Positions 1 to 64,000 of a DNA stretch of 64,000 nt are shown piece after piece. The notes beneath the pieces are model-generated. The model saw only the letters and a list, made by a program, of their open reading frames with translations, searched no databases and was not told where the DNA came from. Each line of letters begins with the position of its first letter. The first letter of the stretch is position 1. Made by a program: the position numbers and the translations under genes. The DNA comes from Lucinisca nassula (taxonomy: Eukaryota > Mollusca > Bivalvia > Lucinida > Lucinidae). The stretch spans positions 114,362,766 through 114,426,765 of the forward strand of contig OY757011.1 in NCBI GenBank assembly GCA_963580285.1, read 5' to 3'.

Positions 1-169
1 ATTACTGCTCTAAAATATAGATTGTGGGTGCTCGTTAGAACCGCCTCGATGAGGCGGCTCTAACGTGTACCCATTATCTATATTTTGAGCAGAAATAAGA
101 AAATATCTTCATTTTTCATCTTTAAATTCGTTTTTTTTTTTTTTTTTTTTTTTGTTGTTGTTGTTTTTT

Positions 170-200
<31 letters not shown>

Positions 201-279
201 TTTTTGGGGGGGGGGGGGGTTGGGGGTGGGGGCGGCGATAAAATTTACAATGTATTTGTATAGGCGTGTTTTCGTAATG
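1..279. mobile_element. MITE family A copy, cut by window start
   Basis: This is the right part of a non-autonomous palindromic element. The central hairpin (two arms reading GTACTCGTTAGAACCGCCTC and its complement, followed by TATATTTTGAGCAGAAATAAG) is followed by an arm ending in ...TATAGGCGTGTTTTCGTAATG, the family's terminal inverted repeat. The arm holds a very long poly-T tract running into poly-G (about 130-225). An ORF of 76 codons here is only this homopolymer. No protein is encoded; an autonomous partner is not visible in the window. Confidence 0.85.
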
Positions 280-412
280 TGTTACTTACTTCCAATAGAA
301 CATATTTGTGTGTGAAAGAGCATATGTAGATCTAATGGTACACGCAAATACCATTACGAAAACACGCCTATAAAAAAATTGTAAACTTTATCGCCGAAAA
401 AAAATAAAATAA

Positions 413-413
413 G

Positions 414-484
<71 letters not shown>
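413..484. repeat. TG dinucleotide microsatellite
   Basis: An uninterrupted TG run of about 36 units sits at the 3' tail of the SINE fragment that follows it on the minus strand. SINE tails commonly seed such repeats. Confidence 0.95.
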
Positions 485-487
<3 letters not shown>

Positions 488-530
488 TCGGGTTTAACGT
501 CGCTTTCAACAATTTTTCAGTCATATCTAA
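485..530 (-). mobile_element. 3' end of tRNA-derived SINE
   Basis: Read on the minus strand this is TGAAAAATTGTTGAAAGCGA then CGTTAAACCC, identical in layout to the 3' end of the SINE at 35220-35277. Only the last ~45 bp are present, next to a TG tail. Confidence 0.7.
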
Positions 531-1379
531 ATTAAGATGAAAAATTGGTATATTTTCTTATTTCCGCTCCAAATATAGAATGTGGGTACTCGTTAGAACC
601 GCCTCATCGAGGCGGTATCTAACGAGTACCCACAATGTATACATTAGAGCAGTGATTATGGGTGTTCTAACCAGAACCCACAATCTATATTTTAGAGCAG
701 AAATAAGAAAAATGATGTTTACTTCTGCAAACCCCAGTTTTACTATATAAAAGTGGGCTTCAAGGGGTCAAAATTATAAAGGCGTGTATTCGTGATGCCT
801 ACAACGTCAGAAAGCAGTAATTTGTACGAAGTAACTCGTTGACACACGCTCGAGATAAACACCCAATCTGTAAATACAGATATTTCTGGATCACGAGACG
901 ACGCCCACTCTACAATACAAAGATACCCCACGTCCACGGCTGAATAAATGAAGATATTTTCATTACCAATATCAAAAGCCACGTGTTTGGTAAACAGATG
1001 ACACAACTGCTTTCATTTGCGGTTTTGTCGTCAAACAATGCTTTTTTCAGATATAATTAAAACCTTGGTGCGTTACAGACAAATCTAGAGCATCTACTTT
1101 TTATGGGCTTGACGTTTTAAGTGAATCATCTACCAAGACGATTCACATGTTATGCAAGACCTATATTTCTCTGACAAATGGAACAGCTGGTCGTGATTAG
1201 TGCAGGAGTGGTTAGTATCATCTTATATTAACCCTTTTTGTACCAAATGGAATCTTCCACCTTATATATAGCATGAGTCCATTTCAAAATTTAGGGGTGT
1301 CAGGTTGTGTTTTCTTCAAAATCTATCTGAAAAATGACTGCATTTTAGCAAACAGTGGAGGCCCTGATCAGACGCCGCG

Positions 1380-1600
1380 TTCTGGTAAACCGCTTAGAGG
1401 ATCTAAGCCTGTCCAGGAAACGCGGTGCGCGGCGGACCGTCCTTGCTAATAAACCATATTGGTTTCATTGGGCGACAGGGCTTGAGATGTCATTTCATCT
1501 CAGTGTCGGGTAAAAGTACCACAAAATTGGAAGCAACGATTCCAAAATGACCTTTACAGTATTGACAGGGACGTTAAACCTCAAATCAACCAACCAACCA
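1380..1600 (+). mobile_element. SINE-1 family copy, 5' truncated
   Basis: The copy carries the family's ordered landmarks: TGGTAAACCGCTTAGAGGAT, GTCATTTCATCTCAGTGTCG, ATTGGAAGCAACG and GACGTTAAACCTCAAATC, ending in a CAAC/CAAA tail. The family recurs about a dozen times in this window in both orientations. I see no tRNA A or B box. Confidence 0.85.
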
Positions 1601-1639
1601 AAATGGCTACTTTTTTATGAAAAGCCTTGATAATTTAAC

Positions 1640-1837
1640 TATTTATAACGCAAACATAGACTGTGGGGGCTTGTTAGAACCGCGTCATTGACGCGGTTCT
1701 AACGAGCACCAACAGCCTATGTCTTGGAGCAGAAATAAGAAAAATTATGTATACCCCCGCAAACCACAGTTTTCTCTATATTAAGTGGGGTTTAGGGTTT
1801 TTTCATTACACGGACTTGTCCACGTGATGATGATACT
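1640..1837. mobile_element. MITE family B copy
   Basis: A sister family of MITE A shares the central palindrome (here GAACCGCGTCATTGACGCGGTTC, with compensatory changes in both arms) and the AACCCC/GGGGTT hairpin. It ends instead in CACGGACTTGTCCACGTGATG. The paired changes in the palindrome keep the hairpin intact. Confidence 0.8.
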
Positions 1838-1879
1838 GACACTTTCTCTTCTTCCGGTGGGTTGACTTGGCTATGCTGT

Positions 1880-2086
1880 GGTGTTTTCTGCATTAAACTA
1901 GTTTATACTATTTTTTTTTAATTCGGCTGCGATTAAAGTTTCAAGCTCCGAACACGCATTCCGGATGTTATAACGCGCGCGAGAGAGGCAGTGACTTTAA
2001 CACCACTGCTACCCATTTACACCCGAGTTGGGTGGGGCAGTGGCATTACGTGTCTTGCCCAAGGACACACCTCGCCTCCGGCGTTA
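1880..2086 (-). mobile_element. tRNA-headed SINE (SINE-3), degraded
   Basis: Read on the minus strand it matches the body of the SINE at 60059-60320: GGAGGCGAGGTGTGTCCTTG, GGCAAGACACG, TGGGTAGCAGTGGTGTTAAA, CTCTCGCGCGCG, then an AT-rich tail with TAGTATAAAC. The tRNA-like head has been lost at the boundary with the MITE that begins at 2087. Confidence 0.65.
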
Positions 2087-2271
2087 CATTACGAAAATAG
2101 GCCTTTTCAAATATATTTAAATTTTACCAACGAAAATAGATTTTTTTAGATATTTTTTTTCTTATTTTTCATCATTCTGCTCAAAACATAGATTGAGGAA
2201 ACTGGCTTGAACAGCTTTCTGAACAGAAATAAGACAAATGATGCCCGTGTAAATCCAAGTTTTGCTGTATA
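2087..2271. mobile_element. MITE family A, left part (split copy)
   Basis: It begins CATTACGAAAATAGGCC and runs through a decayed central hairpin to ...TTTTGCTGTATA, where the family would continue into AAAGTGGGG. The remainder of the copy resumes at 5447 and ends CGTGATG at 5496, so the intervening 3.2 kb is an insertion. Confidence 0.8.
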
Positions 2272-3639
2272 CACTGTAAAAGTAATGTTTACAGATTAAA
2301 CACTTTCTGAGACGAATTTCTTGTCCCGTTTTTTATGCGTTTAACGCTTTGATATGTCTGGTTTCTAAACACGTCTAGGAAGGTGTTTAGATATTAAACA
2401 TGTATAGGGCAGTGTCATGTTTAATACCTGCACATGATTAGCTCAGAAACATGTTGAAAATCTAAACATGTCTAGAGGTAAAATCATCATTATTCATGTT
2501 GTATTTGTCTATAACGTTTTGTTTCTTTGATCCTGGAATAGTAGAGGATATGGTACGTCCTTCAAACATATTTTTCTTTCAAGGATGAGTGGAATATTGG
2601 TGTTTAGTTCTTAATGTAATTAGTTTTCGCGACTCATATTTTCTTTCTAGATCCAAGTTGTGTTCAGAAGGCTTACTAATGCCATTTGATGGAAGATTGT
2701 GATTGGTAAATGAAACCTGCATTTATTCTTTCTTGAATATATTTATATAAACTGCCTAAAACTGCTAAAAGGGTGATGAATTGTTGGGGAAAATGCCACA
2801 ATATGGTCTAAACACGTTTAGCGTAAACATGTTCAAAACCTAAACATGTAAAATTTAATTTTGCTTTCACGTATAGTGTTCTTCTTTTCTACCAAAGACA
2901 GCTTAACCTCCAACATGAACTCACAGATGGTGCACACTGTATGATTGTACTCTAGTTTCGCATAATGAAGGGAAGCCTCTGCGTGAAGATAACGCCGCTT
3001 TTATAATTTTGACACCCCCCCCCCCCCACAAACTCTATAATAAAAACAGTGAAAGTGAAAGTGAGGGTGGGGGTTGGGATCCCGTATAGTATACTTAAAC
3101 CCACAAGTAATTTTTACTGACCATTCCAAGTCGGTTCTATTGCTGGGGTTTGTTCCTGTTTTGTATTGGTGGTTCTGATTTTTTCCCTAATAATGTATGT
3201 TATTATGTTGATGATTCTTATTCTTCTCCCCCCATCCCCCTTTTTGGTTCATTTTAGTTGTGTTTGTCCTTCCAGTTAATTGTTTGTCATGTTGGTGATT
3301 CTGATTCATTCCCCCATTATGTTTGTTGTTCCTTTTTAGCAACGTTTGGGTATTCTGAGTCACCACCTGTTTGGGAAAGATCTGCTGACTCAGTTTAGCA
3401 GTGGTCTGTTTGGTTTATTGTCGTCACTCCATGTTTCGACTTATTTCCCTGGTGATATTGTGGGGAGGAGTTGGGATTTGATTGTTTCAGTTCCTGATCA
3501 TTCTATTTTCAATTTAACCTATTTAAGCTCAATGGATTCTTCCACTATCATTTAAATGAGTTCATTTGTTAAATTAGGGGATCAAGGTTGATTCTGTTTT
3601 TGTTACTTTAACATAAACTGGTATATATTTCAAGAAAAC

Positions 3640-3735
3640 AGTGAAGACCCAGATGAGATGTTGCGTCTCATCTGGGTCTGCACTGTCTGACTCGCATCTC
3701 ATCTGGATCTGCACTGTTTGCCTATATCCCATTTA
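3640..3735. repeat. Palindromic MITE-like repeat
   Basis: AAGACCCAGATGAGATGTTGCG is followed by its inverse CGTCTCATCTGGGTCTGCACTG, then a second decayed repeat of the same arm. Relatives of the motif (CAGACCCAGATCAGACGC) occur near 1350, 45410 and 62880. Confidence 0.7.
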
Positions 3736-4375
3736 CAGGACCGTCAGGTGCCAAGCTTATATGGGTTAAAATAAGCAACATTAACCCAAGCTCTATGCGT
3801 GTGATATTTTTTAAGATTTTATAATGTTATATCTACGCAGATTTAACACATTTTCTCCACATACTGCCCCATGCTCCTGTAGGCATTTAGATGATCAATG
3901 TCAATGACTGTTATGTTATGAATATCTAAGAGAAAACAATATTTTTGTGTCCATATCTCTTGTCCACTATAACCAAGCATGCCTCGCATCTCCATAAGTG
4001 TTGGGTAAGAGGATTGTTCCAAAAGTCTGTGAATACATTTAAAACTCTCCTCTCCACAACAAATAGGTATGAGGATTGACAAACCAAATTTATAAACAGT
4101 TACATATATAATTGTAGGTCATATAGTAGATTGTACGACCAGAAATGAATACAAAAATCATTTGTTCCTGTATATCCGATTTCTAAATTTATACTGAAAA
4201 AGCCAGTGTTGAGATAGTTTAAAAAGCATCTTTCGGCTAGACCTGAGAGCTATTACCTGATTGCGGCAGTAGCAGGTTGGATCCCCGGTGCCGGCGAGGA
4301 ATATTTGGTGATAAAACGCCCTTTTTCTTGCCATTTGCAGTGATACGAAAACAGTGTGTCATGCTTTAGATCACG

Positions 4376-4568
4376 GGCCTCCGTGGCCTAGTGGATAAGA
4401 GCGCTGACTCTTAGTCATTAGGTCTCTCCCCGCCGTAGGTTCGAGCCTCGCTCGGGCCACGTGTGAGACGCCAAGTTCTGCAACGGAAGGTCAGGTGTTT
4501 TTTCTCCGGGTACTCCGGTTTCGCCCACCTCTGATTAACGATATGAGTGAAATAATCTTGAAAGAGCC
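4376..4568 (+). mobile_element. tRNA-derived SINE (SINE-2)
   Basis: The head reads CGTGGCCTAGTGGATAAGAG (A-box type) and later GTAGGTTCGAGCCTCGC (B-box type), a tRNA-like pol III promoter. It is followed by a body with GTACTCCGGTTTCGCCCACC and CTCTGATTAACGAT. The same body occurs at 25165-25365 and 63000-63215 on the minus strand and in part at 39025-39110. It is a SINE, not a functional tRNA, because the acceptor arms are not closed. Confidence 0.8.
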
Positions 4569-4704
4569 AAAAAAAACCAAACAAAAAAAATGCTTTCGAT
4601 CGAGACATGAACTCATTTCGATAATACACCTATACAAACTCAGATCATTGTTACGCCAGTAAAAATGAAAATTATAGTCGATGAAAAAAATGGATTGGTT
4701 TCTT

Positions 4705-4796
4705 ATGTCTGTTTAAAATATAGGTTGTGTGCTCTACAGTCTACTCATTAGAACTGCTTCATCAAGGTTCGGGATGAGGTGGTTCTACATGTAGTT
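4705..4796. mobile_element. MITE central palindrome, decayed
   Basis: AAAATATAGGTTGTGTGCTC, CATTAGAACTGCTTCATC and GGTGGTTCTA are recognisable pieces of the MITE A/B hairpin, inside the right half of the CACTA-like element. Confidence 0.6.
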
Positions 4797-5446
4797 CTCC
4801 CATAAAACACTGCTTTTATTATAGAGTTTGGTGGTGGGGTGTCGAAATTATAAAGGCGGTGTTATCTTTACGCAGATGGTCCCCTTCATTATGCGAAACT
4901 AGAGTACAATCATACAGTGTGCACTATTTGTGAGTTCATGTTGGAGGTTAAGATGTCTTTGGCATTATATGCAGGTTTCATTTAACAATCACAATCTTCT
5001 ATCAAATGGCATTAGTAAGTCTGCTGAACACAACTTGGCTCTAGAAAGAAAATATGAGTCACGAAAACTAATTATATTAAGAACTAAACACCAATATTCC
5101 ACTCATTCTTGAAAGCAAAATATGTTTGAAGGACGTACCATATCTTCTACTATTCCAGGATCAAAGAAATAAAACGTTATAGACAAATACAACATGAATA
5201 ATGTTGAGTTTACCTCTATTTTATGTCTTTGCAGCTCTGCAACTTTCAGCGTCCGTTCAGCGTTCGTCTACGCGGGAAAAAGATCGTATCGATTTCAGCC
5301 GAGACGTGTTTAGACTGTTGACGTGTTTATACTCACAAATACGGCAAAACAAATTCACATGTTTAGAAACAACACACTTTTCTTATCATGTTTAGATCTA
5401 AACATGTATTAAACATGTTTAATTTCTATACGCTATTTTTACAGTG

Positions 5447-5496
5447 TTAAAGTGTGATTTAAGGGGGTCAAACTTATATAAACGTGTTTCGTGATG
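5447..5496. mobile_element. MITE family A, right end (split copy)
   Basis: TTAAAGTG...GGGGGTCAAACTTATATAA ends CGTGTTTCGTGATG, completing the MITE begun at 2087. Together the two pieces show the pre-insertion site of the CACTA-like element. Confidence 0.75.
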
Positions 5497-5549
5497 TTGT
5501 GTTTCCATTCAACCTCTATGATTGCCCTTTCTGTTTGTTTAATACACTG

Positions 5550-5732
5550 AAATAGTGCCAGTCGGACCGTCCCTTCTGGTTTACCCTTGCGATTTCTTCG
5601 GGTGGTAGGGCTTGAGGTGTTATTTGCTCCCAATGCAGTCTTACAGTCTCGCAAAATCGGATACAAACTCTCCGAAATGACATAAAAGTGTTAACGGGTA
5701 CGTAAAACCTTACGGCAAACAAACAATCAAAC
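5550..5732 (+). mobile_element. SINE-1 family copy, degraded
   Basis: Landmarks are GTCGGACCGTCCCTTCTGGT, GGGCTTGAGGTGTTATTTGC, TCCGAAATGACATAAAAGTG and ACGTAAAACCTTACGGCAAA. It is diverged from the other copies, so it is an older insertion. Confidence 0.65.
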
Positions 5733-6135
5733 ACTGAATGGCTGCTATTAAGACCAAATAAGTTGAAGATTCTTTATTGAAAACAAAAAAAAAAAAAAAC
5801 ATATCTGTTCTTTCTTTGTTTTATTTTCACCGAGTATCATTTGGTAGGAGATCACCTTTACCACTGTTCATAAACAATCTTAAAAATCTTGGCCTAATAG
5901 ATGTTCAACGTAATGTAAGCTTTACGAGCTTGTTAGTGGTCAAACTGTTAAGTATTCGAACAAGTTCAGTGTTGGTAAAAAAATGGGTATAGCTTTTGCA
6001 AATGAAAAAGCTACTCACATTTTTCAAAACACATATTAGCATATTTGTCAAGTTAAATGATTGAACTTTTAACTATATACATGTATTAACAAACGATGTC
6101 GTTAGTTTTAACAACAGGGCCATTAAGAATACACC

Positions 6136-6232
6136 TAGCAGGTAATCAACGTTGAACTAACGTTGAAACAACGTTGATCACGTTGTTTCAACGTTAGTTC
6201 AACGTTGAGTCACCGTTTTGTGCCTGCAGGGC
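6136..6232. repeat. Foldback repeat rich in AACGTT
   Basis: GGTAATCAACGTTGAACTAA with AACGTTGAAACAACGTTGAT is mirrored by its inverse ending ACGTTGAGTCACC, forming arms of about 35 bp. The repeat is bounded by CTAGCAGG and CCTGCAGG. Confidence 0.8.
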
Positions 6233-6433
6233 AGGAATATAACTGTATTCTAAACATTTTAACACTTAAGCATGTGTGCTTATAATTTTAACATTTTGCA
6301 AAGTTTTATATATATTCTTTGTTAAGGGTATTATTGAGAAACTTTTTTGTTTCCAACGGACTCAGAATGCTGACGTGTAGGCAACACGTTATCAACGTGA
6401 CAACATTATAGCGTTAATGCGAAGCTGCTTTAC

Positions 6434-6576
6434 CATCACGAAAACACGCCTATATAATTTTGACCCCCTTGAACCCCATTTTTATATAGTAAAACTGGGG
6501 TTTACAGGGGTAAACCTTATTTTTCTTATTTCTGCTCTAAAATATAGATTGTGGGTATTCGTTAGAACCGCCTCGA
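6434..6576. mobile_element. MITE family A, left half (split by LINE)
   Basis: It starts CATCACGAAAACACGCC, includes the AACCCC/GGGGTT hairpin and runs to the exact middle of the central palindrome (GAACCGCCTCGA). The other half resumes at about 9010. Confidence 0.9.
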
Positions 6577-9004
6577 ATCAGAATCAGAATTGTTACTGGT
6601 GACACGTCAAATGACATTCATACACCAGGACCTGTAATGTGGGAAGTTAGTCCCTAGCTCTAACCAAAGAGGTAAATTTAGCTACACAATCATAAGCACC
6701 TTCAGCTGTCGAGATAATCGAATCGGGAAGGGCATTCCAATCTCTAATGGTTCTGGGGAAGAACGACTCTTTATAAATGTCGGTTCTTGCGCTAAGGGTC
6801 TGAAACGCCAACGAATGGTGATTTCTACAGTGTCTAGCTGGGGGAACAAGGTCATCTGTTGGAATGCTGGCAGCACCCTTTAGACCTTTGTATAAAAGGA
6901 TTAGCCTACTGTCTTTTCTCCTTTTCTTGAGAGGCTCCCATTTTAATTTTCCAAGTATTCCAGTCATGCTCCCAGTTTCAAAGCAGTAATTGCCTGTTAC
7001 AAATCTAGCAGCTCTATTCTGAACTTTCTCAATTTCATCATTAAGGACCACTCCACTGGGGTCCCAGATACAACTACCATATTCCAAGATTGGGCGAACA
7101 AGACCTTTATATGCTGCCTCTTTTACATCCTGAGGGCACTGATGAAGATTTCGCCTCAGGAAACCAAGCGTTCTATTTGCCTTAGTACACATGCTGCTAA
7201 TATGAGTATTCCATCTCAAGTTGTGTGAGATTGTCACTCCAAGGTATTTAATGGAGTCCACATTTTCGAGGACCGTTCCCTCTAAGGTGTAAGAAGCCTC
7301 AACTTTATTAGATCTCTTCCTGGTTATCTGCATAATATTGCATTTAACTGGCTGAAATCTCATGCCCCATTTACGTGCCCAACATCCTAATCTATCTATG
7401 TCAGCCTGAAGTTTCAATGAGTCATCTGTATCTCTAATTTCCCGGTAACAAACACAGTCATCTGCGAACAGTCTTATTTCTGAGTCAATGTCAGTGGAAA
7501 TATCATTGATGTACAGGGAGAACAAAAGTGGACCAAGAACGGTCCCTTGCGGGACTCCAGACAAAACTGGAGCCCACTCCGAAGATTCATCATTAACAAC
7601 AACCCGCTGTTTTCTGTAGCAAAGAATGGAATCTATCCATTTGAGGGTCTTTCCCCCTATTCCATAACCAAATAACTTAGATTTAAGTAGTTCATGAGGA
7701 GGGGTGTCAAAGGCCTTCTCGAAGTCCAGAATAAATGTGTCCACCTGTCCCCCTTTGTCCAAGATTTTTGCCCAGTCATTAATAACTGTGCTTAGCTGAG
7801 TTTCACAACTGTGCCTTTTCCTAAATGCATGTTGCCTGTCTGACAAAAGTTTATGCTCGTCCAAGTGGGCCATGATGTTTGAGCAGACTATATGTTCCAG
7901 CAATTTACACAGAACACAAGTCAGAGACACAGGGCGATAATTACGGGCAAGAGCCCTATCTCCTTTTTTGAAGAGTGGACAGATGTTTGCTAAGAGCCAT
8001 TCTTTGGGGATTTCACCCGTATCAAGAGACTGTTGAAACAAGTGTGCGAAAACTGGACCCAACTCATTTGCTAGTTCCTTCAGGACCCTGGGATGAAGCT
8101 CATCAGGTCATAAGGCCTTACTGGGGTTTAAGCCTTGAAGTAATTTGATCACTCCTGCAGCTGTCACAACAATATTATTCATGAATGGGGCCAATCTTCC
8201 AGTCAATGGAACCTCCGTGAACTCAGTTTTATTAAACGCATCATTGAATTGACCAACTAGTTCCTCTGCCCTTTCAGAGTCTGATTCAGCAACCCCGTTC
8301 CCTCCTCTTTTATTAAGGGGCGGGATGCCTTGCCTGTCTTTCTTCTGGCTATTAATATATCTGTAGAAGTCTCTGGGATTTGCCTTTACATCACCTACCA
8401 AGTTATTCACATACAAATCATGCTGATTTTTTATATCAGTCTTGATTTCACGTCTCAAGTTTTCAAATTTTGTCCGGAGATTACCACTTCCCGTCTTTTT
8501 TGCCTTTGCATGAATCTTATTCCTTCTGCGAATTTTCCTTCTTATCTCTGGAGTGATCCAGGGAAAAGAAGATACAGGCCTACTAGTTTTTGAGGGGATA
8601 TGATTTTCGGCCGAAGCATGAATGAAAGAAGTTTTCAAATCAAAATTCTCTTGTATAGACCGAGCATCTGAATGACCATTAAAGTAATTCTCCTTTGCAA
8701 ATCTGAGTGCACCCTTCCTCATAGTTTCATAGTCACCTTTCTGATATGAGTACACCTTCCTCCGAGGTTTCTTTATTGGTGGGATGTGAATTTTTAAATA
8801 TCCGGAGACAACATCGTGGTCACTTAGTTTATCTGGGGAATGAATGTCTTCGAATTGTCCTGGCAAAGTCGTAAAGATCAGATCCAATGTGTTCTTATCA
8901 CGAGTGGGGAAGTTAACAATTTGTTCAAGGCCATGATCGTTCATAATGTCAATCAATATTTGTCCTTCCGACTGACTCAGCATTGTGCCTTGTTTGCTGA
9001 GCCT
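6577..9004 (-). mobile_element. 5'-truncated non-LTR retrotransposon (LINE)
   Basis: On the minus strand this holds the end of an endonuclease domain, a full reverse transcriptase and a short 3' UTR ending in repeats of TTCTGA (GTAACAATTCTGATTCTGAT), a microsatellite-type tail. It is truncated at the 5' side inside the endonuclease. The RT resembles the CR1/L2/Jockey group; the clade is not decided here. A second piece with the same C-terminus and tail lies at 47319-47935. GCCTCGA (6570-6576) and GCCTGTCGA (9001-9009) may be an imperfect target-site duplication. Confidence 0.9.
6647..8983 (-). pseudogene. LINE ORF2: endonuclease C-terminus plus reverse transcriptase
   Basis: The reading frame runs from 8983 to 6647 in one frame, broken only by a TGA at 8110-8108 inside KAL*PDELHPRVLKEL, where a glycine codon is expected. 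Upstream are the last endonuclease motifs (NTLDLIFTTLPG and KLSDHDVV, with the catalytic SDH). Downstream are RT motifs in order: PVSLTCVLCKLLEHIV, AFRKRHSCETQL, FILDFEKAFDTPPHEL (catalytic Asp), SGVPQGTVLGPLLFSLYIND, IRLFADDCVCY (catalytic Asp pair intact) and SIKYLGVTISHNLRWNTHIS, then a C-terminal region ending FTSLVRARD. The start is missing because the copy is 5'-truncated. With one nonsense change in about 780 codons the insertion is young, but it is not mobile by itself. Confidence 0.93.
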
Positions 9005-9142
9005 GTCGAAGAGGCGGTTCTAACGAGTACCACAATCTATATTTGGAGCAGAAATAAGAAAAATATCACAATTTTTCATCTAAAAATCGATTTTTGGGAG
9101 GTAAAGTTTACAATGTATTAGTATAGGCGTGTTTTCGTATTG
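9005..9142. mobile_element. MITE family A, right half (split by LINE)
   Basis: It resumes with GAGGCGGTTCTAACGAGTAC and ends TATAGGCGTGTTTTCGTATTG, completing the copy begun at 6434. Confidence 0.9.
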
Positions 9143-9321
9143 CGCCCTCTAGCGTGAACGTGTGTAATACTCTATGAACAGTGGTGTTTTCAAAGACATT
9201 CCTTGTTTTGTTAATTTTGTTTTATTTCATTCAAACTAAATACAGGCTGTGGGTATTTGTCAGAACTACCTCATTGAGCACCCGCACTTGCTGAACAGAC
9301 CGCCAAAAATCTTGATTGTCT

Positions 9322-9722
9322 ATTTGTTTGTTTGTTTGAGGTTTAACGCCCCGTCAACACTATATATGTCATTTTGGAGACGTTGCTTCCAATTTTGTGG
9401 GATTTCAAGCCCTGCCGCCGAATGAAACCAATAGGATTTATATGCATGGAGGGCCCGACTCGCACCACTTTGCCTGGAGACTTTGCTTCCAATTTTGTTG
9501 GACTTTTACCCGACATTGAGATGAAATGACTTCTCAAGCCCTGCCGCCGAATGAAACCAATAGGGTTTATATATATGCATGGACGGTTCGACTCGCACCA
9601 CTTTGCCTGGGCAAGCTTAGACCCTCTAAGCGGTTTACCAGTACTCGTGTGCGGTCGGTTTCAGCTCTGCGCGGAAGCACCATGCACCCAATCTATTGCT
9701 TTAAGCCCCGATGGACGGGGCG
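9322..9722 (-). mobile_element. SINE-1 copy with internal partial duplication
   Basis: On the minus strand the copy ends GACGTTAAAC-like text and a CAAA tail at 9322-9340. The segment with the TTGCTTCCAATTTTGTG motif and the AAACCAATAGG/TGCATGGA motif occurs twice (about 9370-9450 and 9484-9585), so the copy is longer than the ~290-bp norm. Confidence 0.8.
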
Positions 9723-9782
9723 GCCGTCCAAAAGTCTTGAAACTTTGGATACAGAAACAAGAGACATTGTACAATCACAGCA

Positions 9783-9882
9783 GCGATCACCTAGGTGTTG
9801 ATCAGACTGCGCGCATGCGCAGTCTGATCAACACCTAGGTGTTCGCAAATGATAACAAAACACCTAGGTGTTCGCAACTGGT
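9783..9882. repeat. Near-perfect palindrome with CACCTAGGTG motifs
   Basis: CACCTAGGTGTTGATCAGAC TGCGC is followed by GCAT and its exact inverse, giving arms of about 25 bp centred near 9815. A third AACACCTAGGTGTTCGCAA follows at 9861-9879. Confidence 0.85.
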
Positions 9883-10164
9883 AAAACAGGTCCTTTCATG
9901 ACCCAGGTTATATAATACGGAAGGGGCGTAGTCATTATGAGCATAATGATTCGCTGAGGTGAAAAAAATTCACCTAAAATGTTTTTTTGTTTTTTTTCTT
10001 TTTCAATGTTGTTAACATAGATGCAGTTTGCATGATATTTTGTTTCACTGCATGTAAAAGTAACCTTCATATTTTGATGCATACAAACTGTTTCGCGCAC
10101 ATGAAAACAAATGAAATAAGAAGAGCAATGAAAGTTCATTTGTCATAACAGACAGTACATCTGT

Positions 10165-10466
10165 TTTCCCCACCTATCGGGGCTTGGAGAAATAAATTGG
10201 GCTACATTTTGAAACTGACAACACATGAGTACTGGTAAACGCCTTAGAAGGACGAAGCCTGCCCAGGCAAAGTAGAAGTAAAACAAAGATCAGGAATCGA
10301 TACAATTAACTTACTCCACCCATCAAAGACACCAAAGGGAAAGAAACACAAACATGAAGCGACCAGACCAAAATGGAAACCTAAACAAAGGATGGCCATA
10401 AGGACAAAGAAGTATTGTGACTCGGGATATAAACCTTTTGGTTTCCTAGGGAGACAGGGCTTGAGA
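10165..10466 (+). mobile_element. SINE-1 copy split by a Penelope tail
   Basis: The SINE head (CCTATCGGGGCTTGGAGAAA, GAGTACTGGTAAACGCC) runs to about 10262. It is interrupted by a Penelope-family 3' fragment on the minus strand and resumes at about 10431 with TATAAACC...TTGGTTTC and AGACAGGGCTTGAGAT. The SINE was there first. Confidence 0.7.
10263..10425 (-). mobile_element. Penelope-like 3' end fragment
   Basis: AAAGTAGAAGTAAAACAAAG, ATCAGGAATCGATACAATTA, GACACCAAAGGGAAAGAAAC and CATGAAGCGACCAGACC match the terminal 3' region of the element at 41351-43345, here a short 5'-truncated copy. Confidence 0.75.
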
Positions 10467-10591
10467 TCGATTGATTGTTTTGGTTAAACGACACGTCAAT
10501 CCTTGTGGGTCATTTTGTGTCGTCTCCCAGAGAAAGGGAGAAAAGAAATAGAAGAGACTGTGGAGTGGATGAAAGTGAGGGACAGAGGGGA

Positions 10592-10845
10592 ACATTACGA
10601 TAACACATCCGTGCGAAATAGTGCATTCTTTCATATCTCCAAAATGGTGAAATTTCTCATGAAAAAATGTGATATTTTCTTATTTTTACTCCAAACATAG
10701 GTTGTTGGTGCTTGTTAGAACCGCCTCATTGAGGCGGTTCTAACGAGTACCCACAACCTATGTCTTGGAGCAGAAATAAGAAAAATAATGTATACCCCCG
10801 TAAACCCCCGTTTTCTCTATATAAAGTGGGGTTTAGTGGGGTCTT
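10592..10845. mobile_element. MITE family B copy
   Basis: The left arm has AAATAGTGCATTCTTTCATA and TCTCCAAAATGGTG. The central palindrome (GTTAGAACCGCCTCATTGAG GCGGTTC) is near perfect, and the AACCCCC/GTGGGGTTTAG hairpin follows. The right end loses the usual CACGGACTTG motif. Confidence 0.85.
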
Positions 10846-10934
10846 CAAGTGTAGAAAAAGAAGAAATAACAACATTCCCCCTCTACCCTTACCTGGTGAA
10901 AGGACAGCAGACATTGTCCAACTGTAAGCCAACA

Positions 10935-11131
10935 TCAGATGGACGCCCCAGTGCCGCAAGATACACGTCACATTTGCCTCAATCAACCACCTCAGGGCTT
11001 GAGATGTCATTTCATCTCGGTGTCGGGTAAAAGTCCCACAAAATTGGAAGCAACATCTACGAAATGACCTAAACAATGTTGACTGGGAACGTAAAACCTC
11101 AGTTCAAACAAACAAACAAACAGTGCATCTG
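10935..11131 (+). mobile_element. SINE-1 3' part
   Basis: CAGGGCTTGAGATGTCATTT, GTCGGGTAAAAGTCCCAC, AATTGGAAGCAACATC and an AACGTAAAACCTCAG...CAAACAAACAAACA tail are present. The 5' half is missing or unrecognisable. Confidence 0.8.
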
Positions 11132-11486
11132 CGTAATGAAAACAAATGCAATTAAGAATGAAACAATAGTTAATTTTTCTTTGCTGAACATGTGATATGG
11201 CTGATGAGACAATGTAGAGAAAAAGCAAGAACATAAAGCATATTATTGGCACTGCTCTTAAAATATCGAATTTGCTCCCCATTTGGAACATTGCTATCCC
11301 TTTAAGAGTACACCTAACCCTTCTCTGAAAAAGACGTTTTCTATCTGAGCTTGAAAGAAACAAGTATAACACGGGTGTGTTATCACGATGTTTGTCTGAG
11401 TTGTCATTGCATTTAGAATAATCTTCAAACCCCAGTGTAACATAAAGCTGTCTCTTCCAGCGAAACTTGCCGCCTTTAATTCAATA

Positions 11487-11820
11487 GCTTCTCACTTGTT
11501 TTTTGTTTGTTTGTTTGATTTGAGGTTTAACGTCCCCGTCAACACTGTAAAGGTCATTTTGGAGAAGTTGCTTCCAATTTTGTGGGACTTTTACCCGACA
11601 TTGTGATGAAATGACATCTCAAGCCCTGTCGCCCAATGAAACCAATAGAGTTTATTAGCATGGACGGTCCGCCTCGCACTGCGGTTCCTGGACAGGCTTA
11701 GATCCTCTAAGCGGTTTACCAGTACTAGTGTGCGGGCTGGATTCAGCTCTGCGTGGAAGCATCATGCAGCCAATATATTTCTTCAAGCCCCTATGGGCGG
11801 GGGCCGCGCTTCTCACTTGT
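11487..11820 (-). mobile_element. SINE-1 full copy with 13-bp target duplication
   Basis: The element spans 11500-11807 on the minus strand with its CAAA tail at the low-coordinate side. It is flanked by the exact 13-bp duplication GCTTCTCACTTGT (11487-11499 and 11808-11820). This fixes both ends of the family: a GGCCCCCGCCCATAG... start and a CAAATCAAACAAAC tail. Confidence 0.93.
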
Positions 11821-11899
11821 AGTCATGAGTAAAACGTGTCCGTGTTGTGAAATAATGGCGTCCAACATGGTGTCAGAAGTGACAATCTTTAGGTAAAAA

Positions 11900-12103
11900 A
11901 TGATAACTTCTTTCTTATTTCTGCTTTCAACATACATTGTGGGTGCTCGTTAGAATCGCCTCAATGAGGCGGTTCTAACGAGTACCCACAATCTATGTTT
12001 TTGAGCAAAAATAAGGCAGATAATGTATACCCCCAAAACCCCAGTTTTCTCTTTATAAAGAGGGGTTTAGTTGGGTGTTCATTTCACGGACTTGTTAACG
12101 TGA
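11900..12103. mobile_element. MITE family B copy
   Basis: The central palindrome GTTAGAATCGCCTCAATGAG GCGGTTCTAACG is followed by CAACCTATG-type text, the hairpin near 12035-12070 and the B-type end CACGGACTTGTTAACGTGATG. Confidence 0.85.
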
Positions 12104-12640
12104 TGTTAAGTTTGAGCGTTACAGTGAGGAAGGGACCTTGAAGATTTCGGCCATGATATCACAGTCCTTCAATAGCTTGACTACCTTCAGGATCATGAAG
12201 CTTGGTTCGAGATAGCGGTAGTTCGTACTACTTGGAGTTACTCATGCAGCCAGGCCATGCCTTATAATGGAATGACCTCAAAATATATTTTGGCTTTTAT
12301 AAAATAACGGTATACTGTATGAAGTACACACAACACAGTTTTTTCAAGAAAAAAAACTTAACATCCATTAATTATTCTTGTTTTCGAAGTGTCACTGTAA
12401 TATTTAAACTTGCATTGTACACTGAAAACTAATGAACAGAATGTATGGAACTTGAGATTCGTGGTCGACTTCGAACGATACTTTGTTTTGCCTCATCGAG
12501 GCTGTTCTAACGAGCACCCAAAAATAAATCTATGTTCGATGCAGAAATGAGAAAAATACCAAACATTTTATCACAAAAATATCTGTTTAGGAACAATGAA
12601 GCAATTCACTATGTCACACAGATGTATTTCCTTAATTGAT
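12104..12640. other. No gene seen
   Basis: AT-rich DNA without a convincing ORF. A MITE palindrome scrap (CCTCATCGAGGCTGTTCTAA then GAGCACCC) lies at 12490-12556. Confidence 0.6.
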
Positions 12641-12850
12641 TTGTTTAGACAAATAATTTGTTGTTAAGACCGCATGAAGGCTTTTTAACTCATAATTGCT
12701 AGGAAAAGACAAAAAACTATAGAGATGAAACAATGATGAGGACTCGACAGCTTGAAATAACTGAAATGCTGGAGCAAAAGAAAAACAACAGTTAGACTTC
12801 GATAGGCCCGACCAGAGAAAGAGCATCAGGTACCAAACCACATTACCATC
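12640..12850 (-). mobile_element. Penelope-like 3' UTR fragment
   Basis: On the minus strand it carries the proximal 3' UTR: TTGGTACCTGATGCTCTTTC, GGGCCTATCGAAGTCTAACT, GTCGAGTCCTCATC and AGACAAATAATTTG. It parallels 41110-41330 and 31615-31830. Confidence 0.75.
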
Positions 12851-13347
12851 CAAAGACGCGGTGGTCAGAGATTGTTTGTAAACCTAACTATAGATAGGAG
12901 AATGTTTAGCATCCTCTTTTTTTCATGAACTGACTGAATTTTATACATAATTGTTACATTCGGAAAAAAGGAACGAAGTGGCGCCTCGTTTTCATCCATT
13001 CTTCATAAACACTACAGTTGTTTCCAAATGTGTCTACGCGCATGGAGTGCCCGTAAGACATTAATCACAACAACTGTCGTCTACTTTTTTGTCTGCTGGT
13101 TGCTTTAACAAGAGGGCCAATATGGTCCAGAATCGCTCACCTGATTTCAAGATGTCACATAGTTTCTGAATTTATGTGGCTAACTGACAGCCATCTTATT
13201 CAATAAAAAAACATAACTGTTACACGTAGATAGATGGATACCAAGGCAACAGTCTTGAAAAGTTTGAATTAAACTGGCTTTAGAGTTTAGACGAGGTTGC
13301 CATTGAAATATTTTTTTAATTTTTAAGTCTACCAGCCATTTTCTTCA

Positions 13348-14178
13348 TTGAAGCAAATCAGTTTTGTGGGTATTCCGATGGGTACGAATTGCGCAACTCT
13401 TGTGGCTGATCTGTTCTTATATTGTTATGAAAGAGACTTGATGTTTTCAATTTTCATTGATAACCAATCTGAAAATATTGAAGCTTTTAGTTCTATTTCT
13501 AGATATTTAGATGATGTATTAAATATTGACAATACTTACTTTGATGGTTTGATCAGTCAGATTTATCCCCTAGAACTTCAGTTAAACAAGGCAAATTCCT
13601 CTGATACCGTGGCTCCCTTTTTGGATTTACATTTATCTATTGTAGATGGATTTGTTTCTTGAAAACTTTATGATAAACGTGATGATTTTGATTTCGAGAT
13701 TGTAAATTATCCTTTTTTGGACGGTGATGTTCCTCGTGCGACATCGCACGGGGTTTATATTTCGCAGTTAATTCGATTCGCTAGAGTGTCTAGTCATGTA
13801 TCCGACTTCAACACTCGTAATAAATTATTAACCGCTAAACTTCTTAATCAGGGTTATCGGTATCATAAACTACATACAGCCTTTTCTAAGTTTTATAGAC
13901 GTCATTCTGATTTGGTTTCAAAATTCAATGTTGGACTTAAAACACTTCTACAACATGGCCTATCGGAACCCAAATTCTATGGTGACTTAGTATATAAATT
14001 TAGACAAATACATGCCTGTAATGACTTGAGTACCCAATTTCGTAAAATCGTTCCTCGATATATAAAGATTGGGTACAACATAAATGTTATAAAACAGACT
14101 GCATGCATGGTGGTTAACCCCATCACGGTTGGCAATTTTGCTTCCCTCTTTGATTGCACACCGGTGGGTCGGGCTTAA
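13348..14178 (+). pseudogene. Penelope-like RT, C-terminal half, one nonsense codon
   Basis: The frame begins inside the RT at VGIPMGTNCATLVADLFLYC and continues with RYLDDVLNIDNTYFD (catalytic Asp pair), QIYPLELQLNKANSSDT, PFLDLHLSIVDGFVS, a TGA at 13660-13662, then KLYDKRDDFDFEIVNYPFLD, HGVYISQLIRFARVSSHVSD, KLLTAKLLNQGYRYHKLHTA and QTACMVVNPITVGNFASLFD, ending GRA. The two parts are in the same frame, and the homologue at 41836-42725 has Cys at the stop. The protein ends soon after the thumb-like region; no GIY-YIG nuclease follows. The N-terminal half is absent (5' truncation at about 13360). Confidence 0.92.
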
Positions 14179-14920
14179 GATTATATGACGGTTCCAGCGT
14201 AAAAGCATAAATGGAATATTATTAGGGCCCCGCACTGAAAGTGTGGGTGCCCTATAGTAATCACTCTGTCCGTCCGTCTGTCTGTCCGTCTGTCCGTCCA
14301 CAAATTTCTGATAGCGCTGTCGGGCCCCTAGTCAGTTTCACTGACAGCTCTAGTTTTATTTTAGTATTCTTTATGTTGGTTGGCGCCTCATGCTCCGTCT
14401 TTGTTCGGGCCCCTCGGAGTCTAGCTGTTTGTTTTCTTTTGCTCCAGCTATTCTGTTGTTGTATGCTGTCGAGTCCTCAACCTTGTTTCATCTCTGTAGT
14501 TTTTTTTATTTGTATGTTCTCGGAGATGTTACACTGAGATGTTACACCGCCTTCACGCGGACTAAACAAAATTAGTGTATAACGCGACAGAGGTAAGGGC
14601 GAGGATTATGGCCATGTAAAATCGATTTAAGCCCCCAGTGGAATTCTTTCCACTGACCGTTCCAAGGCGGTTCTTCTGTGGCGGTTTATTTATGTTGTTG
14701 TTTGTTACTTACTGTGTGTATCACTTGTGTCTTTTTATTTTGGATGGCCATTTGGCCATTTTATGGGAAAGTAACTGTCATTATGGCCTTCCTTTGTTTA
14801 GGTTTCGATTATGGTCTGGTCGCTTCATGTTTGTGTTTCTGTCCCTTTTGTGTCTTTGATGGGTGGAGTAAGTTAATTGTATCGATTCCTGATCTTTGTT
14901 TTACTTCTACTTGGAAGAAG
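14179..14920 (+). mobile_element. Penelope-like 3' region of the 13.3-kb copy
   Basis: Non-coding tail of the copy above. It includes GGTTGGCGCCTCATGCTCCG, CTGTCGAGTCCTCAACC, TCGGAGATG, AATCGATTTAAGCCCCC, then the terminal block TTCCACTGACCGTTCCAAGG...CTTTGTTTTACTTCTACTT. A CTGTCCGTCCGTC microsatellite lies near 14265-14300. The same order recurs at 31600-32190 and, inverted, at 40790-41345. Copies of only the terminal block occur at 42800-43062 and 49515-49787. Confidence 0.8.
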
Positions 14921-17479
14921 GCAACGTTCTTGTGAAGTTTAAATGAAATTGAACCAAATGAATAAGAGCTTTTATTTAAAGATATTTCTATTTCAAGCTC
15001 TGGCAGCCATCTTGTTCATTCCAGCAAAACCGTTTAGCAATTTCTGTAGAGACTCACCGTAGCAACATTCCTATGATTTGTTTGTCTATGAAGTTTGAGC
15101 AATAATGGCCCAATGATTTAAAGCAGTTGTCGTTTATTTTTCTATTCCTACCTCCCGCGGCCACCTTGTTCATCATAGCATAACCGTTTTGGCAATTTTG
15201 GTAGAGGGTCACCGTTGCAACATTCCCGTGAAGTTTGAATGAAATTATTCCAAGTGTATGGTAGGAGTTGTCGTTTCAAGATTTTTCATGTTTAGCTCTG
15301 GTGGCCATCTTGTTCATCGGAGCGGAACGATGTTAGCTATTTTTGTAAAAGGGCACCCAAGCAACATCCATGTGAAGTTTTATTTAAACTGGCCGGAGAG
15401 TTAGGAAGGAAATGACATCTAAAGCAAAATGTTGATGTTTTTCAAGTTTAAGCTCTGGTGACCATCTTGTTCAATAGAGCGGATTTACTTTAGCTATTTT
15501 GGTAAAGGGTCACCTAAGCCACATTCCTATGAAGTTTGAATGAAATTGACCAAATAGTAAAAGTTATTGTTTAAAGCGTTTTCTATTTTTAGCTCTGGGG
15601 CCATCTTGTTCAACGGAGCAGAACAATTTTAGATATTTTGATAGAGGGTCACCTAAGTAACATTTTAATAAGTTAAATTTAAACTGGCCCAAAGGTGTAG
15701 AATGAGTTTGTTTTTAAAGCAAAAAGGTTGCTGTTATTAGCTCTGGTGGCCATCTTGTTCATCAGAGTGGAACGATGTTAGCTGTTTTTGTAGAAGGTCA
15801 CCCAAGCAATATTCATTTGGAATTTTATTGAAACTGCCCAGAGAGTTAAGGAGGGAATGGCATGTAAAGCAAAATGTTGACGTTTTATTTTTCCTTTTTA
15901 AATCAGGTGACTCTCTTGTCCATCAGAACGGAACCGGTTTAGCTATTTTGGTAGAGGGTCGTCTAAGCAACATGCACATAAAGTTCGGTTGAAATCAGCC
16001 TAAGGATTAAGGAGGAGTTGGCATTTAAAACAAATTGTTGACGTTTTCCTATTTCTAGTTCTGGTGGCCTTTTCGCTCATTTATACGGAGCTGTTTCAGC
16101 TATTTGGATAGAAGGTCACCTAAGCAACATTCCTACTAAATTCGAATCAAGTTGGTACAATGAAATAGGAAAAGTTATCGCTTAAGGAGTTTTCAAGTTT
16201 TAGTTCTAGCAGGCATTTTTAACGGTGCGTAACGATTTAAGCTATTTTGGTATGGGATCACCTAAGAAACATTCCAATGAAGTTTGATTGATATAGGCCC
16301 AAGAGTTTAGTAGGAGGTGGCCAAAACGCAAATTGTTGATATTTTTTATCTATTTTAGCTATTGTGGCCGTCTTGTTCAACTTAGCGGAATCTTTTTTGC
16401 TATTTTAGTAATGAGTCACATATGCTATATTCCTAAGACGTTTGAAATTGGCCAAATCGTTAAGGATTAGTTGATATTTAAAGCAAATTACCGACGGTTT
16501 TCTATTCTTTTTTTAGCACTGGTGGTTATTTTGCTCATCGGAAAAAACTGTTCCAGCAAAGTTTGGTAGAGGGTGACCTGAGTAATATTCCTATGAAGAT
16601 TGAACGAAATTGGCTAAAAGGTTAAGGGGGTGGTATTTAAAACAAATTGTTGACATATTCTTATATTTAGCTCTGGTGTTCAGTTTGCTCATTAAAGATG
16701 AATTGTTTCAACCATTTGCATAGAAGGTAACCTAAGCAACATTCCTATGAAGTTTGAAAGAAATTGATCAATGGAAATAGGAAAAGTTATCGTTTAAAGC
16801 CTTTTCTATTTTTATCCTCTTTTTCAACACAGTGGAGAGATTTTAGCCATTTTGGTATTGGGTCGCGTAAGCAACATTCCTATGAGGTTTGATTGATACT
16901 AGCCCAAGGGTTAGGAGAAGTTGGCAAAATGTTGACGTTAGTTTTTCTATTGTTAGCTCTGGCGTCCATCTTGTCAATTTAGCTATTTAGGCAAAAGATA
17001 ACGTATTTTAGCGATTTTAGTTTCAAGAAGACCCAGCGAAAAATGAAGAAGCTACGCTGTTCACAAGCATTTTTCCATAGTAAGCCTATGGGACCTATCA
17101 GTTTTTATAGAAAACAAAGTTTTTGAGCAATTTTCCTAAAATCCATTTGCAAGCAATCCTCTACCAAAGGCATGCTACCGATAAAATTTGGTTGTGATCT
17201 GCTTGCAGCCTGTAACGATATGCCAGTTTTGAAGTGATGGCAGCGACGGATGACGGCGGCTGTCATCCTATAAGACCCCACCCCCGGAGCCTTCGGTCCA
17301 GGTGAGCTAAAATCAATGCTGCAAACTGTTTGGACCCAGTTCAGACTGCTCCTTTAGCTTTGAACAGTCAGATCAATTACACTGTTTGCCTGTATAGAAA
17401 ATATTTATGTAAAGGTTGCAAGAAGACGCATACGCAGACGCAAACGACATAAACAGGCGGCATTTTAGATGCCTCTTGA

Positions 17480-17884
17480 GGGTTAAAATATAATGCTATT
17501 CTAATGTCACGCAACAGGCACATTAACCGTGTGCTTCGCTTACTTTTTCAAGATTCTATAACACCATCTGTTACATTCTAAGTTTTGACATAAATGATCT
17601 TACACTAGTGTCCAAGTGTTATTGAATGTATCAAACGAGTTGACGAAAACTTGAAGAAAATGCTAGGCTTCCCCGAGCACGTATGCCTTTTTCTCAACGA
17701 GTTAAATAAATTTAATAATATATGGTCAGGACTGCAAGATTCTTTTTATCATATGACATTTAAACGCATCTCATTCACTTTTGTTTTTCACAAAAATGTT
17801 ATTTTTCCACCATTCAGCGTTATCGACGTATCTACTTAATTTGCATATTTAATCCACTAGTTGGTTAACAAATTTAATACTTAA
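17480..17884. other. No gene seen
   Basis: AT-rich sequence with one short ORF (17651-17839, 62 codons) that I do not recognise and that has no supporting context. Confidence 0.5.
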
Positions 17885-18127
17885 GAAATAGATCAGCTCT
17901 AACTGTGATTTGTTGAGTAATAAATCACAGTTTGGAGGTCAGTTGTAAAGTAGACAAATCACGAGCGCGTAGCGCGCGTGATTTGTCTACTTACAACTGA
18001 CCGACTGGAGGTCAGTTGTAAAGTAGACAAATCACGAGCGCGTAGCGCGCGTGATTTGTCTACTTACAACTGACCGACAAACTGTGATTTATTACTCAAC
18101 AAATCACAGACTAGAGCTGATCTATTT
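17885..18127. repeat. Nested foldback with two tandem 68-bp palindromes
   Basis: Outer arms AATAGATCAGCTCT and AACTGTGATTTGTTGAGTAA recur inverted at 18085-18127. Between them sit two direct copies (17936-18003 and 18009-18076, 73 bp apart) of a palindrome whose arms read AGGTCAGTTGTAAAGTAGAC and AAATCACG, around a GAGCGCGTAGCGCGC centre. One extra base in the right arm (CTTACAACTGACC versus GGTCAGTTGTAAAG) is the only asymmetry noted. CAATCACAG-type text near 18362-18395 may be a third, decayed outer arm. Confidence 0.92.
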
Positions 18128-18397
18128 CGATTAAATCACGCTGAAAATCGGCAATAATGTTGTTGTTTCCTTCAAAATCTCACAACCTTTCGCCATTGTT
18201 AGAAGAAATCCCGCTAAAATTATCGACTGAAACACATGCATTTATATCCTATTCTTACGATTTCGATGCGAGAAAATGACGTTACACCGTCTAACGTCAA
18301 GTAAATCGACTAGTGACGTCATAAATTTGGAATTTTAATGACGTCACTCGTCACGCTCTTCCGAGCTGTGATTTGTTGTAGAATAAAACACAGTCTT

Positions 18398-18674
18398 TAC
18401 GAAAACACACCCGTAAGACATAGTGCATTTTTCACATCTCCAAAATGGCTACTTTTCTGATGAAAATCTGTCATATTTTTGTTATTTTTACTTCAAACAT
18501 AGGTTGTAGGTGCTCGTTAGAACCGCCTCATTGAGGCGGTTCTAACGAGTAACCACAACCTATGTCTTGGAGCTGAAATAAGTAAAAATAATGAATACCC
18601 CCATCAACCCCAGTTTTCGCTATATAAAGTGGGGTTTAAGGGGGTGTTCATTTCACGGACTTGTTCACGTGATG
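18398..18674. mobile_element. MITE family B copy, complete
   Basis: It starts TTTACGAAAACACACCCGTA and AGACATAGTGCATTTTTCAC, then TCTCCAAAATGGCTACTTTT. The long central palindrome (about 18505-18565) and the AACCCC/GGGGTT hairpin follow, and it ends CACGGACTTGTTCACGTGATG. This is the best reference copy of family B, about 277 bp. Confidence 0.9.
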
Positions 18675-18679
18675 TATTT

Positions 18680-19630
18680 TCCATTGCCTATATAGGGGCG
18701 GTGTGTTGGAATTGGCGTTATTTTATTCTCAGACGCGACCCTTACATATAAAAAGAAGTTTATTCCATGCCAATCGACTGACCCTCTCATCCAGGTCAAT
18801 TGTAAAATTATCGGTTATCAAGGGAGCCCTCTGCTAAATGTCAAATGCTAACAGGAACGATTGTTTACTGAAAACCAATGTCACGCAATGCCTAAAGCAA
18901 TGATTACAATGCCATTGTGAATTCACAGCAGGACAGAACGGCGACAGTTTTCAACGTATGGTTATTACACAGACTAGATTTGTTTTACTGCGTCCCAACC
19001 ATCCCATATTGTTGCCTGACTGCAAAAAGACCAACCGTCACTCTTTCACAGTCGGGTTCGGGTACTGATTTTCTCTGAAGAAGAACTCCTCACTACATCC
19101 ACTTAATTTTTTTTATTTGACATCCCTGAAGACTTATTGGCTATTCGGTCAACTGACCTGAACGGCAAACCACTGTAGACCGAGGGCAACGAGACCAAAC
19201 ATTATGTACCGTCGTTCAGCCCTATCTAGCCTGTGGTGTCGGTTATGTGACTGTTTCAAATGTTTTGAAATATTCGTCGTTCTTTTATCTTTGTGACTTT
19301 CGACTGTGGGAATTTCCCATTTGTACCTTGCTGCTTGGTCCCTTCCTCTCGAGGAACAGGAAGCTTAATGACATGATCGTTCTGTGTTTTTTGTCAGTTG
19401 GTACTATGTAGCATCTTCCGGATTTTTTCTTGTTTCTTTTGTTGTTGTTTTTTTTTTTTAAATAAATATCTTCGCAGCAAAAACAGGTAATAAGTATTAC
19501 TTTCACTTCACTTAATTTCACATAGCCCGTACACCTGACGGTCGTAGGCACTTTTGGTGTCGTCATGACAATCTTTTTTTCACTATGTCCTGTTAACTAC
19601 TGCCCCCTGAATTACTTCCGATGCCAACCT
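18680..19630. other. No gene seen
   Basis: I see no recognised domain, tRNA or repeat. A 93-codon minus-strand ORF (19285-19566) is low in complexity near its middle (lysine/asparagine run) and is not supported. Confidence 0.5.
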
Positions 19631-20520
19631 AGTCTCTAGCCGTTGGCGAGTGATCTTTATATCATATCCAGGGTCTTCTGTGTTTCTCTTGGACATGATT
19701 CGTTACAATAAGATATTGAAGAGTGATGGCGAAATGAAGATTCTTGCCTCCAACCAGCCACCTTATTTCTCATCGGTGAGTACAGCACTGCAAGCCTTGT
19801 CATAGAGCTGTCATGTGGCCTTGACCAGATTGATTCTCACTGATGATGTACAGGAAAATTCCTCTATTAAGGCCACCATAGGGATTGTTAAAAAGTGGTC
19901 TTTAAGACCACTTTTGAACAGTACCAAATGTGGTCCCTGACCAGAGGACCGTTTTATGCAGGAAATTTGAAGAAAGAATAACTGCATCCTTCTAAATAAG
20001 CTTTATAAAGCAGAATTAGTCTTAATTTCAGGTGGTCTTAATAGTGGGATTTACTGTACTTCCTCACAGTTGCCCACAATGCTGCATGCCACACTAAGTT
20101 TTCTTGAAGTCGATGAAAACATAACGGAAATATTGATAATGCTGAAGGTACTTCTCGCACCGGATTCTGATCCGACATATCTGTTCTGTTGCAGTGCGCC
20201 CAGCTCTGAATCCAGCTTGCTAAACAGCTATTAGTTCTGCTTGTGATTTCTGTCTATTCAAGACGGCTTTTGCATGACTTTGCTAGAATGACTGATAAGG
20301 CTTTAGCTTATTGTCCGGTAGTTCTGCCATAGTTAAAGGTTTCCTTTCTTGGAAAGTGTAATAACAAGCGATTCTTAACATTTGCTAGGTAAGACCCTTG
20401 TTTCCATATCTGATTGCAGACTGTTCTAAGTACATCTACTGCATGAGAAACACAAGCTTGTAAAGGTTCGGCTGGAATATTACCTACTACCGGTGCCATA
20501 CAAGTCATTTGCTTTTTTCT
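19630..20520 (-). pseudogene. Decayed RTE-like LINE reverse transcriptase
   Basis: Conceptual minus-strand reading, with frame changes and stops, gives recognisable RT text. NIPAEPLQACVSHAVDVLRT and VCNQIWKQGSYLANVKNRLL lie at 20308-20480. Degraded equivalents of the AEEQAGFR and KKAFD region lie at 20070-20300. YDKACSAVLTDEK and PSLFNILL*RIMS lie at 19690-19800. The order fits an RTE-type RT. A 210-bp MITE (19849-20058) interrupts it. It is far older than the LINE at 6.6-9.0 kb. Confidence 0.7.
19849..20058. mobile_element. MITE family C (GGTCTTTAAGACC)
   Basis: Termini TACAGGAAAATTCC / GGGATTTACTGTA are inverted. The internal palindrome AAAAGTGGTCTTTAAGACCA CTTTT is at about 19890-19915. 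Sister copies are at 59919-60392 and 61448-61681. Confidence 0.8.
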
Positions 20521-20654
20521 GTATCCCCTTCAGATATAATTGACCTTACCGATTGTATTGTATTCATATGTTTTGTGTTATTACGAGACATTTCCCGAAC
20601 TTGTCTTTCTCAGTTGTTACATTAGCCTGCTTTTTCTTGGTAACCGCATTACGA

Positions 20655-20923
20655 TAAGTAACCCGTGCGACATAGTGCATTTTTCACATCTCCAAAATGA
20701 CTACTTTTCTGATGAAAATCCTTGATATTTTTCTTATAAATGCTCATAAAATAGGTTGTGTGTGCTCGTTAGAACCGCCTCATAGAGGAGGTTCTAACAA
20801 GTACCCACAACCTATGTCTTGGAGCAGAAATAAGAAAAATAATGAACACCCCCGTAAACCCCAGTTTTCTCTGTATAAAGTGGGGTTAAGGGGGTCTTCA
20901 TTTCACGGACTTGTTCACTTGAT
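20655..20923. mobile_element. MITE family B copy
   Basis: It has CGTGCGACATAGTGCATTTT, the palindrome at about 20760-20815, the AACCCC/GGGGTT hairpin at 20855-20890, and the end CACGGACTTGTTCACTTGATG. Confidence 0.85.
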
Positions 20924-21377
20924 GGGCTATGTTTTTGCTGTCCTCTCTTGTCGAGCTGTTCTCAATGTCGCTACAGATAATAGTTATCCAATTCTCTTTG
21001 ACCACATCACGTGTCAATTGAAATAACACCCTGTTTGTAATAAAATTTCCGTTCATTTCTAAGAAAGCTCGTGGGCACTATGGACAAACCAAAGTTAACA
21101 TGACTTGACAAAGCTTTTGGCATCCTTTACTAATAAAAGTCAATCAAAAGAAGTAAAAATCACATTTTATTGCAAAAAGATGTTTTTACATAAGAAAATG
21201 CCAGAAGAAATGTACAAATTAGTTTTAAGGGAAATGGAAGCTCCTTCAGGGAAGGCAATCTTCCCAAAGCAGCTGTGCCCCTCTTATTAATAGAGGTCAA
21301 TCATTAAGGAACAGCTTCATGCCTATGAGCCGGTCAAGAAAATCATCACAAAAACACACCCATATAATTTTGAGCCC

Positions 21378-21745
21378 ATTGAATAAAAGAAGTGGAGGCA
21401 ATGATCAGGAATCGATACAATCAACCAACAGCACCCATCAGAGACACCAAAGGGAAAGACACACAAACATGAAACAACAGACCCTAATGGAAACACCAAC
21501 AACGGAAAGCCAAGAGGAAAGTTACTTTCCCCACAAAATGGCCAATAGGCTATCCAAATTAAATAACACAAGCGACACAAACACCCAAAGACAAACCATA
21601 ACAAAAATAAACCGCGACAGAAGAACCGCCTTGAAACGGTCAGTGGAAAAGAATTCCACTGGGGGTGAGGGTGGGGGGTGGGGGCTTAAATCGATTTTAC
21701 GTGGCCACAATCCTCGCCCTTACTTCCGTCGCGATTTAGACAAAT
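21378..21745 (-). mobile_element. Penelope-like 3' region
   Basis: On the minus strand it carries the proximal CGATTTAGACAAATAATTTG block and the terminal block up to GATCATTGCCTCCACTTC. ORFs across it on both strands are translations of this non-coding tail and should not be called genes. Confidence 0.75.
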
Positions 21746-21773
21746 AATTTGTTCAGTCCGAATGAATGCCTCC

Positions 21774-22161
21774 TAACCCCACTTTTATATAGTAAAACTG
21801 GGGTTTACAGGCGTAATGCAAGCTTGTTAATGCTGACAGAGAATGGTGTATTGTGACTGAGTGGATATGCAGAGTGGTTAAAGTCTTCGTAAAGCGCACA
21901 ATACCGTAGATACTTGTACACATTACGGAACCACGCCTATACAAATGCATTATAAACTTTACCACCGAAAACAAAAACACGAAAATTTTACGGTGAAAAA
22001 ATCTGAAATTAGAAATAAAAAAAAAATAAGCGCCGGTTCTAACGGGTACCCACAATTTATATTTTCAAGAGAAATAATAAAAATAAGGTTTACCCCTGTA
22101 AACCCCAGTTGTACTACATAAAAGTGCAGTTGCAAAAATATATAGCCGTGTTTTCGTGGTG
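21774..22161. mobile_element. MITE family A fragment plus diverged copy
   Basis: 21774-21815 is the AACCCC/GGGGTT hairpin alone. 21921-22161 is a full-length but diverged copy starting CATTACGGAACCACGCCTAT and ending GCCGTGTTTTCGTGGTG; its central palindrome has collapsed to one arm. Confidence 0.7.
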
Positions 22162-22479
22162 TGTCAAAATGCATCCATACAGCACACAGCAAACGGACGA
22201 ACAGGCTGATCGAGTTTTATCTGGGCGCGCATGTCCGGAAAACATAGTTTTCGTTGTTGCCACTCAAATATAATTCCAATTTTCATGGCTCTGTAAAATA
22301 CTTTTGACATAAATGACTGATCGTGATTTTTCTGTATACGTAGTGTGATTTACTTGCATGTCCATAATATATGCTTGCTATAAAAAAAAACACTGAAGTT
22401 TTAAATAAATTGAAAACAAGACGTTTTCGTGCTTCAAGTCTGTATACTTATGATTTCCCACCCATTACACTACACTTCC

Positions 22480-23110
22480 TCATGATCTTATAACAGAAAA
22501 ACGCAATGATTTAACTGAATGAACATTTCATACGGAAGATTCCCTCTATCTTGCATGTAATGTAAGAATTACTTTTTTCACTTCTGAAGAACATTAAATT
22601 ATACTTTATGGTCATGTCAGAAAGTGTGTGAAGCTCTCACCTTCCTTCTTGACAATATTTACATAAGATTGGTACTAAGTAATTTAGACAAAGTGTGGCT
22701 GATCTATTCTTGTTTTGTTATGATGTCCTTTTACGTTGAAAACCAATCTGAAATCATTGAAGCTTTCAGCTCGATTTAAAATCGATTTAAGCCTCAACAC
22801 CCACCCCCGTCCCCCACAGTGAAATTCGTTTCACTGACCATTTCAAGGTGGTTCTTCTGTCGCAGTTCATTTTTGTTATGGTTTGACTTTAAGTGTGTGT
22901 TTCGCTCACATATATATATATTGTTGTTTTAGATAGCCAGTTGGCCATTTTTTGGGAAAGAAACTGTCCATGTGGCTATCCGCTATTGATGTTTCCATTA
23001 GGCTTCAGTTACTTCATGTTTGTGTTTCTTTCCCTTTGGTGTCTCTAATGGGAGCTGTGGGTTAATTGTATCGATTCCTGATCATTGTCTTCACTTCTGT
23101 TTTGCATCAA
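22480..23110 (+). pseudogene. Decayed Penelope-like RT fragment with 3' tail
   Basis: 22515-22700 translates in broken frames to text matching EDSLYLACNVR, FFTSEEH, GHVRKCV and FLTIF of the 41.8-42.7 kb copy. 22730-22775 matches the NQSEIIEAFSS segment. It then jumps directly to AATCGATTTAAGCC and the terminal tail block (22830-23110), so an internal deletion removed the rest of the RT. Confidence 0.8.
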
Positions 23111-23290
23111 TATCTTGATTCTTTCTTTCTTTCCTTCCCTTTTCCTTTCTTTTTTGTTGCGTTCGTGCTTTGTTTCTTTTCCTTAATGTCTTTGTTTCTT
23201 TCTTTCATTAGATTTTCTTACTTTTGTTATATTTTTGTTCTTCCACCCATTCTGTCTTTCTTTCTTTGTTCTTTCTTTCTGCAATTCCCA
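23105..23290. repeat. Polypyrimidine tract
   Basis: TTCTTTC/TTCCTTC-rich low-complexity DNA. The ORFs it generates are phenylalanine- and serine-rich artefacts. Confidence 0.85.
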
Positions 23291-23755
23291 GCATGTCCTA
23301 TAACTGCTGTAGATTTATGAGCAATTCTGTTACTATTCATCACTTGGATCCATTAATGGTGACTCGTAAATTTTGTGAGGGGAACGTGGTATCAAGGGAG
23401 TGTCCTGTGCCTTGTCATCTGACAGAAAGAATGGATTGTGAATGGAAAACTAAACCACGCAATGGCTTAACACATTTTAGACGGGATGGAAACATTGACA
23501 GTAAGTGCGAGCCAAGGTCAGACGCCCCATACCCGGCTTTTTACTCTTAACAAACACGTCCAGCCATTTTCTATGTAAATTTCTAAAAATAAGTCAAGCT
23601 GGCATCTTTAAATTTTTAAATGGACTGCTGCTATATTTAGTGAGGAAAATTATATTCAGTTCAAAATGGGCAAATCAACCTAATTACAGTTAGCGATATA
23701 GTTAAGGGGAATGCATGCACCAGGTTTATTTTGCAACTTTTTTTATTTTGGATAC

Positions 23756-24066
23756 ACTTTACTGGGGGCTTGAAGAAATATATGGGCTGCATATGCTTCC
23801 AGGCAGAGCTGAATCCGGCCCGCACACTTGTACTGGTAAACCGCTTAGAAGATCTAAGCCTGTCCAGGAACCGCGGTGCGAGGCGGACCGTCCATGCTAA
23901 TAAACCCTATAGGTTTCATTTGGCGACATGGCTTGAGATGTCATTTCATCTCAGTGTCGGGTAAAAGTCCCACAGAATTGGAAGCAACGTCTCCAAAATG
24001 GCCTATACAGTGTTGACGGGGACGTTAAACCTCAAATCAAACAAACACACAAAAACAACTTTACTG
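23756..24066 (+). mobile_element. SINE-1 full copy with target duplication
   Basis: The copy at 23765-24057 starts GGGGCTTGAAGAAATATATG and ends GACGTTAAACCTCAAATCAA then a CAAACA tail. It is flanked by ACTTTACTG at 23756-23764 and 24058-24066. Confidence 0.9.
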
Positions 24067-24089
24067 ACTTCCTGATTTCTTTTTAGTCC

Positions 24090-24235
24090 AGAAAATGGAA
24101 AAAGGATGTACTCTTAGAAGATAGAATTTGCTCCTCAGTAGAAAATTCTTTCTTCTAAGAGTAGAACCCAGTTGACAAGGAAAAGACAAATATTCTGTAA
24201 GTTACCTACCCTGAAGGTGTATTCTTTCTCCTTAA
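24090..24235. mobile_element. Palindromic MITE (family D)
   Basis: TACTCTTAGAAGATAGAATT and AATTCTTTCTTCTAAGAGTA form inverted arms around TTTGCTCCTCAG. The same hairpin and downstream text (GTTGACAAGG, CCCTGAAGGTGT) recur at 63626-63841, where the ends are better kept. Confidence 0.75.
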
Positions 24236-24447
24236 TGCTTTTAGAAAATAAAGTTAATTCATGTACGTACTCTGTGACATCACCAGCCAACCAACAGAAC
24301 GGTGAAAGTTTCTCGCAATGGTCTATCACCCGTCATAGGTGGACAAATGTGTCCGTTGGAGAATCAGATTAGTTTGTGTATCAGCGCAGTCCAAATAGCG
24401 CCCTCAGTGCCCCCATGTGCTACATATTTAGCAGCTAAAGGAACAAC

Positions 24448-24690
24448 AAAATAGAAGTGAAGGCAATGATCAGGAATCGATACAATTAAGCCACACCTCC
24501 CACCAGAGACACCAAAGGGAAAGAAACACAAACATGAAACAACAAGACCCTAATTGAAACATGAATAGCGGAAAGTCAAAAGGTCATTTACTTTCATACA
24601 CAATGGCCATTTGGCTACCCAAAACAAAAATATGTAAGCGATACACACGCTTAAAGACAAATCAAAAATAAAGCCGTCGTTTCGTTGTTC
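24448..24690 (-). mobile_element. Penelope-like 3' end fragment
   Basis: TAGAAGTGAAGGCAATGATC, GGAATCGATACAATTAAGCC and ACACCAAAGGGAAAGAAAC identify the terminal block in reverse; it ends near ATAAAGCCG. Confidence 0.75.
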
Positions 24691-25159
24691 CGTTCTTCCA
24701 TTGTTTTATTGTTGTTGTTGTTTGTTTGTTTATCATACCCATTTTATTTATTCATGTGACTAGATATAACAATCCTCATGTAAATATTGCTGATATTTTT
24801 GAAAGTTGAACTCCATGGCAAATCAACTTTCGATGTATACACAAATTCTACATCCGGTACTGGACCCCATTACCGCTTCCGATTCTTCGTTCGCTTCACA
24901 ACATAGTCCTAAACACCAACATGACGATACTTGTATTTTGGTAAGCTTAAATTCATAATATTTTATACAACGGATGTCATATATCCATGCATTAGGTACC
25001 CTGGCGCTGAATGTTGATTTTGTAAATCGGAAAGATTTGCATTCGCACATTAGCAACAGCTGTGATGTATGCAGTTATGTGCTTTTTTTGTTGTTGTTGT
25101 TGTTGTTTTGTTTTGTTATTTTGTCGTAGTTTTCTTTTTTGTTTGTTTCATGGGCCGTA

Positions 25160-25366
25160 AATCTCAAGATTATTTCACATAACTCGAGTTGATCGTTTAT
25201 TAGCGCTGGGCAAAAAACCGGAATACCCGGAGAAAACCCACCAGACCTTTCATTGAAGAACTCGACGTCTCATATGTGACCCGAGCGAGGGTCGAACCCA
25301 AAGCTGTGAGACACCTAATGACTAAGAGTCAGCGCATTTTCCCACTAGGCCACGGAGGCCCATCAA
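25160..25366 (-). mobile_element. tRNA-derived SINE (SINE-2)
   Basis: On the minus strand: GCCTCCGTGGCCTAGTGGGA (A-box region), GTTCGACCCTCGC (B box), then GGAGTATTCC-type body and a TGATTT-type tail. It matches the copy at 4376. Confidence 0.8.
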
Positions 25367-25755
25367 AACTCATTTAAATGGTTAGAAATTAAACCAGTCT
25401 TGATATCAATAAATCAAATGTGCAAGGTGGTAAAAATATAAAGAGTGTAATAACATTGCACAGTAGTCATTTATTGCCCTTGAGGTCAATAGTACCTGCT
25501 CGGGTGAACAAATTGTCATACCCACTCCCCTCACACAAGGGCAACAACTGATTTAATATACATTGTACCGAATTATGACTTCCAGATATTCTTTCAGTGA
25601 ATGCATGACATAAGAGGGTGATATTGCAAGGAATTATGATAATTTATTACAATGTACCCTGCTCGCGACTTCTAGAGATTCTTTCAGTGAATGCACTAAT
25701 ACTTTTCAGCAGTGACGTCAGGGGGGAATATTGCAGGGGAATATGACAATTTATT

Positions 25756-26068
25756 GCATTGCGTGTGTTTGTTTGTTTGATTTGAGGTTAAACGTCCCCG
25801 TCAACACTGTTAAGGTCATTTTGGAGACGTTGCTTCCAATTTTGTGGGACTTTTACCCGACATTGAGATGAAATGACATCTGAAGCCCTGTCGCCCAATT
25901 AAACCAATAGGGTTTTTAAGCATGGCACCGCGGTTCCAGGACAGGCTTAGATCCTCTAAGCTGTTTACCAGTACTAGTGTGCGGACGGTTTCAGCTCTGC
26001 GTGGAAGCATCATGCAGCCCATCTATTTCTTCAAGCCCCAATGGGCGGGGGGCAACGCATTGCGTGTG
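25756..26068 (-). mobile_element. SINE-1 full copy with perfect 12-bp duplication
   Basis: The element at 25768-26056 is flanked on both sides by GCATTGCGTGTG (25756-25767, 26057-26068). The tail lies at the low-coordinate end (TTTGTTTGTTTGATTTGAGG). A short stretch of the family's middle, the GACGGTCC segment, is deleted. Confidence 0.93.
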
Positions 26069-26069
26069 A

Positions 26070-27172
26070 CTTCTAGAGAGTTTTTCAGGGAATGCACTTG
26101 TGCTTTTGAGGAGTCAGGCCAGAGGGGAATATTGGCGGGGATTATGATAAGTTTTGGCCCTCTGCGCGGCATGCTGCCAACCGGTCGCTCAGAATTCTAG
26201 AATATCTTATCGATATTTATTAGGTATGATAATTGTTTTACCTTATATGGGCATATTATCCATATTAATTTGTCACAGGGACAAATGCTTGTTTTCAAGT
26301 GACCTAACAGCACACATACATAAAACGAATTCGACCACTCTGTCTCACACCTTTGCGTATACGTATGTGAGAATTCAGTGGGCATGGTTGGCAATAGTTA
26401 TGTATCAGCCCTATATCTAATCTTAACTTGTGACCTAATGTCGAACCAAACAATTGGGGAGTCTGTGGAGGAAAGCAATGTCAAAACAATAAGTACTGAT
26501 CCTCGCTCCGTCACTATGCAGCAAAGTACAACCACAATAATATTATATATGTCAAAGTATTATATTTTATGTCGACTAACTATACGATTCTTTTCTAGTT
26601 TGAAATCTTAGAGCGTCCGATAAAAATGTTTTGGTTTCTTTTTATCAGCTCGTTTTGCTGCAGTCGGACCCTTAAGCAACTGTAGAACACCATTTCAAGT
26701 GTACACTGTTACTAGTCGAATCTGGTAACAGGCGTAAACATCCACCACATGGAACAGGTATTACATATGCATGGAACATATACATAAGACTCCTTGAATG
26801 CGTCGTGTATCAGATCGGTTATTATTAATGCAATCTATCTGTTTATAGATACCCATTCACAATACATTTGAAATACTTCAAACCTAAGATTGGATGCAGT
26901 CCTAAATATGATAGCGAAGTATTTCATTCACGCAAATAAAACCCTAAGTATAAAAAGAATAAGACATGTAAAAGGCAAGACCGCCTTGAGGCACTCGAAA
27001 CTGCCTTCAAGTTGGTGATGTACCCAACGAAGGAAACATCGTATTTTCATTTAATCGCCACATGCCCAGTAGAGGGTCCACTATCAGCATGTCTTAATTA
27101 AGCGTCATACTCTTAGTGGGTATTTTCCTAGCAGTACCAGTTCACTAAGCAACTAAGACTTCAACTTGAATA
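26070..27172. other. No gene seen
   Basis: Unremarkable AT-rich DNA with only short unsupported ORFs. I recognise no repeat family over this 1.1 kb, so it may be older unique sequence. Confidence 0.5.
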
Positions 27173-27459
27173 CATCACGAAAACACGCCTATGTAATTTT
27201 GACCCTCTTGAACCTCACTTTTATATAGTAAAACTGGGGTATACAGGGGTAAACCTTATTTTTCTTATTTTTGCTCTAAAATATAAATTGAATGTACTCG
27301 TTAGAACCGCCTCATCGAGGAGGCGGTTCTAACGAGTACCCACAATCTATATTTTGAGCAGAAATAAGAAAAATAGCACAATTTTCGTGTTTTTTTTTTT
27401 GGGGGGGGGGGGGGGGCGGTAAAGTTTACAATGTATTTATTTAGGCGTGTTTCGTAATG
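27173..27459. mobile_element. MITE family A copy, complete
   Basis: It starts CATCACGAAAACACGCC, has the AACCTCAC/AACTGGGG hairpin, a central palindrome (27297-27360) and a T-run into G-run (27397-27417), and ends GGCGTGTTTCGTAATG. At 287 bp it is a good reference copy for family A. Confidence 0.9.
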
Positions 27460-27794
27460 AAACAGAAGCAAGAAATATTTTAAAGTTGTCTCTTCCTCTT
27501 CACTTGAAACAGCACTTACTGGGTGGTCTGATAACTGAAGAAAAATAAGTGAAATATTGCTCTTCGATTGACATGATTAGCGCGTATTAATTTATAGTTT
27601 TCTGTAAATTGCTGGCTTATCGGTTGCGACGCCAGGTTGCGTGTCAGTAACCTGTAAGATAACTGTTTAAAGAAAAATGAAACAAAATGAATCGGGACAC
27701 AGGAATAGGCATGTGAAGCAGGTCGAGACTCAGAGCTTGCCAGTGCTTTTTTACTTTTGTCAAAAAGGGCAGTTGTCAGTTTCTGGCGAAAGAA

Positions 27795-27905
27795 TGTGCA
27801 CTGTATACTGGTTAACCGCTTACGCATAAGCCTGTCCAGGAAAGTATGACCGACTCAAAAATGAAATAAAATAGTGTTGACTGTGCCAATACAAACAAAC
27901 AAGTC
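27795..27905 (+). mobile_element. SINE-1 remnant
   Basis: TACTGGTTAACCGCTTACG, AAGCCTGTCCAGGAAAG and a terminal ACAAACAAACAAG are recognisable; the middle is deleted. Confidence 0.55.
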
Positions 27906-27956
27906 TTTTTATCTTTGTCATTTGGATAGCCTGGACACCATAACAATAACAAACCC

Positions 27957-28192
27957 ATGCGATACAGTACATTTTCACATCTCTAAAAAGGCTACTTTTC
28001 TGATGAAAATCCTATTTATACCGCAAACATAGGTTCTGGGTACTCATTAGAACCGCCTAGTTGAGGTGGTTCTAACGAGTACCCACAACCAATGTCTTGG
28101 AGCGCTGTGGTGCAGTGGTAAAGCACCGGATTTAAGATATAAAGTGCTGTTTAGGGGATGTCTTCATTATACGGACTTGTTAACATGATATT
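27957..28192. mobile_element. MITE family B copy with tRNA-like insert
   Basis: Family B arm, palindrome (28045-28100) and end (ACGGACTTGTTAACATGATA) are present. At about 28100-28140 the arm is replaced by GCGCTGTGGTGCAGTGGTAA AGCACCGGATTTAAGA, which reads like the 5' half (D-arm side) of a tRNA-Leu-type sequence, probably a SINE head fragment. Confidence 0.65.
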
Positions 28193-28879
28193 ATGGAAGG
28201 AATATGTGATCAGCAAAGACTCTGAACAGACTATGAGGAGTCGCAGGCTGGCCTGAATCTTTGCACGTCGTACATAATATATCTTTGTTTTGGGTAGACT
28301 GAAGTATTTATATCTCCAAAAGTCTGCAGATCGAAAGGATGTTATCAAAATAAAATCTTGAAACGTTTTTTCCAAACTTGCTAATATCAAACGTAAACTG
28401 TTTTACCTTCACACATAATATTTGTTTTCAATTCTGACAAAAATCCAAAGAATCTCGCGGCAACCCAGCAGGCCACGACGTCGATGCGACTCCATGTCGT
28501 TGTTTTCACGTTGTTGCGACGTTGCAAAATCGGCATGTACCATTCTAAATTGATATTCACATAATGCATAAACCAATCTCAAGACACAGCTTTCTACAGC
28601 AACAAAAATCCTGTGATGGTGTAGAATGAAAAAATAATCGAACAATTATCCAAACGCCAAATACACATGCTCATTATAGTCATTAAAATGTGACGTTTCA
28701 AAATGATTGCTGCAAAACTATTAAATGAGAAGATGTCATAAAGTATTAAGTGCCCTTCTGCAAGTTGCAACATCATAAGATAACATCACGGGCTGGATAA
28801 TGTCGTTTCAACTTTGTGTGTCTGCAGGGTGGGATCATGGAAGCTATTTTGTTTTAATTGGTAAATTTTCATCAGTTTT

Positions 28880-29930
28880 AGCTCACCTGAGCCGAAGGAT
28901 CATTGGTGAGCTCATAGTATGATAAGGTATTGTCTGAAGTCTGTTGCCTGTGGTCTATCAATATTTTCGAACATCTCTGAAACTACTGGGCCGATTGAAG
29001 TCAAATTTCATATGGATCATCCATGGCATTGGGGACCGAAAGTTTGTTTGCGGGATGACCTTAGGCTATTTTACGCCGAGGTCAAATTTGGTCGCATAGA
29101 CTTTTGTATAGAAAAAAATGTTAAAGCCATTTTTTTTCAGAAGCTAATACAGCCTGTGATCTGAAAATTGCAGTGAGCAAAATAAGTAAATGAAACTACT
29201 GGAGTATTCAAGCTCAAGGTCATTCCTTGACCTTCGTTCAGGGTTATTCAGATATGATAATTAAAACTTGTTTTTTCTCAGAAAACATTAGGTCATCTAT
29301 AACCGGATTTCAAATGAAAGCTTTTAGGAATAAGGGAATAAAATTTATTAATATGGGTATGGTCACATGTCTAATATGACCGCCATGCCATATATGGTAA
29401 AAATACTTCAGAAATCTTCTTTGCCAAAACCAGTGGACCGATTATCATAAAACTGGGGACTCGAACAAACCGTATTTTGTTCGAATGATAAAAAAAGCCA
29501 AAACCGAGAATGTTTCGGAAACTTTGCAGCCTATGATCTGAAAATTAGTAGATGCAGTTTACTAAATGAGAAATTTAGTATTCAATGCCCTGGCCTGGCC
29601 CTGGCCTGGTCAAGCCCTGGCCTTGGTCTATTCAGATATGAATTGTTTTGCTCAGATGTCATTAGGCCATTTGAAACCAAATAATATATGAAAGCTTTTT
29701 CGAACCAAGAAAATGAAAATTAATTAATAAGAGTTTCGACACATGACTATTATGACCGCCGTGCCCATATATGGTAAAAACACTTCCAAAACCTTCTTCT
29801 CCGGAACCAATCGTCTGATTGCTATGAATTTGGGTATGTAGCATTGGAGTCACGGGCCAATAATAATTTGTTCAAATGATGACAAGCTGACCACCAGAAC
29901 TAAATATAGAAAAAATATTAAAAAGTACAA
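28880..29930. repeat. Diverged repeat units (GGCCGATTGAAGTCAAATT)
   Basis: GAAACTACTGGGCCGATTGA, AGTCAAATTTCATATGGA, GACCGCCATGCC and ATATATGGTAAAAA recur at roughly 400-bp steps (28980, 29400, 29790) and again at 30785 and 31100. The left edge begins TTTTAGCTCACCTGAGCCGA. This is a non-coding dispersed repeat; I see no protein. Confidence 0.6.
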
Positions 29931-30480
29931 CATTAACTTGGATGTGTTCCTTTCTGTTGAAAAGCAATCTAAAGTTGTTGAAGCTTTCAGCTCGACGTCT
30001 AGATATTTGGATGGGTTAATGAACAGTGACAAAACAGTTCAACACTCCTAATAAATTACAATATGCTAAACTTACTTATCAGGGCTATCGGTATCATAAA
30101 CTTCGCAAAGCCTTTCCAAAGTTTTATAGACGTCATTTCAATTTAATTGTACAATTGAATGTTGAACTTAAATCTCTTCTACAACAAGGCCTATCGGAAC
30201 CTTAATTTTATGGTGACTTAATATATAAATTCAAAACAAGAGTCCCATGGGTCACTATGCTCACCAGAGCTTTGAAAAACTGGTCCTGTCCACTGGCAGG
30301 CATATTCATCACCAAACCATGACTGCTTAAGAAATCTAAGATATCCCATTAGAAATGCTAAGTGGCCAAATCAACTGACATAAAATAGGTAAAGGTCAAG
30401 GCTGACAACTTTGCTTCTCTCTTTAATTGCACGCCGGTGAATCAGGCCTTAGATTCTATGACGGTTCCAGCGTAAATTAC
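29930..30480 (+). pseudogene. Penelope-like RT remnant
   Basis: 29945-30030 matches the ENQSE.IEAFSSTSRYLD segment with stops. 30055-30240 matches KLLNQGYRYHKLRKAFSKFY and GLKSLLQQGLSEP. 30405-30478 matches NFASLFNCTPV to the stop. A foreign 150-bp segment (30245-30400, CAAGAGTCCCATGGGTCACT) interrupts it. The copy is heavily decayed. Confidence 0.8.
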
Positions 30481-30483
30481 TGA

Positions 30484-31580
30484 GAATTGCACGACCCGCA
30501 GAAAAAGCGACTGACTGAAGTCGGTTGATTTTCTAAGAGTGCCCTAAAATCACCGTGTCATTCTGTCATTCGGTCAGTCTGTCAGTCTGTCTGTCCGTCC
30601 GTAACCCGTTTGTCAAAATTGGTGATAGTGACCTAACCGCTTGGAATATTTAAACAATTTTTGGCATACTAATAGATATCAATGAGATCTAACCAATGAA
30701 CTTGCGAAATATTACATTCCGTTAAGTATAGCCTGGCCGAGGCGAAAAATGTGAAAATTTTCGAACTGCTTCTCCTCGGTAACCGTTGGGCCGATTGAAG
30801 TCAAATTTCATATGGAGCCTCTATGGGATGGGGGAAACCAAAATTTGCTCATGGGGTCCAGGTCACATGACCAAGATGGCCGCCAAGCCATTTATGGTCT
30901 GTCTGTCTGTCCGTCCGTAACCCGTTTGTGAAAATTGGTGATAGTGACTTAACCGCTTGGAATATTTAAACAATTTTTGGCATACTGATAGATATTAATG
31001 AGATCTAACCAATGAACTTGCGAAATATTACATTCCATTTAGTATAGCCTCGCCGAGGCGAAAAATGTGAAAATTTTCGAACTGCTTCTCCTCGGAAACC
31101 GTTGGGCCGATTGAAGTCAAATTTCATATGGAGCCTATATGGGATGGGGGAAACCAAAATTTGCTCATGGGGTCTAGGTCACATGACCAAAATGGCCGCC
31201 AAGCCATATATTGTAAAAACCCTTGAAAAATAGTCCTCTCCAGAACCACTGGGCAGATTTCCACGAAACTTGATAAATAGTATCTGGGACATAGGCCCAT
31301 CATAAAGTGCTAAAATGGTGACCCTGGGTTGACCTTGACCTTCTTTGTGCCTAGGTCAAACTTTGACACATATGCTTTTGTATTGGAAAAGTGAGAATGC
31401 ATTTTATCCATCAAACGATTCAGAATACAGTACTAAAGTATAAGATATATTTTTGCTCCTTACGATAAGGCGCATTTATTGGGGGAACCGTTTTCGGTCC
31501 AGGTCACATTACCAAAATGGCCGCCATACCCATATATGGTAACACCCATAAAGCTAAAAGCATCCGGCGGGTCGTGCACT
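30484..31580. mobile_element. Non-coding element with GCACGACCCGC termini and internal duplication
   Basis: It begins TTGCACGACCCGC and ends GCGGGTCGTGCACTT, an inverted pair. Inside, a 316-bp unit is tandemly duplicated (from about 30585 and 30901; GTAACCCG at 30601 and 30917). The units differ at a handful of positions. It separates the Penelope coding remnant from its own 3' UTR, which resumes at about 31600. Confidence 0.65.
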
Positions 31581-31599
31581 TCAGCAGAAGCACTGGTTA

Positions 31600-32300
31600 G
31601 GATTTAATTTTATGTAATGTTGGTTGGTGCCTAATGTTCTGTCTCTTATCGGGCACATATGAGTCTAACTGTTGGTTTTCGTTTGCTCAAGCATTTTAGT
31701 GGTTTCTTACTGTCGAGTCCTCACCGTTGTTTCATCTCTGTGGTTGTTTATTTTTTGTGTTCTCGGAGATGTCACACTGATGAGCTAGGAGGCCTTCATG
31801 CGGACTGAACCAGTTATTTGTCTAAATCGCGACGGAAGTAAGGGCGAGGATTGTGGCCACGTATAATCGATTTAAGCCCCTTGTAACAACAGTAACTGTT
31901 CTTCTGTTGTTCTTCAGTGAAATGTTTTTCATTGACCGTTCTTCTGTCGTGGTTTATGTTTGTTATGGTTATTCTTTGAGTGTGTGTATCGCTTATATTG
32001 TTTTGTTTTGGATAGCCAATTGACCATTTAGCGGGAAAGTAATTGTCCTTTTGGCTTCCTGCTATTGATGTTTCCATTAGGGTCTAGTTATTTCATGTTT
32101 GTGCTTCTTTCCCTTTGGTGTCTCTCATGGGAGCTGTGGGTTAATTTGATCGATTCCTTACCAATGCCTTTACTTCTGCTTTTCATGCAGACTGAATAAA
32201 TTATTTGTCTAAATTACGACAAAATGTTGCCTCTTAAAATCGATTTAAGCCCCTTGTAAAAACAGTTACTATTCTTCTGTTGTTGTTTATTATTTTAAGA
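31600..32300 (+). mobile_element. Penelope-like 3' region, partly duplicated
   Basis: Ordered tail blocks are TTGGTTGGTGCCTAATGTTC, CTGTCGAGTCCTCACCG, AATCGATTTAAGCCCC and TTTCATTGACCGTTCTTCTG, ending ACTTCTGCTTTT near 32183. The AATTATTTGTCTAAAT...AAGCCCC block then occurs a second time (32190-32300). It is the host of the SINE inserted at 32318. Confidence 0.75.
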
Positions 32301-33864
32301 GTTCGTCTTTGCATGTACCGGCCCCGATAGCTCAGTTGGAAGAGTGTCCGCTCCGGGGAACGGGAGGTCACGGGTTCGATCCCGGGCCGCGACATACCAA
32401 AGTCGTTAAAAATGGTACTAGTTGCTCCTCGTTTGGCACTCAGATTTACGGGGTAGAGCTAGGACTGGTCGACCCAGTGTGAGGATAATGTGACTGGGTG
32501 TGGTATCATGTAATGTGTCTGGGACATGATACTTCAGTGAGGCAGCACTATAAAAGTGAGCATTGAGCTCCCTGTCGCAACCAGACCAGACCTGGGGTAA
32601 TTGTATTCTGTATTCTTATTAGAATACTATTCGAATACATTTTCTGAGTATTCGTGAAGTATTCTGTATTCGTGGATTTTTCAGAATAAAAGTATTTGTA
32701 TTTGTATTCAAACACATTTCAAAAGTCATGTATTCATGAATAGTTTTACGAATACATTATGAATACTTTTACTCTTTACAGGAAAAAATATGAAACAATA
32801 CATAAATGTTTTAATTGATGTGACTAAAGTCCTTGACTGCTCATGTAGGAACTTCTGAAATTACTATTAGATGGTTTAATACAATATATAACAGAAATCC
32901 AATAATACTAATTGATTTATTTGACTGCATTGATGCAAATAAAAGCTTTTAAGATGACAAACATTTCATTATTATGAATATATTACTTTTAAAGTCACTG
33001 ACACTATAATTTGTTGACTGAGAGGTGGGAAAAACAGAAGAAAATATCATCTGTTCTCAATTAGATTTTTTTTTATTCAGAGACACTTACTTCAATCACA
33101 AATAACTCACAATCATGGCCCACCACTGTGGCACATGGCTATTTCTAGTCTGTTCTTACAAATATATCCATTTGTCAATATATGATGTTTTAGGCTGATT
33201 TGTGCTGATTGCATAAAATAATTTCTGCTACCCATTTATGTCCAGTGAACTCTTCAATTTGTATTATTTGACAGGTCCATTTCAATTTAAGAGGTGTCTG
33301 CTTACTTTTATTATTTTTACAAAATTTTATCATCTTTAGAAAAGTAGAAAGTACTGTACACTTTGAACAGACGCTATATTCTGTGGCATATGATCTTAAT
33401 CTACACTGCCAAGGTCCCTTTTTAAGGGACTGTATGCATTGATGTGTTAATCTGTGAAGTTACCTGTATGTCATCTTCCAATACATTGCCTCAGGAATAA
33501 GTCAGGATAGAGAGAAAGGGGAAAGACATTGTGCTTTTACAACAGTTACTGAGCCATATGCATTCCAAAGTAAAAACCTACAAATTACCCACATGTACGT
33601 AATTCCAAATACTGGTAAATTTATGATCTTTGTTTGATAAGAACAATCTCCCTGTTGATAACATATTAAAAATCATACACACACCAAAAATGTCTAAGTA
33701 GTAAAATGAAAGTGAAGGCAATCTGAAAAATGAAATCAGAAAAGTACAAATAGAAGGCAATGGGCACTGATTGATTTATTATGTGCTGGCCACCTTTGAC
33801 ACTTGTTTCTCATAAGAAACAGAACACAACAATGACCCTTATTTAGGTACAGCAGTATATGAAT

Positions 33865-34669
33865 TGCTAACACGAAAACATGCTGCCTATACAAATACAT
33901 TGTAAATTTTATCGCCGAAAAAATCACAAAATTTAAGATGAAAAATTGTGATATTTTTCTTATTTCTGCTCAAAAAATATATTGTGGGTACTTGTTATAA
34001 CCGCCTCATTTTAATCACAGACAAAATCCCCCCTCTCCTGACAAAATCTCCCTTGTTTGTTAAGGCGGACAAAATCTCCCCCACCATTTGTTTAGGTGAA
34101 CAAAATCCCCTTTGGACATAATCCCAGCTGCTGTTTGTGAAGGTGGACAAAATCCCCCACACCTCCACATGCACAATTACTGATTTTTGAAAATCAATTT
34201 GTATGTACATGTATCATTTTAAAAACTGCAGATTCCAAATCATATTTGGAATATCATAGCTATATTGGTGCTAATGGAGAAATTATTGCAACAAGCAGCT
34301 ACAACAGGTGACAAAATACAGAACAGTAAAATCATCAATGTGACTAAATTCCAACAATGAATAAGAACATTAAAAATGAAACAAAGTACTTCTTTAGTCA
34401 TGGCAAGAGATTTAATTCATTGAACTGATTTAATAGCATAATGTGTATTTACATCATGAAATTTATAAAGAAATGTGTCAAAAAGTCATCACAATAACCA
34501 AGCAGAATTTTCAAAAGTGATACATTATTCTAATGAGGAGGTTCTAATGAGTACCCACAATCTGTATTTTAGAGCTGAATAAAAAAAAATGGGTTTACAG
34601 TAAACCCCAGTTTTACTATATAAAAGTGGGGTTCAAGGAGGTCAGAATTATATAGGTGTTTATGCCATG
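33865..34669. mobile_element. MITE family A copy split by 520 bp
   Basis: The left half (33865-34012) runs CTAACACGAAAACATGC to the palindrome centre (AACCGCCTCATT). The right half (about 34534-34669) resumes AATGAGGAGGTTCTAATGAG and ends GTTTATGCCATG. The intervening DNA (34013-34533) begins with a CAAAATCYCCC-type tandem repeat (34020-34160). Confidence 0.75.
34020..34165. repeat. GACAAAATCCCCC tandem repeat
   Basis: GGACAAAATCTCCC/GGACAAAATCCCCC-type units recur five or six times with short spacers containing TTTGTTWAGG. Confidence 0.75.
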
Positions 34670-34872
34670 TAATGTAGTTCATTAATCATTAGCTTTGACT
34701 GATAAATGCTCCAGACACTACAAATGACCTGTGTCATACAAGATCCTGCACACCTTCATTGATTGTGTCTTAAATTGTTCCAGATAAAACAAAGAGATGT
34801 GTATCTGTCAATGACCCAAACATTACTTCAGTCACCAGGTGTTTTTGTTTTGTATAAGTCCTCCATTTACTA

Positions 34873-35010
34873 TATGAGTGAGTGAGTGTTTGAGTTTTAC
34901 GTCCCACCAACAGCTGAGGTCATACGGAGACGGGACCTCGGTTTAAAGACTCATCCGAAAGTCTGGAGAAGCCCGGGATCGATCCTGCCACCCCTGGTTT
35001 ACAAGGCGAC
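34873..35010 (-). mobile_element. SINE-like fragment
   Basis: GAGTGTTTGAGTTTTACGTC, CCACCAACAGCTGAGGTCAT, ACGGAGACGGGACCTCGG and GGATCGATCCTGCCACC look like the 3' half of another SINE family read in reverse (ACGTAAAACTC end). Only this one copy is in the window. Confidence 0.5.
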
Positions 35011-35289
35011 CATTTACTATATATATTTCCATTTTGATTGAAATGTATTCGAAAGTATTCTAAAAGTATTTGAATACATTTGCAAAGTATTTGTATTCTC
35101 ATTCGAATACATTCATAAAAAATGTATTTTTATTTGTATTCTGTATTCGTGAAATGCAAAGTATTTGTATTTGTATTCGAATACTTTTGAAAGTATTCGA
35201 CCCCAGGCCTGAACCAGACACCGTCGTGATATGACTGAAAAATTGTTGAAAGCGACGTTAAACCCAAATTCACACACTCGTCTTTGCAT

Positions 35290-35535
35290 GTATGTATTGC
35301 TAATATTATTTTTTTATTTGGGACAGCCGTTTGGTCATTTTGTGGGAAAGTAGCTTAAAGGTTTTCCGCTTTCTTTTTTGTGAAGCTGAGCTATTTAATG
35401 TTGGTGCTTTTTTTTTTTTTTTAATTTTTTTTTGTTATTATGTATATTTTTTTTTTTTTTTTTTTGTGTGTTCTTTTGTGTGTGTGTGTGGGGGGGGGTG
35501 GGGGGGGGTCTTGGATTGGCGGTATGGGGTAATTA
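35290..35535 (+). mobile_element. Penelope-like tail remnant after the SINE
   Basis: GTATTGCTAATATT...TTTGGGACAGCCGTTTGGTC ATTTTGTGGGAAAG continues the Penelope 3' tail interrupted at 32317. It degenerates into T- and G-runs (35410-35510). Confidence 0.6.
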
Positions 35536-35539
35536 TATC

Positions 35540-37445
35540 TATTCTTGAGCGTTCCCTTCACTTCCATCTTCCTTTACCATTGTGCCGATTCGATTCAATC
35601 TTCACAGGAATGTTGTATAAGTGGCCTTCTGCAAAAGTAACTTAAAGGGTTTCGCTCCAATGAACAAGATGCCCGCCATAGCTAACACGAGATAAAAAAA
35701 AATTTAAGATGACAACTCTCCATATACCATTGTACCAATTTTATTCAAGGTTCACAGGAATGTTGCTTAGGGGACCAAACTAGCTCAATTGATTTAGCTC
35801 CAATAAGCAAAATAGCCACAAGACTTAAAAATAAAAAAATACTTCAGATGCCTACTCTTCCTAAACCCTTGAGCCAATTTCATTCAAACTTCACAAGATT
35901 ATTGATTGGGTGATCCTCCATAATAGCTAAACTGGTTCTGCTTCAATGAACAAGATTACCGCCAGAGTCAAAACTTGAAAAAAATCTTTAAAAATGGCAA
36001 CTCTTTCTATGCCTTTGGGCCAAATGTTTTATTGCTTCAAAGAATGTTGCTTTGGTGGCCCTCTAGCAAATCAACAAAACTGGTTCTCATTACGATAACA
36101 AACTCGTGTGCTGAGAAATGACGTTTTCCATATCTCCAGAATTAGCTTTTTTCCACCTAAAAACATTCTGATAATTTTCTTATTCTGTTCCAAACATACA
36201 GCATTACGAAAACGTGCCTATATAAATACGTAGTTAATTTTATTGTCGAAATAACGAAAATTTTGAGAGGAAAAATTGTGATATTTTTCTTACTTCTGCA
36301 CAAAATATAGATTGTGGGTACTCGTTAGAACCGCCTCGATTAGGCCGTTCTAACGAGTACCCACACTCTATATTCTAGAGCAGAAATAAGAAAAATAAGG
36401 TTTACCCATGCAAACCCCAGTTTACTATATTAAAGTGGGGTTCAAGGGGGTCAAAATTATATAGGTGTGTTTTCCTGATGTTGTGAGTGCTCGTTGGAAC
36501 CGCCTCATTGAAGCGTTTCTTACGCGTACCTACACATTATGTTTTTAAGCACAAACAAGGAAAAAAATATAGCCCTGCAGACCCCAGTTTTCTCTTTATA
36601 AAGTGGGGCTTAGAGGGGTGTTATCACACGGACTTGTTAACATGATATGCTCCAATGAACAAGACAGTCGCCAGATCTAAAATTATAAAAATTCTATTTC
36701 CTCCTATATCCTTCAGCTATTTTCATTTAAACTTCACATGATTGGTGCCTTTGGGATCCTCTACCAAAATAGCTTACACGGTTCCAGTCCAATGAACAAG
36801 ATGGATGCCAGAGCTAAAAATAGAAAAAAACTCCTCCTATACCCCTTAGGCCTATTCATTTCAACTTCACAGGACTGGTGCTTGGGTGAACCTCTTCCAA
36901 AATAACTAAAACGGTTCCGCTCTAATGAAAAAGATGGCTGCCAGAACTTAACAATAGTAAAATCTTTTAAATGACTGGTCTTCCTACACCATTTCGCCAA
37001 TTTCATTCAAGTTTCACAAGAATGATGCTTTGGGAGCCCTCTAGCAAATGAGCTAAATGTTCCGTTCTTATGAATAAAATGACAAAAAAAAGTAAAATAA
37101 AAGATATGATCTTTAAATGAGAAGTGTTCCTGTGCTTTTTGGCTTCTTTCATTCAAACTTCACAGAAACGCTACCCAGATGTCCCTTCACCAAATAGCTA
37201 AAATAATACCGCTTCATTGAACAAGATGGCCACAAGGGCTAGAAAAAAGATAAATGACTATTCCTATTTTGTACCCTTGGTATAACGTCATTCCAATTTC
37301 ACAAGAGTGTTGCCTAGGTGAGCCGATTCCAAAATAGTTTCACTCCAGTGTACAAGATAACAAATATAAAAATCTTGAAGAATGACAACTCCTCCCGTAC
37401 TATTGAGCCTATTTTATTCAAGCTTCGCGGGTATGTTGCCTTTGG
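35540..37445 (-). repeat. Array of ~150-bp repeats (GCCATCTTG), inverted
   Basis: The reverse-strand equivalent of the 13.1-17.3 kb array: AATGAACAAGATGGCCGCCA, GAGCTAAAAAT, CCAATTTCATTCAAACTTCA, CAGGAATGTTGC and CCCTCTACCAAAATAGCTAA repeat about 11 times. A composite MITE B/A insertion lies at 36088-36649. Confidence 0.75.
36088..36649. mobile_element. MITE B copy split by MITE A copy
   Basis: The family B left arm (CATTACGATAACAAACTCG ... TTCCAAACATACA) stops at 36201. A complete family A copy lies at 36202-36480 (CATTACGAAAACGTGCC to GTGTTTTCCTGATG). Family B then resumes TTGTGAGTGCTCGTTGGAAC and ends CACGGACTTGTTAACATGATA. Family A therefore inserted into B after B was already in place. 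Confidence 0.88.
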
Positions 37446-37544
37446 GACACTTCTATATCCCATAACTCGAGTTCAGGTGTTCGATCCTAATATGTTATAT
37501 TCATATTTTTATCATGCTAACTGGATATAGATTTATGCTTGTTC

Positions 37545-37660
37545 TGAAATTAAGATTTCGCTAAATGTTTTATATTATAAGTTGCATTTGGTGAAATCTT
37601 AATTTCGAGAAATCTAGAATTTCTCGAAATTAAGATTTCACTAAATGTTTAAAGCATTGC
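37545..37660. repeat. Small foldback (GAAATTAAGATTTC)
   Basis: TGAAATTAAGATTTCGCTAA ATG, its inverse GTGAAATCTTAATTTCGAG, then GAAATCTAGAATTTCTCGAA ATTAAGATTTCACTAAATG form two overlapping hairpins. Confidence 0.75.
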
Positions 37661-38282
37661 TAGCTTAAAGAACTCATCAGTGGTAAAATGTTAACTATCC
37701 AAGCAAGTACAATGTCTAATTCAGAGGTATGTTTTCTGAAAATGTGAGTAGATTTTTGCAGACACAAAAGCTACTTTTACCATAATTGTCATTTTAAATG
37801 GTCAAAGTTTAAACGATACATTAATTTACGACTTCGTTGGTTTCCAATCTGGACTAAAAAATAAAAGAATTGCTATCTTTGCTCTATTTTTGCTAGAAAA
37901 ACTAACAAGAAAAATGTGTCACTGTCGGATCCACACACAAACGGACACATTGACTCCTATATACCTATATCTCAAACTCCGTTTGCGGGGGTATAATAAA
38001 CAGCGCGGCATTGTAGAAAAAGTTTTTTTTGTTGTTTTTTTTTGTTTTGTTTTGTTTGTTTGTTTGTTGTTTTTTTTTTGTTTTTTGTTTTTGTTTTGTT
38101 TTTCCTTAGTCAAAAAGATATTTTCTATCCAAGGACGTTGCCAGATAACACGCTTAGAGTTTAATAGTGAAATCATTCACGTTTTGTAAGATTTTAAATT
38201 TCACGTGGCCATGAAAAAGTAATAAAATGTTGTGAAAAAGAGGTAATCCTTTGGAAGCAAGGACTACATAACGGAACTGAAA

Positions 38283-38567
38283 CATTACGCTAACACACCT
38301 ATACGAATATATTGCCACTTTTATCGCTGAAAAAAAAAATGAAAATTTTATGATGAAAAATTGTGATATTTTTTCTTATTTCTGCTCAAAATATAGATTG
38401 TGGGCACTGGTTAGAACCGCCTCATCGAGGCGGTTCTAACGAGTAACCACAATCTATATTTTAGAGCAGAAATAAGAAAAATAGGGTATACCCCCGGAAA
38501 CCCCAGTTTTAATATATAAAAGTGGGGTTCGAGGGGGTCAGAATTATATAGGCGTGTTGGCGTGAAG
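38283..38567. mobile_element. MITE family A copy, complete
   Basis: CATTACGCTAACACACCTAT to GGCGTGTTGGCGTGAAG. The central palindrome is at 38385-38465 with a perfect GAACCGCCTCATCGAGGCGG TTC core. Confidence 0.9.
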
Positions 38568-39024
38568 GGTACTGAAAACTATGGAGTGTGTCAGATTTTT
38601 CTGGGCCAGACTAGCTAGTTTATTTAAATAGATATATAAATTCAAACTCATTATTCGGATTAACTTTATTTACTTGCAACAGAATAGTTTTGCCGAGAAT
38701 ATCTAATTTAAGGCCTGATTATCGGCCTAGGTCAGTTTCGGACACAATTTATACTGCGGAATATAACCAATTTTATTTTTGTTTTCTCTAAAATATAGAA
38801 AATTGCTTACGCACACGTACGCACGCAGACACACACAAGTTGTTGAAAGGTGATTTTTATTTTAGAGCGCATAGAGCAAATACTGAACTACTAGGATTTC
38901 TCAGTAAAGGGGGGAAAACTCTAAAAAGAAGTTTAGAGATTGGCGCTGCACAGTATTGTTCAGTATTGATCTTCGCTGAAAACGACGTCACAGTCATGAT
39001 TTCGAAAGGCATGTAAACTTCATC

Positions 39025-39112
39025 TGCAAGACAGGTGGTTTTTCTCCGAGTACTCCGGTTTGCCTACCTCTGATTAACGATCGGCTCAAAAAAAGTGAAA
39101 TAGTCTTAAAAG
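39025..39112 (+). mobile_element. SINE-2 3' fragment
   Basis: GACAGGTGGTTTTTCTCCGA, GTACTCCGGTTTGCCTACCT and CTGATTAACGATCGGCTC match the 3' body of the SINE at 4376-4568; the tRNA head is absent. Confidence 0.7.
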
Positions 39113-39123
39113 GACAGTAAAAT

Positions 39124-39374
39124 CATCACGAAAACACGCCTATGTAATTTTGATATAGTAAAACTGGGGTTTCCGGGGGGGGGGGTATACCTTATTTTTC
39201 TTATTTCTGCTCTAAAATATAGATTGGGGGTGCTCGATGAGGCGGTTCTAACGAGTGCCCACAATCTATATTTTGAGCAGAAATAAGAAAAATATCACAA
39301 TTTGTTATCTTAAAATTTTCGTTTTTTCGGCTATAAAGGTTACAACGTGTATGTATAGGGGTGTTTTCGTAATG
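39124..39374. mobile_element. MITE family A copy
   Basis: CATCACGAAAACACGCC to GGGGTGTTTTCGTAATG. The left half of the central palindrome has a short deletion, so it reads GGTGCTCGATGAGGCGG, and the hairpin is asymmetric. A G-run lies at 39176-39186. Confidence 0.85.
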
Positions 39375-39461
39375 CAAAACCAAAAAATAAAAAAAAAAAA
39401 TCTAAGGGGTTAACGGATTCATCTGCCATTTCATGTCTGTCTTTGTTACCTGCAAGTTTTG

Positions 39462-39744
39462 CATCACGAAAATAATTAATATATAATATAATATAATATA
39501 TAATTTTGACCCCTGAAACCCCAATTTCATAAAGTAAAACTGGGGTCTGTAGGGGTAACCCTTATTTTTCTTATTTCTGCTCTAAAATATAGATTGTGGG
39601 CCTCTAACGGTTCTAACGAGTATCCACAATCTATTTTTTGAGCAGACATAAGAAAAATATCTTAAAATTCTCGTTTTTTTTTTTTTTTTTTTTTTTTGGC
39701 GGTAAAGTTTACCATGTATTTGTAGAGGCGTGTTTTCGTAATTG
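39462..39744. mobile_element. MITE family A copy with TATAA expansion
   Basis: CATCACGAAAATAATTAATA is followed by a short ATATAATATA repeat inside the terminal repeat. The copy ends GGCGTGTTTTCGTAATT. The central palindrome core is deleted to CTCTAACGG, and a 25-nt T-run is at 39674-39698. Confidence 0.8.
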
Positions 39745-39906
39745 TGAAGACCGAAACCAGCCCGAAGGAGTTGCAATTTAATGCGTGTTGTTGTTATCCA
39801 CCCCCCTTCACCTATTTGAAGCACTCTGTCTCTTGAACAAATGCATGCACTCTGCTTGCTGGTTACATCACGATGACAGGAGACATGAGGTATTGCTGGC
39901 TTAAAC

Positions 39907-40307
39907 CATTACAAAAACACGCCTATACCAATACATGGACTATTTTACCGACGAAAAATCGAAAATTTCATGATGAAAAATTTGATATTTTTCTTATTTC
40001 TGCTCAAAATATAGATTGTGGATACTCGTTAGAACCGCCTCGATGAGGCGGTTCTAACCAGTGCCCACAATCTATATTTTGAGCAGAAATAAGAAAAAAT
40101 ATCACAATTTTTCATCATAAAATTTTCATTTTTTTTTTCAGCGATAAAAGTGGCAATATATTCGATGAGGCGGTTCTAACGAGTACCCACAACCTATATT
40201 TTATAGCAGAAATAAGAAAAATAAGGTTTACCCCTGTCAACCCAAGATTTACTATATAAAAGTGGGGTTCAAGGGGGTCAAAATTATATAGGCGTGTCTT
40301 CGTGATG
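39907..40307. mobile_element. MITE family A, composite copy
   Basis: CATTACAAAAACACGCC to GGCGTGTCTTCGTGATG, but longer than usual. After one complete palindrome and a right arm (to about 40163) the copy re-enters a half palindrome (CGATGAGGCGGTTCTAACGA) and the other arm type, as if two copies recombined. Confidence 0.8.
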
Positions 40308-40312
40308 CTTTT

Positions 40313-40590
40313 TTTCAAGGTCACAGGCTAAAAGCTGTTTTAACAATGGCCAACTTTAGATAACTGAGTCACTCTGTTACCAGTTGGCCATTGTTAAAAC
40401 AGCTTTTTAGCCTGTGACCTTGAAAATAAGGTCGTTTTGCTGGCTTAGACCTTATTTTGAAGGTCACAGACTAAAAAGCTGTTTTAACAATGGCCAAGAT
40501 AACTGAGTCACTCTATTACCAGTTGGCCATTGTTAAAACAGCTGTTTAGCCTGTGACCTTGAAAATAAGGTCTAAGCCAGCAAAACCCAT
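40313..40590. repeat. Two tandem hairpins (AAGGTCACAGRCTAAAAAGC)
   Basis: Each hairpin has arms AAGGTCACAGGCTAAAAGCT GTTTTAACAATGGCCAA and the inverse, around GATAACTGAGTCACTCTGTTACCAG-type loops. The first spans about 40316-40426, the second 40460-40565. They are joined by TTTTGCTGGCTTAGACCTTA, which is itself repeated inverted at 40565-40585. Confidence 0.9.
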
Positions 40591-40789
40591 CATCGTTATG
40601 TAACCAGCAGGCAGGGTGCATGTATTTGTTCAGGAGACAGAGTGCTTCAAACAGGCTATGCCAATGCTGAAGCCGACGCTGACGGAATCCATACCAAACA
40701 CAAAATGTTTCCTCTTCTCTTTGGTGAAGGGGGTTGGATAACAACAACAAGCATTAAATTGTTGACGAGATAGAAAACTAACCAAAGTA

Positions 40790-41345
40790 GAAGTAAAACA
40801 AAGATCAGGAATTGATACAATTAACTTACTCCACCCATAAAAGACACCAAAGGGAAAGAAATACAAACATTAAGCGACCAGACCATAATGGAAACCTAAA
40901 CAAAGGAAGGCCATAAGGACAGTTACTTTCCCACAAAATGGCCATATGGCCATCCAAAACCAAAAGACACAAGTGATACACACAGTAAGTAACAAACAAC
41001 AACATAAATAAATCGCCACAGAAGAGCCGCCTTGGAACGGTCAGTGGAAGATTTCCACTGGGGGGCTTAAATCGATTTTACGTGGCCACAATCCTCGCCC
41101 TTACTTCCGTCGCGATTTAGACAAATAATTTGTTCAGTCCGCATGAAGGCCTCCTAACTCATCAGTGCAACATCTCCGTGAACACAAAAATCAAAGAACC
41201 ACAGAGGTGAGACAACGGTGAGGACTCGACAGCAAGAAACCACTAAAATGCTGGAGCAAAAGAAAACCAACAGTTAGACTCCGATGAGCCCGACCAGAGA
41301 CAGAGCATCAGGCACCAACCAACATTATCTCTCTAATTTTCAATA
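40790..41345 (-). mobile_element. Penelope-like 3' region of the 41-43 kb copy
   Basis: Non-coding tail on the minus strand, in order from 41345 down: TTGGTGCCTGATGCTCTG, CTGTCGAGTCCTCACCGTTG, AAATCGCGACGGAAGTAAGG, AATCGATTTAAGCCCCCCAG, TTCCACTGACCGTTCCAAGG, GATCTTTGTTTTACTTCTAC. The end is near 40793. Confidence 0.85.
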
Positions 41346-41350
41346 AGCCT

Positions 41351-43345
41351 TTACGTTGGAGCCGTCATAGAATCTGAGGCTTGACCCACCGGCGTGCAAT
41401 TAAAGAGGGAAGCAAAGTTGCCAACCGTGATTGGGTTAACTACCATGCATGCAGTCTGTCGTATAATATCCATGTTGTACCCAATCTTTTTATATCGAAG
41501 AATGATTTTACGAAATTGGGTGCTGAAGTCATTGCGGTTATATATTTTTCTGAACTTATATACTAAGTCACCATAAAATTCGGGTTCCGATAGACCTTGT
41601 TGCAGAAGAGATTTAAGTCCAATATTGAATTTTGAAATTAAATCAGAATGGCGTCTAAAAAATTTTGAAAAGGCTTTGCGTAGTTTATGGTACCGATAAC
41701 CCTGATTAAGGAGTTTAGCCGTTAATAATTTATTACGAGTGTTGAAGTCAGTTACATGACTACACACTCTAGCAAATCGAATTAATTGTGAAATATAAAC
41801 GCCATAGGATGGCGCACGAGGAACATCACCATCCAAAAAAAGGAAAATTTACAATCTCAAAATCAAAGTCATCGCGTTTATCATAAATTTTGCACGAAAC
41901 AAATCCATCTACAATAGATAGATGTAAATCCAAAAACGGGACCTCGGTATCAGAAAAATTTGCTTTATTTAACTGAAGTTCTAGGGGGTAAATCTGACTG
42001 ATCAAACCATCAAAATAGGTATTATCAATATTTAATAAATCATCTAAATATCTAGAAGTAGAGCTAAAAGCTTCAATAATTTCAGATTGGTTATCAATGG
42101 AAAGCGACAAAATGAAGTCTCTTTCAAAACAATACAAGAACAGATCAGCCACAAGAGGTGCGCAATTAGTACCCATCGGAATACCCACAATTTGTCTAAA
42201 TAACTTAGTACCGAATCTAATATAAATATTGTCAAGTAGAAAGGTGAGGGCATCACACACTTTCTGACATGACCAAAGTGTATAATTCTTATGCTCTTTA
42301 GAAGTGAAAAATGCATTTCTGACATTACATGCAAGATAGAGAGAATCTTCTCTGTGAAAAGCCCATTCAATTAAATCATTAAGCTTTTCTTTTATAAGAT
42401 TATGAGGAAGTGTAGTGTAAAGAGTGGAAAAATCGTAGGTAGACAGACTAGAAACACGAAAATGTCTAGATTTCAATTTATTTAAAACCTCATTCGAATT
42501 TTTTATAGACCAAAACAGATTTCTTCCTGATCTTTCAAAGACTTTATCACAATATTTAATCACCTGCGTTTTAATAGCGGTAAGACAGGAAGTTAATAAT
42601 TTAGAAAGTTCAGTGGTAGTGCAAGAGCTAGAATTTGCAATAAACCGTGCTTTGTAAGGTTTTTTATGAAGTTTTGGTAACCAGTATAGCGTAGGAAGCT
42701 TGTCTTGGCCTTCGTTAACACACACAGCAAACTTGGTGGCTGAAAGACAAACATGTTTATCTACTATAGCTCTCTCTCTTCAGCTAAAGGCTGAAGTTCA
42801 TAGGCTTCATAGGAAATCTTCCACTGACCGTTCCAAGGCGACTCTTCTGTGGCGATTTATTTATGTTGTTGTTTGTTACTTGCTGTTTGTGTCACTTGTG
42901 TCTTTTAATTTTGGATGGTAACTGTCCATATGGCCTTCCTTTGTTTAGGTTTCCATTATGGTCTGGTCGCTTAATGTTTGTATTTCTTTCCCTTTGGTGT
43001 CTTTTATGGATGGAGTAAGTTAATTGTATCAATTCCTGATCTTTGTTTTACTTCTACTTTAGTACCACCAAGCTCCTGCTTAAGCGTGTTAACATAGTGG
43101 AACCGTCACACAACGACGACGTTGTTAGCGCCTTGTCTGCAGGGGCCAAAACAAACTTCTTATGAGATTCTTGAATACCTAGTTTAAGATGACGTAAAGA
43201 CGTCTTGGGCTTAGGAGGTAATAAGTTAGTATTTTGAGAAAAGAAAGAAATGCGTTTATTCACTAGTTTTAAAATGCTAAGTTTCCAGTCCTTAGAAAGC
43301 TCATATATTACCTTGGCGTAATTCCTCTTGAATGCGTAAAATTAC
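41351..43345 (-). pseudogene. Penelope-like element reverse transcriptase ORF
   Basis: The most complete Penelope-like copy here. From about 43345 down: FKRNYAKVIYELSKDWKLSI, NTNLLPPKPKTSLRHL, KFVLAPADKA (family motif), then an insertion (42800-43062). The RT proper follows: TLYWLPKLHKKPYKARFI, STYDFSTLYTTLPHNLIKEK, QIVGIPMGTNCAPLVADLFL, SRYLDDLLNIDNTYFD (catalytic DD intact), VPFLDLHLSIVDGFVSCKIY. A one-base gain in a T-run at about 41836 (seven, against six in the 13.7-kb copy) shifts the frame before DGDVPRAPSYGVYISQLIRF, KLLNQGYRYHKLRKAFSKFF and NPITVGNFASLFNCTPVGQA. The protein stops at 41351 without a C-terminal GIY-YIG nuclease, unlike canonical Penelope. An N-terminal nuclease, as in Naiad-type elements, would lie beyond 43345, where homology stops. 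Confidence 0.93.
42800..43062 (+). mobile_element. Penelope-like 3' terminal block inserted in the RT ORF
   Basis: TCTTCCACTGACCGTTCCAA to GTTTTACTTCTACTTT lies inside, and opposite to, the RT frame, between the LAPADKA segment and the LPKLHK segment. It is a short 5'-truncated copy of the same family's tail, or the inverted junction that Penelope elements often carry. Confidence 0.85.
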
Positions 43346-43394
43346 CAGAATTATTGTCATCATCTCCAGTGTTGATGAAGACACAGCTGTTCAT

Positions 43395-43516
43395 CATGTT
43401 TACATGTCCGTGAAATGAACACCCGTCTACCCCCACTATATATAGAGAAAACTTGGGTTTACAGGGGTATACATTATTTTTATTATTTCTATTCTAAGAC
43501 ATAGGTTGTGGGTACG
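43395..43516 (-). mobile_element. MITE family B partial copy
   Basis: CATGTCCGTGAAATGAACAC starts the inverted B end. The CCCCACTATATATAGAGAAA/ACTTGGGG hairpin and AAGACATAGGTTGTGGGTAC follow; it is lost at the central palindrome. Confidence 0.7.
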
Positions 43517-43907
43517 ACGACCGATACACAAAAATGCATTGATTTAGATAGGAGATTACTGTTTAATAAGTCGGCATTGAATGCTACATTATATCCCGAT
43601 TAAACTGATATTTTTTCCGCGGTTTTATCGCCACGACAATTTGGTCCTTTTTCGGGTTATTTGTTACAACCATTCAAATGATTAAAATATATAGCAAAAT
43701 GAAGAAATCAAAGCACTGAGAGTGCTGATGGAGCGTAGCTTTTATAATTTGATTTAGCGTCTGATTGGTATTTTAATTCAGGCTCATATTGATCCAATGA
43801 ACATAGCTGTTTGAAGCTATTCTGGGCCAGAAGTCGTGTTAAAGCAACAAGACCTATATTGAAATTAACTCACGCTAAGGTGTAGACCTCGCAACAACTA
43901 TCACGAA

Positions 43908-44085
43908 AACACGCCTGTACAAATACATTGTCAATTTTTCGGCAAAAAATGGAAATTTTTAGATACAAAATTGTGATTTTTCTTATCTCTACTCAAAACA
44001 TTAATTTCGGGGACTTGATTGAACCGCCTTGACGAGGCAGTTTTATCAAGTACCCACAATCAATGTTTTTGAGCAATACAACAAC
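43908..44085. mobile_element. MITE family A, left half
   Basis: ATCACGAAAACACGCCTGTA, a decayed arm, and a diverged but still paired palindrome (TTGATTGAACCGCCTTGACG AGGCAGTTTTATCAAG). The other arm is missing. Confidence 0.7.
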
Positions 44086-44089
44086 CATG

Positions 44090-45135
44090 CTGTTCTACAG
44101 TTTACTTGAAGATTTCTGCTGAGTTATAGTTCGTGCATTAACTGCGGCTTGCGCAATTGTTTGGCGGCTTTAAAGTTATTTTATGTAATCAGTTTTTGAA
44201 AAATTACCTTGGGGAAGTTATTTATCTTGCATTAGACATTCTCCTTGGTTACGTCTTGATGATGTTTATCTTCATGTGAAAAATTATCATAATTTTCCCA
44301 GCAGTTTATAAGTTATACATCCGTAATCAATCTTTAAAAATTGCCTCGGTGAGGCTGTTTATAAAGCTATCTGGCATTAGACAATATCATTAGCTTGATC
44401 TTGTCAATTTACATCTGCATGCAAAACATTATAAAAATATACCCGTCGGTTTAAAAATTATACGACCGTGTCAGTGGGTGAATTTTGAACCTTGCCGAAG
44501 CTAAAATAAAGAAATTGGGCATTCAGGAATCGCGTTGGTTAGATCTGTACATTATCTATCTGTATGCTAACAGTTGTCAAAAATATTCCAAGTAGATTAG
44601 AAGTTACACTTCGAGATAATTTTTCAGTTTGCCTAGGCGAGGCCGTTTGTAAAGCAATTTGGCATAAGGCAATTTTGCGGGTTATGTATTGTCAATATCA
44701 ACCTGTATGCCGAAAATGATCGAAGCCGGGTTTAGATCATCACGGTTATACTCTGTATTCATTTTGGATATTATTTTGCCTCGGCGAGGCCATTCATAAA
44801 GTAACCTTGCATAAAACAGCCTCATGGGTTAGTTATTGTCAATATCAATCTGAATGCCAAAAATGATCGGAATATTTAGAGAGGTTTGAACATTATACTC
44901 TGTTAACATTTTTTTAAATATATATTGCATCGGTGAGGCTATTTATGAAGTGATCTTGCATACAACAGTTTCTTGGGTTAGTTGTTGTCAATATCGATCC
45001 ATAGGAATATTTGAACAGGTTTAGACATTATACTCCGTTATTATTATGTAAAAATAAATTGCCTCGACGAGGCCATTTATGAAATGATCTGGCATTAAGG
45101 CAATTTCTTTGGTTAGATATTGTCAATACAGCACA
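44090..45135. repeat. ~140-bp tandem repeat with GCCTCGGCGAGGC centres
   Basis: Seven diverged units: a GCCTCGGCGAGGC-type mini-palindrome (near 44342, 44632, 44777, 44928, 45060; weaker at 44206 and 44480), CATTTATAAAGTGATCTTGC, GGTTAGTTATTGTCAATATC, AATCTGTATGCCAAAAATGA and TTAGACATTATACTCTGTTA. Spacing is 130-150 bp. No ORF runs through it. Confidence 0.8.
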
Positions 45136-45139
45136 GTGC

Positions 45140-46300
45140 ACAATCTTTTACCGGAAACCAACAACTACCCTTCTTGAATCAGCGAAAGGGATAGAATAAC
45201 CGTGGAACAGATTTCACGATCAATCTCCTGGAACCCGGCAGGTATCGAACTTGCGTCTGAGCTGATAATGTGCTTCATTTATGGTCACATGCCTAGGACG
45301 CAGACAGGTCATTTTAAAAAAGTAACATTGTGTCCCCCCCCCCCCACACACACACACATTAACCCATACTCTGAGTATATGTCTAGCAGCCTTTTTAGGG
45401 ACAAACATAGCAGACCCAGATCAGACGCTACAACAAGTGGCGTCTCATTTGTGTCCAAACTGCAAAATTTACTGCTTTCAATATAAGCCTTGACGTGCAC
45501 CTGTCCAAACTCATTCCAACTGTCTTATTTTGGTAATACATTATCGACCCACACTGCGTACTTTAACGCATTTTAAACGAATGGAATCCTCAACACCTTA
45601 TATCAGTATGGAATGAGTTCATTTTAAAATCAGGGATGTCAGGTTATCGCTTCCACGAAATATTTGGCAAAAATGGCTGAACCTTTTTGTAAGTATGCAG
45701 TGAAAGCATAATGAGACTCCACGTTCTGTGGTGTCTGATCTGGGCTTGTCTTGTTTGCAAGTTGTCAGGTTTGGGATTTTATGGTACAAATGGGCTGTAA
45801 ACTGGGTTATATGAACTGAACTATAAAAAGATTAGACTGCTGCACAGTTCATCTATTAAAAATATTCATCTATTCCGTTTGAAATAGGTGGTCTGTGAAG
45901 CAGTCTATAAGAAGATACCGCATGGCGTAATAATCTACTGTTAACACGGGGTACTATGTTCTCACTGGTGATTGGGTCATATGCAGTAACAGCGAAAGTA
46001 GTGCCGAAATTACTTATCATTTCACTGGAGCTACGCTGCAACAGCTACGCTCCAAAAATGACGATAAAATAAAATAGATGAAGATTAGTACGTGTTTTTG
46101 AGATTTGATAAATCATTTTCAGCCGGGGTCGGTTTTCTCAGACGATTATTTTGATGTAAAGTTTACTTAGTTAAATGCACAACTTGTTGGTCCTTTTTCA
46201 GTTTGAAATTAGCAACCGTATTCTCAAACTTGGTTGAAACAGTAATCCGGGAACGTACGATAAATCTCGGAAACAAACGAGCAACCAAGATGACTTTCAT
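45140..46300. other. No gene seen
   Basis: It includes a C-run with a CA repeat (45330-45360), a possible B-box-like AGTTCGATACC on the minus strand near 45240 (too weak to call), and a CAGACCCAGATCAGACGC hairpin relic at 45410-45450. Confidence 0.5.
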
Positions 46301-46314
46301 GCTATTTATTTATT

Positions 46315-46440
46315 TGGAGTGGCTATTTTACGTTAAAATGGATATTGCCAGTTGACTGGCAATACCCATTTTAACAACGTAAAAATGGATCGTAAAATGG
46401 CTATTACCAGTTAAATGGCTATAGCAAAAATATCTTACGA
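46315..46440. repeat. Foldback with ACTGGCAATA arms
   Basis: GGCTATTTTACGTTAAAATG GATATTGCCAGTT is followed by its inverse AACTGGCAATACCCATTTTA ACAACGT. A relative is at 50068-50145 (GACTGGCAATAGCGATTTTA). Confidence 0.75.
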
Positions 46441-46733
46441 CAATATCTTACTGTTATTTAGTATGAAATAAAATGAAACACCGAAAATAAAATAACTAAT
46501 GATCTGAATGATTATGCACATATGGTAAATTGTGGTTGTTTCTGACAAGTGGCATATATACACCTAGTATAATAATATAATTGCTACCAAAAATGCTGCT
46601 TGCAGAGATCAGTTGTCTGTTTAAGTTCTACATACATGCGAATGGATTAAAAACTCTCTTTATTTTTCTATTATTTTCTACTCGCTAAAAACAAAACATT
46701 ATTAAAACACATCTATTCAATGCATTGGAATAT

Positions 46734-46936
46734 TCATTGCCAAAACACGCCTATTCAAATATAGTTGAAAATTTTACCACCAAAAAAATGAAATTTTCAG
46801 AAAAAAAAGTTCGATTTTTTTTCATATTTCTGCTCCAAACATAGATTCTAGGAAATAACGAGTACCACACTCTATGTTTTAGACCAGAAATAAGAAAAAT
46901 ATTGTGTACACCTGTAAATCCCAGTTCTACTATATA
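46734..46936. mobile_element. MITE family A copy truncated by Tc1 insertion
   Basis: CCAAAACACGCCTATTC to CCCAGTTCTACTATATA, where the Tc1 element starts. The expected remainder (AAAGTGGGG...) is not found beyond 49071, so the copy was also deleted. Confidence 0.65.
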
Positions 46937-47318
46937 CACTGCTCAAAACACTTAAAGGAGCAAACACATATTTCCTCATAGTATAAAGATGTTGGATAAT
47001 GATGATGAAACAACGATTCGGAAAGATGAATAACTTTTATCTGAAACATGTTAATACAAGTTCACAAATCACGGCCTGTAACCTGTTAAGGAAGAATTTG
47101 CATAAATGTTTGAGAAATCTTTACGTCAGATTATTTCAAATGTCATCGATATGCGCAAATCAGTCACTTTTTTCCTGTCCGTAATGTGTATGACCACCTC
47201 GAGCAGCACAACATTCCTGGCATCGCCGAGGCATGCTACGAACCAAATTTTGAACAGTTTGTAAAGCTAGTGTTTCCCACTCATGTCTAAGGTGAAACAC
47301 TGACAAGAGTAATGTTTG

Positions 47319-47935
47319 TACTAAGGCAAACATGACCCTTGGCTTCTTGAGACGGAATCTGTCGGCATGCCCACAAGACGTAAAAAATGGCATACAAGGT
47401 ACTAGTTCGTCCAGTCCTGGAATATTCAAGTACGTCCTGGGATCCATTTCTGTTACCCTCCAGGAGGAACTGGAGAAAGTCCAAAAACGTGCGGCCCGTT
47501 TTGTAACTGGGAATTACTCGTTTGAAACTGGGAGTATGACTGGCATTCTGGATTAGTTAAAGTGGGAGTCTCTTAAAGAGCGGAGAAAACAAAGTAGGCT
47601 GATACTTTTATATAAAGGTCTAAAGGGTAGAGCCAGAATACCCATGGGTGACCTTGTTCACCCTTCAAAGACAACACTTCGGAAAAAAAACATTCATTAG
47701 CCCTCCTAAATATTGACACTAGAACTGACATCTACAAATTCAGCTTCATCCCTAGGACAATCTCAGATTGGAACGAGCTCCCCTCTTCTTTCTTGATGTC
47801 TGCAGAAGGTGCAGATGACTCCATCTCTAGATTCACCACCCTTTTGAGGTCTAGGGACTAGTTCTTGCGGTCGAAGGTCCTGGTGAAGGATTGTCTAAGG
47901 ACGTGTCACCAGTAAACAATTCTGATTCTGATTCC
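47319..47935 (+). mobile_element. LINE 3' fragment inserted in Tc1
   Basis: TLGFLRRNLSACPQDVK, EELEKVQKRAARFVTGNYSF and ETGSMTGILD correspond to the C-terminal part of the 6.6-9.0 kb LINE. It ends with the same GGACGTGTCACCAGTAAACA and ATTCTGATTCTGATTC tail. It is severely 5'-truncated, with frame breaks. Confidence 0.9.
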
Positions 47936-47959
47936 GAAGGACGTTTGTGAGTTCTTGAT

Positions 47960-48976
47960 TAGTCATTGGTGGATGATCGCCCTGTGAGATACGTCTTTAA
48001 AGAATGTCCCACACGTGTTCTATTGGGTTTAAGTCAGGAGAACGTGCCGGCCAGTCCATTACTTCAATAGTCCCACGATTAAGGTAATCCATGCACACTC
48101 CAGCAGTATGGGAGCGCGCATATTCCTGCATCAGAATGAAATTGTCACCGATTGCTCGATACCGTAATACAGTCAATGTACCTCCGTTTATCACGTACAA
48201 GTCCGTTCAGCCTGCATAAGAAATTTCACCCCATACCATCACTGACCCCCTCCATATATGTCTGTTGCCACAATTTTGCAGTCCTCGTATCGTTCTCCGA
48301 CTCGAACACGTCGATCACATGTACTCAGGTGAAAACTGCTTTCATCCGTGAACAGAACAGTACGCCGGTCTTGCAATCGCCAGTTCTGATGTTCTTGGGC
48401 AAACTCATATCGTCATGCACGATGTTGCCTGGTGAGAAAAAGCCATCTTGCCGGACGTCTGACCCTCAGATCACCTTCATGTAACCTTTTACGTATTGTT
48501 TGATCGGATATCCTTTGACCAATTGCATGCTGGAAATCGATTGGTAGCCTTCTGGCCATGTACTGCCAATTTCCTAGCGCTAGCTTTCGAAGATATTGCT
48601 CTTCCCTTTGTGACGTCATGCGGTGTTGGCCTTGCCCTTGTCGTCTAGAAAACTCGCCCGTCTCCTGGTAGCGTCTCCATAGCCCCGCAACAACACTTCT
48701 CGATACATCAAAGCGTTCAGCAACGATCCATTGGGTGTACCCACTTTCAAGCAAAGCGACAGCTTGGGCGACCTCAACTTCTTCCATGAACCGTCTAACA
48801 CCATATAAAGTCACTATGAAGCCCAAAATAGCGCCTAACCGAAGGATTGACATGTTTCTACTGATCCAAAACCCAAATTTTGAACAGATCGCCCCATACC
48901 GAATTTCAGCCTCCATGCTGTAGCTCACATTCTTGCTTTGCACGTGAACCTGGTTTCTTGACGTTTGCATGAACAT
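47960..48976 (-). pseudogene. Tc1-like transposase, broken
   Basis: From the high-coordinate end: VEVAQAVALLESGYTQWIVA and ERFDVSRSVVAGLWRRYQET (paired helix-turn-helix DNA-binding domain), RRQGQGQHRMTSQREEQYL, then a TGA after FLTRQHRA. In the next segment come TVLFTDESSFHLSTCDRRVR (first catalytic Asp), GGGSVMVWGEISYAG with a frame change, MQEYARSHTAGVCMDYL and VMDWPARSPDLNPIEHVWDI (third acidic residue). Tc1 proteins normally have Asp in the MQDNARPH position; here it is Glu. The C-terminus is disrupted by the LINE insertion. Not functional. Confidence 0.92.
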
Positions 48977-49369
48977 TGTTAAGAGATGTCACTTTCCTTG
49001 AGTTTGAAAATTGCCAAGGGTGATGTTATACGGGCTTAAAATTTGCTCCTTTAATTGTTTTGAGCAGTTTATTACACTATTCGTACAATGTAGGTGTCCT
49101 CATTAACTTAGATCTTTAACAACAACTTTAGTCTGCCTGAGCAATCAGATTTATTTCCATGCAAAGTATTAGTTACTAGTAAGTTCGAGCAGTGGTTTTC
49201 AATTACTGGATATCAGTATGTTACATGTCTCTGTAATGAAGTTGGGATTTCACGGATTACATTACTTTTTTTCTTATTTCTGTTCTAAAACAAAGGCCGT
49301 GTATACCCGTATGAGAGCCACCAACATATATATTGGGTCTGGGTCACCAATAAGACAGTTCAGTTTATT

Positions 49370-49492
49370 CCCAGTGGGAACATGACGTCTAGGCAACGTC
49401 GCACCAACGTCAATGCAACGTTTTGTCGACACAAAGACGTTGCTATGACGTTGCATTCACGTTTTGTGTCCAGTTGGTTAGGCTTGAAGATG
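49370..49492. repeat. Foldback repeat rich in ACGTTG
   Basis: CAGTGGGAACATGACGTC ... GCAACGTTTTGTCGACACAA AGACGTTGC ... TGTGTCCAGTTGG carries loosely inverted AACGTTG motifs, related in style to 6136-6232 and 28450-28520. Confidence 0.6.
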
Positions 49493-49514
49493 CCTTTTTA
49501 TAATGCCATTAAAA

Positions 49515-49787
49515 GGCGTTCCACTGACCGTTCCAATGAGGTTCTTCTGTGGCGGTTTATTTATGTTGTTGTTTGTTACTTACTGTGTGTATCACTTGTG
49601 TCTTTTTATTTTGGATGGCCCTATTGCCATTTTGTGGGAAAGCGACTGTCCTTATGGCCTTCCTTTGTTTAGGTTTCCATTACGGTCTGGTCGCTTAATG
49701 TTTGTGTTTCTTTCCCTTTGGTGTCTTTGATGGGTGCAGTAAGTTAATTGTATCGATTCCTGATCTTTGTTTTACTTCTACTTTCCA
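49515..49787 (+). mobile_element. Penelope-like 3' terminal block, solo
   Basis: GTTCCACTGACCGTTCCAAT to GTTTTACTTCTACTTT, nearly the same extent as the copy at 42800-43062. The two ORFs across it are artefacts of the repeat. Confidence 0.85.
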
Positions 49788-50256
49788 GGCTCAATAGTAT
49801 CCACGATCTATATTTGGAACAGCAATTAGAAAATTGATATTGTCCATGGCAGACACAAACAGAAAAAATATCCACATCTTCCCAAAACGTGGAGATTAAA
49901 ATAGGCTACTTATTCAAGATAATAATACATAACATATTACAAAATATGGAAATGCTTGGTAAAAGAAAAACAAACGACACACTGCAACGATTCGTATCTT
50001 AGCCGATTCCACATGCATGTAAGCTTTTACAGTCATAACAGTTGTTACTGAAAATGAAATAATTCTGCAAGCCGACTGGCAATAGCGATTTTAACGTAAA
50101 TTCGCTATTTACTGGCAATAGCCATTTTAACGTAACGTCGCGCTTTCCTTATTTATTTAAACTGACCCGTCCCCCCGCCCCTCGGAAAAGGTATAATAGA
50201 AACCCGGCGAGGTGATACTAACGACTACGGTGCAGCAATGTGATAAATGTCAGATT

Positions 50257-50259
50257 TGT

Positions 50260-50322
<63 letters not shown>
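50257..50322. repeat. TG dinucleotide microsatellite
   Basis: TG run with a single CG interruption near 50290. Confidence 0.95.
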
Positions 50323-50369
50323 ACGCAACTCTGTTGACCGTAAGGTATTATTGACGAAGCTTCGTTAAT

Positions 50370-50900
50370 TCCTGGGATGAGTTGTGTTTGCCGGGACTTG
50401 TCCATCATCCGTTTCGGTTTCAGAACTTTTGGGTTGAGACACACTGATGAAGATTAAATATCAGAAAGGCCTCGGTGTCACTAAATTTGGTATAGTTACG
50501 CCTTAATTGCAACCACTGGGTCGGTATCTCTGCGTGTGGATGATTCGTTCGTCCCCGAGGGTATCATCAGCTCAGTATCAGTTCCTCAGCGCTGAGGTTG
50601 ATACTGCGGTGTTGACGTCAGTACTCAGGTACTGATTTAAATAACTATATTATATCTTTAATTTTTGCAGCATAAAATTTTTATTTTTCTAAAACTAAGA
50701 CTGACTTGTCAGGTGAGACATGTATCTTAGCGGATTTGGTTGCCACTTATTGTTATATTTTAAAATTTTACAAATCTCGCTACTTTGGACATCTCCTTCC
50801 TGATGCCCGGGACCACCGTGGAGAGTGGGCCATGTTTGCTGATGTTTGCTCGGTGGGGGACGCCTATTAGTCCTGATGTAGGCGTCTCTTGCCTGATGCC
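50370..50900. repeat. Repeat modules X-Y, copy 1
   Basis: Module X (50385-50505: CCATCATCCGTTTCGGTTTC, GAGACACACTGATGAAGATT, AAATTTGGTATAGTTAC) is followed by module Y (50506-50900: ACCACTGGGTCGGT, GATGATTCGTTCGTCCCCGA, GGTATCATCAGCTCAGTATC, TAAGACTGACTTGTCAGGTG, CATCTCCTTCCTGATGCCCG). Both recur at 53030-53600 in the order Y-X. No convincing protein is encoded. Confidence 0.8.
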
Positions 50901-53030
50901 TCCAAAAGAATGGCTTTCATACAAATGAGTTAACATCCATATTTTATTTTTCTTATGTAAGAAAGCCATTTTCACCATTCCCAAATTCGTCATCTGGAAA
51001 AATACTAATAAAAATATTTTTCAATCTGATGTGCCAAAACGACCTGTCGTCTGTTTTGTTTACCATTTCTGGGTTAAGGTCACATGACATGTCAAATAAA
51101 ATCAGGCCAAGATGAAGAAATTAATCGTGTCCGAAATTCTGTTGGTTCTTAGAGTACAGAGGGACGGCTTGTGGAACGGGTACACATGTAAACACTGGGT
51201 GCATCTCAAATACTGCACTGATATCTCAGTTGTAAGGCGTCACATAGTGTTCCTGTGTCCTCATTCCATAATTTGCCCCATATAAGGCATAGATCTGTTA
51301 TCAAATACAAGTTATGTTTCCAAGTTGTTTTTTACTGTCTTTGATGTTGAAAAAGTAAAACTTTCTGTCTGTTTTAGCATTGTTTTTTAAAGTCAAGACT
51401 TCATACTGATCAGTTTGCTGTTTGAACTTTGAACTGGTCATCTATTCAAATACCTAGTATAACTACCGAAAACCTAAGAATTACGTAGTGTAGCTTAGCA
51501 GTTGAGCACAAAAAATGATGACGTCATGGGGTCACGAACTAAGGACCAAAAAATGTTGCAGAGGCCATATTTGTTTACATTTGAGACTGTTGTTATATAC
51601 TTGAACGGGGAACTAAAATAGGACAATTGCTTTGTTACTCAGAAATACGATATGATAAGTTAATGAGGTGAGTGAATTGATTTGATTTGTACTGCTTTAT
51701 ATTATTATGTGTAGACCACTTTGGCTTTGTGTAACGAACTTTGGGCACTCTAGGATATTTGCCAGTATTAAAAAAGTTGGAGAAACAGGAGCAATTATCA
51801 CTTATGCGATTTAACTTGAGAGAAGCTTTCAAATATTAGGGACTTGTGATGCAAGCTTAATCTTTACCACTCTCTACGCGAATTTAGCAGACGTAAAATG
51901 GGCCCCGCCAAGCGAATTTGTGTCTTCGAGCATTCCGTCATGACACATTTTAACTGCGCATGCCCAGCCATTCAGAGGGGCCAGGGATATGGCGTTCTGT
52001 CTGAAGGTTCCTCTTAATTCACTGCTTGTATGAGCGAGCAGCGAAGGTTCTGGCGAGACTGTGCGGATGCGCAGGCTCGCCTGAACTTTCGCTGCTCGCA
52101 TAAGCGATAAGTACCAAAATCGCTTGACGGGGCCAAAATATTGTTAATATTATTATTATTTTCTCAGAAAACAGGACTTGACATCTAATTTGCATTAGAT
52201 GTCAAATCCTGTCATCCGGGAAAATTAGGAAAATATTTCAAAATGTCGTCTGCTGCTTAATAATATCCAGCATGCAGAGCGTTAAAATACTGCTCAATAT
52301 GTTTCATAAACTATGAGCTTTAAAGTGCTAAATGATTGATTATCATTAAGCAGCTGATTGAACAGGATTAGTATGGCAATGTTCCAGTCGTATTGTGCTG
52401 TTACTAAAGGATATAGTACAATCAGCTCACAAATAAAATATAGCTGTACCAAGGTTCCATATGGCATACTATTTAACATAACTTTTTGGAAGCATTTAAG
52501 GAAAGGTAACACATGGTTGAGTGTTATTTTCTATTGACACGCCATCCATGTTATTAGTCACACTGATGTCAAATTTAAATGAGCTATATATGCCAACATA
52601 TGTACTTTTGTCAGGGTTTTGATCCCATCTGGCCATGACACACTCTTCACTCCATAACCATTTGTATCTGTAGCCCCACACCATATTATACCCTCAGGAA
52701 GACTGTGATACACACCCTTTTCTGAATGTTTTCCAAAGCTTAATGTTTTTCTCAACCTTTTGACATTTTTGGACAATTCCAATGACCTGTCTGCAAAATT
52801 CTTGTAAAAAGTTCCAAGAAAAAGAGCCAAATCACTCCCATAGCAACTCTAATCATCCACCATACAAGCAATTTCTTGCTCTCTTTAGGGCACAGACTCG
52901 GAAGTGTTTTTTTTTTTTTTTTTTCCTTTCTATACACTGCCATTATAGCCTTTCCTGAAATTATGACACTTTTAACTCTCGTTGAACAAAAGGTTTAATC
53001 TAGAATTATAGTTTTGACTTAGATTTATTT
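50900..53030. other. Interval between the X-Y and Y-X modules; no gene recognised
   Basis: Short ORFs only, none recognised. It contains an inverted repeat at 52165-52215 (CAGGACTTGACATCTAATTT / AATTAGATGTCAAATCCTG) and a MITE at 51895-52135. Confidence 0.55.
51895..52135. mobile_element. MITE with TGGGCCCCGCCAAGCGA termini
   Basis: AATGGGCCCCGCCAAGCGAA is inverted at TCGCTTGACGGGGCC. An internal palindrome GAGCAGCGAAGGTTCTGGCG AGACTG ... CGCCTGAACTTTCGCTGCTC spans 52030-52105. Related cores (CGCAGGCTG) occur at 28240 and 59600. Confidence 0.75.
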
Positions 53031-53605
53031 GCAGCCACTGGGTCGGTAGTTCTGCTGGTGGATGATTCGTTCGTCCCCGAGGGTATCATCAGCTCAGTAT
53101 CAGTTCCTTAGTGCTGAGGATGATACTGTGGAGTTGACGTCAGCACTCTAGTACTGATTTAAAAAAACTACATTATATCTTTAACTTTTGCAGTATAACA
53201 TTCTAACTTTTCTAAAACTAAGACTGACTTGTCAGGTGAGACATGTATCTTAGCGTATTTGGTTACCACGTTTTGGTATATTTTAAATATTGCAAGTCCC
53301 GCTACTTTGGACATCTCCTTCCTGATGCCCGGGACTTCCGTGGAGCGTGGGCCATGTTTGCTGATGTTGGCTCCGTGGGGGACGCCTATCTGGATCGGGC
53401 GTCTCTTGTCTGATACCTCCAGCTGACATGTCTCATGAGCTACGTCGGTCGGTGTGTGCTCGGAGGGGGATGTGCTGTGTTTGCAGGGTCTTGTCCGTCA
53501 TCCGTTTCGGTTTCAAAACTTTGGGGTTTAGACACACTGATGAAGATTAAATATCAGAAAGGCCCCTGTATTACTAAATTTGGTATAGTTACACCTTAAT
53601 TTATC
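53030..53605. repeat. Repeat modules Y-X, copy 2
   Basis: Module Y (53035-53430) precedes module X (53480-53600), both in the same strand sense as copy 1 and with scattered differences. A link segment (CTCATGAGCTACGTCGGTCG) lies between them. Confidence 0.8.
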
Positions 53606-53967
53606 AATGAAAAGTAAAGAAATACCATGCTGACCAATATCAACATGCAGTTTCCGGCTTCTGAAGCCTGATACCCCAAATCCCGCAGAAAATAAACAAT
53701 GACAATTAAAAAATACATTCATGTCCTGTTTTATGAGCCACTGCTGTGAAATCAGTCGAAAAGTCAGGTAGAATTTTATTTCAAGTGAAATTTGCTGAAA
53801 ATACCTTTTTTGCCAAATCAACTTCTTTAAATTTCACCAAATCTATTACTGTCATATCACAGAACAGTTTGCTTTCAAAGTATACCCCCATCGTTTTGGC
53901 CAATACCTGAGCTGCTTATACCGTTTGTGACCAATTTTCTCAAAATTGTAATCAGGTCAGTACGTAC

Positions 53968-54677
53968 GCTATCGTTCATGGAAGTGACCTACCCTACCCG
54001 ATTTCTAAACACAAGTTTGCAAGAGCGTTCCTAACATGTAAACGAAAAATCTTGTGTGACATGCACACCGAGCATGTCCAGGGTAAGTCTGCTGAATGCA
54101 AGAAAATAACAATAGGAATGTATAATGCTAAACTTAGTGGTAGGGAGATAGCACGGAGGATAAATTGTAACCATATGGTGATTAATCGACAAACAAGGAC
54201 TGTTTATGACAGGCGTCGGTCGGGGCGTCCAAGGAAGACGTCTGTTCGAGAAGAGAATGCCTTGTTCAGAATGTCGACAGGACCGATTACCTGTCTCTAG
54301 ACAACCGTTTTGGAGTGGTTTGTGGGCGCATCGTCCTGCAAGACCTTCACAGTTAACAGCAGAGCATAGACAATGACGCTACTAGTGGGCCTTGGATCCA
54401 ATATGAACAGTCGCACTTGGTAATGGATCATCTGGTCCGATGAAAGCAAGTTTCTTTTGCATAAAGTTGCTGGCTGAGTGTGAGAGGTGTTCATTGAGAA
54501 CGTTTTTGAGATTATTGCAATGTCCGTAGCACTTACATTAGCATAAGTCATTCCTATTACTTGCTTTGACTGTGGGTCAGTTTACATGTCACACAGTACT
54601 TGCCGTTTACCCGTTTGGAACGCTCGTGCAAATTTTGGTTTAGAAATCGGGTAGGGTAGATGTTCATGGTCGATAGC
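53968..54677 (+). mobile_element. Internally deleted Tc1-like element
   Basis: Inverted ends of roughly 60 bp: GCTATCGTTCATGGAAGTGA, CCTACCCTACCCGATTTCTA, GAGCGTTCC, and the complement at 54590-54677. The interior keeps only a transposase N-terminus and scraps of the C-terminal region. Confidence 0.85.
54052..54300 (+). pseudogene. Tc1-like transposase N-terminal fragment
   Basis: GKSAECKKITIGMYNAKLSG and REIARRINCNHMVIN form the first helix-turn-helix. DRRRSGRPRKTSVREENALF is the GRPR-type linker of Tc1 DNA-binding domains. The frame stops at 54300 soon after; the catalytic DDE region is missing. It is a different lineage from the 47-49 kb element. Confidence 0.85.
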
Positions 54678-55339
54678 ACACGGTAAGACCAGGCTGCAGA
54701 AAAGATGCGAATGCTACTGAATAGAATAATAATCGACCAATTTTAATACTATATGACTGTAAATATAATATTTACCAGTTTGAAATTTTAGCATGGGTAT
54801 ATATGTTAATTGTGGCTTGAACGAAATGTTGCCGCACAATATATTCAGCACCAAATCAAAGGCATGCATACATATTCAATGTTTGAGTAACAAAAAAGAC
54901 GTACATTAGAAACTCAAATCATTAATATCTCGATTCCTACTAAACATGGCGATGCAATATAAGTTCGTATCCTATTGCCGTTTATCGAAAGACAGTATTC
55001 TAATGATTTATAAACATCCATGTTATATCATGTCTTCTATAACGGGCACAAATAAGATCCTATTTAGAATTTGTATACAATGATAATGGAACTCCGGTTC
55101 CGCATTCCTTGTTGCAGAAGTGTTTTCAAGCCAATGTAATATTAAGGAGATAATTGTATTTAAAATTGCCATTGTCATTTGGAATGTTAAATCGGAGGTT
55201 TTACGGTCAGGAATTTCGTTTTACGGCGACGCATCAGCGGAGGAAAATGGAATTTGCGACCGTTTTTCCTTCCCAAATGACAATGTTCAACACAGTAATC
55301 CCCATTCTAATGCACTCGGTTGTTTTGTTAAAAATTATA

Positions 55340-55620
55340 CTATTTTGCACAAAGCGACAAGCGCTGTGAGCTGCGTAAAACTAGTTGCCAGCCAATGGAA
55401 AGCGACGTTACGTGATCGGGTTTCCAACAGTATATCGCAAAATATTTACATTTCCAGTGTAAAGTCTAGTGTAAACCTATACAAAACAATTGCGTTCATA
55501 CTTCCATGAACGCATCGAATTACATGATTTTCAGTGACGTTAAGTGACGTCATTCTAAACCATTGTTCTCTACGGGCGTTGATGACGTCAACGCTGCTCC
55601 GCTCTTGGTAGAAAAACAGC
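55340..55620. repeat. Dispersed repeat (CAAGCGCTGTGAGCTGCG)
   Basis: GCGACAAGCGCTGTGAGCTG and GGAAAGCGACGTTACG recur at 61688-62050 (GCGGCAAGCACTCTGTGCTG, AAAGCGACGCTACC), where a MITE A copy has split them. TGACGTTAAGTGACGTCATT follows near 55535. Confidence 0.6.
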
Positions 55621-55720
55621 GTGTAAATGTTTTTTCAGCTTTAAAAGATTGCCCTACAAGCATTTTCCGCCCAGTGATGAGGGGCAAATAATGTAAATAT
55701 AAAAAATAAACTTACTTTTT

Positions 55721-55836
55721 CTGCTTTTCATGAAAGTATGAACGACAGTGGGTCGCTAGCAAAGTTTACATGAACCCCTTCGGGGTTCATTTACTTTGCA
55801 CGCGACCCACTGCGTTCATATTTCCATGAACTGCAG
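55721..55836. repeat. Hairpin repeat, ~50-bp arms
   Basis: CTGCTTTTCATGAAAGTATG AACG and AGTGGGTCGC, AAAGTTTACATGAACCCC are inverted on the far side (GGGGTTCAT, GCGACCCACTGCGTTCAT, ATGAACTGCAG). The loop is only TT. It is followed by ATACTGTCGCAAATTTTGGA, which recurs at 62065. Confidence 0.88.
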
Positions 55837-56068
55837 AAAAATAAATTTCATTTCTAAAATATACTGTCGCAAATTTTGGACGTTATCCAATCAGACGTCG
55901 CTTTACATACGCATGTGCGTTAGAGTTATCAATCAATCCAGAAAGTCGACGATAAAGCATACGTTTATGATACCGTTAAGCGTGTTTAAGAAGCTTAGCA
56001 GTAATGTGAAATAAAAATCAAAAATGAGTTCCTTTAAGAGCAACGAAAACATTCATAAGAAAGAAGAT

Positions 56069-56114
56069 GAGTCATACTACGTAGTTTCGGCTAATAAAGC
56101 CTCATCAGTGACTC
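56069..56114 (-). ncRNA. Type I hammerhead ribozyme, copy 1
   Basis: Minus strand, 46 nt. Stem I GAGUCA (56114-56109) pairs with UGACUC (56074-56069). The catalytic core is CUGAUGA (56108-56102). Stem II GGCU/AGCC has loop UUAUU, with the conserved G10.1-C11.1 pair. GAAA (56088-56085) follows. Stem III is ACUAC/GUAGU with no loop, a perfect palindrome as in minimal hammerheads thought to act as dimers. The cleavage base is A17 (56075), cutting between 56075 and 56074. All invariant core bases are present. Confidence 0.95.
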
Positions 56115-56451
56115 TGTAATGATCCGGCAAAGAAAGCCAGAGCGAACATACTGCAATTTTGCGAATTTCGAATAGGCAGTCGATACAAAGACTGATATAA
56201 ATCAAAATGGGGTCCAAATAATTAAAAACCTGTCTAGAATATGAGTCTAAACCAATAATTTAATTCTGATTTCTCAGAAAATTCACGCTGATCTCAAAGG
56301 ACGAAAAGTAAAATATAAACTGCACTATGGTTGATGTACGGGGAGACGTTTTACGGCCGCCACACGGCACAACACCAGCTGCAGTGAAGGCAAATAAAAA
56401 TCAAAAATGAGTTCCTTTAAGAGCAACGAAAACATTCATAAGAAAGAAGAT

Positions 56452-56497
56452 GAGTCATACTACGTAGTTTCGGCTAATAAAGCCTCATCAGTGACTC
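56452..56497 (-). ncRNA. Type I hammerhead ribozyme, copy 2
   Basis: Identical to copy 1, 383 bp further on; predicted cut between 56458 and 56457. Confidence 0.95.
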
Positions 56498-56834
56498 TGT
56501 AATGATCCGGCAAAGAAAGCCAGAGCGAACATACTGCAATTTTGCGAATTTCGAATAGGCAGTCGATACAAAGACTGATATAAATCAAAATGGGGTCCAA
56601 ATAATTAAAAACCTGTCTAGAATATGAGTCTAAACCAATAATTTAATTCTGATTTCTCAGAAAATTCACGCTGATCTCAAAGGACGAAAAGTAAAATATA
56701 AACTGCACTATGGTTGATGTACGGGGAGACGTTTTACGGCCGCCACACGGCACAACACCAGCTGCAGTGAAGGCAAATAAAAATCAAAAATGAGTTCCTT
56801 TAAGAGCAACGAAAACATTCATAAGAAAGAAGAT

Positions 56835-56880
56835 GAGTCATACTACGTAGTTTCGGCTAATAAAGCCTCATCAGTGACTC
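56835..56880 (-). ncRNA. Type I hammerhead ribozyme, copy 3
   Basis: Identical to copy 1; predicted cut between 56841 and 56840. Confidence 0.95.
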
Positions 56881-57217
56881 TGTAATGATCCGGCAAAGAA
56901 AGCCAGAGCGAACATACTGCAATTTTGCGAATTTCGAATAGGCAGTCGATACAAAGACTGATATAAATCAAAATGGGGTCCAAATAATTAAAAACCTGTC
57001 TAGAATATGAGTCTAAACCAATAATTTAATTCTGATTTCTCAGAAAATTCACGCTGATCTCAAAGGACGAAAAGTAAAATATAAACTGCACTATGGTTGA
57101 TGTACGGGGAGACGTTTTACGGCCGCCACACGGCACAACACCAGCTGCAGTGAAGGCAAATAAAAATCAAAAATGAGTTCCTTTAAGAGCAACGAAAACA
57201 TTCATAAGAAAGAAGAT

Positions 57218-57263
57218 GAGTCATACTACGTAGTTTCGGCTAATAAAGCCTCATCAGTGACTC
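57218..57263 (-). ncRNA. Type I hammerhead ribozyme, copy 4
   Basis: Identical to copy 1; predicted cut between 57224 and 57223. It lies in the partial fourth monomer, which still contains the complete ribozyme. Confidence 0.95.
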
Positions 57264-57369
57264 TGTAATGATCCGGCAAAGAAAGCCAGAGCGAACATAC
57301 TGCAATTTTGCGAATTTCGAATAGGCAGATTTCCGGGTGGCGAAGACCCTCGATCTTCTTGTTTCTTTA

Positions 57370-57580
57370 ACGTCGAAATCAAATTCGTTCCATTTGTTGT
57401 AAAAATTTTAACGAAATTATACAATTCGATATGGATAAATAGAAATCCAGAAAATGTGCTTCGGTATTAGAAGAATGAGTTTTAGTTAACAGAAGTTCAG
57501 TAGGATAAATCTGGCCAACCACTAGTTCAAAATAAACATTATCTATACTAATAAAACGATTAAGAAAAGGTAACATGTCA
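57370..57580 (-). pseudogene. Penelope-like RT fragment beside the ribozyme array
   Basis: NRFISIDNVYFELVVGQIYP, TELLLTKTHSSNTEAHFLDF and YLSISNCIIS match the post-YLDD region of the 41.8-42.7 kb copy (NIDNTYFDGLISQIYPLELQ ... FLDLHLSIVDGFVS). After a frame change the text FYNKWNEFDFDV continues the match to about 57378. The YLDD Asp pair itself is not preserved. The fragment is more diverged from the other copies than they are from each other, so it may be a second Penelope lineage. Confidence 0.8.
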
Positions 57581-57597
57581 CTTTAGAACAATGTATC

Positions 57598-58152
57598 ATG
57601 GTAGCAAGTCCGTGTGAATAACACCCCTATATAAACTCCATTCTTTTTAGAGAAACTGGGGTTTACCTGGACATACATTATTTTTTTATTATTATTTCTA
57701 TTCCAAGACTATGGTTGTGTGTACTCGTTTGTTTGATTTGATACTTAACGTCCCCGTCAACACTATAAAGGTCATTTTGGAGACGTTGCTTCAAATTTTG
57801 TGGGACTTTTACCCAACAGTGAGATGAAATGTCACCTCAAGCCCTGCCACCCATTGAAACGAATTGGGTTTATAAGCATGGACGGTCTGACTCGCCCTGC
57901 TTTGCCTTGGCAGGCTTAGATCCTCTAAGTGGTTTACCAGTACTCGTGTGCTGTCAGAGGAAACATCATGCAGCCCATTTATTTCTTCAAGCCCCAAAGG
58001 GCGGGGGCCGTGTGTCTACTTGTATTGAGGTGGTTCTAACGAACTTTGGAGAAAAAAAAAAGATAAATATCACACATTTTCATCAGAAACATACCGGTTT
58101 TGGAGATATGAAAGTATGCACTAAGACACACGGATGTGTTTTTGTGATATTT
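57598..58152 (-). mobile_element. MITE family B copy split by SINE-1
   Basis: The B end and hairpin (57598-57729) and the opposite B arm (58024-58152: TTCATCAGAAACATACCGGT, TTTGGAGATATGAAAGTATG, CACTAAGACACACGGATG) flank a SINE-1 copy at the position of the central palindrome. Confidence 0.85.
57717..58023 (-). mobile_element. SINE-1 copy inside MITE B, imperfect target duplication
   Basis: The SINE (57730-58009) is flanked by GTGTGTACTCGTT (57717-57729) and GTGTGTCTACTTGT (58010-58023), a diverged duplication of MITE B sequence. It has a CAAA tail at the low side and the GGCCCCCGCCC start at the high side. Confidence 0.85.
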
Positions 58153-58626
58153 GCGTGTTTACTTGTTAGACAATTCCTTTAAACTGATGTACAGTTATTG
58201 CTCAACACGTTATTACTATTGCTGTGCTGTGCTTTAACATGAAGTTTGTAAATCTGCAAACGGCTAGACGGGACACATTGTCAGTACTTGTGGTAATTAT
58301 AATCTTGTTTTAAAATGTTCGGCCATATTTGTGTACGACCGGGGAACCACAAACTCGGCGGAAACATTATTACATTCAATTTAGTATTCTCAAATGTGCT
58401 TTTACGTCCGGTCTTTGTATCAACCGAAACATGGAAGGCTGGCATTTATGAGGAAGCACAAACTGAATCGTACTGGTGTCAGATTTCATGATCTTTTAAG
58501 TACCATGGAACTTCAATGCCTCGAACACAACTGGTACCATTAAGCTTTGTTCGAAATATGGATAGCTTGATCCAGTAGCAGATAAGGTGGGTATTTTATG
58601 CTAATTGAAGAATAAGTTTCCTTACT

Positions 58627-58688
58627 ATGTTGTGGATATTCATTAGAACCGCCTCGCCGAGGCGGTTCTAATGAATACCCACAACACA
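58627..58688. repeat. Solo MITE central palindrome
   Basis: TATGTTGTGGATATTCATTA GAACCGCCTCGC and its inverse are a near-perfect 30-bp-arm hairpin without the usual flanking arms. Both arms carry the same GTACTC to ATATTC/GAATAC change. Confidence 0.85.
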
Positions 58689-58879
58689 GGATTTTATGGA
58701 GAACTGACAAAACCTATCCTTCAATTTTCACAAAATACGAACCTTATCTGTTGCTATGGAACTTTGATACTTCTATCTTCTAATAGAAGATTACCAGAAG
58801 CCACCGGTAGCTGTACAGGTAGACTCAAGGGGACTGGTTCTGATTACGCACGTAGAGATGAAATCGACTCAAATGAATA

Positions 58880-59410
58880 CTGGTAAACCGCTGAGAAGGT
58901 CTAAGCCTGTCCATGCAAAGCGATGCAAGTCGGCCCGTCCCTGCCTATTAACCCTTTGTTTGGGTGGTAGGGCTTAAAGGCATTTATTCTTGATTATTGA
59001 GGACTATCATTTCATTACATAATATTATTTAGCCCTGAGTGCTGACTAAAGAGGAGTCCTCTGTCTGCAACAGGTAAGGGGCCTCCTTGGGGAAAATCAA
59101 TAATTGACTAACTGTGAATTAGAGTGTACCTTATTGATTTTCACCTTTAGTGCTTCAGTCAGGGAATTCAACAGTAGCTACTAATCACCCTATTAAAGGC
59201 CGCCTTTGATCTGCTATAGACAGTTTATCACAGGGAGCAATAAAACAATTATGAACACACTGTGTGCTACTGTCTAAGAATAAATGCCTTTAAGATGTCG
59301 TTTCATCTCAATGTCGGGTAAAATCCTACAAAATTCTTGGAAGCAACGTATATAAAATGATCTAATTCGTATTCACGGGTACATAATAACCTAAAATCAA
59401 ACAAGCAAAG
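58880..59410 (+). mobile_element. SINE-1 copy split by a TTAA-flanked MITE
   Basis: The SINE 5' part (ACTGGTAAACCGCTGAGAAG ... TAGGGC) ends at 58973. The 3' part (GATGTCGTTTCATCTCAATG, TTGGAAGCAACG, a diverged CGTTAAAC, CAAACAAGCAAAG) resumes at 59294. Confidence 0.85.
58974..59293. mobile_element. MITE with TTAA duplication
   Basis: Termini AGGCATTTATTCTT and, inverted, AAGAATAAATGCCT are flanked by TTAA on both sides (58974-58977, 59290-59293). Element length is 312 bp. TTAA targets are typical of piggyBac and Kolobok; the terminal bases do not decide between them. Confidence 0.85.
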
Positions 59411-59562
59411 GCCTATTGCGCAAGGTCCTCAATTACAAAGTATATTATCGTACCGATATGATCATCAATATTAATTCCTGCAATACGCTCATCAATATCA
59501 ATAGCTGCAACTGTCTTTTATCAGTTGATCCACGGCATGGGGAAAAACTGTTTTGTCATAAT

Positions 59563-59630
59563 TTGCGAACAACGAAGGAGTAGAACAGCCTGCGAAATTG
59601 CGCAGGCTGATCTTCCCCTTTGTGTTCGCC
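59563..59630. repeat. Palindromic MITE core (GCGCAGGCTG)
   Basis: TTTGCGAACAACGAAGGAGT, AGAACAGCCTGCG and CGCAGGCTGATCTTCCCCTT TGTGTTCGC are inverted arms with small bulges. Confidence 0.75.
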
Positions 59631-59918
59631 ACTTGGCTAGAACAATACTCTTGTTTTGTATCTTAAAATTCAAGGGTTTTGCTAGTCATGTTAGCTGAGC
59701 AGGCCGTATTGTGTCTCACCTGGACGCAATCGCCGAAGACAGGATTTCACCTGACCTGGCTTTACTGCCAGATGAATATTGTCCAGATACTGCTTATATA
59801 TAACTGTCCGGCTAAATATGACATATGGCTCTGAGGACGATTCTTATTTGCCGGAATACCAAACTATCATATTTCATATGATATATTGGTGTGATATAAT
59901 AATTTACGATAAATGATG

Positions 59919-60392
59919 TACAGTAAAATTCCCATATAGAGACTACCTTTGGGACTGTTCAAAAGTGGTCTTTAAGACCACTTTTGAACAGTCCCAAAGG
60001 TGGTCTCATTCTAGAGGACTATGTGTTATGAAATTACAAAGAAAAAACATCTGCATCCTTAATAGCTCAGTGGTTAGCGCGTTCGTCTTACGATCGAGAG
60101 GTTGTGGGTTAGAATTCGGCCAACGGAGGCGAAGTGTATCCTTGGGCAAGACACTCCACCCAGATGTTGATGGGTAGCAGTGGTGTAAAAGCCACTGCCT
60201 CTCGCGCGCGCGCGTGATAACATCCTGAATGAGTGTTCGACAGCGATCAAAATAAGTTTGATGCTTTCATCGCAATAGAACTAAAATAAATTAGTATAAA
60301 CTAAAGATGGAATTATTTAAATCTGCATTTAAAAGCAGAATTTGTCTTAATTGTAGGTGGTCTTCTTAAAGTCAAGGGGCCATTTTACGTAG
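59919..60392. mobile_element. MITE family C copy containing a tRNA-SINE
   Basis: Termini TACAGTAAAATTCCC / GGGGCCATTTTACGTA. The palindrome TTTGGGACTGTTCAAAAGTG GTCTTTAAGACC and inverse is at 59950-60000. SINE-3 is inserted at about 60059. Confidence 0.85.
60059..60320 (+). mobile_element. tRNA-headed SINE (SINE-3)
   Basis: AATAGCTCAGTGGTTAGCGC (A box), TCGTCTTACGATCGAGAG (anticodon-arm region), GTGGGTTAGAATTC (decayed B box), then the body GGAGGCGAAGTGTATCCTTG and CTCTCGCGCGCG and an AT-rich tail. ATCTGCATCCTT before it and AAATCTGCATTTAA after it look like a diverged target duplication. The uncut sequence is seen in the sister MITE at about 19990. The head is a SINE promoter, not a functional tRNA. 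Confidence 0.82.
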
Positions 60393-60819
60393 GGGCCTAA
60401 CATAAAATGTTCGTTGCACCCCACTGTATAGTTACTCTGAATAGCTTAAAATGTAGGAAAATGTATCTTATTAGCCAAATTATATGTTAGGTTTTCAGGC
60501 TAATGGTCAGTTTTGAGATATTGGCCTTTATGTGACACTACCCTGCACAGTTTTCAAATTTGGTCATTGTTTAGTGTTGCCAAAATTGTTTTGTTATAAC
60601 CAGGATAAACACTTAAAACACCGTTATTAAAAAGACCATTATTAATGTTTTTTATTTATTTTTTAACATTTACCAGTCACTTTTAAATAAGTTCCAGCAG
60701 ATTGTTTTACTGATAGTCAACAAAACAAACGTGATCTTATCACATCCACATAGGTAAATAACAAACTGCCGAACTCTTGCCTGATAACTCAAATAAAATA
60801 GACAACTGTTTGTATGTTT

Positions 60820-61125
60820 GTTTGAGTTCATATTTAACGTCCCCGTCAACACTATATACATGTAGGTCATTTTGGAGACGTTGCTTCCAATTTTGTGGGA
60901 CTTTTACTCGACATTGAGATGAAATGACGTCTCAAGCCATGCCGACCAATGAAACCAATAGGGTTTATAAACATGGACGGTCCGACTCGCACCGCTTTGC
61001 CTGGGCAGGCTTAGATCCTCTAAGCGGTTTACCAGTACTCGTGTGTGGTCGGTTTCAGCTCTGCGTGGAAGCATCATGAAGCCCATCAATTTCCTCAAGC
61101 CCCGGTAGGCAGGGGCTGAATCAGC
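60820..61125 (-). mobile_element. SINE-1 full copy
   Basis: The complete family layout on the minus strand, tail at TTTGTTTGAG (60820) and head at GCCCCGGTAGGCAGGGG (61100-61118). An insertion of ATACATGT lies in the ACACTATATACATGTAGGTC segment. No target duplication was found. Confidence 0.85.
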
Positions 61126-61447
61126 GATGTTTTACTGCAGTTGCAGCGTAGACGGTAGGAGCGTCAATCGTTAAAACTTTACAGCTTGTTGCATACGCTA
61201 AAGAATTCTTTCGAATTTGCAAGCTCCTTGGGTCTGCCGTACATAGGCGGTTCTGAATATACACCACGCACACTTCGTTCACTCGGTGTATAGAAACATT
61301 TAGCACTTTAACCTTTGTCCGGCTGAATAGATTAAAGTAAGCATACCAATTCCTGGCTATCCAACAATCAAAGTACTGATACAATGTATTCGTTCCGTTC
61401 ACAAACGGCATGGCCAACTGTGTAGATCCAGATCAGACTGCTTCTTT

Positions 61448-61681
61448 TACAAAAATAAATTTCCTCTATTAAGACCAGCCAAAATTAAGATTAATTCATT
61501 AATTAATTTATAATTAAAGATTTCAAGTTTTCTGCGCTTCATCGTCCAGTAAAGGACTGTCCTTGGGACTGTTCAAAAGTGGTCGTAATGAACGCTTTTG
61601 AATACTGCCTGCTCTAAAGTGGTCTTTTTGACCACTTTTGAACAGCCCCAAATACGGTCTTAATATTGGACTTTAACTGTA
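61448..61681. mobile_element. MITE family C copy
   Basis: The left end is degraded, with CCTCTATTAAGACC. The palindrome is GACTGTTCAAAAGTGGTC ... GACCACTTTTGAACAG, and the right end is GACTTTAACTGTA. Confidence 0.75.
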
Positions 61682-61746
61682 TTTTGCTCAAAGCGGCAAG
61701 CACTCTGTGCTGCGAAAAACCAAATGCTCTCAGAGCAAATGCTTGC

Positions 61747-62029
61747 CATCACGAAAACACGCCTATATAATTTTGACACCCTTGAACCCCACTTTTATAT
61801 AGTAAAACTGGGGTTTCCGGGGGTATACCTTATTTTTCTTTTTTTCTGCTCTAAAATATAGATTGTGGGTACTCGTTAGAACCGCCTCGACGAGGCGGTT
61901 CTAACGAGTGCCCACAATTTATATTTTGAGCAGAAATAAGAAAAATATGACACTTTTTCATCTTAAAATTGTCATTTTTGGGGGGCGATAAAGGTGGCAA
62001 TGTATTTGTATAGGCGTGTTTGCGTAGTG
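61747..62029. mobile_element. MITE family A copy, complete, in a dispersed repeat
   Basis: CATCACGAAAACACGCC to GGCGTGTTTGCGTAGTG with a perfect central palindrome (GAACCGCCTCGACGAGGCGG TTC). It is inserted in the repeat also seen at 55340-55430, which gives an approximate empty site (TTGCCAGCCAATGGAAAGCG) for comparison with TTGCC / GCCAAAGAAAAGCG here. Confidence 0.9.
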
Positions 62030-62364
62030 CCAAAGAAAAGCGACGCTACCTTATGTCGGGTCGCAGAATATACTGTCGCAAATTTTTGACCTTATCCAAT
62101 CAAACGTCGTGTTACATGTACTTACGGAAGTGTATTAAAATTAATTATATATGAAAAGGTAATGGCACCGAATCAGTTAGCCTGGCATCCAGCTATGAGA
62201 TTTAAGTTTTTAATAAAGATAAAGTACTCCTTGAGTATTTTTCTGCACATATAACCCCCTTACCTGGCATAAGCTCATATTTGTAGCTGTCACAGAATGG
62301 TGTTAATCAGGCAATGACCTAGAGACAAAACATGGTTCTGATGAAGCTAGTCTAATGCGCCTGT

Positions 62365-62678
62365 CCAACAAATAAAGTTGTCCCCACCCATCGGGGCTTG
62401 ATGAAATAGATGGGCTTCATGATGCTTCCACGCAGAGCTGAAACCGACTGCACACGAGTACTGGTAAACGCTTAGAGGATCTAAGCGGTGTGAGTCCATG
62501 CATGCTTATGAACCCTATTGGTTCCATTTTGGCGACAGGGCTTGAGATGTCATTTCATCTCAGTGTCGGGTAAAGTCCAACAAAATTGGAAGCAACGTCT
62601 CCAAAATTACCTATACAGTGCTGTCTGGGACGTTAAACTCAAATCAAACAAACAAAGCAAACAAACCAACAAATAAAG
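62365..62678 (+). mobile_element. SINE-1 full copy with perfect 13-bp duplication
   Basis: The element at 62378-62665 is flanked by CCAACAAATAAAG (62365-62377, 62666-62678). It starts TTGTCCCCACCCATCGGGGC and has the CAAACAAACAAAGCAAACAA tail. The GGACCGTCC segment is deleted internally. Confidence 0.93.
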
Positions 62679-62999
62679 ACGTTTTTCGAGAAAACTATTT
62701 TATATGCGATCACAGGTTAAATAATTCATAGAGAAATCGGTCATTCTGTCTCATATCCCACCAGCAAAGAGAAATCACAATGTCAGATTGCTGCAAATCT
62801 GTTGCAAGGCAGGAAAGTGGGCCCTGGAAAAATAATGTGTTTTTAGTTTTATTCTACACTGCCTGTAATTTAAACAGCGGCGTCTGATCTGGGTCTGCAC
62901 TGTGATTGCGTATGTACATTCTAATACACTTGCGTATGTACATGTACATGTGACCCTGGTACGTTACTTGCAGGTCCTTTATTCCCATCGTGATCTGTG

Positions 63000-63218
63000 A
63001 TTTTAACTTTGGTTTTGGTTAAATAGCACTTTCAAGATTATTTTACTTATTTCGAGCCGATCGTTATTCAGAGGTGGGCGAAAATCGCAGTACCCGGGAG
63101 AAAACTACCCGACCTACCGTTGCAGAACTTGGCGTCTTACATTGTTACCGAACGAACCTCGAACTCACAGCGGTGACAGCTTCATCGCTCTCACCCAGTA
63201 AGACACGAAGACCCGTTG
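63000..63218 (-). mobile_element. tRNA-derived SINE (SINE-2)
   Basis: On the minus strand: AACGGGTCTTCGTGTCTTAC (tRNA-like head, decayed), GAGTTCGAGGTTCG (B-box region), GACGCCAAGTTCTGCAACGG, TCGGGTAGTTTTCTCCCGGG and CTGAATAACGATCGGCTC. Confidence 0.75.
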
Positions 63219-63621
63219 GTCAGTGACAACCACTTGGAAAACAGTAGTGAAATTCAAAAATAATTTTAATTTTTGACAAACAGTCCCCCAAAAAAGAACC
63301 TAGCAAGCGCACAATCAGTAGGCAACGTTACCATAACGCTCAGTCAATTCAGACAAAAAGAAAACAAGTGGGCCCCTACAACCGAAAAGGGGCGTCCAAG
63401 GATATGCGCTCTGCGAAGACTCAAATCAGTCTGAGTACACACTCATTTACAATACGACCTTTTCAATCTGTATGAAGAACCGTGGAAAAAGGGCCTTCAT
63501 ATAGCGCACAGCCGATGCGCAGGTTGATAAGAGTCTTCGCTCGGCGCAAATGCTCGACCGTTCACTTACTTAGTGGACAAATGCTCTGTCACTTAAGCAT
63601 TCATAATGAAAACACGCCGAT

Positions 63622-63845
63622 TTAAGGGAAATGGGAAGACCTAGCATATTTTCCACCATTTTTCAAAGGGAAACAACTTTCGGGACTTCCTGCTCACTTT
63701 TCCACCGAAAAGGGGTCTACTCTTAAAGGAAAGAATTTGCTCCTCGGGAATAAATTCTTTCCTTTAAGAGTTGACCCCTGTTGACATGGGAAATAAGAAC
63801 ACTTTTGCAGGAGTTGCGACCCCAAGGTGTGCCAATTCCCCTTAA
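63622..63845. mobile_element. MITE family D with TTAA duplication
   Basis: Termini GGGAAATGGG / CCAATTCCCC are flanked by TTAA (63622-63625 and 63842-63845). The internal palindrome TACTCTTAAAGGAAAGAATT ... AATTCTTTCCTTTAAGAGT is at 63718-63771. It appears inserted into a MITE A copy: CATAATGAAAACACGCCG lies immediately before and an A-type arm immediately after. Confidence 0.85.
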
Positions 63846-64000
63846 ATATAATGAAAATTTTACCACCAAAAAGTGAAAGTTGTCTTACATAAATTTCTGA
63901 TAATTTTCGTAATTCTGCGTAAAACATAAATTGTGGCCGCCAGCGCGTACGAGTACACATAATCTAGGTTTCTGAGCAGAAAAAAGTGTTTACTATATAA
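63846..64000. mobile_element. MITE family A copy, runs off window end
   Basis: Continuing from AATGAAAACACGCCG at 63605-63619: TTTTACCACCAAAAAGTGAA, TCTGCGTAAAACATAAATTG and AATCTAGGTTTCTGAGCAGA. The central palindrome is degraded. Confidence 0.7.

Follow-up and report, generated by a model that had tools for sequence, protein, structure and literature searches.

The tandem array at positions 56009 to 57328 of the analysed DNA (the whole 64,000-nt stretch from Lucinisca nassula, referred to below as the window) is probably one insertion of a non-autonomous animal retrozyme, with a self-cleaved circular or multimeric RNA as its predicted intermediate, insertion by target-primed reverse transcription that begins at one fixed point inside the RNA and, most likely, a Penelope-like enzyme as the copying agent. 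It is an additional animal-type (non-LTR) retrozyme of a known kind: mussel retrozyme repeats of ~350-390 bp with type I hammerheads have been published (Cervera and de la Pena 2020, PMC7229834).

The hammerhead array

The following features, numbered by position in the window, are used below.

56009..57328, minus strand: retrozyme array with 3.45 mismatch-free units of 383 nt (Tandem Repeats Finder, lag-383 self-match)
57158..57328, minus strand: partial unit, truncated on its 5' side, that forms the array's 5' end
57218..57263, minus strand: type I hammerhead 1, cleavage expected at 57224/57223
56835..56880, minus strand: type I hammerhead 2, cleavage expected at 56841/56840
56452..56497, minus strand: type I hammerhead 3, cleavage expected at 56458/56457
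56069..56114, minus strand: type I hammerhead 4, cleavage expected at 56075/56074
56009..56074, minus strand: 66-nt 3' tail from the cleavage site to the shared 3' end, the putative start of reverse transcription (same end in 45 of 46 array blocks)
41351..42779, minus strand: fragments of a reverse-transcriptase element that may have supplied the enzyme and has a U-run 3' end of its own near 40783

Tandem Repeats Finder reported a period of 383 with 3.4 copies and 100% match at 56009-57328, and self-comparison at a lag of 383 runs through 56009-56945 without a single mismatch. Because the latter match begins at 56009, the array start moves there from the 56011 given by the first-pass annotation, whose right end at 57328 was correct. 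The unit is 383 bp long with a GC content of 0.379. None of the stop-to-stop frames contained entirely in the array exceeds 60 aa, in line with the earlier description of an ORF-less, non-autonomous element; no LTR was found, nor any direct repeat longer than 21 nt beyond the array in 55400-58000. To the left of the array lies a long imperfect MITE-like palindrome (55712-55846), for which Rfam gave weak sub-threshold microRNA matches on both strands. Elsewhere in the window, two perfect 73-bp tandem palindromic units (17933-18078) and a Tc-like transposase fragment (48413-48988, minus) were seen.

The four type I hammerheads had been recognized before on one strand, at 383-bp spacing and with an intact core, and were recovered here as identical minus-strand 46-mers with all core bases present. 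Stem I has 6 bp (GAGTCA/TGACTC) and stem III is the self-complementary palindrome ACUACGUAGU, both as originally described, while stem II has 4 bp (GGCU/AGCC). Cleavage is expected after A17, and the positions predicted from the located 46-mers are those proposed earlier, including 56074/56075. An Rfam search with hammerhead models, as advised by the first-pass annotation, was only partly affirmative: there was no match in the whole window at the gathering score, and a 2-kb search gave four minus-strand Hammerhead_3 matches below it (25.1 bits vs 48.5; E 0.017 each). Rfam alone would not carry the hammerhead claim, since none was listed at E up to 0.5 in four loci with the same hammerheads (L030, L019, L039 and L015; 16.7 kb). 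Using a loose descriptor, only the four array hammerheads were found in the window, with 1 hit in 60 Markov sequences. The strict descriptor likewise found 4, with 2 hits in 400 Markov sequences of the window's composition, making a chance motif unlikely, and the pairing kept in relatives makes the case against chance stronger. On the plus strand, no hammerhead was found by descriptor, and other ribozyme classes were checked via Rfam at the gathering score only. A hammerhead pattern had 0 matches in viral contigs, and a search with peptide patterns yielded 45 stretches, none confirmed. On contigs C1-C4, units whose cleavage base is T or G are also arranged in tandem, although a G at this position should block hammerhead cleavage.

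In a single copy, stem III contributes little: its hairpin alone is predicted at +1.5 kcal/mol, and the catalytic fold at -9.6 kcal/mol compared with -9.2 kcal/mol without stem III. The best single-copy fold (-10.4 kcal/mol) differs from the catalytic one, and forcing the hammerhead costs 0.8 kcal/mol. For two molecules, the double-hammerhead cofold is predicted at -35.1 kcal/mol vs -10.4 kcal/mol for one copy. A weak stem III with a palindromic loop is also found in newt and axolotl satellite retrozymes, for which dimeric activity has been shown and which match the double hammerhead predicted here in this respect, whereas the unit is a different one and stem III here is nearer to HHR_Amex2 and invertebrate forms (PMC7229834). 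As a circle, the minus strand folds with a z-score of -2.6 (1 of 100 shuffles as low) and the plus strand with an unremarkable -0.1.

Fetched DNA from related loci contained 94 family-A hammerheads, the family of the window's array, and 10 from a second family, B, in 29 distinct variants, 24 of which were aligned and 5 left out as truncated or shifted. With a structure derived from the same sequences, 96.9% of 360 cells were paired across the 24 variants, and 14 cells were changed on both sides compared with a shuffled mean of 4.2; in both measures 0 of 500 shuffles were as high. One pair per helix is changed on both sides, including the palindrome centre (CG to GC). The number of such pairs (3) is not above shuffles (269/500 as high), and two of the three may be single events, given the split between families A and B; the number of pair types (8) is not above shuffles either (474/500 as high). 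Across 40 loci, only two hammerhead sites carry a minor base in at least three loci, and these are the partners of one stem I pair, with none in the core. In the 77 copies with the four main types, this pair is G-C (41), G-U (18), A-U (10) or A-C (8), a loose link, and 8 of the 94 family-A hammerheads carry the A-C combination in stem I as main type. Changes per site amount to 0.0147 in the hammerhead, 0.006 in its core and 0.0159 elsewhere in the unit, so the hammerhead as a whole is not better conserved (Fisher p 1.0, variant sites shared between loci).

Genomic copies, their ends and their insertion sites

In the 2.93-Gb genome (696 contigs), a 21-nt tail pattern gave 20,432 matches and its backward control 0. 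The genome-wide search recommended by the first-pass annotation, made here with the tail pattern, showed a dispersed retrozyme. Using the 60-aa chance frame across the hammerhead as a protein-collection probe, 861 of 901 candidates matched at E 0.001, and among the matches listed (at least 120) all came from ENA contigs. Peptide conservation of this frame was rejected as support for the ribozyme, as it does not single out the ribozyme core. The loci characterized are the best-scoring 40 of 1,728 candidates and not a random sample.

Oriented as RNA, 40 of the 43 array blocks stop at unit position 382 or 383. Array ends were taken from fetched DNA only, because the genome-search rows '1-50' and '334-383' look clipped. 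Two of the other three are sub-blocks of a chimeric locus, L030 (leaving them out gives 40/41), and one, L021, is a true exception ending at position 272. Because the first query began at the shared-end position, the search was repeated with a query starting at the cleavage site. This yielded 11 further loci, and all five that were fetched end at 382-383. In total, 45 of 46 array blocks share a 3' end 66 nt past the cleavage site, where two L014 arrays that may not be independent are counted apart. The 5' ends vary between unit positions 3 and 363 and are spread over the unit (KS p 0.13); 11 of 43 fall inside the hammerhead (p 0.0008), an excess looked for post hoc and including three L030 blocks. 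An array that exceeds one unit spans the cleavage junction, and its template must therefore have had this junction intact, as in a ligated circle or an uncleaved multimer. Within loci, units diverge by a median of 0.52% (35 pairs from 18 loci, including pairs between the two L014 arrays) vs 2.87% between loci (780 pairs). The identity of the window's units had initially been taken as a sign of recent amplification. Given the shared 3' end, the variable 5' ends and the low divergence within loci, a single insertion of a copy that was already multimeric accounts for it better than local amplification afterwards.

Joined array flanks match paralogous empty sites, 17 of which were usable. The base before the 3' junction is T in 15 of these, and the last two bases are TT in 11, against a TT frequency of 0.114 in the window. 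This count leaves out L030, a self-match (18 sites, T in 16 and TT in 12 if included), and the first L014 array, which was filtered out and whose empty site has a C before the junction; L014.1 and L040 were scored as non-T by gap placement, though TT adjoins the junction. Near the junction, empty sites differ by at most 18 nt lost or 8 nt added, paralog divergence included. The TT before the 3' junction suggests short homology with the target. There is no sign of target-site duplication, since in 40 arrays the two flanks of a locus have no more in common than shuffled flanks do (mean 2.45 vs 3.01; 296 of 300 shuffles as high).

One array, L017, begins exactly at the cleavage site after 1.17 units, although at least one such start among 45 arrays has a chance p of 0.11. 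We also sampled genomic tails with a preceding base other than A (471 tails; 40 of 100 listed were fetched, skipping near neighbours). Here, 7 of 40 tails have the cleavage site itself as their first position, with unrelated DNA adjoining, a figure without matched control that was obtained from the script's 11 unique rows by removing four by eye (L088 and L116 as one-base insertions, L099 and L114 as array-internal). By our rough estimate, one or two would be expected from uniform truncation (~10,000 loci, 1 in 383).

Starts of this kind in the seven tails and L017 are expected for run-off at a cleaved 5' end, and they favour a template that was a linear read-through multimer of an older array and not a circle. 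The within-locus divergence of up to 2.9% in L010 and L025 and of 1.8-1.9% in L033 and the second L014 array points the same way. We nevertheless consider a linear template the somewhat doubtful option, as units are identical in the window array, L009, L031 and L047 and published work describes retrozyme circles as abundant in mussel (PMC7229834).

For the preferred retrozyme insertion, each hammerhead of the minus-strand transcripts would be expected to cut its own RNA, perhaps in double-hammerhead form with the palindromic stem III as the link. RNA that had circularised, or that was still multimeric, would then serve in target-primed reverse transcription from one fixed site 66 nt downstream of cleavage. 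Priming would presumably take place at the U-run paired with a nicked T-run target, of which the shared end and the T-run are seen in the genome. Copying would make about one to four passes, around a circle or along a multimer, and stop at varying places, carried out most likely by a Penelope-like enzyme.

A second family, a chimera and A-to-G copies

Family B has a 261-nt unit with the hammerhead GGGTCACTGATGAGGCCTAATTGGCCGAAACTAGCTAGTC|TGGCCC. Compared with family A, it has a 5' module in common at 79% and the hammerhead region at 84%. Four of six fetched B arrays (L078, L080, L081 and L082) end at ATATTT, while L079 ends 7 nt short and L083 elsewhere. Ten further B copies were encountered incidentally, and as judged by eye eight of them stop at this ATATTT end, the exceptions being L024, which breaks off earlier, and a copy in L019 that runs into a partial next unit. 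The shared end of family B lies about 86-88 nt past the cleavage site, and support for a tail common to A and B is no more than moderate, as 20 of 2,000 shuffles reach the same score. In L030 (G000:C12:114242000-114246100), three B segments, consisting of hammerhead and tail, lie at 492-nt spacing inside a family-A array. This chimera would be best read as a result of template jumping between A and B RNAs. Two family-B copies were also seen head to head at L040:3153-3490.

Two copies in the tail sample differ from the family by A-to-G changes alone on the ribozyme strand. All 12 changes within 89 nt of L121 are of this type, as are all 14 within 50 nt of L122, out of 15 As and with the upstream part requiring gaps to align; in each of the two, one of these changes is the base used to select the sample. 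In L086, all 4 changes in 50 nt are A-to-G, but others lie further upstream, giving 3 A-to-G out of 8 changes in 88 nt with the selected base excluded; in L108, the figure is 3 of 5. In these four copies together, As were changed in 3 of 16 cases after a 5' G vs 30 of 50 otherwise, and such a 5' neighbour bias is that of ADAR enzymes. In L122, the changes hit the ribozyme core. A family-B copy (L022:3322-3501) has 9 A-to-G out of 17 changes. Copies rich in A-to-G look rare, since in 66 full units, where A-to-G accounts for 56 of 412 changes, none has more than five; the selected tail sample itself gives no frequency. Clustering on the ribozyme strand suggests that ribozyme-sense RNA underwent editing before it was reverse transcribed. 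In the mussel paper, RNA editing is given as one possible cause of sequence heterogeneity (PMC7229834). Among titles and starts of abstracts listed in open-access literature searches, none was seen that reports retrozymes with shared ends or with edited copies.

The candidate enzyme and competing readings

The window holds two broken copies (13663-14178, plus; 41351-42779, minus) of a reverse-transcriptase element that is very abundant and terminates 3' in a U-run; we take the latter copy to be Penelope-like by its motifs. Pfam returned no family for either set of pieces and a weak RVT_1 match in 3 of 6 relatives, and a PDB sequence search gave weak hits that were taken as chance (best rotavirus VP4, E 0.006). 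As judged by eye, the element ends at the U-run in 16 of 20 places. The window's element has no hammerhead of its own and shares only the U-run 3' end with the retrozyme. The family-B hammerhead at L019 was considered as part of the element, and this reading was dropped because 16 of 20 places end at the U-run and L019 alone has a hammerhead after it. Among the relatives of the reverse-transcriptase frame listed (at least 120), two lie in bins of Candidatus Thiodiazotropha, which are symbionts of lucinid clams. In L009, the 3' flank of the array is directly a piece of the reverse-transcriptase frame, near the frame position where the copy in L044 starts (by eye). No autonomous Penelope-like element with this hammerhead and tail was seen in the fetched DNA and the window.

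The 2020 study proposed tandem cDNA synthesis on circular RNA and regarded Penelope-like elements as a strong candidate for mobilisation (PMC7229834), while a review of the same year stated that retrozyme repeats hold no conserved motif from which to deduce the autonomous element (PMC7761336). The closest comparison is PAc, a Penelope-like element of Anolis, for which the fixed internal start points of reverse transcription in vitro fall 111-118 nt into the frame, the hammerhead cut lies 26 nt into it and ATT targets are preferred (PMC11167929). By our arithmetic, its start thus lies about 85-92 nt past the cut, a geometry similar to the 66 nt in family A and about 86-88 nt in family B. PAc and the array have in common a hammerhead in a tandem element, a fixed internal start downstream and AT-rich (ATT) targets, here judged from genomic ends only. 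In contrast to the non-coding array, PAc encodes its enzyme, and it starts at a non-homologous site whereas the 3' end of the array looks like microhomology with target Ts (PMC11167929). The latter difference weakens the Penelope-like reading and strengthens that of an ordinary LINE. As the reverse transcriptase and GIY-YIG endonuclease encoded by Penelope-like elements are absent from the array, it may work like such an element but is not one.

It is rather unlikely in our view that the same retrozyme used the reverse transcriptase of an ordinary LINE (CR1/Jockey/RTE type). A fixed 3' end, 5' truncation and target microhomology are general to target-primed reverse transcription and would fit such an enzyme, and LINE-type frames are present in the window at 6647-9019 (minus), with a PF00078 reverse transcriptase and an endonuclease below the Pfam cut-off. 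However, target-site duplications do not exceed the control, and the tail position past the hammerhead and the T-run or ATT-like targets resemble those of PAc. We keep the Penelope-like enzyme as the most likely one.

A plain satellite with an incidental hammerhead, multiplied through unequal crossing-over or on extrachromosomal DNA circles, would account for perfect head-to-tail repeats, but dispersed small arrays with one shared 3' end, paralogous empty sites, A-to-G clusters on one strand and the pairing kept in the ribozyme make it very improbable. The same low standing applies to a viroid-like RNA replicon with accidental DNA copies, which agrees with the small non-coding unit, the ribozyme and a predicted fold better than shuffles, but not with the 20,432 genomic matches or with a descriptor search that found hammerheads on one strand only. 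Of the RNA replicon and the retroelement offered as alternatives at the outset, the replicon is not needed and a non-autonomous retrozyme-type retroelement is retained.

The array shares with metazoan non-LTR retrozymes the type I hammerhead, a tandem unit within 170-400 nt, low GC (38% here) and the lack of LTR and ORF (PMC7229834). It also falls within the description of tandem repeats of about 150-450 bp with low GC and many dispersed copies. Target-site duplications of more than 4 bp, optional by the wording of that paper, are absent here above control (PMC7229834). The shared 3' end, the target Ts, the lack of duplication above control and the A-to-G copies are added here, in a comparison with published monomers by description only. 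Plant LTR retrozymes are likewise hammerhead-bearing non-autonomous retroelements but have a type III hammerhead, LTR, PBS and PPT and a 4-bp target-site duplication (PMC7229834, PMC7761336).

In a wider reading, to which we assign about even chances, animal retrozymes carry a Penelope-like tail signature and are copied in Penelope fashion from a fixed site round circles without target duplication, their RNA is partly double-stranded and A-to-I edited before insertion, with the ribozyme edited out of action, and the 383- and 261-nt families and their chimera reflect template jumping. If this is true, the genome stores fossils of edited ribozyme RNA. Such A-to-G fossils would reveal from DNA alone the strand of the RNA intermediate and its double-strandedness. 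A common 3' end lying a constant distance beyond the ribozyme, together with target Ts and no target duplication, is a signature that makes the enzyme question directly testable.
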